DNA from: an uncultured Saprospiraceae bacterium
Lineage (GTDB): Bacteria > Bacteroidota > Bacteroidia > Chitinophagales > Saprospiraceae
Length of the DNA: 35,566 nt
NCBI GenBank assembly: GCA_937981555.1
Contig: CALJOK010000063.1
Span: 1-35,566 of the forward strand
Reading direction: 5' to 3'
Part shown: in pieces, positions 1 through 35,566 of the stretch
Numbering within the stretch: position 1 is the stretch's first letter
Layout of the letters: the number at the start of each line of letters is the position of its first letter
Made by a program: the position numbers and the translations under genes
The notes under the pieces: model-generated
Told to the model about the DNA's origin: nothing
The model's database searches: none
Seen by the model: the letters and a program-made list of their open reading frames with translations, nothing else

Positions 1-141
1 GTCAAACTTGAAAAACTAAAGTTTTCTAGCAAGTTGAATCACTTTGCTATGAAATCTAAAATTTACCTTGCTGCTAATAAAGCAGCTTTCAATGAACTTA
101 AATTACTCAAGACTAATTTCTTGAGTGCGTAACATGAGTTA
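1..141 (+). mobile_element. 3' end of an IS element: C-terminus of a DDE transposase plus terminal inverted repeat
   Basis: Frame 1 is open from the first base and gives 43 residues ending in NFLSA, with a TAA stop at 130-132. The piece KLNHFAMKSKIYLAANKAAF resembles the C-terminus of IS4/IS701-like DDE transposases common in Bacteroidota. The stop codon lies inside an 18-bp sequence (124-141) that is the inverted complement, with one mismatch, of 35431-35448 at the other end of the window, so 124-141 is read as the element's right terminal repeat. The rest of the element is outside the window. The family name is from memory of similar proteins and is less certain than the IS assignment itself. 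Confidence 0.8.
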
Positions 142-142
142 C

Positions 143-847
143 TTATAAAGTTCCTGCTCCTGCTCCCTCATCCATCCACCATTCCGCATTCTTAATAGCA
201 CTAGCAGGGTAGGTCTTATAATTCCCTTTCTCTGAAAAAATTTCTTTGATGACCGATGTTTTTGAAATACCTGTTACTAAAAAATGAATCTGCTTTGCGG
301 CATTGATCACATTTCCTGTTAGGGTGATTCTTCGTTGTCCTGATTCAGGATGTACTGCTACCGCACAAGTTTCAGCTGCATTTAATAATTCAATTTCATG
401 TGGAAAGATCGAAGCGGTGTGACCATCACTTCCCATTCCTAAAATAATTAAATCAAAAATTGGCAAACCATCTTTTAAGAATAAATTCCATTCTATTAAT
501 TTCCCGTAGCGGTTAGCTTCTTCGGTTGGATCATTTTCACCAAGGACTCTGTGGATATTTTGAGGAGGAATATTAATGTGTTGAAGTAATTTTTCATCGG
601 TCATTTTGTAGTTACTTTCCTCATCGGTTGGTGCAACACATCTTTCGTCTCCCCAATAAAAATGTACTTTTTTCCAATCAATTTTAGCTGCATATTTTTT
701 AGCTAAAATGTCAAATAAAACTTTGGGCGTACTTCCGCCAGAAAGTGCAATGTTTATTTTTTCGGCTTGCGCAATTTCTTTTTGTAAAAATTCTGCGAAG
801 GCTGTTGCAACTGCTTCGTTGTTTTTAAAAATATGTGTTTTCATCAT
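143..847 (-). CDS. pgl: 6-phosphogluconolactonase
   Basis: Hydrolyses 6-phosphogluconolactone to 6-phosphogluconate, the second step of the oxidative pentose phosphate pathway, in the cytoplasm. The 234-aa product has the normal length of the SugarP_isomerase-fold Pgl family. It shows the LSGGSTPK phosphate-binding loop (35-42), GDER (67-70) and the signature GMGSDGHTASIFP (138-150). Two ATG codons are in tandem at the start and either could be used. It lies directly downstream of zwf on the same strand, separated by 79 bp that hold a perfect 18-bp inverted repeat, so co-transcription is likely. The stop codon is only 2 bp from the terminal repeat of the IS element, and the last residues (DEGAGAGTL) look like a slightly altered tail. 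The insertion may have redefined the 3' end without touching the catalytic core. Confidence 0.95.
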   Translation of the reverse strand: MMKTHIFKNNEAVATAFAEFLQKEIAQAEKINIALSGGSTPKVLFDILAKKYAAKIDWKKVHFYWGDERCVAPTDEESNYKMTDEKLLQHINIPPQNIHRVLGENDPTEEANRYGKLIEWNLFLKDGLPIFDLIILGMGSDGHTASIFPHEIELLNAAETCAVAVHPESGQRRITLTGNVINAAKQIHFLVTGISKTSVIKEIFSEKGNYKTYPASAIKNAEWWMDEGAGAGTL

Positions 848-860
848 TATTATCTTTTTT

Positions 861-923
861 TAATGGTGAATGGTTAATCCTACGATGGAATTACATCACC
901 ATGGTATTAACCATTCACCATTA
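861..923. repeat. Intergenic palindromic repeat between zwf and pgl
   Basis: Positions 861-878 and 906-923 are perfect 18-bp reverse complements separated by 27 bp. The arms are built from words such as AATGGTGAATGGTTAA. A related palindrome made of the same words lies at 26629-26707, so this is probably one member of a dispersed REP-like family. It could form a hairpin in the zwf-pgl transcript. There is no U-tract that would make it a clear terminator. Confidence 0.75.
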
Positions 924-926
924 ATT

Positions 927-2453
927 TTACAACTCCGAATAATTATCATCCGCCGTCAAATTACTACAAGGGTTTCTCCAAGTCAAACTATCCGACTCAA
1001 TCAATTTTGAAACAACTGTTGGGCCCCAAGTTCCTGCAGGATAACCATGCACTTTAATCTCAGGTTTATTTTTCCAAGCCTGCAAAATCGGTTCAACAAA
1101 TCGCCACGCCTCTTCGACAGAATCACCACGCGCATAAAGTGTCGCATCACCTTTTATTACATCCAATAATAATCGTTCGTAAGCAGCAGGAACATGTGCG
1201 TCTGTCAAATCTGAATAATGAAAATCCATCCCCACATCTTTTACTTCAAAACCTGCACCTGGCACTTTCATTCCAAATTTCAACAGCAAACCTTCGTCTG
1301 GTTGAATTCGAATAATGAGTTGATTATTATCATTATAAACTTGTTCCTCTTTTCGAAAAAGTGCGTTCGGTGGATCTTTAAAAGTAATCACTACTTCTGT
1401 TACTTTGGTCGGCATCGCTTTTCCAGATCGAACATAAAATGGAACTCCAGCCCATCGCCAATTGTCAATAAAAAATTTCAACGCAACAAAAGTTTCTGTT
1501 CGAGAATCCTTTGGCACACCTTCTTCTTTTCGATAACCATTGATTTTTTTTTCGTCAATTGTCGAAGGAGTATATTGTCCTCTAATAACTTTTGACGGAA
1601 CATCTTCTTCTTTGATCGGACGAATAGATTTTAGCAACTTTAATTTTTCATCTCGAATCGCAGCAGCGTCGGCAGCAATCGGAGGTTCCATTCCGATGTG
1701 CGCAATTATTTGCATCAAGTGATTTTGAAACATATCTCGCAACGCTCCAGATTTATCATAATAACCTCCTCGACTTCCGACTGTCAAATTTTCGGCATTC
1801 GTAATCTGCACATGTTCGATATAATTTCGATTCCAGAGTGGTTCGAAAATTCCATTGGCAAAACGAGTGACTAATAAATTTTGAACCGTTTCTTTTCCGA
1901 GGTAATGATCGATTCGATAAATTTGATCTTCGTTAAAATCATTTTTGATATTTTTATTTAACTCAATCGCAGTTTCCAAATCATAACCAAATGGCTTTTC
2001 AATCACCAATCTTTTCCATCCATCCTTTTCTTCATTCAAACCATGCGATGCCAAACAAGCTGGAATCGTTTCGTATAAAAATGGGGGCGTCGACAAATAA
2101 TAAATATAATTCCCTCCGATATTAAATTTCTCATCAAGCTTTGCCAACTCTTTTTTCACTTTTGCATAGTCATCAGAAACGGAAGTTTGAATAGGAATAT
2201 AAGACAGTCGATTCGCAAAATCCTTTTCCATTTCATCATCTCTTTTTTCTTTTTCCTCATGCTCAATAAATTCATTGGCGAAAAAAACTTTACTTCGAAA
2301 TGCTTCATTCGAATAATCCGAACGACTCACTCCGAGGACGGCAAAATTATCAGGTAAATATTTTCCTTTGTGCAACTCATAAATTGCAGGTATTAATTTA
2401 CGCACCGCCAAGTCGCCTGATGCGCCAAAAATAACAAAGATTACTCCATCCAT
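927..2453 (-). CDS. zwf: Glucose-6-phosphate 1-dehydrogenase
   Basis: Oxidises glucose-6-phosphate to 6-phosphogluconolactone with reduction of NAD(P)+, the entry step of the oxidative pentose phosphate pathway. The 508-aa length is typical. The N-terminal Rossmann motif is GASGDLA (10-16). EKPFG is at 152-156, and the substrate/active-site signature RIDHYLGKE is at 180-188 with His183 in the usual place. The GASGDLA variant (rather than NADP-typical forms) does not by itself settle cofactor preference. It is first in a minus-strand unit with pgl, and gnd is divergent across a 206-bp spacer, so the three oxidative-branch genes are clustered. An exact TAGGTTTG -7 element with an upstream TTG lies just ahead of the ATG. 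Confidence 0.97.
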   Translation of the reverse strand: MDGVIFVIFGASGDLAVRKLIPAIYELHKGKYLPDNFAVLGVSRSDYSNEAFRSKVFFANEFIEHEEKEKRDDEMEKDFANRLSYIPIQTSVSDDYAKVKKELAKLDEKFNIGGNYIYYLSTPPFLYETIPACLASHGLNEEKDGWKRLVIEKPFGYDLETAIELNKNIKNDFNEDQIYRIDHYLGKETVQNLLVTRFANGIFEPLWNRNYIEHVQITNAENLTVGSRGGYYDKSGALRDMFQNHLMQIIAHIGMEPPIAADAAAIRDEKLKLLKSIRPIKEEDVPSKVIRGQYTPSTIDEKKINGYRKEEGVPKDSRTETFVALKFFIDNWRWAGVPFYVRSGKAMPTKVTEVVITFKDPPNALFRKEEQVYNDNNQLIIRIQPDEGLLLKFGMKVPGAGFEVKDVGMDFHYSDLTDAHVPAAYERLLLDVIKGDATLYARGDSVEEAWRFVEPILQAWKNKPEIKVHGYPAGTWGPTVVSKLIESDSLTWRNPCSNLTADDNYSEL

Positions 2454-2481
2454 ATTTTTAATTGGTTACATTTATTTTCGT

Positions 2482-2512
2482 CAAACCTACTTAAATTCTA
2501 CAACTCCAACAA
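2482..2512 (-). promoter_or_regulatory. Bacteroidota housekeeping promoter for zwf
   Basis: On the minus strand TAGGTTTG (2489-2482) matches the known Bacteroidota -7 consensus TAnnTTTG exactly. TTG triplets lie 20 bp (2512-2510) and 17 bp (2509-2507) upstream, matching the -33 element. The inferred transcription start is near 2475, giving a leader of about 20 nt before the zwf ATG. Confidence 0.6.
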
Positions 2513-2659
2513 CACTATTTTTTAAAAGTTTATCTCAATTCTGTCTTTGATAAAACCATTTCAAATAAAAATAGTTAGAACTAAATAAATTCATGCAAAC
2601 AAATATTTCAGCAATGCGTATTATTGCAAGTATTTTTTCAAAAAAATAAAATCAGCATT

Positions 2660-4072
2660 ATGAGTAAAAAGAAATTATATGATTTCGGAATGGTCGGACT
2701 TGGTGTGATGGGTAGAAATTTTTTATTAAATGTAGCCGATCATGGTTATTCAATTATTGGTTTGGACAACAACCAAGAACAAGCGCAAGCACTCGTGGAA
2801 GAAGCCGACGGCAAACCTGCTAAAGCAACAACCGACATAAAAGATTTTGTCGCTTCGCTAAAGAAGCCACGTAAAATTATGCTACTCGTTCCTGCAGGAA
2901 AAGTCGTGGATATTGTCATCGAAGGTTTACTCAAACATGTGGAACCAAACGATGTCATCATCGACGGAGGGAATTCTTTTTTTGAAGATACGGAAAGACG
3001 ATTGGAATATTTGAAGGAGAAAAAAGTTACCTTTTTAGGCGTTGGTGTTTCGGGTGGTGCGAAGGGTGCGAGGTTCGGACCAAGCATCATGCCTGGTGGT
3101 TCGAAGCAAGCCTATAATAAGGTGAAGAAAATTTTGGAAGCTGTTTCTGCCAAAGTAAATGGCGAACCTTGTGTAGCTTATATGGGAAAAGGTTCCGCAG
3201 GAAACTATGTCAAAATGGTGCACAATGGAATCGAATATGCCATGATGCAATTGCTTGCAGAGAGTTATGATATTTTAAAAAACATCGGTGGCTTGAACAA
3301 TGAAGAATTACATCAAGCTTATAAAAAATACAATCGAGGAAAATTAAAATCTTTCTTAGTCGAAATCACCGCTGAGATTTTTGCTCAAAAAGATGACCTC
3401 GGCAAAGGAATGTTGATTGATAAAATCCTTGACAAAGCCAAACAAAAAGGAACTGGAAAATGGACTTCACAAAATGCGATGGACTTTGGAATTCCTGTTC
3501 CAACGATCGATGCGGCAGTCACGATGCGTGGAATTTCTTCTTTGAAAAGTGAAAGACTCGCTGCTGAGAAAATCCTAAAAGTAAGAGTGTCCAAATCAAA
3601 AGTGGATAAAAACAAATTGGTAAAAGAAGTAGGCGATGCATTATTTTTTGCCTTCATCACCGCTTACTCCCAAGGGATGGCTTTGTTAACAGATGCTTCA
3701 AAAGAAAAAGGATTTGGATTAGACTTGGAAGCAACTGCTCGAATTTGGAGAGGTGGTTGTATCATTCGTGCGTCGCTGTTGGAAGACATTCGAAAAGCTT
3801 ATTCAACTGATGCTGATTTGCCTAATTTGATGGTGGATAAAACTTTTGCCAAGCACCTAAAAGGAAATCATAATGCACTTCGATCTATTATCAAAAAATC
3901 AATTGATGCAGGAATTCCAACTTTGGCTCTCTCTGCTTCGTTAGCTTATTTTGATGCATATCGAGATGGACGATTGCCGTTGAATTTGACGCAAGCGCAA
4001 CGGGATCATTTCGGATCGCATACATATGAACGAGTGGACAAGGATGGAGTTTTTCACACGGAGTGGGAGTAA
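2660..4072 (+). CDS. gnd: 6-phosphogluconate dehydrogenase, decarboxylating
   Basis: Converts 6-phosphogluconate to ribulose-5-phosphate and CO2 with NADP+ reduction. The open frame extends 12 codons upstream to a TTG, but the ATG at 2660 starts MSKKKLYDFGMVGLG right at the Rossmann fold and is chosen, giving 470 aa, the family's usual length. Visible motifs are GLGVMG (13-18), VSGGAKGARFGPSIMPGG, the catalytic K in YVKMVHNGIEY, and a C-terminus with the family's typical RDHFGSHTYER. It is transcribed away from zwf-pgl and followed by a strong hairpin terminator, so it is probably monocistronic. Confidence 0.97.
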   Translation: MSKKKLYDFGMVGLGVMGRNFLLNVADHGYSIIGLDNNQEQAQALVEEADGKPAKATTDIKDFVASLKKPRKIMLLVPAGKVVDIVIEGLLKHVEPNDVIIDGGNSFFEDTERRLEYLKEKKVTFLGVGVSGGAKGARFGPSIMPGGSKQAYNKVKKILEAVSAKVNGEPCVAYMGKGSAGNYVKMVHNGIEYAMMQLLAESYDILKNIGGLNNEELHQAYKKYNRGKLKSFLVEITAEIFAQKDDLGKGMLIDKILDKAKQKGTGKWTSQNAMDFGIPVPTIDAAVTMRGISSLKSERLAAEKILKVRVSKSKVDKNKLVKEVGDALFFAFITAYSQGMALLTDASKEKGFGLDLEATARIWRGGCIIRASLLEDIRKAYSTDADLPNLMVDKTFAKHLKGNHNALRSIIKKSIDAGIPTLALSASLAYFDAYRDGRLPLNLTQAQRDHFGSHTYERVDKDGVFHTEWE

Positions 4073-4093
4073 TTCTTTCTAATCATAAATAAG

Positions 4094-4132
4094 AAGACTC
4101 GAATTTTTAAAGATAAAGATTCGAGTCTTTTT
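4094..4132 (+). terminator. Rho-independent terminator of gnd
   Basis: The 10-bp stem AAGACTCGAA (4094-4103) / TTCGAGTCTT (4120-4129) has a 16-nt loop and is followed by a T-rich run. It begins about 20 bp after the gnd stop. Confidence 0.8.
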
Positions 4133-4184
4133 ATTTTAAAACTTTTCTTTAAATTCGACTTTCCTTTTCTCCAAAAAAACAAAC

Positions 4185-5648
4185 ATGCAACAAGCCATCT
4201 CCGCAGGTCACGAAACTACACTTGCTGTAGCCAAAGAAATTTTACTCGCCAAAGGCAATGCATTTGACGCAGCGATAGCAACACATCTTGCTATGTTCAT
4301 TGCTGAGCCTTGCATGGCTTCCGCAGGTGGAAATGGTTTTGCATTGACCAGAACTGCAAAAGGAAAGGTCCAGTTTTTTGATTTTTTTTGCCAAACTCCG
4401 ATCAATAAAGAAACCTTAAATGGACTTGATTTCTATCCTGTGAAAATTGATTTTGGAAGTGACTCCGAAACCTTTCATGTTGGTTTAGGAGCAGCAGCGG
4501 TGCCAGGAAGTATTGCTGGAGTTTTTGAAATGCATCGAAGATTCGGAACCATTCCGATGAAAGAATTAGTTCAACCTGCCATTCAATTAGCGAAGGAAGG
4601 AGTACCGCTTGATACCTTTCAAGCATTTGACTTTCAATTACTTGAACCTATTTTTCGGCAAGACCCAAATGTAAAAGATATCTTTTTCAAACCCGACGGA
4701 AAAATAAAAGAGGAGGGTGATTTAATTCAAATGCCTGAGATGGCAGATTTCCTAACCTTCATTTCTATTGAAGGGGAACGTGGATTTTACCAAGGAGGAA
4801 TTGCAAAAAGAATTGCTGATGATAGTCAACAACGAGGTGGTTTTTTGACAAGAGCTGATTTCGAAAACTACCAAGTCAATGTACTCGATCCTTTAAAATT
4901 TAATTATAAAAATCGACATATTTATTTGCCCAACGGACCGAGCAAAGGTGGTGCCATACTAGCCATGATGTTATCGCAAGTCAATGAACATGAATCTTCT
5001 CTCGCACTTGCTATCGAAAAAACTCAACGCTTGGTGGCTGATGAATCTAAAATTAAAACACATCTTGACCAACTAGTTCCTAATAATAATTTCAGTTTCC
5101 AGCCTTCTATCTCTTCCAACCGAGGTACCTCACATTTCAATATTTTAGATCGTTGGGGCAATGCAGTTAGCTTGACTAGTTCGATCGGTGAAGGTTGCGG
5201 ATATTTTATTCCCGACACCAATATGCAACTCAATAACATGTTGGGAGAAATATTTTTGTTGCCTGATGGCGCACATTCTTGGGAGCCTGATACTCGATTG
5301 CATTCGATGATGACTCCAACGATGATTACTCAAAAAAATGGAGACTTAGAATTTATTGCAGGGTCAGGAGGTGCGGGAAGAATTCCATTTGCGATTGGTC
5401 AAGTAATTTTCCAACTCTATGAAAAACAAAAAAATCTTCGGCAAAGTACCGAATATCCACGAGTTCATTTTCAAGAAGGAAAATTTCAAATAGAAAGAGG
5501 ATTTGATTTTTCTATGGAAAAAGAAAATGTCATTTTTTGGGAAAACTTAGCGATGTATTTTGGAGGTGTTCACTCAATTTTTAATGATGGAAAAAGATTA
5601 GAAGCTCTTGGAGATGCAAGACGGTTTGGAGTTGCTGAAGTATTTTAA
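4185..5648 (+). CDS. Gamma-glutamyltransferase family protein (Ntn hydrolase), cytoplasmic form
   Basis: The Ggt family is made as a proenzyme that self-cleaves before a catalytic threonine and transfers or hydrolyses gamma-glutamyl groups. Here the cleavage motif is G314-T315-S316-H317-F318. Downstream are LNNMLGE (349-355), the HSMMTPT segment and a GSGGAGRI oxyanion segment, all at family positions. At 487 aa it is shorter than typical secreted GGTs and has no signal peptide: the start MQQAISAGHETTLAVA enters the fold directly. Near residues 66-71 the stretch DFFCQT replaces the usual D-x-R-E-T-A-P motif, so the Arg that binds the substrate alpha-carboxylate in characterised GGTs is absent. 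A substrate other than glutathione is therefore plausible. The neighbouring genes give no clue to substrate. Confidence 0.85.
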   Translation: MQQAISAGHETTLAVAKEILLAKGNAFDAAIATHLAMFIAEPCMASAGGNGFALTRTAKGKVQFFDFFCQTPINKETLNGLDFYPVKIDFGSDSETFHVGLGAAAVPGSIAGVFEMHRRFGTIPMKELVQPAIQLAKEGVPLDTFQAFDFQLLEPIFRQDPNVKDIFFKPDGKIKEEGDLIQMPEMADFLTFISIEGERGFYQGGIAKRIADDSQQRGGFLTRADFENYQVNVLDPLKFNYKNRHIYLPNGPSKGGAILAMMLSQVNEHESSLALAIEKTQRLVADESKIKTHLDQLVPNNNFSFQPSISSNRGTSHFNILDRWGNAVSLTSSIGEGCGYFIPDTNMQLNNMLGEIFLLPDGAHSWEPDTRLHSMMTPTMITQKNGDLEFIAGSGGAGRIPFAIGQVIFQLYEKQKNLRQSTEYPRVHFQEGKFQIERGFDFSMEKENVIFWENLAMYFGGVHSIFNDGKRLEALGDARRFGVAEVF

Positions 5649-5675
5649 AATTCTATTTATCCAAAAAAAAAAACT

Positions 5676-6308
5676 TCAACTCAACAAATCTCGATTTTCA
5701 ATTGCCCACTTCAACAACCCATTCTGCTCTCCTGACAAATTCAATTTCTTACCAATATTTCCGCGATGATTTGAAACTGTTTTTGGAGTAATAAAAAGCA
5801 TATTTGCAATTTCCGCAGTAGTTTTTTGACGAGCTATTAATTTTAAAATATTGACTTCGTGATTAGTCAGATTTTCCAAAATATTGTTTTCCTTTTTTTC
5901 AAACATTAAAAATTGAGTAAGGCTAGAATTGACATAAGGTTTCCCTTGATTCACCGAACGGATGCATTCCAAAATTTCTTTTTCACTACTTTCCTTTAGT
6001 AAATATCCCTTCACTCCAACCTTCATTGCATTGCGAAAAAAAGACTCTTCTTTAAATAGTGTCAGCAAAACGAATCTAGTTTTTATTCCTTCCTCCATTA
6101 AAATTTGCGCCACTTCAAGACCAGTATGATGCGGCATTTCAATATCCAAAATGGCAACATCAGGTTGAAGGTTACGAATTTTTTCTAAAGCTTCTTTTCC
6201 ATCTGCAGCGCTTCCTACCCATTGAATATCATCAGATTCTTTTAATAAATCAGTCACTCCTTTTCGAAGTAGTGGATGATCATCTGCATTGAATACTTTT
6301 ATTTTCAT
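5676..6308 (-). CDS. LuxR/NarL-family response regulator
   Basis: Two-domain DNA-binding response regulator of 210 aa. The receiver domain (about 1-120) has the acidic pair D9-D10, the phospho-acceptor D55 in ILDIEMP, and a conserved Lys in GYLLKES. The C-terminal LuxR helix-turn-helix (about 145-205) is visible as LTNHEVNILKLIA followed by TAEIANMLFITPKTVSNHRG. It lies 11 bp downstream of the histidine kinase gene on the same strand, so it is the cognate regulator in a two-gene operon. Targets are not indicated by the sequence. Confidence 0.93.
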   Translation of the reverse strand: MKIKVFNADDHPLLRKGVTDLLKESDDIQWVGSAADGKEALEKIRNLQPDVAILDIEMPHHTGLEVAQILMEEGIKTRFVLLTLFKEESFFRNAMKVGVKGYLLKESSEKEILECIRSVNQGKPYVNSSLTQFLMFEKKENNILENLTNHEVNILKLIARQKTTAEIANMLFITPKTVSNHRGNIGKKLNLSGEQNGLLKWAIENRDLLS

Positions 6309-6319
6309 AGTTAAAAAAC

Positions 6320-8311
6320 TTAATTATTTTTTGGAATCGTAAATGTTAGGATAGTTCCAGAAGGAACATTTTGTTCCATTATTAATTGCCCCCCGATAGA
6401 TGAAATTCTTTCATGCATCGTTCGAAGCCCAAGGCTTTTTGAAGTAACTATTGCCAACTCGTGATCGTACCCTTTACCATTATCCATTATTTTCATGATC
6501 AGTTCATTTCCCTTTTCAACGATACTAACTTTGGCTGCAGTTGCCTCTGCATGTTTAACAATATTGCTCAAAGCTTCTTGAATCACTCTAAATATATGAA
6601 TCTGGTTTTTCTTCAAAAACACCTGATCAACATCTACAATTTCTTTAGTTATAAAAAGGTCAGTCGATCTTTCTACTTTTTCAATAACGTCATTTATAGA
6701 AGCTGTCAACCCGAATTTTTCTAATTGAAAAGGATGCAAATCTCTCGAAATAGTTCTGACTTCTTCGAGGGTATCCGAAATCATTTGTTGATTTTCTACA
6801 GTAACTTCATGTGTCGCTGCCATTCCTTTTTTTATCAATAAGAGAGATTGCCCTACTCCATCATGCAAGTCTCTAGCGATTCTTTTTCGTTCATCTTCTT
6901 GAGCAAAAATGAGTGCTTCAGCAAATGCCATTTTATCATTTCTATCTTTCTTTATTTTAAAAAAATTATACCCGAAAAAACCTAAAATAAATATAAGAAG
7001 ACTACTTCCAATAATCCCATTTCGCTCATTAGTGATTTGAGCATTAGAACTTTCTAATTCAAGGATGTCATTTCTTTGTTCCAAAATTTGTTTCTCTTTT
7101 TTTACAGATTCAAACTTAGCTTCAGCATCTGCCATTAATTGGATTTTCTCCATGTCGTTGGTTTTGGCAAGGGAGCGATCATAGGCTTCAAGATGATCCA
7201 AGGCTTTATCATATCGATCTAAATCACCATAGACTCTGTACAGATAATCATGGCTTGATCTAATGGATTTTTCATCGCCAGATTGTTGAGCGAATTCCAT
7301 ACTTTTTTTTGCATGGATAAGTGCCTGTTTTGGATCTCCTTTTTCAAAATAGGCTATGGCAAGTAATTTATCAAGTCGGCTTTGGAATTTGTTATCTCCA
7401 CGCTCCTTCAGTAATTTTTCTGCTCTTTTGCCCACTTTTACAGCTTGGTCATAATCTTTAAGGTTATTGTTTGTTCCTACCATCCCTATTAAAACACTAG
7501 TAATAGCTAGTTTATCTTTATTTTTTTCTGCAAGCTTAAGCTTGAGTTCTGAATTCTCCAATGAACGACTTATATAAGTGCGGTAGCTATCCAAATGAAG
7601 TTCTTTATTGAGCGTGTCTTTCTTTGCCTTTTCATAATAGTTTTTCGCTGTTCTACTCAAAATAGACGAACGAGCACCATATATGACCATTTTCATCTTA
7701 TCACTATCTTTGGTTTCTGCAATAGCCACAGCTTTTGCGATATATTCTTCCGTTTTATCCAGTAAGGAAAGACCGAAATACAGACCAGCTATATCATAAT
7801 AGATACTAAATAATTGCGTGGTATCCTTTTGTTTTTCAAAAGATATTATACTGCTTAAGTAATAGTCGATTGCTGAATTAGGTTCATCCTGCCTTTGTTT
7901 TATTTTCCCTAAATAAAATAGAGCGGTTCCTTGCAACCTATCATTCTCCAATAGAATAGCCAATGTTTTAGTCTGTTCATAATACAAAATGGATTCATCA
8001 TATTTGTTAGTATAAAATAGTGAATATCCATACATATTTAGAGCCGAAAGCTTGGTGAAATCATTCGGATAATCATGGCTAAGATCAACCATTTTTTTGG
8101 CGATGAGTTGTGCTGTATCTTTATCGATTAGATGATATTGATTGAACATTTTTAGTACGATGCTTATCTCTTCTTGTGATACATCAGTCATGTTCATGAT
8201 CATATCAAAATGCGAAGGTGTTGCTTCCAAAGGATCAGGTAAAGAAGATTCAGACTGTGAAAAAAGTAAAAATGGGATTAAACTAAGTAATCCAGAAAAT
8301 AAATTTTTCAT
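6320..8311 (-). CDS. TPR-containing sensor histidine kinase (HisKA_3 / NarX-DesK type)
   Basis: Membrane sensor kinase that phosphorylates the regulator encoded just downstream. The frame opens 20 codons earlier, but the ATG at 8311 starts a clear signal peptide (MKNLFSGLLSLIPFLLFSQS) and is preferred, giving 663 aa. The order is: signal peptide; an extracytoplasmic array of TPR-like helical repeats (about 60-380); a coiled coil (about 385-430); one membrane segment GIIGSSLLIFILGFFGYNFF (about 433-451); the HisKA_3 box ERKRIARDLHDGVGQS with phospho-acceptor His483; and a C-terminal HATPase domain with the N-box EALSNIVKHA, DNGKGYD and GLRTMHERISS. This is the usual Bacteroidota build in which periplasmic TPRs sense an unknown signal. 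It has no PAS domain. Confidence 0.92.
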   Translation of the reverse strand: MKNLFSGLLSLIPFLLFSQSESSLPDPLEATPSHFDMIMNMTDVSQEEISIVLKMFNQYHLIDKDTAQLIAKKMVDLSHDYPNDFTKLSALNMYGYSLFYTNKYDESILYYEQTKTLAILLENDRLQGTALFYLGKIKQRQDEPNSAIDYYLSSIISFEKQKDTTQLFSIYYDIAGLYFGLSLLDKTEEYIAKAVAIAETKDSDKMKMVIYGARSSILSRTAKNYYEKAKKDTLNKELHLDSYRTYISRSLENSELKLKLAEKNKDKLAITSVLIGMVGTNNNLKDYDQAVKVGKRAEKLLKERGDNKFQSRLDKLLAIAYFEKGDPKQALIHAKKSMEFAQQSGDEKSIRSSHDYLYRVYGDLDRYDKALDHLEAYDRSLAKTNDMEKIQLMADAEAKFESVKKEKQILEQRNDILELESSNAQITNERNGIIGSSLLIFILGFFGYNFFKIKKDRNDKMAFAEALIFAQEDERKRIARDLHDGVGQSLLLIKKGMAATHEVTVENQQMISDTLEEVRTISRDLHPFQLEKFGLTASINDVIEKVERSTDLFITKEIVDVDQVFLKKNQIHIFRVIQEALSNIVKHAEATAAKVSIVEKGNELIMKIMDNGKGYDHELAIVTSKSLGLRTMHERISSIGGQLIMEQNVPSGTILTFTIPKNN

Positions 8312-8336
8312 AATGATTGGTGGTGGTATAAGTAAG

Positions 8337-8352
8337 AAACAAGTTCTTGTTT
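8337..8352. promoter_or_regulatory. Small palindrome upstream of the kinase operon
   Basis: AAACAAG-TT-CTTGTTT has perfect 7-bp arms with a 2-bp spacer and lies 26 bp upstream of the chosen histidine-kinase start. The size and place suit an operator, for instance for autoregulation by the LuxR-type regulator. In AT-rich DNA it could also occur by chance. Confidence 0.3.
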
Positions 8353-8435
8353 GTAAAGTAACACAATCCACTAGGTATTATATTTTTTTGTAAGAAATTA
8401 TTCATGTAATGCACAGCATTAAGTTGACTAGTGAT

Positions 8436-8614
8436 TCATCCCGTAAGTTTAGACCTAAAACTTTCTCCATTAAATTTCCACTTCAAAGGTTTCGAATATT
8501 GAAGATTATAAAACTCAATAAATTTTATTGAGTTATTGTTCCAAATCGTCAACAGAAATAAATTGCCCTGATTTGGTATAGTTTAGATAATCTTCTTATC
8601 CCTTGAACTTGATT
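8436..8614 (-). pseudogene. Decayed C-terminal remnant of an IS630-type transposase
   Basis: The 570-bp gap between the kinase start and the collagen-like gene has no intact ORF. On the minus strand, fragments read NQVQG, then RRLSKLY, then (frame changed) KSGQFISVDDLEQ, a stop/frameshift, and SIKFIEFYNLQYSKPLKWKF ending at the TGA at 8438-8436. The order and words match my memory of the end of IS630-family transposases (NQVE...LSRK...GNF-SV-DL...FIEYYN...KPFKW). At least two frameshifts make it non-functional. The remainder of the gap (8372-8435 and 8615-8800) shows nothing recognisable apart from AT-rich sequence and the palindromes noted. Confidence 0.45.
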
Positions 8615-8800
8615 GTCTGTAATTGTTTATCGTTCCTGTTCTTTTGTCTAGTTAAGCTATTAAGCAACTTGTTCCATTTCTTGTATATTCAGGATTAATT
8701 TTTTCAATTTTAGAGCTGATCCACTCCGTTAGTTATTAAATTAATATTTAATAAAATAAAGTGTTTTTCTAATTAGCCTCAAAAAAATGATCACATCAAT

Positions 8801-8844
8801 AAAAAGGAAAGCCTGGCGCCGCTTGATTCCAGGCTTTACCTTTT
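8801..8844 (-). terminator. Terminator of the collagen-like protein gene
   Basis: AAAGCCTGG (8808-8816) pairs with CCAGGCTTT (8829-8837) and the pairing extends, with a 1-nt bulge, into AAAAAGG / CCTTTT. On the minus strand the hairpin ends in a U-run. It lies about 40 bp past the stop codon at 8883. Confidence 0.75.
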
Positions 8845-8882
8845 ATTTTCAACTACTTATGCAGTAGTAAATTGTTAAATGA

Positions 8883-11375
8883 TTAAAAAGCCCTGACAGC
8901 ACGAGTACGTCTGGAGAGTTGTCCCTTAGAAGTACCATACTGTTGGCCATTGAGGAAGTAAATGTTCCACGCATCGGTGATGTTATTTTCGGTAGAACTC
9001 CAGTAGACTAAGTATTCAAAACCACCAAGCCCAATATTCCCTCCCAGCCAAAGGTTGTAATACATTAAACTCAGTTCTTCCTTCGAAGGCAAAAACCAGT
9101 CATCATATAAAATACCATCTATGGTTACTGAATAGTCATCGCAAATCTTGGCAGCTGTTCCATCTTCACTACATCCATTTATTATTGCTGTTGTATTCGC
9201 TTGACCACTACCTACTGCTGTACTTGTTCCTACTATAGACGTCCCAGGACAACCCCAACGTCTGGTGAAATCTCCATTATAATCCTGATCATTCAACGCC
9301 GCTACCAATCCATGCTGCCCACTAGCATCCAGGTAAAATATAATACCTCCGGCATGTGCATCGCCTATTTGCAATGGACAAGGCCCCCAGGTAGGTACAC
9401 CGTCACAAAAGGTTAAGTTTTGCCCCGTCGTTCCTGGCGTAACACTTACCCAATTGGTTCCATTCCAGTAATTCATCTCGCCGTTTTGGGTTCCATTCGG
9501 AATTGTTCCTTGTGTCCCCTGAATCCCCTGAACACCTTGTGGACCTTGTGCACCAGTTGCACCAATTTCTCCATTTGTTCCATTTGTTCCATCAGTCCCC
9601 GCTGGACCTTGTGGCCCTTGTGACCCAGCAGCTGATGCTTGCCAAGTTCCTGTTCCATTTGCATCTGAAGTCAGAACATGACCTACTGTTGCTCCTGTCG
9701 TTACTTGGATTCCTTGTGTCCGAGTATTTCCTGCAACGTCCAATAATTCCTGTGGGTCATCTGTGCCAATACCTAGTCGTCCTACCATGTCGATGCGCAT
9801 TGCCTCTTCCATCTGTCCGGTTGGATTACCGTAAGGTTGAGTCCAAAATCTCAAGCTTCCTCCAAAGTTTCCAGAAGTACCGTTCTTATCTTTTCCGCCA
9901 TAGATTCCGGCAGTACGAATAGGAGTTGGATCGTTAGCCCAGTACGGACTTGCGAAGACAATTCCAGAGCCGAGTGATCCAGGAGCAGCAGCAGCAGGAT
10001 TCGTTGACTCCACTCGAAGTGCATTGGGACCGTCATCTACTGAAGGCAATTCGTCTCCGATATTGACAGAGAATTTCGCCCTCGCAATACCTGGGAAATG
10101 TGTCGTACCGATGGCAAGTCGTTTGTTTACATTATCCCAAAAAAGATCTGCGTCACTATTCAAGGTCTCGCTGTCTGTATTAAAGAAAGCAATCTCAGTT
10201 GGTGTTCCGTTGTTTGTTCCAGGTCCAATTGGTCCTTGTGATCCAGTTTCTCCTTGGATTCCTTGTGCGCCAGTTTCACCATTCAATCCGTCCGTTCCAT
10301 CAATTCCATTTGTTCCATTTATTCCTGATGGACCAGTTGCTCCTTGAAGACCAGTTTCACCTTGGATTCCTTGGGCGCCTGTTTCACCATTCATCCCGTC
10401 AATTCCATCAACTCCATTTGTTCCATTTGTTCCTGATGCGCCAGTTACTCCTTGAGGACCTGTTTCGCCCTGAATTCCTTGTGCGCCTGTTTCACCATTC
10501 AATCCATCAACTCCATCTGTTCCATTTATTCCTGGCAATCCATTTGTTCCTTGGATCCCTTGTGGTCCCTCAGGTCCAGCTGTATTGTCTGTCCAACTAT
10601 AAATTCCATTTCCGTCTGTAGAAAGAACTTGATCGGTATTACCTCCTACTGGTAATTCAATTTCATTATTTGGATCATAATCTGCGTCATTAACATCAAT
10701 CCCTGTCAAGGCTGATCCATCACCGAAAAAATTATCAGCAGTTACATCCTGACCTACAATAAGATTTTTTATGATTTTAACATTTCCACCTTTTTTGACA
10801 CGCATCCTTTCTATATCTTTTGTAACAATGATTAGATGTTCATCATCAAGGGTTCCTAATTTATGAATGGAAGCATCAGTATTGGCATTTCCTTTAGTAA
10901 GCCAATTCTTATTAACTCTACTCCTAGATTCGACACTATTCTCCTCTCCGACAACTTCAGAGGCAGTCGCTGCATGGAAAGCAAAGGGAACGGTCAACAG
11001 CTTGGTATTACTGAGCACTTCAAAGTTGCTGCCACCATCAGTATCAATAGCAAGTTCCATCCAAATGTCTTGAGAGCTCCAAGGTACTTCCGAAAAAATA
11101 CCGAAGTCTGCTTCACCTTGTCCAATGGTCACCGTAAATAATCCTAGTTTGTTCGTCCTTACTTGATGAACTTCCGAATAAGTTTCTATATCTATTTCTT
11201 TAGTATTTCGACTCATCAAAGTCACCTTTAGCGTGATATCTTGGTCAGCCATTACCTTTCCAGAATGTTCTCGTGCTACTGCTTGATAGTTCATACCTTG
11301 AGGAACTGATTGTGCCAGTATGGAAAAAGTAATACTGAAACACAGTATTATAAGTAAGTAGATTCTTTTTGTCAT
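8883..11375 (-). CDS. Secreted collagen-like protein with C-terminal DUF1566 (Lcl-type) domain
   Basis: Exported 830-aa protein. A signal peptide (1-21, ending ILAQ) is followed by a Bacteroidota N-terminal module (VPQGMNYQAVAR to LLTVPFAFHAATASE, 24-139). Gly-X-Y block 1 spans 267-386 (40 triplets), then a non-collagenous middle segment, then Gly-X-Y block 2 (584-623). The C-terminal DUF1566 domain (about 670-830) has GGIIFYLD, DDWFLPSKEEL, YWSSTE and TRAVRAF. Collagen repeats plus DUF1566 is the layout of the Legionella adhesin Lcl, so a trimeric stalk with a lectin-like tip, and an adhesive role, are inferred. It has no T9SS sorting domain of its own, but the gene 43 bp upstream on the same strand encodes a T9SS type A cargo protein. 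Block 1 contains a tandem 36-residue repeat. Confidence 0.85.
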   Translation of the reverse strand: MTKRIYLLIILCFSITFSILAQSVPQGMNYQAVAREHSGKVMADQDITLKVTLMSRNTKEIDIETYSEVHQVRTNKLGLFTVTIGQGEADFGIFSEVPWSSQDIWMELAIDTDGGSNFEVLSNTKLLTVPFAFHAATASEVVGEENSVESRSRVNKNWLTKGNANTDASIHKLGTLDDEHLIIVTKDIERMRVKKGGNVKIIKNLIVGQDVTADNFFGDGSALTGIDVNDADYDPNNEIELPVGGNTDQVLSTDGNGIYSWTDNTAGPEGPQGIQGTNGLPGINGTDGVDGLNGETGAQGIQGETGPQGVTGASGTNGTNGVDGIDGMNGETGAQGIQGETGLQGATGPSGINGTNGIDGTDGLNGETGAQGIQGETGSQGPIGPGTNNGTPTEIAFFNTDSETLNSDADLFWDNVNKRLAIGTTHFPGIARAKFSVNIGDELPSVDDGPNALRVESTNPAAAAPGSLGSGIVFASPYWANDPTPIRTAGIYGGKDKNGTSGNFGGSLRFWTQPYGNPTGQMEEAMRIDMVGRLGIGTDDPQELLDVAGNTRTQGIQVTTGATVGHVLTSDANGTGTWQASAAGSQGPQGPAGTDGTNGTNGEIGATGAQGPQGVQGIQGTQGTIPNGTQNGEMNYWNGTNWVSVTPGTTGQNLTFCDGVPTWGPCPLQIGDAHAGGIIFYLDASGQHGLVAALNDQDYNGDFTRRWGCPGTSIVGTSTAVGSGQANTTAIINGCSEDGTAAKICDDYSVTIDGILYDDWFLPSKEELSLMYYNLWLGGNIGLGGFEYLVYWSSTENNITDAWNIYFLNGQQYGTSKGQLSRRTRAVRAF
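10218..10496 (-). repeat. Tandem 108-bp coding repeat in the collagen region
   Basis: Residues 294-329 and 330-365 of the collagen-like protein are two 36-residue copies beginning GETGAQGIQGETG. A partial third copy (366-386) follows. In DNA these are 10389-10496, 10281-10388 and 10218-10280. Differences are limited to a few X and Y positions, so the array arose by in-frame duplication and could change length by recombination. Confidence 0.8.
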
Positions 11376-11418
11376 AATTTAAGTTTCTTTCTAAAGTTTA
11401 TTACAAACCTTCATTGAG

Positions 11419-11928
11419 TTAATGAAGTTTTGTGATTTTAAATGATTTTAATAACTCACCTTTTTCAGTATATAGACTGAGGAAGTAAAGGCCACCTGGA
11501 TATTTATCAAGGTTCAATTCGTGATCTTCCGAAGAGAGGTCAATCGTTTCATTTTGCAAGTGTTGCCCATTGAGGGTTTTCAATGATAGGACTCCCTTTC
11601 CTTCCAGTTCCGAGTTAATTTTCACATACAAATTGTCGGACGTTGGATTAGGACCTACCCTTAAATTGATCTTGCCGTTTAAAAATAATTCAGTAGTTTC
11701 TGTAACTGTTTCAACTAGTAGAGTTGGTTGTTGAAAACCTTCGGTTACCAGTACATTGGTAATTTCTCGTGATTGAACTGCCAACTCACCAAGCGTCCAG
11801 TCTAATGTGAGGGCAGTCCCTGCTTCGGAAGTCCCAGCTGGAGAAATGACTGTACGATCAGTTTGCTGGGCATGGATCAGCGTTGACATACTAATCCAAA
11901 GAGCTAGGACAAAAAATTTTCTTTTCAT
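11419..11928 (-). CDS. Small secreted protein with T9SS type A sorting domain
   Basis: A 169-aa protein with a signal peptide (MKRKFFVLALWISMSTLIHA, 1-20), a short central region (SPAGTSEAG, WTLGELAV, TEGFQQP) common to Bacteroidota surface proteins, and a C-terminal type A sorting domain. That domain begins at VGPNPTSDNLYVKI (91) and ends GGLYFLSLYTEKGELLKSFK plus a few residues. Such domains direct passage through the type IX secretion system and are removed at the cell surface. With only about 70 residues of mature passenger it carries no enzyme domain. The WTLGELAVQS/EGFQQP pattern suggests a structural or partner role. It is upstream of, and probably co-transcribed with, the collagen-like gene. 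Confidence 0.85.
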   Translation of the reverse strand: MKRKFFVLALWISMSTLIHAQQTDRTVISPAGTSEAGTALTLDWTLGELAVQSREITNVLVTEGFQQPTLLVETVTETTELFLNGKINLRVGPNPTSDNLYVKINSELEGKGVLSLKTLNGQHLQNETIDLSSEDHELNLDKYPGGLYFLSLYTEKGELLKSFKITKLH

Positions 11929-12725
11929 AAGATTTTTTTGTAATTATTAAAAAATAAATTTGAATACGTCGGTAAAAGAGCTATCGACAAATCAGAAGGA
12001 TGTTTTCGATTAAATGCTCATCTATTCCAGAATTGTTTACCTATAGGATATTAAGGTTTCTTTATTCGTATATGCTTTGACTACTTAGTTTTTTTGTATC
12101 ACAAACAATACTCCTCTAATTCTTCCTCGTATAATTTGCATGCGTAGAAGTGGAATTCAATAAGTTGTAGACTTTGAATTTCACAACTTACCAGTTCTAC
12201 TCTCTACTATTTATTTAGTAATTAATTCACATTTATTTTTTATCCAAACCAATTAGAGTTAATCATTTAATATTCCCCTCAGGATCGATAAATGATAATT
12301 GTTTTCATGATAAAAAAAAATTAAGGAGTAATAAATTAATACTACAAAGGTAGAGGACAAAGGGGCGAGGAAAATAGGGGCTGGGTAGGAAATGCATGAA
12401 GGCTAGCCCCTAGTAATAATTATATAATTTAAAAAAAATGTTAAAGAAACCCATCATATGGAATTTTTTTGGCAACTCTTGTGTTATGACATTAACAACA
12501 AAGCAGAAAATAAAACGCAACGAAGACAAAGCTATAAAACTAAAATTTCTCGTCTTCTTCATTTATTTCTGATACACAAGTTTGGTTTTTGACTTGCCTA
12601 TTTCGTGGGCTGTCAACTGGTACGATTAAGATAACCTTGTTGTTGTAACAATGTATTTACAATCTGATTCTTAACCGAGTTTATCGAGGTATTGACCTTT
12701 GGTGAACACAAAATCTATATGTATT
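11929..12725. other. Long non-coding interval with a G-rich hairpin
   Basis: About 800 bp separate the divergent T9SS protein gene and the small peptide gene, with no convincing ORF on either strand. The stretch 12361-12412 stands out from the AT-rich surroundings: several G-runs (GGGG, GGGG, GGG) and an 8-bp inverted pair, TAGGGGCT (12375-12382) and AGCCCCTA (12405-12412). A minus-strand TACCTTTG (12352-12345) matches a -7 element but lacks a TTG at the right distance. The promoters for both flanking genes must lie here. I could not place either with confidence. Confidence 0.5.
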
Positions 12726-12839
12726 ATGAAAACTCAAAAATTAAAAAAACTTAAAGACTTTAAAAAATTTGCTATCAAGAAAGCTGCTTTGGAAAAAGTG
12801 AAGGGGGGGATTGTTATTGAGGATTTACACGATGGTTAG
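12726..12839 (+). CDS. Putative double-glycine leader peptide (RiPP/bacteriocin-like precursor)
   Basis: A 37-residue ORF. The first 28 residues form a Lys-rich amphipathic leader (MKTQKLKKLKDFKKFAIKKA, then ALEKVKGG) ending in Gly-Gly. The remaining nine are an acidic tail, IVIEDLHDG. Leaders ending in -KVKGG are typical of Bacteroidota bacteriocin-like or modified-peptide precursors that are cut after GG during export by C39-peptidase ABC transporters. A strong intrinsic terminator starts 9 bp after the stop, supporting a real transcript. The stop overlaps by 4 bp the end of the opposing 492-aa gene. No modifying enzyme or peptidase-containing transporter is in the window, so the peptide may be processed in trans. 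Function is unknown. The GG codons sit in a run of seven G, which could slip. Confidence 0.6.
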   Translation: MKTQKLKKLKDFKKFAIKKAALEKVKGGIVIEDLHDG

Positions 12840-14314
12840 GTCAATTTTGGAGGAGTTTTTAACTCCTCCATTTTTTTATAAACCCAACTCTTCAAAGCTA
12901 TTTTTTTTTGAATTCCAATTTCTTCTCTTACTTTCTTAATCTCTTCGACACTTCTATTATCCTTTCTATTAAGCTTAATTATCTTTTTCACACAGAACGT
13001 AAATGCAAAATATCGCTGTATTATTTCTAGAGAGAGAACCTTATCTTTTTTGAGTTGTATTTCAAAACTTTTGATATAATCTATTAAAGTTGAATAATAA
13101 GATGGGTCATATTTTAAAAGATCATAAGCAGTCCGTATCCACAATAACCTTGATCTAATGAATATAAACATGTTCTTTTTGTTATATGTTATTTCTCTAA
13201 GCAACTCTAGAGTTTTGTATAAACATTTATGATCTTTTTCAATTCCTACAAAGTAATTCCAAGATGCGAGAGCCATAAGTTTCGTCGTATAAGCCTCTTC
13301 TTTTGGCAAATATTTCTGATAATTATTTATAAAATTATAACACCACTCAAACTCCCTAAGATTCGTCGAAATTGATGTAATATTAAAATAAGTAGAAGCA
13401 GTCATGATATTATTATTCATGCTATACCCTTGCTTTAAGCCAAATTTAAACAATAAAAAAAGTTCTTTAAAAGCTTTTTCATTACCTTGATTTAATTGGC
13501 TAATACCATAATTTACCATATTCTGATAAATGAATTTTTGGCTTTTCAACTCAATTTTATGGAAATTAGAAAATAGTACTTTCTTGATCTCATCATAAAA
13601 CTTCGTTGATTTTTCTTCCTTTCTGAGTCTAATAATCTTATTATAAATATTTGTAACAGGCGGTAAAGATTCTTTCTTGTCTAACTCTTCTAATATCTCT
13701 TCTAAAAACTTAACGTCAACTGAAGTATTAATTCTTTTTGTCATCGTAATATGTTCCGCAGCTAATCTCAACTTAGCAGTTGTATAAAACATATCTAAAT
13801 CTTCCATTGAATCAAATAAGTACTTTGGTATGTTTTCCTTTCCATAAAAAAGGTAATCTCTCTGCACATCATACCGCTGAAAAAAATACTCCTCCTCCCG
13901 ATAAGGCGACTCCTCCAAATCAACCAAAACTCCCTCCACTTCCTTCTTATAATTTTTATACAAATTCCGATTGGTATATGCTTTCCCCTTCAACCTCCTC
14001 TGTAAAATTTTATCCTTTTGAAATTCCTGATACATATAAAATTCCTGAACCACACTCACCAAATTAGTCATAAGCAAATTCATCCTACCCTCATGATAAG
14101 CTTTTCCTTCAGGGTGAATGGAATGATATAAGTGCTCTTTCGTTAATTTTTTATGATTAAAACCTGGATGGTAAGAGAGTATTTTTTGGAGGAGAAGAAC
14201 AATTAATTTATTCGTGTTATGATAGGGAGATTTAGCAAACTTGATCAATAATTTAAGTTCTGATTCATCTATTTCCCTTAACAATTGAATTAATTTCCCA
14301 TCTTTTAACTCCAT
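12836..14314 (-). CDS. Helical protein of unknown function (492 aa)
   Basis: I do not recognise a named domain. The protein is Lys/Glu/Tyr-rich, without signal peptide or membrane segment, and looks all-helical, possibly TPR- or HEAT-like. The N-terminus (LIQLLREIDESELKLLIKFA, then KSPYHNTNK and YHPGFNHKKLTKEHLYHSIHP) resembles a set of uncharacterised paralogues I recall from Saprospiraceae-type genomes that begin with a similar LLR-L-EE-KFLRSPF-N pattern. Its last codons (MEELKTPPKLT) lie in the DNA that forms the terminator of the convergent GG-leader peptide gene, so the two genes share their 3' ends. A 21-bp palindrome lies about 70 bp upstream of the ATG. The region looks richer in AT and in ATA/AGA codons than the metabolic genes, which may indicate a different origin; this is an impression and was not computed. 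Confidence 0.75.
   Translation of the reverse strand: MELKDGKLIQLLREIDESELKLLIKFAKSPYHNTNKLIVLLLQKILSYHPGFNHKKLTKEHLYHSIHPEGKAYHEGRMNLLMTNLVSVVQEFYMYQEFQKDKILQRRLKGKAYTNRNLYKNYKKEVEGVLVDLEESPYREEEYFFQRYDVQRDYLFYGKENIPKYLFDSMEDLDMFYTTAKLRLAAEHITMTKRINTSVDVKFLEEILEELDKKESLPPVTNIYNKIIRLRKEEKSTKFYDEIKKVLFSNFHKIELKSQKFIYQNMVNYGISQLNQGNEKAFKELFLLFKFGLKQGYSMNNNIMTASTYFNITSISTNLREFEWCYNFINNYQKYLPKEEAYTTKLMALASWNYFVGIEKDHKCLYKTLELLREITYNKKNMFIFIRSRLLWIRTAYDLLKYDPSYYSTLIDYIKSFEIQLKKDKVLSLEIIQRYFAFTFCVKKIIKLNRKDNRSVEEIKKVREEIGIQKKIALKSWVYKKMEELKTPPKLT
12848..12877 (+). terminator. Terminator of the GG-leader peptide gene, inside the opposing gene
   Basis: TGGAGGAGTT (12848-12857), a TTT loop, AACTCCTCCA (12861-12870) and then seven T. 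A perfect 10-bp stem with U-tract on the plus strand only: on the minus strand the stem is followed by AAAATTGACC. It starts 9 bp after the peptide stop and encodes MEELKTPP on the other strand. Confidence 0.85.
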
Positions 14315-14381
14315 TTACATTGTTTTTTTTTATATAAAAATATTCAATCTAAATTATTGATTATCAACTTATTAAATTGAT

Positions 14382-14402
14382 ATAACAATTGATAATTGTT
14401 AT
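14382..14402. promoter_or_regulatory. Palindrome upstream of the 492-aa gene
   Basis: ATAACAATT-GAT-AATTGTTAT has perfect 9-bp arms. A second dyad, TTGATTATCAA (14357-14367), lies between it and the ATG. The repeated TTGAT/ATCAA words and the position 43-88 bp before the start suit an operator. The rest of 14315-14683 holds two hairpins (listed) and no ORF. Confidence 0.35.
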
Positions 14403-14585
14403 TATTTTTATAAAAGTAGTTAAAAATGTTATCAAGTAAAAAAAAAAGAAAAATGTAAATTTGGATCACAAAAAATATAAAGCTCGAATTAATCTATTTA
14501 TAGCAAATGAAAAATCTACAGATATGAAGACACCTTAATTATTCGAGTTAATAAACGCTTCCTCCCCTACGAATTAAAGCTTATG

Positions 14586-14606
14586 AAAGCCTTCTCGGCT
14601 TTTTTA
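14586..14606 (+). terminator. Orphan terminator hairpin on the plus strand
   Basis: AAAGCC-TTCTC-GGCTTT is followed by a T-run (through 14605). It faces plus-strand transcription, but no plus-strand gene precedes it for more than 1.7 kb. Either an unannotated short RNA or antisense transcript ends here, or it is a relic. Confidence 0.5.
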
Positions 14607-14626
14607 TAAAACGCCACACTATGATT

Positions 14627-14660
14627 CATCCTGCTCACATTTAAATTGTGAAGCAGGATG
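14627..14660 (-). terminator. Hairpin downstream of the SDR gene
   Basis: CATCCTGCTCACA (14627-14639) pairs with TGTGAAGCAGGATG (14647-14660) with one bulged base. It lies 24 bp beyond the SDR stop. On the minus strand the U-tract is poor, while on the plus strand TTTTAT follows, so its direction is uncertain. Confidence 0.5.
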
Positions 14661-14683
14661 TTTTATGGAAAAGAATTGCTTCT

Positions 14684-15499
14684 CTATTTTAGAAAACTTT
14701 GATAAATTTCTTCTATATATTTCTCCGCTCCAACTTCTTTTCGTTTCGCAAAATAGGATTCTGCATCATCTCCAACTAAATATCGCAATCGATCAGAACC
14801 ATCATTTGCTGCTTCAAAAATCTTTTTGGCTACAGCAATTGGGTCAGGCATATCGGGTTGTCGTTGCTTTCTGGTTTCAATTGTTTTTTGAGTCGCTTCG
14901 ATATATTCAGGCATAGATTCATCGTGCGACCAACTAATACCTTCCAACTGAAAATTAGTTTTAAAACCTCCCGGCTCCACTAATTTCACTAGAATATTAA
15001 GCGGTTTCAATTCGTAAGAAATCGCTTCCGTAAATCCTTCCACCGCCCACTTGGAACATACGTACATCGATGCCAAAGGATAACTTACCAATCCTGCAAT
15101 CGAGGAGATATTGATAAAAAGCCCTGCTCGATTTTTCCTAAAATGTTCTAAAAAAACTTTTGTCACCATCATCACCCCCTTAATATTGACGGCAAGTTGT
15201 CGATCAATTTCAGATTCGGTGGTTGGTTCGAAAGCACCGTAACAACCAAAACCCGCATTGTTGACAATCACATCAATTTTTCCAAAATCATTTAAAATTG
15301 CAGTTCTTGCATTTTCAATACTTTGCGTATCAGTTACATCTAATTGATAAATGGAAATATTTGGATGCTCTGTCAAACTTCCTGCTTTTTCAACATTCCG
15401 CATCGTCGCAATAACTTGCCAATTCTTTTCAGCAAAATATTCCGCAGTTATTTTTCCAATCCCTGAATTGCTTCCTGTGATAAGAATCGTCTTTTTCAT
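14684..15499 (-). CDS. Short-chain dehydrogenase/reductase (classical SDR)
   Basis: NAD(P)-dependent oxidoreductase of 271 aa. The cofactor loop is TGSNSGIG (8-15), followed by NNAG (80-83), catalytic Ser133 in NISSIAG, and Y146-x-x-x-K150 (YVCSK). The region after the active site reads VEPGGFKTNF, as in SDRs acting on ketones, aldehydes or lipids. Substrate cannot be read from the sequence. It is 45 bp downstream of the DinB-like gene on the same strand and may be co-transcribed with it. Confidence 0.92.
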   Translation of the reverse strand: MKKTILITGSNSGIGKITAEYFAEKNWQVIATMRNVEKAGSLTEHPNISIYQLDVTDTQSIENARTAILNDFGKIDVIVNNAGFGCYGAFEPTTESEIDRQLAVNIKGVMMVTKVFLEHFRKNRAGLFINISSIAGLVSYPLASMYVCSKWAVEGFTEAISYELKPLNILVKLVEPGGFKTNFQLEGISWSHDESMPEYIEATQKTIETRKQRQPDMPDPIAVAKKIFEAANDGSDRLRYLVGDDAESYFAKRKEVGAEKYIEEIYQSFLK

Positions 15500-15544
15500 T
15501 TTAAATTAATTTTGCATTTTTAAAAAATTGGATTTTTTCAGTTT

Positions 15545-16405
15545 TTATTTTTTGAAAAAATCTAACACCGCAAGTTCAATTTCTTTTGGTATTTTTTTAG
15601 AAATTTCATTTTTAAAATTTATTCGCTTTCCAATCTGATTTGAAAAATAACCAGATTCGTTATCAACAATTAATACACCTTCCGTAAACTTTCGTTCTTC
15701 CACTTCTCCAGTAGTTTTCATGGAAGAGAAAATAAGTCGTTCGATAGAATTATCATTTTCATAAAATCTTAGCCAAAAATATATTTTACTCTTATCATCA
15801 CTTTTGATATCTGCCCGCTTAATTTCAATGATCGATTGTTCTTTTCCTTTTAGAAAAAATAAAACTTTGAATGGGAATTCTAATTTCTTTAAATTGATAT
15901 TTTTAGAATTTCCACTCCTCGCTGCCACCTCTTCAGAAGTCAATCCATACATTGGTGGAGTTTCGACTCCCAACATGCCGAGATAAAAATACAACTGACC
16001 TCGGTGATGAATTTCATGTTCAACCATTGCCCTTAACCATTTCCAAAGCGTAATTTCTACATTCCCTGGAGTCATGCATTTTTTATTTAATTCTTCAGTT
16101 GTTAATTTTGAAAAAACTGCCATAGATTCCTCATACATCGCATCATAATATTTAGCAACGCCATCCAATCCTTTTGCATATTTCTCTTCACAACCATCAT
16201 AAAGACTTGGTTTGAACTGAGCATTTTCGGCATACATGAATCGTTCAATATTGGCAAGATGTCGAATGATATCTCCAATCGTAAATTTTCCTTTTTGATA
16301 AGTCCATTCGATTTTTTCTTCAGGAATAAAATCGAAAAGCCTTCTTGTACGATGTTTGATTCTCGAATAATATTTTAAAAAACTTTGAACATCATTTATT
16401 TCCAT
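15545..16405 (-). CDS. DinB/YfiT-like protein with a C-terminal extension
   Basis: The first about 165 residues form a DinB-like four-helix bundle. The expected metal-binding triad is visible as H49 (DIIRHLANIE) and H130/H134 in MVEHEIHHRGQLYFYLG. Members are putative metal-dependent, often thiol-related, enzymes, and the actual reaction is usually unknown. Residues about 170-286 are an additional segment predicted by eye to be beta-rich (LEFPFKVLFFLKG, IYFWLRFYENDN, GVLIVDNESGYF). I do not recognise it, and it makes the protein well over the usual 150-180 aa. There is no signal peptide. The gene is divergent from the TPR-AAA+ gene. Confidence 0.82.
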   Translation of the reverse strand: MEINDVQSFLKYYSRIKHRTRRLFDFIPEEKIEWTYQKGKFTIGDIIRHLANIERFMYAENAQFKPSLYDGCEEKYAKGLDGVAKYYDAMYEESMAVFSKLTTEELNKKCMTPGNVEITLWKWLRAMVEHEIHHRGQLYFYLGMLGVETPPMYGLTSEEVAARSGNSKNINLKKLEFPFKVLFFLKGKEQSIIEIKRADIKSDDKSKIYFWLRFYENDNSIERLIFSSMKTTGEVEERKFTEGVLIVDNESGYFSNQIGKRINFKNEISKKIPKEIELAVLDFFKK

Positions 16406-16483
16406 GATTTATTTTTTTTCAAATTTCGACAAAAAGTATTGTTTCTTAAGATTTTCTCTTAAAAACATTCCCGCCCAATTCCC

Positions 16484-16491
16484 TACATTTG
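16484..16491 (+). promoter_or_regulatory. -7 promoter element of the TPR-AAA+ gene
   Basis: TACATTTG matches TAnnTTTG exactly and predicts a start near 16498, 24 nt before the chosen ATG. No good -33 TTG is seen 17-21 bp upstream. The position also argues that the upstream TTG at 16489 is not the start codon. Confidence 0.4.
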
Positions 16492-16521
16492 TACAAATTA
16501 TTATTTTCAAAAAATACACCT

Positions 16522-17868
16522 ATGAATTTTGACGAAATACAATCTCTTCGAGAAGCAATCAAAGCAAGTCCTGATAGCATTCCACTTCGAAAATTACTGG
16601 CCAATGCTTTGATGAAAAATGAGAGATGGGAAGAAGCAGAAATAGAAATCAAAGATGCGCTTCGAATGGCACCTAATGATTTACAAATAAAAATTGCACT
16701 CGCTCAGAATTTTTATGAGTTAGGAAAAATATCAACAGGTCTGGTTTTGGTCGAAGAATTAGTTGGCTTGGAAAGACCTCCTGCGCAAGCATATTTGATT
16801 TTAGCAAAACTACTTTTAAAAACAAATGATGCAGAAGGCGCAAAAGATGCTTATGAAAAAGCAACGATTATCGATGCAAGTTTAAAAGACACTTTTCTCG
16901 AATCTGAAATCAATATGAAAGTTCAAGAAGGTGCGTCTCCTGAACCTGAAAAAATAAAGCTCGGTGGACCAGATGAAGATGATTTTGACGACGAGGATAG
17001 TTACATAGATATCGAAAGACCTAAAACTTCGTTCGAAGATGTTGGCGGTATGGATAAACTAAAAGAAGAGATTCGGATGAAAATTATCCACCCACTCGAG
17101 CATCCAGAAATTTACAAAGCTTATGGTAAAAAAATAGGTGGAGGTATTTTAATGTATGGTCCTCCTGGTTGTGGAAAAACACATTTGGCTAGAGCAACAG
17201 CTGGAGAAATAAATGCCAATTTTATATCTGTAGGCATTAGTGACATTTTGGATATGTATATCGGGCAAAGCGAAAGAAACTTACACGCAATTTTTGAAAA
17301 AGCTCGAAAATTAAAACCATGTGTTTTATTTTTTGATGAAGTAGATGCACTCGGAGCGAATCGAACGGACATGAGAAATAGTGCTGGCAAACATGTCATC
17401 AATCAATTTTTAGCAGAGATGGATGGTGTGCAATACGACAATGATGGCATCCTAGTTTTAGCGGCGACGAATGCGCCTTGGCACTTGGATCCTGCGTTTC
17501 GACGACCTGGAAGATTTGATAGAATTATTTTTGTTCCGCCACCAGATGACGTAGCGAAGAAAGCTATTTTGGAAATAAAGTTAAAAGAAAAACCAACAGA
17601 ATCAATTGACTACCAACGAGTTATTAAAAAGGCTATAGATTTTTCAGGCGCTGACTTAGAAGCAGTAATTGATATTGCGATTGAATCGAAATTGGAAGAA
17701 GCTATGAAGAGTGGCATCCCTACCCCACTTTCTACAAAGGATTTGGAGTTGGGTGTAAAGCAACATCGAGCGACCACAAAAGAGTGGTTTAATACCGCAA
17801 AAAATTATGCTTTGTTTGCAAATGACTCAGGACTTTATGATGATATTTTGAAGTTTATGAATCTTTAA
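16522..17868 (+). CDS. TPR-AAA+ ATPase (Cdc48/FtsH-like AAA module)
   Basis: A 448-aa soluble ATPase. The ATG at 16522 is preferred over a TTG 11 codons earlier that overlaps the -7 element. The N-terminal third (1-135) consists of TPR-like helices, then a strongly acidic linker (DEDDFDDEDSYIDIE, 151-165). The AAA module opens with FEDVGGMDKLKEEI (171-184). Walker A is GPPGCGKT (213-220), Walker B VLFFDE (268-273), sensor-1 Asn317 lies in AATN, and the arginine fingers are in RRPGRFDR (R328, R331). The GFDR/VGG signatures place it with classic AAA unfoldase/remodelling ATPases. It has no protease domain or second AAA ring, so it probably remodels a client bound by the TPRs. A perfect palindromic terminator follows. 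Confidence 0.88.
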   Translation: MNFDEIQSLREAIKASPDSIPLRKLLANALMKNERWEEAEIEIKDALRMAPNDLQIKIALAQNFYELGKISTGLVLVEELVGLERPPAQAYLILAKLLLKTNDAEGAKDAYEKATIIDASLKDTFLESEINMKVQEGASPEPEKIKLGGPDEDDFDDEDSYIDIERPKTSFEDVGGMDKLKEEIRMKIIHPLEHPEIYKAYGKKIGGGILMYGPPGCGKTHLARATAGEINANFISVGISDILDMYIGQSERNLHAIFEKARKLKPCVLFFDEVDALGANRTDMRNSAGKHVINQFLAEMDGVQYDNDGILVLAATNAPWHLDPAFRRPGRFDRIIFVPPPDDVAKKAILEIKLKEKPTESIDYQRVIKKAIDFSGADLEAVIDIAIESKLEEAMKSGIPTPLSTKDLELGVKQHRATTKEWFNTAKNYALFANDSGLYDDILKFMNL

Positions 17869-17886
17869 TTATCAAGGATACAAGCA

Positions 17887-17922
17887 AAAAAAAGAGCGAT
17901 GAAATTTCATCGCTCTTTTTTT
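17887..17922. terminator. Perfect bidirectional terminator
   Basis: A 36-bp perfect palindrome centred at 17904/17905: A-run, GAGCGATGAAA, TTTCATCGCTC, T-run. It serves the TPR-AAA+ gene on one side and the convergent response regulator on the other. Confidence 0.92.
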
Positions 17923-17938
17923 GTTCACTTCAATCGCT

Positions 17939-18601
17939 TTACACGAGAGAATTATCATAAGCCATTTTTATCAATGCAGCAGTATTCGAAACTTGTAATT
18001 TTCGCATAATATTTTTTCTATGTACGCTTACAGTTTGATCGCTAATAAATAATTTTTTAGCAATTTCTTTATTAGACAAGGCCAAAGTAATTAACCTTAG
18101 TATTTCAATTTCACGTTTTGTCAAATTATATTTTTTGACAAATTTATCATCAAATTTACTTGGCATCGCATCCCTTTGATCTTCTGGCATAATATGGATT
18201 TTCACTCCATCTCCAAAAAATCTTCCTCCATCAATAATCTCATCAATTGCTTCAAGTAACTCTAATTTTCCAGTACTTTTTAAAATATAACCATCTACCC
18301 CTTCATTAAATGCTGTTCGCACCAACTTCACTTCATCATACATAGTCAATGCTAAAACACGCATTGATTTATATTTCTTTTTCACAATGGAAAGCATATT
18401 CAAACCATCACCTTCAGGCATATTTAAATCCAACAGAAGTAAATCAGGTTGAATCTCTTTTAATAATTCTAACAAATCTTTGCCAGAATGAGCTTCTCCA
18501 ATTATTTCAAATTGAAAATTATTAGCTCTGCCTAAAATGGTTTTTATGCCTTCTATAAACAATTGGTGATCATCGGCTATAACTATTCGAACTGTATCCA
18601 T
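17939..18601 (-). CDS. Orphan LuxR/NarL-family response regulator
   Basis: A 220-aa regulator. The receiver has the acidic residues D10-D11, phospho-acceptor D58 in LLLLDLNMP, and Lys in GYILKST. The LuxR-type helix-turn-helix (about 155-215) shows LTKREIEILRLIT and NKEIAKKLFISDQTVSVHRK. No kinase gene is adjacent: the neighbours are a convergent AAA+ gene and a 500-bp non-coding gap, so its partner is encoded elsewhere. It is clearly distinct in sequence from the other regulator in this window. Confidence 0.92.
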   Translation of the reverse strand: MDTVRIVIADDHQLFIEGIKTILGRANNFQFEIIGEAHSGKDLLELLKEIQPDLLLLDLNMPEGDGLNMLSIVKKKYKSMRVLALTMYDEVKLVRTAFNEGVDGYILKSTGKLELLEAIDEIIDGGRFFGDGVKIHIMPEDQRDAMPSKFDDKFVKKYNLTKREIEILRLITLALSNKEIAKKLFISDQTVSVHRKNIMRKLQVSNTAALIKMAYDNSLV

Positions 18602-19110
18602 ATCAATGTTTTTGAAAGAATCATTTTTATTGAAAATGATTTTATTCTCTCTTTGTTTTTTAGGATTTCTCTATAATGCATTCTACTCAGCTCATCGCGT
18701 TTGGAATTTTATTATAAAAAAATATAAATTATTAATATTTTATATTTTTAATACAAATCCAATGCCAATGCCTGAAAAAAAAGGCAATAATTAAAGTTGT
18801 GTAAATATTGATAGGTTGTTTTGTAATAAAACCTGAATAAGGTTTTCTTAGATTATTTAATTTTTGGGACAAATAAGGATAAGTTTCCTTTTTAGATTTC
18901 GGAAAAAAAGTTCCAAGATGGATTAGCAACGATGTTGATTTATTTTTCCCGTTTTTAACCGTTTAAAAAATAAAGCTGGGGGGAAGCTATTTCTTTAAGT
19001 GATTTTTCCAAATGTCTTTATGAATTAAATTAAAACACCTGAGAGCCATAAAGATAAATAAAACATTAACATATCCAATAGAGAATATTTATATTCATAA
19101 AAGTATCACA
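18602..19110. other. AT-rich intergenic region without a recognised gene
   Basis: About 510 bp upstream of the orphan regulator and downstream of the glycosylasparaginase. The only structure I see is a small hairpin AAAACC / GGTTTT (18828-18846). No ORF has credible composition, and no -33/-7 pair stands out. Confidence 0.5.
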
Positions 19111-20094
19111 TTATTTTTTCACATATGAATTTGAATTAAATATCTCACCTTTTCCATTTTGATGTTGTGCATAGTTGAACCCTGGATGAATACAGTATGA
19201 ACCTACCTCTCCTTTTTTATTCATCGCTAAATATCCAATTTGAAAATCTTGATACTTGTGTTTTCTGACGATTCTCATCACCGCTTCCTCGCAAGCTTCT
19301 TGAGGCGTTCGACCTTGTCGCATCAATTCAACGACTAAAAATGAACCTAATGTTTTTAAAACAAATTCACCCATGCCAGTTGCAGTTGCGGCACCTACTT
19401 CATTATCTACAAAAAGTCCAGCACCGATAATTGGAGAATCTCCTACTCGGCCATGCATTTTGTAGGCAAGTCCACTTGTCGTACAAGCACCAGATAAATT
19501 TCCATTTTTATCCAAAGCCAACATGCCTATAGTATCATGGTTTTCGATATTAATAATAGGTTCGTATTTTTTTTCTTTGAGCCATTTTTTCCATTCCTTA
19601 GTTGATTGTTCAGTCATCAGATTTTCTTTTTCAAATCCCTCAGAAAGCGCAAACTGAAAAGCTCCTTCTCCTGCTAAAATTACATGTGGTGTATTGTCCA
19701 TCACCTTCCGTGCTACCGAAATTGGATGTTTTATATTTTGTAAAAAACAGACTGATCCACAATTACCATTTTCATCCATGATACATGAATCTAATGTAAC
19801 TTTGCCATCTCGGTCAGGTCGTCCGCCATAACCTACAGACATATCGTTGGGATCTGCCTCTGGAACACGAACACCTTGCTCTACAGCATCGATTGCTTTT
19901 CCTCCTTCTTCTATAACCTTCCAAGCCGCTTCGGTTGCTTTTATATTAGGTTCCCAAGTCGCAATAACTTTAGGAATAAATTTTCCATCATCAGAAGTTG
20001 ACGATTGATTTTCTTTGGCATTACATGAAGTTCCGACAGCGAGAGACATAGAGCCAAGAGCAGAGCGTGATAAAAACTTTCTTCTAGAAAACAT
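19111..20094 (-). CDS. N4-(beta-N-acetylglucosaminyl)-L-asparaginase (glycosylasparaginase)
   Basis: Ntn-hydrolase that cleaves the GlcNAc-Asn bond of N-glycan remnants after self-processing. The autocleavage site is H186-D187|T188 (ENHDTIGMLALD). T206, R216 and D219 (ACTTSGLAYKMHGRVGDSP) lie 18, 28 and 31 residues after T188, the same spacing as the known active-site residues of the Flavobacterium enzyme. The N-terminus SRRKFLSRSA plus a short hydrophobic stretch is a twin-arginine signal, so export is expected in folded form. Cys24 follows (GTSC) and could be a lipidation site, though the lipobox is poor. Length 327 aa is normal. A role in using host or environmental glycoproteins is inferred. 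Confidence 0.93.
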   Translation of the reverse strand: MFSRRKFLSRSALGSMSLAVGTSCNAKENQSSTSDDGKFIPKVIATWEPNIKATEAAWKVIEEGGKAIDAVEQGVRVPEADPNDMSVGYGGRPDRDGKVTLDSCIMDENGNCGSVCFLQNIKHPISVARKVMDNTPHVILAGEGAFQFALSEGFEKENLMTEQSTKEWKKWLKEKKYEPIINIENHDTIGMLALDKNGNLSGACTTSGLAYKMHGRVGDSPIIGAGLFVDNEVGAATATGMGEFVLKTLGSFLVVELMRQGRTPQEACEEAVMRIVRKHKYQDFQIGYLAMNKKGEVGSYCIHPGFNYAQHQNGKGEIFNSNSYVKK

Positions 20095-20230
20095 AAATTT
20101 GATAATTTTTTCTGCTAATATAATTAAAGAAAATTACCATTTTAAAACTACTACCTATTTTATTTTTTAAAAAGAACTTCAAACCATAAGCAGGTATTAG
20201 AATACAAATAATATTTTTGCAAAAAAAAAC

Positions 20231-21103
20231 ATGCAATTAGTATCCTATATTTTTTTTAGAGTGATGGTTTTCCTTTTTTCGATTACGCCATTTTGGTTAC
20301 TCTATCGATTATCGGACGGATTGCGATTTCTATTTTTGAAGGTGATCAAATATCGCTACAAAGTGGTAAAAGAAAATTTGACTCATTCCTTCCCTGAAAA
20401 AAGCGAGACTGAAATTAATTCATTGATTGAAAAATCATATCGAAATCTTTGTGATATTTTGCTCGAAGGAATCAAAGGAATGTCGATGAGTGATGCAGAA
20501 GTTTTAAAACGATATAAATTTGTCAATCCTGAAGTGGCTGATCAATATTATGACAAAGGACAAAATGTGGTCGGTATGGCAAGTCACTACGGCAATTGGG
20601 AGTGGGCAGTTCAAGCCATTAGTTTGCAATTAAAATGCCTCACCGTAGGAATTGTCGCTCGCATCAAAAATAAATATTTCGATGGCTATATTAAAAAATA
20701 TAGAACTCATGAAAATGTGATGGTGCTTTATCCCGACCAAGCAAATAAAGTCATCGCAGATTGGGACAAAAGACCTGCACTTTTCGTTTATATTGCAGAT
20801 CAAAGTCCTTCTAAAAGTTCGGCTAAAAAAGCAGATTGGGTGCACTTTTTAAATCAAAAAACTGCCTGCCTTTGGGGCGGAGATCGAATGGCTCGACGCA
20901 TGGATTACCCCGTTGTCAACATGGCAATTAATCGAGTAAAACGAGGCCACTACGAAGTACGTTTGGAAACTATAACCGATACTCCAAGAAATATGGCAGA
21001 AGGTGAAATCACAGCAGCTTATATGCAACAACTAGAACAACAAATTTTGAAAAAACCACAAGACTGGCTTTGGTCACACAAGCGATGGAAATTAACTCGA
21101 TAA
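20231..21103 (+). CDS. Lipid A biosynthesis (LpxL/HtrB-like) acyltransferase
   Basis: A 290-aa inner-membrane acyltransferase of the LABLAT family that adds acyl chains to lipid A or related lipids. It starts with a membrane-inserted helix (SYIFFRVMVFLFSITPFWLL, 5-24). The catalytic HX4E motif is H119-YGNW-E124 in GMASHYGNWEWA, followed by the family's DQSPSK (about 193-198) and a C-terminal PQDWLWSHKRWK. It is divergent from the glycosylasparaginase, and the MscS gene follows after 57 bp on the same strand. A TATTTTTG at 20212-20219 resembles a -7 box but would leave only a few leader bases. Confidence 0.92.
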   Translation: MQLVSYIFFRVMVFLFSITPFWLLYRLSDGLRFLFLKVIKYRYKVVKENLTHSFPEKSETEINSLIEKSYRNLCDILLEGIKGMSMSDAEVLKRYKFVNPEVADQYYDKGQNVVGMASHYGNWEWAVQAISLQLKCLTVGIVARIKNKYFDGYIKKYRTHENVMVLYPDQANKVIADWDKRPALFVYIADQSPSKSSAKKADWVHFLNQKTACLWGGDRMARRMDYPVVNMAINRVKRGHYEVRLETITDTPRNMAEGEITAAYMQQLEQQILKKPQDWLWSHKRWKLTR

Positions 21104-21160
21104 CTTCCATGAAAGTTATATACAACTGAATATCAACACTTTAGGCTAAAAAAACAATAC

Positions 21161-21994
21161 ATGAAAGATAATATTTTAAGTAATTTCCTTCAATTATCAG
21201 TACCTGTAATCATCTTTATTGCCACGATAATTGTTGCTTTTATTTTCCAAAAACTATATCAAAACTTCATTAAAAATTCCTCTGGAATTATGAAGAACGA
21301 TCCCACTAATTACAAATTTGTGGGGCACGCTATGAGTGCAATTATTTACCTAGTAGGGTTCGGTTGGGCTATCTATGAAATCCCTCAAATGAGACAAGTA
21401 GCTAACTCATTGTTAGCAGGTGCTGGGATCTTAGCCGTAGCTGCAGGTTTTGCTTCACAACATGCTTTAAGTAATATTATAAGTGGCTTGTTTATCATTA
21501 TTTTCAAACCATTTCGAGTCAATGATCGACTATTGATTAGAGATACGATGCAAGGATTTGTAGAGGACATTACCCTTCGTCACACGGTGATTCGGGATTT
21601 TGAAAATAGGCGAATTATTATTCCAAATACAGTTATAAGTGATGAAGTCATTATCAATTTTGATTTTAGTGATGATAAAATCGTACGGCCAATTGAATTT
21701 AATGTAGCAATGAGTTCAGATATTGATTTAATTCGAGAAATTATTCAAGAAGAAATTGCTAAACATCCTCTTTCTTTGGATAATAGAACATTAGAAGATA
21801 TCCAAATAGGCAAACCTAAAGTACCTGTGAGAGTTATTGGCTTTAATAATATTGGAATAATTATCAAAACCTGGACTTGGGCAATTGACGCTAGCAAAGC
21901 ATATGAACTATCCTGCGATGTAATGGAAACTATCAAAAAGAAATTTGATGAAAAAGGAGTAAAAATGGCGCTTATCAATAAAAACTTCACTTAG
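21161..21994 (+). CDS. MscS-family mechanosensitive channel
   Basis: A 277-aa small-conductance mechanosensitive channel subunit. Three membrane segments are at about 12-32, 53-74 and 81-115. The third is the pore helix with alternating Gly/Ala (LLAGAGILAVAAGFASQHAL), then the conserved PFRVNDRL linker into the beta domain (GFVEDITLRHTVIRDFENRR, IPNTV) and an alpha/beta C-terminal domain. It is minimal in size, without additional N-terminal helices. It protects the cell from hypo-osmotic shock by family inference. Same strand as and close to the acyltransferase gene, so possibly the same transcript. Confidence 0.93.
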   Translation: MKDNILSNFLQLSVPVIIFIATIIVAFIFQKLYQNFIKNSSGIMKNDPTNYKFVGHAMSAIIYLVGFGWAIYEIPQMRQVANSLLAGAGILAVAAGFASQHALSNIISGLFIIIFKPFRVNDRLLIRDTMQGFVEDITLRHTVIRDFENRRIIIPNTVISDEVIINFDFSDDKIVRPIEFNVAMSSDIDLIREIIQEEIAKHPLSLDNRTLEDIQIGKPKVPVRVIGFNNIGIIIKTWTWAIDASKAYELSCDVMETIKKKFDEKGVKMALINKNFT

Positions 21995-22132
21995 CTAAAG
22001 CAAGTAGAAAATGAATAAGGCATGTATTTTGAAATTCATTACTTTTTCTCGAAACGACCGTCAAATAGATGAATCCTTAGATTTTATATACCAAATTAGT
22101 TTCAAAGGATTTTTTCCAAATAAAAATGCACC

Positions 22133-22140
22133 TATATTTG
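22133..22140 (+). promoter_or_regulatory. -7 element upstream of the DUF4412-like gene
   Basis: TATATTTG fits TAnnTTTG exactly and would give a leader of about 75 nt. No TTG occurs at the proper -33 distance, so support is partial. Confidence 0.35.
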
Positions 22141-22221
22141 TATAAGTAATTTTATAAAAAAACCGTTATTAACTTAAATCATCCTATCCTATTTAGATTA
22201 ACAATTTTTCAAATTTCAAAA

Positions 22222-22998
22222 ATGTTTAAAATGAAAAAATTTATTGGACTCTTTCTTTTTGTATTTTTAGTTGCAGGACTTCAAAATGTATCCGCTCAAA
22301 AAGAACTTAAAGAAGGAAATATTACTATTGGAATTACCGATTTACAGGTAGATGATCCATCTGCTGCTCCTCAATTACAAATGCTCAAAACTGCGACGAT
22401 GAATATCGCATTTACCAAAGATCAGTCGTTAATTACGGGAGATGTAATGGGAGGAATGATGAAAATGCAAGTGCTCTATAAGTCAGACCCAAAAGATATG
22501 CTAATGTTGATCGATGCTATGGGGCAAAAAATGATGACGGAATTAAAAGCAGATGATTTTACAGAAATGGAGAAAAAAGCGAAAGATGCGCAAGAAAAGG
22601 CGAAAGAGAAAGATAAAGAATTTGACTACGATGTAACTTATGATAAAAAGGATAAGAAAAACATTTCAGGATACGATTGCTACAAAGCTAATATTGTAAT
22701 CAATAATAAGGAAGCTAAAGAAAATAACATCAAGATTGCGCTCTATGTAACTGATGCAATTAAATATCCTGCTTCGATGATGGAAAGTATGAAATCATCT
22801 GGTGCTCCTGAATTAAAGTTGAAAGAAATGCCTCTTGAAGTTACAATTTCAGGTGGAGAAAAAGGAAAAGGTGGTTCTATCACTTTTGGAGCTACTAAGA
22901 TCGAAAATTCAGTAGATAAAAGTGTTTTCAAATTAAATACTGATGGCTACGAAAAAATGGACATGGACGATCTTCAAAAAATGGGTGGCGGAATGTAA
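22222..22998 (+). CDS. Secreted Met-rich protein, DUF4412-like
   Basis: A 258-aa exported protein with a signal peptide (MKKFIGLFLFVFLVAGLQNV, then SAQ). ATGs at 22222 and 22231 both precede it. The mature part has the beta-rich pattern of DUF4412 proteins (MNIAFTKDQSLITGDV, MKMQVLYKSDPKDMLMLIDA), a charged helix (EMEKKAKDAQEKAKEKDKEF) and the single mature Cys in SGYDCYKANI. It is conspicuously rich in methionine, notably GGMMKM, QKMMTE, MMESMKSSG and a final KMDMDDLQKMGGGM. Function is unknown, and the domain call is from overall resemblance. A strong terminator follows, so it is probably transcribed alone. Confidence 0.7.
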   Translation: MFKMKKFIGLFLFVFLVAGLQNVSAQKELKEGNITIGITDLQVDDPSAAPQLQMLKTATMNIAFTKDQSLITGDVMGGMMKMQVLYKSDPKDMLMLIDAMGQKMMTELKADDFTEMEKKAKDAQEKAKEKDKEFDYDVTYDKKDKKNISGYDCYKANIVINNKEAKENNIKIALYVTDAIKYPASMMESMKSSGAPELKLKEMPLEVTISGGEKGKGGSITFGATKIENSVDKSVFKLNTDGYEKMDMDDLQKMGGGM

Positions 22999-23021
22999 TC
23001 CAAATCTTATTTTTTTATAAT

Positions 23022-23063
23022 AAGAATCCTGCTTTCGGAGTAATCTGAAAGCAGGATTCTTTT
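23022..23063 (+). terminator. Terminator of the DUF4412-like gene
   Basis: A 15-bp perfect stem, AAGAATCCTGCTTTC (23022-23036) / GAAAGCAGGATTCTT (23047-23061), with a 10-nt loop and T-rich tail. Confidence 0.88.
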
Positions 23064-23191
23064 ATAATGGAAATTGATTTCGAATTCTAACATAGAAAAA
23101 AGACAAAAATATATCAAAATTCACCAACGATAGTACCACTTCCTTCCGTTTAATAGAACAGAAAAACATTCATTATTTAGATAAAAAATTG

Positions 23192-23199
23192 TAATTTTG
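23192..23199 (+). promoter_or_regulatory. -7 element giving a near-leaderless bamD transcript
   Basis: TAATTTTG (TAnnTTTG) ends 7 bp before the bamD ATG, so transcription would start at or next to the start codon. No -33 TTG is seen at the standard distance. Leaderless or very short leaders are common in Bacteroidota. Confidence 0.4.
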
Positions 23200-23206
23200 C
23201 GCACTT

Positions 23207-24046
23207 ATGAAAATAAAGTTAATTTTTCCCATTTTATTGGCAGTCGGATTTATATTTTTCAGTTCATGTAAAAGTGATTTTGAAAAATTACGAGCAGGTG
23301 GAGATGTAGATTTAATTTATACAAAAGCCTTTGAATATTATGAAGCGGAGGAGTACTTAAAAGCTCAAAATCTTTTCGAACTTATTATTAATAATTTGAG
23401 AGGAAAGGTGGAAGCGGAGAAAGTATACTTTTACTATTCTTACACCCACTTTTATTTGAATAGATATGTTTTGGCTTCATATTATTTTAAAAATTTCACA
23501 ACCACTTTTCCGAATAGTACGTATAGAGAAGAAGCTGAATTCATGATTGGTTTTTCCAATTATAATCTTTCACCAAGTTATCGCTTAGATCAAACTTACT
23601 CAGCCAAGGCTATTGATCAATTTCAATTATTTGTCAATACTTATCCTACAAGTGAACGAGTAGCAGAATGCAATAAATTAATTGACATTATGCGTCGAAA
23701 GATGGAGAAAAAAGCATTTGCCGAAGGTGAATTATACTATGACCTTAGACAATATCAAGCAGCTACTACATCGTTTGAAAACTTGTTAAAAGATTTTCCG
23801 GAATCTCCAGATGCAGAACGAGTACGATTTCTAATATTGAAGGGAAATTACCTTTTAGCTCAAAATAGTGTTTTTGGAAAACAAGCGGAGCGATACAACA
23901 ATACGTTGAAGTATTACAAAAAATTTGTTAATAAATATTCTACCAGTAAGTATAAAAAAGAGGCGGATTCGATTTTTAATAACACTACTAAAAAATTAAA
24001 ACAATTAGAAAATGACAGATATCAAATCCAAAGTTCAAGGTCTTGA
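23207..24046 (+). CDS. bamD: Outer membrane assembly lipoprotein BamD
   Basis: Lipoprotein subunit of the BAM complex that inserts beta-barrel proteins into the outer membrane. The signal peptide ends in FFSS-C21, giving a lipidated Cys and periplasmic outer-membrane anchoring. Residues about 37-270 are five TPR-like repeats with the BamD hallmark words YTKAFEYYEAEEYLKAQNLF, SYTHFYLNRYVLASYYFKNF and FPNSTYREEAEFMIG. The length (279 aa) is standard for Bacteroidota. It overlaps rpoZ by 35 nt, implying translational coupling, and heads the conserved bamD-rpoZ-coaBC-DUF4835 order of this phylum. Confidence 0.94.
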   Translation: MKIKLIFPILLAVGFIFFSSCKSDFEKLRAGGDVDLIYTKAFEYYEAEEYLKAQNLFELIINNLRGKVEAEKVYFYYSYTHFYLNRYVLASYYFKNFTTTFPNSTYREEAEFMIGFSNYNLSPSYRLDQTYSAKAIDQFQLFVNTYPTSERVAECNKLIDIMRRKMEKKAFAEGELYYDLRQYQAATTSFENLLKDFPESPDAERVRFLILKGNYLLAQNSVFGKQAERYNNTLKYYKKFVNKYSTSKYKKEADSIFNNTTKKLKQLENDRYQIQSSRS

Positions 24047-24356
24047 AGCTAATATTCAAGCACGTTCTATCAAAGATTTTATTGGAGAAGCTGACAATAT
24101 TTATGAAGCGTTAAATGTAATTAGCAAACGAGCTTCCCGAGTAGCAGTTGATTTAAAATTAGAATTGACTAGCAAGTTGGACGAATTTGCAGTTAACTCT
24201 GATACAATCGAAGAAATTCACGAGAATAAAGAACAAATCGAGATTTCTAAATTCTATGAGCGGTTACCAAACCCAGTTTTAATTGCTGCTGAAGAATTTG
24301 CAAATGGAGAAATTTCTTACCGTTACAAAGAAGGTGGCGAGAAAAAAGACTTTTAA
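24012..24356 (+). CDS. rpoZ: RNA polymerase omega subunit (RpoZ/Rpb6 family)
   Basis: Small 114-aa RNA polymerase subunit. The core is ADNIYEALNVISKRASRVAV, followed by the Bacteroidota-specific acidic region EIHENKEQIEISKFYERLPN. This long form differs from the proteobacterial omega and is typical of Bacteroidota. The start lies inside the 3' end of bamD in another frame, and an 11-12-codon-shorter start is not supported by any internal ATG. A 13-bp terminator hairpin follows. Confidence 0.9.
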   Translation: MTDIKSKVQGLEANIQARSIKDFIGEADNIYEALNVISKRASRVAVDLKLELTSKLDEFAVNSDTIEEIHENKEQIEISKFYERLPNPVLIAAEEFANGEISYRYKEGGEKKDF

Positions 24357-24384
24357 TCAAAAAATTAAAAGTAAATTCTAGATG

Positions 24385-24426
24385 AAAAATGATGAATTTC
24401 CTATATTAGGTCATTCATCATTTTTC
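24385..24426 (+). terminator. Terminator or attenuator between rpoZ and coaBC
   Basis: AAAAATGATGAAT (24385-24397) and ATTCATCATTTTT (24413-24425) are perfect 13-bp arms, with T-rich sequence after. It separates bamD-rpoZ from coaBC despite their conserved neighbourhood. Confidence 0.75.
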
Positions 24427-24446
24427 GTTTAAGATATATAAACATT

Positions 24447-25637
24447 ATGATCGGAAAAAAAATCATCCTAGGTATTTCAGGTAGCATTGCAGCTTATAAA
24501 GCAGCATTTCTTACTCGATTACTCATTAAATCAGGAGCTGAAGTTCAAATTTTGATGACAGAGTCAGCTACCCAATTCATCACTCCACTTACACTTTCTA
24601 CTCTTTCCAAAAGACCCGTTCACACTCAAGTTAGTTCAGAAGAAAGTTGGAATAATCATGTTGAATTAGGCCTTTGGGCAGATGCAATGATTGTTGCACC
24701 TACTACTGCCACCACTTTGGCGAAATTGGCTAATGGAATTGCTGATAATGTAATTGTTGCTACTTATCTTTCTGCTCGATGTCCGGTGTTTTTTGCTCCG
24801 GCCATGGATTTGGATATGTGGTTGCATCCTTCCACAGTTGGGAATGTGCAAAAATTACAATCCTACGGAAATCAATTAATTGATGTCGCGCATGGTGAAC
24901 TAGCAAGTGGATTAGTTGGAAATGGACGAATGGCGGAACCTGAATTTATCGTTGAAACTTTAGAAAAATATTTTGCAAAAAAAGGAGATTTAGTTGGAAA
25001 AAAAGCACTCATCACCGCTGGGCCAACTTATGAACCAATTGATCCTGTAAGATTCATTGGAAATAGATCAAGTGGAAAAATGGGGATTGCTTTAGCCAAA
25101 GAATTAGCAGAAAGAGGTGCAGAGGTGGAATTAATTTTAGGCCCATCTGCTCTAAAAATACAACATCCAAATATCGAGACTATTCGAGTGACTAACGCTC
25201 AATCCATGTACGAAGCAGCTCAAAGTCGTTTTGAAAAAAGCGATATTTCTATTTTAGCCGCTGCGGTAGCAGATTATCGACCAATCAATGTAGCTGATAA
25301 AAAAATAAAGAAAAAAGATAAGACACTTACAATTGAGTTAGAAAAAACCACAGATATTGCAGCTACTCTCGGCAAACAAAAAAGAGATAATCAATTACTC
25401 ATCGGTTTTGCCTTGGAAACCAACAATGAAATTGAAAATGCCAAAGGTAAATTAGAGCGAAAAAACTTCGACTTTATTGTTTTAAATTCGTTACAAGATA
25501 AAGGAGCTGGTTTCGCTGTAGATACCAACAAAATTACTATCCTTCGAAAAGACAATAAGATCAAGGATTTTGAGTTAAAATCTAAGACAAAAGTGGCAAT
25601 TGATATTGTGAATGAGATTATCTCAATGATTGAATAA
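24447..25637 (+). CDS. coaBC: Bifunctional phosphopantothenoylcysteine decarboxylase / phosphopantothenate-cysteine ligase
   Basis: Two consecutive steps of coenzyme A synthesis in one 396-aa protein. The N-terminal CoaC part is a flavoprotein with GSIAAYKA (12-19), the active-site His71 (NNHVELG), PAMDLDMW (118-125) and ELASGLVGNGRM (151-162). The C-terminal CoaB part begins at KKALITAGPTYEPIDPVRFI and has GNRSSGKMG and LAAAVADYRP. In the CoaC part, Asn of PAMN is Asp and the Cys of the E. coli ACG loop is Ser154. I recall both as normal for Bacteroidota CoaBC. It is followed by DUF4835. Confidence 0.95.
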   Translation: MIGKKIILGISGSIAAYKAAFLTRLLIKSGAEVQILMTESATQFITPLTLSTLSKRPVHTQVSSEESWNNHVELGLWADAMIVAPTTATTLAKLANGIADNVIVATYLSARCPVFFAPAMDLDMWLHPSTVGNVQKLQSYGNQLIDVAHGELASGLVGNGRMAEPEFIVETLEKYFAKKGDLVGKKALITAGPTYEPIDPVRFIGNRSSGKMGIALAKELAERGAEVELILGPSALKIQHPNIETIRVTNAQSMYEAAQSRFEKSDISILAAAVADYRPINVADKKIKKKDKTLTIELEKTTDIAATLGKQKRDNQLLIGFALETNNEIENAKGKLERKNFDFIVLNSLQDKGAGFAVDTNKITILRKDNKIKDFELKSKTKVAIDIVNEIISMIE

Positions 25638-25665
25638 ATATTAGACATTAGTTGTAATTATTCTG

Positions 25666-25698
25666 AGCGATGTTAGTGTTCCAAATGCAAACATCGCT
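25666..25698 (+). terminator. Hairpin after coaBC
   Basis: AGCGATGTT (25666-25674) pairs with AACATCGCT (25690-25698), followed by only a short T-run (TTTCAAG). It is a weak terminator or mRNA-stabilising hairpin between coaBC and the DUF4835 gene. Confidence 0.45.
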
Positions 25699-25719
25699 TT
25701 CAAGTAAAATAATTTTAAA

Positions 25720-26622
25720 ATGAAAAAATTTCTCCTTTTACCTTTTATCATTTTTTTGAGTCAATTTTCAAATGCTCAAGAATTACTTTTTGATGTAAAA
25801 GTGAATACGCCTAAAATTCAAAATGTGGATCCTAAAGTTTTCAAAGACATGGAAACGAACATCCAAGAATTTTTGAATAATCGTAAATGGACCGAAGATG
25901 TGTACGATCAAGAGGAAAGAATTAAATGTCAAATACAATTGACGATCACGGAAGAGGTTTCTCAAACTTCTTTTAGAGCTGACTTAGCGATTCAATCAAC
26001 TCGTCCAATCTTTGGAAGTAATGAAGAAACCCCTCTTTTAAATCACGTGGATAAGGATGTGGTTTTTAATTATGAGCCATTTCAGCCAATTGTTTTTAGT
26101 AAAAATTTATTTCAAGATAACCTAAGTGCATTATTGGGTTATTATGTCAATCTAATTTTGGGAATGGATTATGATTCATTTTCACCACTTGGTGGAGATC
26201 CATATTTCAGAACTGCTCAAGAAATTATCCAAAGTGTGCCTCAAAATGCAGCTTCTGCTTTCCCAGGCTGGAGACAAATCGATGGCAATAGAAATAGATA
26301 TTGGATCATCGAAAATTTGACTAGTCCTCGAATTAGAGACTATCGAATGTCGATGTATAAATATCACCGAGAAGGTTTAGACAATATGCACTTAGATCCA
26401 ACTACTGCACGAGCAACCGTCATGGAAGCAATCGCTGTAATAAAAGATGTTAACCGAAATTATCCTTCATCCATGATTATGCAAATGTTTGCCAACAGCA
26501 AAAGAGATGAATTGATCGAGATTTTCAAGCAAGGAACTAAGTTAGAAAAAGATGATTTTCACAAAATCATGGTTCGAATCGATGCTTCCAATGCTAATGA
26601 ATATAGACGAATTGGAAAATAA
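25720..26622 (+). CDS. DUF4835 family secreted protein
   Basis: A 300-aa exported protein with the signal peptide MKKFLLLPFIIFLSQFSNA. The sequence matches the DUF4835 pattern: a start QELLFDVKVNTPKIQN, a central GYYVNLILGMDYDSFSPLGG, then AFPGWRQIDGNRNRYWIIEN and a C-terminal MVRIDASNANEYR. Function is unknown. The gene follows coaBC in many Bacteroidota, and it is periplasmic or surface-associated by its leader. The 3' flank holds a palindromic repeat (26629-26707). Confidence 0.85.
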   Translation: MKKFLLLPFIIFLSQFSNAQELLFDVKVNTPKIQNVDPKVFKDMETNIQEFLNNRKWTEDVYDQEERIKCQIQLTITEEVSQTSFRADLAIQSTRPIFGSNEETPLLNHVDKDVVFNYEPFQPIVFSKNLFQDNLSALLGYYVNLILGMDYDSFSPLGGDPYFRTAQEIIQSVPQNAASAFPGWRQIDGNRNRYWIIENLTSPRIRDYRMSMYKYHREGLDNMHLDPTTARATVMEAIAVIKDVNRNYPSSMIMQMFANSKRDELIEIFKQGTKLEKDDFHKIMVRIDASNANEYRRIGK

Positions 26623-26628
26623 ATTTTT

Positions 26629-26707
26629 TAATGGTTAATGATTAACTGTGAACGCTTAACATTATTGATCGTTCACAGTTAACCATTACAGTTTACAGTT
26701 CACCATT
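26629..26707. repeat. Intergenic palindromic repeat, related to the one at 861-923
   Basis: TTAACTGTGAACG (26642-26654) is a perfect 13-bp inverted copy of 26670-26682. Further matches extend outward with a 7-nt insertion (TAATGGTTAA... / ...TTAACCATTA), and additional words CAGTTTACAGTTCACCATT follow. The ABC transporter start lies 8 bp beyond. It shares the AATGGTTAA/TTCACCATT vocabulary of 861-923. Confidence 0.7.
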
Positions 26708-26714
26708 CCCCTAG

Positions 26715-28526
26715 ATGCTTCGCAAACTCTTCCGCTACCTTCAACCATATCGCCGCAACGTCATCCTCAACATCATTTGCAACGTCTTCATGGCATTGTT
26801 TACGATCGTGAGTATTCCTGCCATCATTCCTTTTTTACAAATACTATTTGATATCGAAGCACCTGTGATGCAGGAGCCAGAATTATCTTGGAGTGCAGGG
26901 GATTTGATTGAATATTCCAAATATTGGTTCAGCAATTTGATGCATACCGAAAGCAAGGAAACTGCACTTGCCTACATTTGTATTTTCATTGTTATACTTT
27001 TTTTATTAAAAAATCTATTTCGATATCTTTCCTTATTTTTTATGGCTCCGGTACGAAATGGAATTGTGCGAGATGTTCGTCAACAACTATTTCACAAAAT
27101 GATGGCGTTACCCCTCTCCTATTTCTCAGAAGAAAAAAAAGGAGATTTGATGTCGCGAATCACGACTGACGTGATGGAAATCGAATGGAGTATTTTAAAT
27201 GTTTTAGAAGCTTTTTTTCGAGAGCCTTTAATTATGTTTGGATGTTTGGGATTGATGGTTTATTTGAGTCCAGCATTGACTATGTTCGTTTTTGTGCTCA
27301 TCATTTTTACCGCAATTATCATTGGGGGAATTGGGAAAACTTTGAAAAAGAAATCTTCAACTGTTCAAGAAAAATTGGGAAATTTAGTTTCCATTGTCGA
27401 AGAAGGACTTTCAGGTTTGCGAATCATCAAAGGTTTTAATGCCGAGAAATATCAAGAAGGAAAATTCCAAAAAGAGAATAATGATTATAAAAAAACCTTA
27501 ACCCACTTGCTTTGGCGGAGAGACTTGTCATCGCCTTTAACTGAATTCTTAGGCATTGCAGTTGTCTCAATCTTGTTGTGGTATGGATCAAGACAAGTAT
27601 TTAGTGGAGCTCTTGGAGCAGAAAGTTTCTTTGCTTTCTTGATGGCATTTTACTACGTAATAGATCCTGCTAAATCTTTTTCAAAGGCATATTATAATTT
27701 CCAAAAAGGAGCTGCTGCAGTCGATCGAGTCGACCATATCTTAAATGCTGAAGAAACCATCAAAGAGAAAAAAGATGCCTTGCCAATTCAGCAATTCAAT
27801 CATTCCATAGAATATCGAAACATTGATTTTTTTTATCAGAAAGATGAAAAAAAGATTTTGGATAGAATAGATTTAAAAATTCCTAAAGGGAAAATCATTG
27901 CACTCGTCGGAGCCTCAGGTGCAGGAAAAAGTACCTTAGTTGATTTGCTCCCAAGATTTTACGACGTTAGTTCAGGAGGAGTTTTTATTGATGGAAAAAA
28001 TATCAAAGATTTAAAAATAAAAGACCTCCGACATTTAATGGGAATCGTTTCGCAGGAAGCTATTTTATTCAACGATACCATTTATAACAATATAGTTTTT
28101 GGATTAGAAAACATCTCCAAGGAACAAGTCATCGAAGCTGCCAAAATCGCCAATGCTCATGATTTCATTTTAAAGACTGAGCATGGTTACCAAACTAATA
28201 TTGGCGACCGAGGTAATAAACTTAGCGGTGGTCAACGCCAACGAATCACTATCGCAAGAGCTGTTTTAAAGAACCCTCCCATTCTTATTTTGGATGAAGC
28301 CACTTCTGCACTCGATTCTGAATCTGAAAAATTAGTGCAACAATCTTTAACCCTTTTAATGAAGAATCGAACTTCGATCGTCATTGCCCATCGACTTTCG
28401 ACTATTCAACATGCAGACGAAATAATCGTAATGCAAGATGGAAAAATTATAGAAAGAGGACGCCATAAAAATCTTTTAGAGCAAAAAGGCGCTTATCAAA
28501 AACTAGTTGAATTACAGACATTTTAG
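26715..28526 (+). CDS. ABC half-transporter, MsbA/lipid-exporter type
   Basis: A 603-aa fused permease-ATPase that works as a homodimer in the inner membrane. The permease half (about 1-330) has membrane helices such as VILNIICNVFMALFTIVSIP and YICIFIVILFLLKNLFRYLS. The nucleotide-binding domain has Walker A GASGAGKST (399-407), signature LSGGQRQR (from 503), Walker B ILILDE (523-528) and switch His559. Bacteroidota homologues are annotated MsbA-like and are thought to flip lipid A or related lipids. There is no N-terminal C39 peptidase domain, so it is not an obvious exporter of the GG-leader peptide in this window. It begins directly after a palindromic repeat, and the start (MLRKLFRYLQPYRR) is natural for the family. 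Confidence 0.92.
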   Translation: MLRKLFRYLQPYRRNVILNIICNVFMALFTIVSIPAIIPFLQILFDIEAPVMQEPELSWSAGDLIEYSKYWFSNLMHTESKETALAYICIFIVILFLLKNLFRYLSLFFMAPVRNGIVRDVRQQLFHKMMALPLSYFSEEKKGDLMSRITTDVMEIEWSILNVLEAFFREPLIMFGCLGLMVYLSPALTMFVFVLIIFTAIIIGGIGKTLKKKSSTVQEKLGNLVSIVEEGLSGLRIIKGFNAEKYQEGKFQKENNDYKKTLTHLLWRRDLSSPLTEFLGIAVVSILLWYGSRQVFSGALGAESFFAFLMAFYYVIDPAKSFSKAYYNFQKGAAAVDRVDHILNAEETIKEKKDALPIQQFNHSIEYRNIDFFYQKDEKKILDRIDLKIPKGKIIALVGASGAGKSTLVDLLPRFYDVSSGGVFIDGKNIKDLKIKDLRHLMGIVSQEAILFNDTIYNNIVFGLENISKEQVIEAAKIANAHDFILKTEHGYQTNIGDRGNKLSGGQRQRITIARAVLKNPPILILDEATSALDSESEKLVQQSLTLLMKNRTSIVIAHRLSTIQHADEIIVMQDGKIIERGRHKNLLEQKGAYQKLVELQTF

Positions 28527-28548
28527 TCCATTTACTCAATAAACTTCT

Positions 28549-28574
28549 AGGTTAATATATTAATCCTTTTTTTA
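28549..28574 (+). terminator. Probable terminator of the ABC transporter gene
   Basis: AGGTTAA / TTAATCCT with one bulge and a TATA loop, followed by a run of eight T. The stem is short and AT-rich, so moderate confidence. Confidence 0.45.
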
Positions 28575-28629
28575 TGTCTAAAAAAAAGTAGTCACACTTC
28601 CCTTCTTTAAATCAAAATCTCCTTTCAAG

Positions 28630-28646
28630 TTGGTATATGCTTTGCA
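28630..28646 (+). promoter_or_regulatory. Sigma-54-like (-24/-12) promoter
   Basis: TTGGTATATGCTTTGCA aligns to the RpoN consensus TTGGCAC-N5-TTGCA with the invariant GG and GC exactly 10 bp apart and pyrimidines at the CAC positions. It predicts a start near 28657, 30 nt before the secreted-protein ATG. No TAnnTTTG competes nearby. Confidence 0.6.
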
Positions 28647-28686
28647 TAACAGTTTAGCAAACTAAGTATAATAAATTCACTTATTT

Positions 28687-29493
28687 ATGAATGCCAACCA
28701 TCATCGAAAAAAGACTATAAAACAACAATTGCTCTTGTTAGCAATGGTTTGTTTTTTGAGTGTTGCAGGAAGCAATTCGATGTTAGCGTTTGGTAATGAT
28801 AATAATGGAGATCCAGTCTCTTCTGGTGCAAAGCTTTCTAAGCATCAAAAAAATCAATATAAAAAAGATGCGACTCGATTAGCTTTACGTCAGTTAGTTA
28901 ATGGAAATAATTTCGAAGGTTTGGATGCAGAAGTGCCAAAGGAAATGGTCGAATCAATTTATTCCGGTTTGATCGCTATTCATACAAGTGGATTACCTGA
29001 AGCAAACGTAGTAACCTCTCAACATAAGTTACACACTTTTCCAACCCCAACGGTAGATCGATTAGTAGTGATTTATAAAAGAGATGCAACTTGGGCTACT
29101 CCTCTTAGATTAGGAGATGATGTGACGGACAATGATAAGATCAACGAACTAAGCGAAAAATTTAAATTAAAAATAGACCGCCATGTAGAATGGGATGAAG
29201 AACATTTTTCATTTAACATGCGTGCAGAAGAGTCCATAAATATTGCTCCATTGGCAAAAGATTTATCAAAAGTTGAAAGTGTAACACTTGTTGACATGAT
29301 GGAACCAAATGGCGATGGAAATGATATTGAAGTAAAGAAATTAGCAAACGGTTGGGAAATTAATTACATCATCAAATTTGATGGATGTATCTCAGGATGT
29401 AAAAAAAGACATACTTGGAGCTTCGAAGTAATTAATGGTAAAGTGAATTTTAAAGGAGAAAGTGGGGATGAATTACCTAAATGGATGAGGTAA
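28687..29493 (+). CDS. Secreted protein of unknown function under a sigma-54-like promoter
   Basis: I do not recognise a family. The 268-aa product has a basic N-terminus and hydrophobic core (QQLLLLAMVCFLSVAGSNSM, 13-32), so it is exported with cleavage around 34. The mature part starts with a charged helix (KLSKHQKNQYKKDATRLALR), then mixed alpha/beta segments with VDRLVVIYKRDATW, KLKIDRHVEWDEEHFSFNM and a C-terminal region with two close cysteines, C234 and C238 (DGCISGCKKRH), that may form a disulfide or bind metal. No T9SS sorting domain is present, so it probably stays periplasmic or is exported differently. It stands alone between the ABC gene and the putative noncoding unit and ends in a conserved U-rich block plus terminator. 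Confidence 0.8.
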   Translation: MNANHHRKKTIKQQLLLLAMVCFLSVAGSNSMLAFGNDNNGDPVSSGAKLSKHQKNQYKKDATRLALRQLVNGNNFEGLDAEVPKEMVESIYSGLIAIHTSGLPEANVVTSQHKLHTFPTPTVDRLVVIYKRDATWATPLRLGDDVTDNDKINELSEKFKLKIDRHVEWDEEHFSFNMRAEESINIAPLAKDLSKVESVTLVDMMEPNGDGNDIEVKKLANGWEINYIIKFDGCISGCKKRHTWSFEVINGKVNFKGESGDELPKWMR

Positions 29494-29605
29494 GATTTAT
29501 AGGCGTTCGCAAAGGTGATTTTTAAAAGAAAAAATCATTAAGACCTGTAACCTAAATTTTGAAATAGCGTTTTAGAATATATCTTCCTAATTAATTTTAG
29601 GGTGA

Positions 29606-29666
29606 GTGTTTGTTCATAGTTTTTGTTTTTTGTTTTGTCCCCTCGAAACATCGAGGGGATTTTTTT
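29606..29666 (+). terminator. U-rich block plus terminator, copy 1
   Basis: The 36-bp block 29606-29641 (starts GTGTTTGTTCATAG, ends TTTTGTCCC) is followed by the stem CCCCTCGA (29639-29646), AACA loop, TCGAGGGG (29651-29658) and a T-run. The block recurs at 30080-30115 with one difference, while the hairpins differ. Confidence 0.85.
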
Positions 29667-29696
29667 ATTTTAAAAACTACCCTAAACATGGTACTT

Positions 29697-29713
29697 TTGG
29701 CATCCAATTTGCA
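29697..29713 (+). promoter_or_regulatory. Second sigma-54-like promoter
   Basis: TTGGCATCCAATTTGCA matches TTGGCAC-N5-TTGCA at every consensus position except one (C to T after GGCA). It lies about 30 bp after the copy-1 terminator and predicts a start near 29724. Downstream there is no ORF above 12 codons on this strand before the copy-2 terminator. Confidence 0.6.
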
Positions 29714-29723
29714 ATATAGATAA

Positions 29724-30147
29724 TAGAGTCAGCAATCAATATTTACTCCCACACAGAATTAATAATCAGCGTTTTACCCCTTTCTATTTTAGTTCGATTT
29801 TAAAAAGCAGTATATCTATAACAATGCTTTTACAAAAAAACTAAATTGAAATTTCTCCCTTTTTTAAATATGATAAATATTATTTTTCAAAAAGAAATTT
29901 AATGATTTCTGAAAAATAATTATTGGAAGATAATTTATTCCAACTTCAACTCCTACTAGATTAAGACGGAGAGTGACAAGTGGCGAATTTATCAAAAAAA
30001 ATAAATTTTATTACGAAGAGTAATTTCCTCTTCGGTCTCAAAAAAGATAAATTAATTCCTTCGGGAATTTTAAAGATAAGTGTTTGTTCATAGTGTTTGT
30101 TTTTTGTTTTGTCCCTGTCAATGCTAATTGACAGGGTCTTTTTTTTT
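29724..30147 (+). ncRNA. Candidate sigma-54-dependent noncoding RNA
   Basis: Bounded by the sigma-54-like site at 29697-29713 and the strong terminator ending near 30147, about 420 nt. The three ATG-started frames inside are at most ten codons. Local structure visible by eye includes CGAAGAG / CTCTTCG (around 30014-30034) and a UUCG-capped stem AATTCC-TTCG-GGAATT (30055-30070), then the conserved U-rich block. This is an inference from the signals on either side. The region could also be a gene remnant. Confidence 0.4.
30080..30147 (+). terminator. U-rich block plus terminator, copy 2
   Basis: The 36-bp block at 30080-30115 is identical to copy 1 at 35 of 36 positions. It runs into the stem CCCTGTCAAT (30113-30122), GCTA loop, ATTGACAGGG (30127-30136), then a long T-run. 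Confidence 0.88.
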
Positions 30148-30265
30148 CCAAAAAATCAATTACAAATTTTCTTCGCTTACAGGTCATCTAATAAAGAGAA
30201 AAGGTCAAAAAACTGCCATGCAATTTTTCAACCTTCCGAAATTTTCCAAAAAAATAAAAGTTTTT

Positions 30266-33200
30266 TTATCTAGTAGCGGTCACGTCACCTTTGTATACTT
30301 CGACACGACCGTCAAGAAATTCAATTTCTGCAAAATAAATAAATACATTTCCTGCATTCTTTTTGTTATTAATTTTTCCATTCCAACCTTGTGTTTCATC
30401 ATTTGCCTGAAAATCGGCATTAGAAAACACTACAGCTCCCCAACGATCAAATACTTGAAAATTTTTGATTTTTACAACATCATCTCCTCCGTAAATTGTG
30501 AAGGTGTCGTTCTGGCCATCGTTGTTAGGAGAGAATGCATTTGGCACAAAAACGTTTCGTGCTTTTTCTACCTGGATCGTCACATGAGCCTTGACAGAAC
30601 ATCCCTCTGCAGTAGTAACAGTCAAAAAATAGGTAGTGGTTTGTATTGGCAAAATAGTTGGAGCCATACAGTCTAAGCATGAAAGTGATTCATCAGCCTC
30701 CCAAGAGAATGTAGCGTTGGTGTAATTTGTTACAACTTGAAGACGATATTCGTCACCCAATTGTACAGTCGCTGGTTCCAAAATTTCAACTAAAATTGGA
30801 GCTTCTGCTTCGATGTAAACCTCTTCAGAAACTGAGCATCCAGAAGCATCTGCTACTTCAACATAATATAAACCTTCTGGAAGGTTTTTTACTTCCTCAG
30901 AGCTAGCAATAATTTCATGGTTAGCATTTTTCCAAGTATAAAAATATGATGTACTTGGATCGTACATAGTAACTTTTGCAGTTCCTCCAATGTTTGTACA
31001 GTTAATGTGAGTTGCTTCTAAATTTTCAATTTCCGGAGTCGCAATGTAAGGAATATTGATTTCGAGTGCAGCAGAGCAACCGTTCACATCTGATACGACA
31101 ACTGAATAGTCGCCAGCGGAAAGATTATTAAGCGTGTTCGTGTTTGTAGTGTTGTTGTCCCAGTTAAAAGTGTAAGGACCAAATCCGCCAGTCGCTTGAA
31201 GCTCAATCATACCATTAGAATTATCGCAACTTTCAGGTTGAATTTCCATCAACTCAACTAAAAGACTTCCAAGCGTAATTTCGATTTCATTAGAGTTAGC
31301 AGTAAGTGATCCAGAGCAAGTGTTAGTCGCTGTAACGATACAGCTAATTGTTTGTTCTGTAGTAAAAGTAGTGTTAAAAGTGTTTGTAGTGTTTCCTGTT
31401 ATTGTCCCATCTACCAACCATTGATATTGAGGATTAGAGCCTAAGTTTTCGCCTGTAGCAATAAAATTTACTGAGCTACCTGAACAAATTGAAGTGGCAT
31501 CTGAAGTAATCGCAATAGTTGGATTTTCTGGAGTAGTAACTTCGATTTGGATCGGTGCGCTAGTTATTGTGTTTGTGGTTACGCACGTTTCAGAAGTTAC
31601 TGCTTGGCAAGTGACGGATTGTCCGTCAACTAAGTTGTTTGTTGTAAAAAGAGTGTTGATTAAGCCTGTTGTTGTTCCATCAATAAACCATTCATATTGA
31701 GCAGTAGAACCAAGGTTAGTTCCAATTGCTGTGAAAGTAACTGTTTCGCCTGAGCAGATGTTCGTTTGGTCAGCTTGAACATTTAGTTCAGGAGTTACAG
31801 GTGAAGAAATATTGATCGAGATTGAATTTGAAGTAGCTGTTGGAGTACTTGCACAGATATCGCTACTGGTAACTAAACAAGATACTGCCTGTGCGTTGGT
31901 AAGATTTGAAGCAATAAAAATTGAAGTGTTTGTTCCTACATTTGTTCCGTCGATCATCCATTGAAAAATTGGATTAACTCCTACCTGATTAGTGTTTGTT
32001 GTAAAAGTGATGTCTTCACCGGCGCAAATATTGGTAAAGTCAGAAATAATAGAAATAGAAGGTGTGGTTGAAGTATTGACAGTAAAAGTAAGTGTATTAG
32101 ATATAATTTGATCGTCACCATTACAAAAATCAGCGTAGTTCAAGTGACAATTTAATATATCTCCATCATTCAAAGTGTTAATTGAGATAGTAGTGTTTGT
32201 TGCACCAGGAATGTTCTGGTTATTCAATGCCCATTGGTAAGAGACATTTGTTAATCCTTGAATATCTGTAGCCAAGGCCATAGCTGTTACAGATTCAATA
32301 GAGCAGATAGTGGTGTTTGTAGTAGTGATGTTAAGTGTTGGTGTGTTTGTTAAAGCATAGATAATGATTACTTCCAAAGGTGGAGTCGACACCATTTGTG
32401 AAGCGCAATTATCTGAAAACGTAATTTCACAGTTGACTAAATCTCCACCATTAAAAAGAGCGGTGTAGCTTGCGGCAGTAGCCCCAGGAATAGGATTTCC
32501 ATTAACTAACCATTGGTATTCAACAGTAGCAGTTGTTGCTCCAACGTTAGCGGTGAAGGTTACAGGATCATTTTCACAAGGTTGATCATTTGATACGCTA
32601 ACAAAAATAGATGGGATTACTAGCGAACCAGAAGTAGTAAGAAAATGAATAATATTATGAATCAACTCAGGTGAGTAATCGAGTCGAATCCAATCTTGAT
32701 CAGAAGTGGTCACTATCTTTCCATGAGATGGATTAGTTGGGCAGTATGTAAAACCGAAGTGTTTGTCATTTTTTTCTAAAAAAGGAGTAATGTTATCTCC
32801 ACCTTCTCCGTAAGCTCCATACCAAAAATGGTCAATCGAAGTTACAGGTGAATCTCCTTCTGCTAATTCTCCAAATATATTCATTGGAGCTAAATTTCCA
32901 TTTGATTCTCCAATCCAACTAAACGTTCCTCCTAATTGACTCACAACATATTCGAATGCTTCGCTACCAGGTTGTGTAGCTTGATATTCTGCTTGGATAT
33001 AAGCATTTCCGCCTTGAGCGACAAATTGGTGAAGCACTTCTTCGCGAGTATCTGTCAATTGAATTAAACCGTTAGAAAGAATTAAAGCATCAAAACCAGA
33101 TAAGTTATTTACATCGTCCAATGATGTTTGAGAAAGGATAGTAGTAGAGTGTCCAAGGTTGTTAGCAATGTTTTGCCATTTCGCGTCCATCTGTTGAAGT

Positions 33201-33310
33201 GGGTGAAAAGAAGTACTTTCAATGATTACAATGTTTGCTGAGAATGCAAAATGAGAAAGGAATATAAATACGAAAGTAAATGCAGAAATTCGGTTTGTAG
33301 AAATATTCAT
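30266..33310 (-). CDS. T9SS type B surface protein with Ig-like repeats and SprB-type repeat
   Basis: A 1014-aa exported protein. Signal peptide 1-24 (FVFIFLSHFAFSA). Residues about 26-230 form an alpha/beta domain resembling ThuA/glutamine-amidotransferase-like folds (NIVIIESTSFHP, GFDALILSNG, GGNAYIQAEY). Then five Ig/PKD-like repeats of about 90 aa (231 to about 690) follow, each with a Cys pair and a YQWLVDG-type strand (YQWLVNG, YQWALNN, FQWMIDG, YEWFIDG, YQWLVDG). Next is a SprB-like repeat (ESCDNSNGMIELQATGGFGP) with a following Cys-containing copy, and a gliding-motility-associated C-terminal domain (CHU_C, type B) from VFVPNAFSPNNDG (920) to the end. Type B domains go through T9SS and usually stay on the cell surface. 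An adhesin or structural surface role is inferred. A good promoter with a long leader precedes it. Confidence 0.92.
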   Translation of the reverse strand: MNISTNRISAFTFVFIFLSHFAFSANIVIIESTSFHPLQQMDAKWQNIANNLGHSTTILSQTSLDDVNNLSGFDALILSNGLIQLTDTREEVLHQFVAQGGNAYIQAEYQATQPGSEAFEYVVSQLGGTFSWIGESNGNLAPMNIFGELAEGDSPVTSIDHFWYGAYGEGGDNITPFLEKNDKHFGFTYCPTNPSHGKIVTTSDQDWIRLDYSPELIHNIIHFLTTSGSLVIPSIFVSVSNDQPCENDPVTFTANVGATTATVEYQWLVNGNPIPGATAASYTALFNGGDLVNCEITFSDNCASQMVSTPPLEVIIIYALTNTPTLNITTTNTTICSIESVTAMALATDIQGLTNVSYQWALNNQNIPGATNTTISINTLNDGDILNCHLNYADFCNGDDQIISNTLTFTVNTSTTPSISIISDFTNICAGEDITFTTNTNQVGVNPIFQWMIDGTNVGTNTSIFIASNLTNAQAVSCLVTSSDICASTPTATSNSISINISSPVTPELNVQADQTNICSGETVTFTAIGTNLGSTAQYEWFIDGTTTGLINTLFTTNNLVDGQSVTCQAVTSETCVTTNTITSAPIQIEVTTPENPTIAITSDATSICSGSSVNFIATGENLGSNPQYQWLVDGTITGNTTNTFNTTFTTEQTISCIVTATNTCSGSLTANSNEIEITLGSLLVELMEIQPESCDNSNGMIELQATGGFGPYTFNWDNNTTNTNTLNNLSAGDYSVVVSDVNGCSAALEINIPYIATPEIENLEATHINCTNIGGTAKVTMYDPSTSYFYTWKNANHEIIASSEEVKNLPEGLYYVEVADASGCSVSEEVYIEAEAPILVEILEPATVQLGDEYRLQVVTNYTNATFSWEADESLSCLDCMAPTILPIQTTTYFLTVTTAEGCSVKAHVTIQVEKARNVFVPNAFSPNNDGQNDTFTIYGGDDVVKIKNFQVFDRWGAVVFSNADFQANDETQGWNGKINNKKNAGNVFIYFAEIEFLDGRVEVYKGDVTATR

Positions 33311-33979
33311 GGACTTGGAACTTTTATCTGGGGGAAGGTTTTTGGAAAAAAATTGTCGTTAATTGTTGAGGGTAGAATAAGTCTGGGGAGATATAAAAAT
33401 TGTAAGATTCGTTGCAAAAAAATGGGAGGAAAAATGCTTTAGATTATTAACCTGAAATATTTTGGTGGGAGTAAAAAATTGTAAGTTCGTTTCGATGATT
33501 CAAATATAGGGGTAGAATCAGATGGAAGTCAAGCAATTCAATTGAAATGCAATACGCTGAAATGAAGTTTTGTAACTACTCAGAAAAATATTTTATAAAA
33601 TTTTATAATATAATAAAACCCTTTATTTTATTGACCTCAACTCTTATTATTTCCTTTATTAGAAAAAAACCGTCGCTATATTAAAAATTTCGTGACAAAA
33701 AATAATTGCTTTTGCATTCCTTTTCTTTACGTTTTTTTTTGAAATAAAATTAAAATCATCCTTCGTATTTTAAAATAAGATAATACATCCTACAACATGA
33801 CTAATGTGACATTTCTAATTTTTATATCAAAAAAAAATAGCATACTTTAGTTGATAAATATCATTGGTTTTTTTCCAAAAATCAAAACTTGACATGAGTT
33901 TAATTGTTACCTTCGAGTGACAAATTCTCGTATTTTGACCAAAAGAATTTACTAAAAAAAGCAACTAAAGAATTAAAAC
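33311..33979. other. Divergent intergenic region between the T9SS type B gene and pdxH
   Basis: About 670 bp without a credible ORF. It holds the promoter at 33501-33532, the imperfect 28-bp direct repeat with the shared core AAAAATTGTAAG, an AT-only stretch (33590-33625), and near pdxH a TTG (33889-33891) with TACCTTCG (33908-33915), a one-mismatch -7 box at a short 16-bp spacing that may serve pdxH. Confidence 0.5.
33501..33532 (-). promoter_or_regulatory. Bacteroidota housekeeping promoter of the T9SS type B gene
   Basis: On the minus strand TTG (33532-33530), a 21-bp spacer and TATATTTG (33508-33501) fit TTG-N(17-23)-TAnnTTTG exactly. The start would be near 33494, leaving a leader of about 180 nt that holds an imperfect direct repeat (33385-33415 versus 33474-33504). 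Confidence 0.6.
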
Positions 33980-34630
33980 ATGGCTAGAAAAAAATTAGCA
34001 CATCTACGTGAAGATTACTCAAAAAAAGAATTAGACATTTCTGATGTTTCAAATAATCCAATCAAACAATTCGAAACTTGGATGAAAGAAGCACTCAAGA
34101 GTGAAGTTCCTGAACCTAATGCAATGACACTTTCAACTGTCAGTCCTGATGGAATTCCTTCAGCAAGAATTGTTTTATTGAAAAATTTGGATGAAAACGG
34201 TTTTACTTTTTTCACCAATTATAAAAGTCATAAAGGGAAGGAGATGGCTAAAAATAAAAATGTCGCTTTGACTTTTGTGTGGTTAGGATTGGAAAGACAA
34301 GTTAGGATTGAAGGTGTCGTCCAAAAAATCAGTAGGAAAGCTTCTAAAAAATATTTTCAAAGTCGGCCCAAGAAAAGTCAAATGGGTGCGTGGGTTTCTT
34401 CACAAAGCAAAGTAATCAAGAATCGAAGTGTACTTGAGAAAAGTATGAAAGATTTGGAAAAAAGATATCAAGATGAAGACGTGCTTCCTTGTCCTCCACA
34501 TTGGGGCGGATATATCGTGCAGCCAGTCTTAATTGAATTTTGGCAAGGACGGAGAAGTAGATTGCATGATCGGATTCAATATAAATTGTCGAAGAAAGGG
34601 AAATGGAAAATGGAAAGATTAGCTCCGTAA
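33980..34630 (+). CDS. pdxH: Pyridoxamine 5'-phosphate oxidase
   Basis: FMN enzyme that oxidises pyridoxine- or pyridoxamine-5'-phosphate to pyridoxal-5'-phosphate, the last step of vitamin B6 cofactor synthesis and salvage. The 216-aa length is normal. FMN-binding segments are ARIVLLKNLDENGFTFFTNY, SHKGKE and VSSQS. The C-terminal substrate motif is EFWQGRRSRLHDR with R194 and H196 at the positions of the catalytic Arg/His pair. SRPKKSQMGAWVS is also typical. It is transcribed alone toward the bacilliredoxin gene, the two being separated by an inverted-repeat element with terminators. Confidence 0.96.
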   Translation: MARKKLAHLREDYSKKELDISDVSNNPIKQFETWMKEALKSEVPEPNAMTLSTVSPDGIPSARIVLLKNLDENGFTFFTNYKSHKGKEMAKNKNVALTFVWLGLERQVRIEGVVQKISRKASKKYFQSRPKKSQMGAWVSSQSKVIKNRSVLEKSMKDLEKRYQDEDVLPCPPHWGGYIVQPVLIEFWQGRRSRLHDRIQYKLSKKGKWKMERLAP

Positions 34631-34696
34631 ATAGTTAACACATGATGGTCTGCTTTAACTGACCTAAAAAAAGGAGCACAGCAACTAATAAAAAAT

Positions 34697-34736
34697 AAGT
34701 GATTCTAGATCAATTCATTCAAATCACTTGTTTTTT
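34697..34736. terminator. Terminator of pdxH inside the inverted-repeat element
   Basis: AAGTGATT (34697-34704) / AATCACTT (34722-34729), then GTTTTTT on the plus strand. The minus strand also gives a T-rich run after the stem. Confidence 0.6.
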
Positions 34737-34742
34737 CTAATA

Positions 34743-34779
34743 AAAAAATCCAAGAGAAATCAATTCCCTTGGATTTTTT
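34743..34779. terminator. Bidirectional terminator between pdxH and the bacilliredoxin gene
   Basis: AAAAAATCCAAG (34743-34754) and CTTGGATTTTTT (34768-34779) are perfect 12-bp arms with a 13-nt loop. A/T runs on both outer sides allow termination from either strand. Confidence 0.82.
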
Positions 34780-34874
34780 ATTTTGACTATTTTGTTTAGT
34801 CGCTGCGCTCCTTTTTTTAGGTCAGCTAAAGCAGACCACTACGTGGGATTTGCTAGTAGTTAAATTAAAAGAGA

Positions 34875-35288
34875 CTAGCAATACTTATCAAATGCCATTT
34901 TCAAATTAGCAGCAATCATTTCTGCAGGTCGTCCTTCGATGTGATGACGCTCTAACATATGAACTACTTTCCCATTTTCAAATAAAGCAATTGCAGGAGA
35001 AGAAGGAGGATATGGTAATAAATATTCTCTTATTTTCTCTGTTGCTTCTCGATCTACTCCAGCAAAAACTGTCGCTGATTGAGAAGGTTTTTTATCACTT
35101 TGCATAGCTAATTTCGCACCTGGGCGAGCCATTGCTGCTGCACATCCGCAAACTGAATTGACCACAACTAATGCGGTACCTTCCATATTATTGATAAAAT
35201 CATCAACAGCTTCAACAGTTTGTAAACCTTGAAAACCATGGTCAGTCAAATCTTTGTGCATTGGAGCTACTAAATCTGGTGGATACAT
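34875..35288 (-). CDS. BrxA/BrxB-family bacilliredoxin
   Basis: A 137-aa thiol-disulfide protein of the YphP/YqiW family. The redox motif C47-G-C49 lies in NSVCGCAAAMARPGAK, and a third Cys is the last residue (DKYC). The start MYPPDLVAPMHKDLT is characteristic of the family. In Firmicutes these proteins remove bacillithiol from modified protein thiols. In Bacteroidota, whether bacillithiol or another thiol is the partner is not shown by the sequence. It is a single gene convergent with pdxH. A TATTTTTG (35370-35363) and a 16-bp palindrome lie upstream. Confidence 0.93.
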   Translation of the reverse strand: MYPPDLVAPMHKDLTDHGFQGLQTVEAVDDFINNMEGTALVVVNSVCGCAAAMARPGAKLAMQSDKKPSQSATVFAGVDREATEKIREYLLPYPPSSPAIALFENGKVVHMLERHHIEGRPAEMIAANLKMAFDKYC

Positions 35289-35342
35289 ATTATTCTATTT
35301 TTTTGATTAAATTTTAATTCTAAAATGATCTTCAACGATCTC

Positions 35343-35370
35343 CCAATTTGTAAATTGGATTACAAAAATA
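35343..35370 (-). promoter_or_regulatory. -7 element and overlapping palindrome upstream of the bacilliredoxin gene
   Basis: On the minus strand TATTTTTG (35370-35363) fits TAnnTTTG. Immediately downstream CCAATTT-GT-AAATTGG (35343-35358) is a dyad covering the expected start site, the right place for a repressor. No TTG is found at -33. Confidence 0.35.
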
Positions 35371-35430
35371 ACGCTTTTTTACGATTAATTATGATAATCT
35401 AATTTTGAAATTCGTTCAACGTCATATTAA

Positions 35431-35566
35431 TAACTCAAGTTACGCACTTTTGAAAAAAAGTAATGAAAGCCTAGCTTTGTGAGATGCAAGATAAATTAGA
35501 TTTATACACAGATTATTTACTATCAAGTTTTGGACAAACATCAGCAACAGGATTATCACGACTAGT
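35431..35566 (+). mobile_element. 5' end of an IS element: terminal inverted repeat plus transposase start
   Basis: 35431-35448 is the inverted partner (17 of 18) of the terminal repeat at 124-141. The ATG at 35484 opens a frame to the window end: MQDKLDLYTDYLLSSFGQ, then TSATGLSRL, the N-terminus of the same IS4/IS701-like transposase family whose C-terminus lies at the left edge. The orientation is the same as the left copy. It is truncated by the window, not by mutation. Confidence 0.8.

Follow-up and report, generated by a model that had tools for sequence, protein, structure and literature searches.

Peptide quorum sensing through cytosolic receptors has been described from Firmicutes and their mobile elements (PMC10075063, PMC9765709, both as excerpted). 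By the criteria in the excerpt of PMC10075063, an RRNPP system joins a propeptide of 10–100 aa, Sec-secreted with PptAB exceptions, to a receptor of 250–500 aa with peptide-binding TPRs, and the two genes are direct neighbours; SHP belongs to the peptides exported by PptAB (PMC10075063). Among the literature matches listed, titles and abstract openings gave no account of cytosolic-receptor peptide quorum sensing in Bacteroidota. Here we compare with these systems a pair of convergent genes in a 35,566-nucleotide stretch of DNA (the window) from an uncultured Saprospiraceae bacterium.

At 37 aa, the window propeptide falls within the RRNPP size range, which relatives with signal-like N-termini exceed; its 492-aa partner is of receptor size, and the two genes directly adjoin. 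Inspection by eye shows a GG leader at the propeptide's N-terminus and nothing resembling a Sec signal; Sec-like signals are visible in some relatives only. As for TPRs, Pfam returned no match, region 331–371 of the family profile matches consensus TPR designs, Rap/NprR occupy VIA ranks 1–11 and 1–6 for two all-helical AF2 models, and Foldseek searches with AF2 models found no significant match. The propeptide departs from the Sec pattern, and TPRs and peptide binding in the partner are putative; we therefore liken the pair to RRNPP systems in how it would work and stop short of counting it among them.

As in Rap-Phr and NprR-NprX, a tiny propeptide gene directly adjoins the gene for a probably cytosolic helical-repeat protein of 250–500 aa, the conserved portion lies at the propeptide C-terminus and a genome holds several pairs, which together bring the system close to the RRNPP signature. 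The predicted partner fold aligns best with Rap/NprR (VIA), although ~100–140 of its N-terminal residues fall outside the match. Unlike Rap-Phr and NprR-NprX, the present pairs occur in Bacteroidota, their genes converge, their carriers have a GG leader or a signal plus domain, and their nonapeptides contain an acidic residue or pair. Rgg-SHP and ComR-ComS presumably share with them an Ile/Val-rich, acidic short peptide that ends a tiny gene, and some of the present propeptides are leaderless too. Rgg has an HTH domain, whereas none was found in the present partner; and GG leaders set these propeptides apart from the PptAB-exported SHP. The Lys-rich leader ending in KGG and the presence of C39 proteins in the genome recall ComC/CSP-type double-glycine peptides. 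CSPs are read by a membrane kinase, whereas here the partner that recurs appears to be cytosolic, and the acidic tail is shorter.

A short propeptide gene and its convergent partner

The propeptide gene (12726–12839, plus strand; 37 codons plus stop) encodes MKTQKLKKLKDFKKFAIKKAALEKVKGGIVIEDLHDG, has homologues in relatives and is the only short KGG-type ORF in the window found with one regex. Translation bears out the ORF, leader and tail of a preliminary description. The Lys-rich leader of 28 residues (12726–12809) ends in KVKGG (residues 24–28), with C39 cleavage predicted after GG, as the leader of a C39-exported peptide should end; it was aligned with 13 other GG leaders, all rows being picked for having KGG. 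The predicted product is the bare nonapeptide IVIEDLHDG (12810–12836), which a comparison of tails across propeptides marks as the conserved unit and which has no Cys, Ser or Thr. Mature parts span 9–23 residues in 16 GG propeptides, 4 of which have the shortest length, 9. Against Pfam, the propeptide gave a weak ComC match (E 0.0058), under the cut-off.

The stop codons of the two genes overlap on opposite strands in TTAG (12836–12839), a −4 overlap found in 5 of 32 loci, window included. The shared end therefore places the intrinsic terminator of the small gene (12848–12877, plus strand) within the last codons of the large one. Its hairpin (12848–12870) is perfect, with 10 pairs and a 3-base loop, and is followed by T7 up to 12877; the preliminary description had stem and T-run right and gave the spacing as 9 bases, where we count 8 from the propeptide stop codon. 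A scan of 12000–13500 found it to be the sole terminator-like site, on the plus strand only (mean in shuffles, 0.4), in line with the earlier statement that it serves this strand from inside the minus-strand gene. Four of the 5 loci with the overlap, the window among them, have a terminator-like site after the peptide.

The convergent gene (12836–14314, minus strand) encodes the 492-aa protein, an all-helical (AF2 model, pLDDT 82.9) and probably cytosolic protein that we propose as the receptor. Sequence searches of Pfam, NCBIfam, PHROGs, PADLOC and PDB gave zero matches for it. Searched singly, 18 family members yielded, each for one member, four weak and scattered matches in Pfam and a single match in NCBIfam. 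By hydropathy, none of 59 family proteins has a membrane or signal segment. The partner thus lacks such segments by computation, and its predicted fold resembles Rap/NprR, to which no sequence match was found.

A single-sequence search found 14 family matches in the window's own genome, the 492-aa protein included, with at least one further match, on contig C80, from the family HMM. Of 60 genomes searched, the window's own among them, 52 have homologues, mostly of 465–500 aa, and one has at least 26 copies. At a strict cut-off, the family is present in 143 of 150 genomes of the same bacterial family and in 8 of 198 from the phylum, 5 of these 8 being from the same bacterial family, own included. 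The named relatives comprise Lewinella cohaerens and Flavilitoribacter nigricans, both cultured and carrying a pair, as well as MAGs of Lewinella and Saprospiraceae.

In Pfam and NCBIfam scans, neither the partner nor its closest neighbours (two genes to the left, five to the right) matched a modification enzyme, and the contig has no C39 peptidase match; both absences had been noted before. A RiPP would have a modification enzyme adjacent, and none lies among the scanned neighbours; nor has the mature part any Cys, Ser or Thr, which tells against the earlier suggestion of a bacteriocin-like or modified-peptide precursor. The gene at 8883–11375 (minus strand) encodes an 830-aa protein that has collagen-like repeats and matches the Lcl_C domain weakly. 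A synteny search with the DinB neighbour in four same-genus genomes found nothing, and the best peptide match in the same-genus genome G004 was rejected, sitting within an unrelated longer frame.

Recurrence of the convergent pair

We fetched 60 regions, 58 around high-ranking homologues plus L151 and L152, which were chosen on account of the peptide already known there, and added the window. The readout was the convergent strand at the 3' end of the family gene. Leaving out L121, cut by a contig end, and L136, whose frame falls outside the length filter though a convergent KGG peptide is present, gave 59 usable loci from 61. A side clade (support 100/98) accounts for 18 of the 59, and the feature is absent from all 18. 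Among the other 41 loci, a C-terminal regex matched a convergent frame near the 3' end in 32, compared with 0/41, 0/40, 0/39, 0/39 and 0/41 in control placements (200 in all) and 22 of 4,100 in Markov-resampled sequence; in the side clade it matched 0 of 18 at the 3' end, with one chance match upstream. Adding L122, L148 and L129, missed by the regex, a convergent frame with a related acidic-aliphatic C-terminus is present in 35 of the 41 sampled relatives, and 18 of these 35 have the KGG site. Conservation of the short ORF beside homologues of the large gene, on which the preliminary description had staked its reading, was thus found outside the side clade.

Because the regex was written post hoc on first-set loci, it was frozen and then applied to 28 further loci. 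It matched 11 of these (9 of 26 wholly new, L200 and L202 being, to judge by length and peptide, on the same contigs as L161 and L164) and 0 of at most 56 control placements; L209 and L212 had too little downstream sequence. Unblinded reading by eye found 10 more related tails, L216 the weakest, for 21 of 28. Applied to 24 loci from the order's other families, three of them with 300 bases or less downstream, the regex matched once; we take that match, in the C-terminus of a longer frame, to be false. A sharp split into paired and unpaired subfamilies fails, several lower-scoring family genes being paired too. By eye, some of the tail-less family genes (L125, L126, L131, L142, L227, L232) converge with the gene for a secreted or T9SS-type protein.

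The pairing was also counted from the peptide side, with an HMM built from 14 GG propeptides and searched in 20 genomes (61 rows at E ≤ 0.0035). Forty of 57 scored rows are convergent with a family gene, 0 have one in another orientation only and 17 lack one in the flank examined; three of the remaining four rows (L255, L071, L148) are convergent, and the fourth, L254, lies where its contig begins and is flanked by a family gene solely on the 5' side. At least four pairs occur in the genome of the window itself, on contigs C63 (the window), C45, C80 and C115, and C39 proteins are encoded there in trans, so that the 'orphan' of the preliminary description does not hold and its 'stand-alone' precursor is not supported.

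No neighbouring gene common to most pairs was found. Kinase-type BLAST neighbours occur at 9 of 41 loci versus 2 of 18 in the side clade, a difference that is no more than suggestive. HisKA/HATPase kinases adjoin L100, L104, L105, L114, L115 and L119, and four of the two-component kinases beside these pairs are AraC-domain hybrids; LytTR genes lie at L105 and L110 and, by BLAST, at L123.

The conserved tail, its carriers and export proteins

Each of 32 propeptides whose letters were individually verified has D or E at position −5 and E, D or T at −6; at −9 to −7, mostly aliphatic, I, V, T or G predominate. Of the 39 printed tails of paired HMM hits, a set that partly overlaps the 32, 38 have an acidic residue at −5, and 32 have D, E, T or S at −6; the background for an acidic −5 is 9% of 938 C-termini. 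Codon differences in the tails of six orthologue sets comprise 84 synonymous and 14 non-synonymous changes, which are non-independent because they were counted pairwise. For the 11 closest receptor pairs, mean identity is 0.76 in the tail versus 0.25 in the remainder of the propeptide. When all pairs are taken, receptor and tail similarity correlate weakly and without significance (Mantel, 126 of 1000).

The same tail ends GG-leader peptides, leaderless peptides of 21–44 residues and small signal-like or lipoprotein-like proteins, the N-terminal signals and domains being read by eye. GG and leaderless relatives have 21–57 aa, and relatives with signal-like N-termini have open frames of 111–156 aa from stop to stop. 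Four carrier labels change 14 times on the receptor tree. That one tail has two unrelated export routes argues that it acts after export.

The C39 proteins of the window's own genome are three PF03412 matches, on contigs C75, C29 and C37: two in 729-aa ORFs followed by an HlyD-like ORF (by eye), the third in a 170-aa ORF. A putative exporter is thus present in trans, and cleavage of the window leader is a prediction. All 18 genomes checked have C39 peptidases, which GG leaders require.

Some propeptides are arranged differently. At L228 (2811–2948) and L229 (3471–3647), on contigs C64 and C106 of the window's own genome, and at L012 in genome G001, the mature part reads as two nonapeptides in tandem, for example IGNDDIEAG plus ITGEDFEVV. 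L228 has no visible family gene alongside, and the neighbours of L228 and L229 look integrase-like and primase-like by eye. Two GG propeptide genes stand in a row before a single family gene at L282 (G082, contig C75), and two in a row without a family gene in the flank examined at L279 (G132, contig C546). A GG propeptide with the tail LVVTDVLAF (L280, 2001–2102; G018, contig C33) also has no family gene in the flank examined and is possibly an orphan signal.

Readings of the locus

A peptide pheromone with its receptor is, in our judgement, the best and a fairly probable explanation of the locus. We infer export, re-import, binding and output along the following route. The short gene would yield a propeptide with a GG leader, which a C39 exporter encoded elsewhere in the genome would cleave, releasing IVIEDLHDG; re-imported into the cell, the nonapeptide would be bound by the TPR-like cytosolic 492-aa protein from the opposite strand, which, once occupied by the peptide, would interact differently with a regulator, as happens in Rap-Phr. 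Computation shows the recurrent convergent pairing, the fixed nonapeptide register, the mostly synonymous change and the varied carriers. The 'signal peptide' and 'new two-gene system' proposed in the preliminary description appear, on sequence grounds, to be its best-supported readings.

The helical protein might instead be a cytosolic chaperone or export adaptor that grips the precursor tail until export, the tail being a recognition tag and not a signal. This would suit a C-terminal tail kept while carriers vary and a partner that looks cytosolic, but GG and Sec-like carriers possess their own export routes and the minimal cases, window included, would export little beyond the tag; we consider it unlikely. 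Hybrid two-component or 7TM membrane kinases near some pairs could sense the peptide, leaving the helical protein merely to modulate. The kinase neighbours listed above favour such a role; yet they also occur in the side clade, the window has no adjacent kinase among the scanned neighbours and the recurring unit is the pair itself, which makes this quite unlikely too.

GG leaders are common in bacteriocins, and this one, with several different pairs per genome, could point to a bacteriocin-like toxin and its immunity protein. The product would be a short acidic nonapeptide, however, and tails are conserved between orthologues; we know of no immunity protein like a 490-aa cytosolic helical protein, an atypical partner for this role, and hold the idea to be improbable. 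A register fixed to the stop codon behind a variable N-terminus is what a nascent-chain arrest or leader peptide would show if its last codons stalled the ribosome, a very improbable reading with the partner gene on the opposite strand, tails that also terminate domain proteins with signal-like N-termini, and a GG site in many propeptides. That a short frame in an AT-rich convergent intergenic region is a chance ORF can practically be dismissed in the face of the regex controls, the hold-out, the synonymous tail change and the peptide-side pairing.

The pheromone–receptor reading extends to the family. The recurrence of the pair in many relatives suggests that Gram-negative bacteria have a peptide communication system that has gone unrecognised. 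We see about an even chance that it is a Gram-negative counterpart of RRNPP systems, in which Saprospiraceae-type bacteria would run several to many parallel channels per genome, each of a convergent nonapeptide gene and a cytosolic Rap-like receptor, with the carrier (GG leader, signal plus domain, lipoprotein-like or none) freely swapped and the nonapeptide code kept. If true, Gram-negative bacteria would gain a direct analogue with dozens of testable ligand–receptor pairs, an unnamed family with at least 26 copies in one genome would have a proposed function, and the tail would be an example of one ligand switching export routes during evolution.
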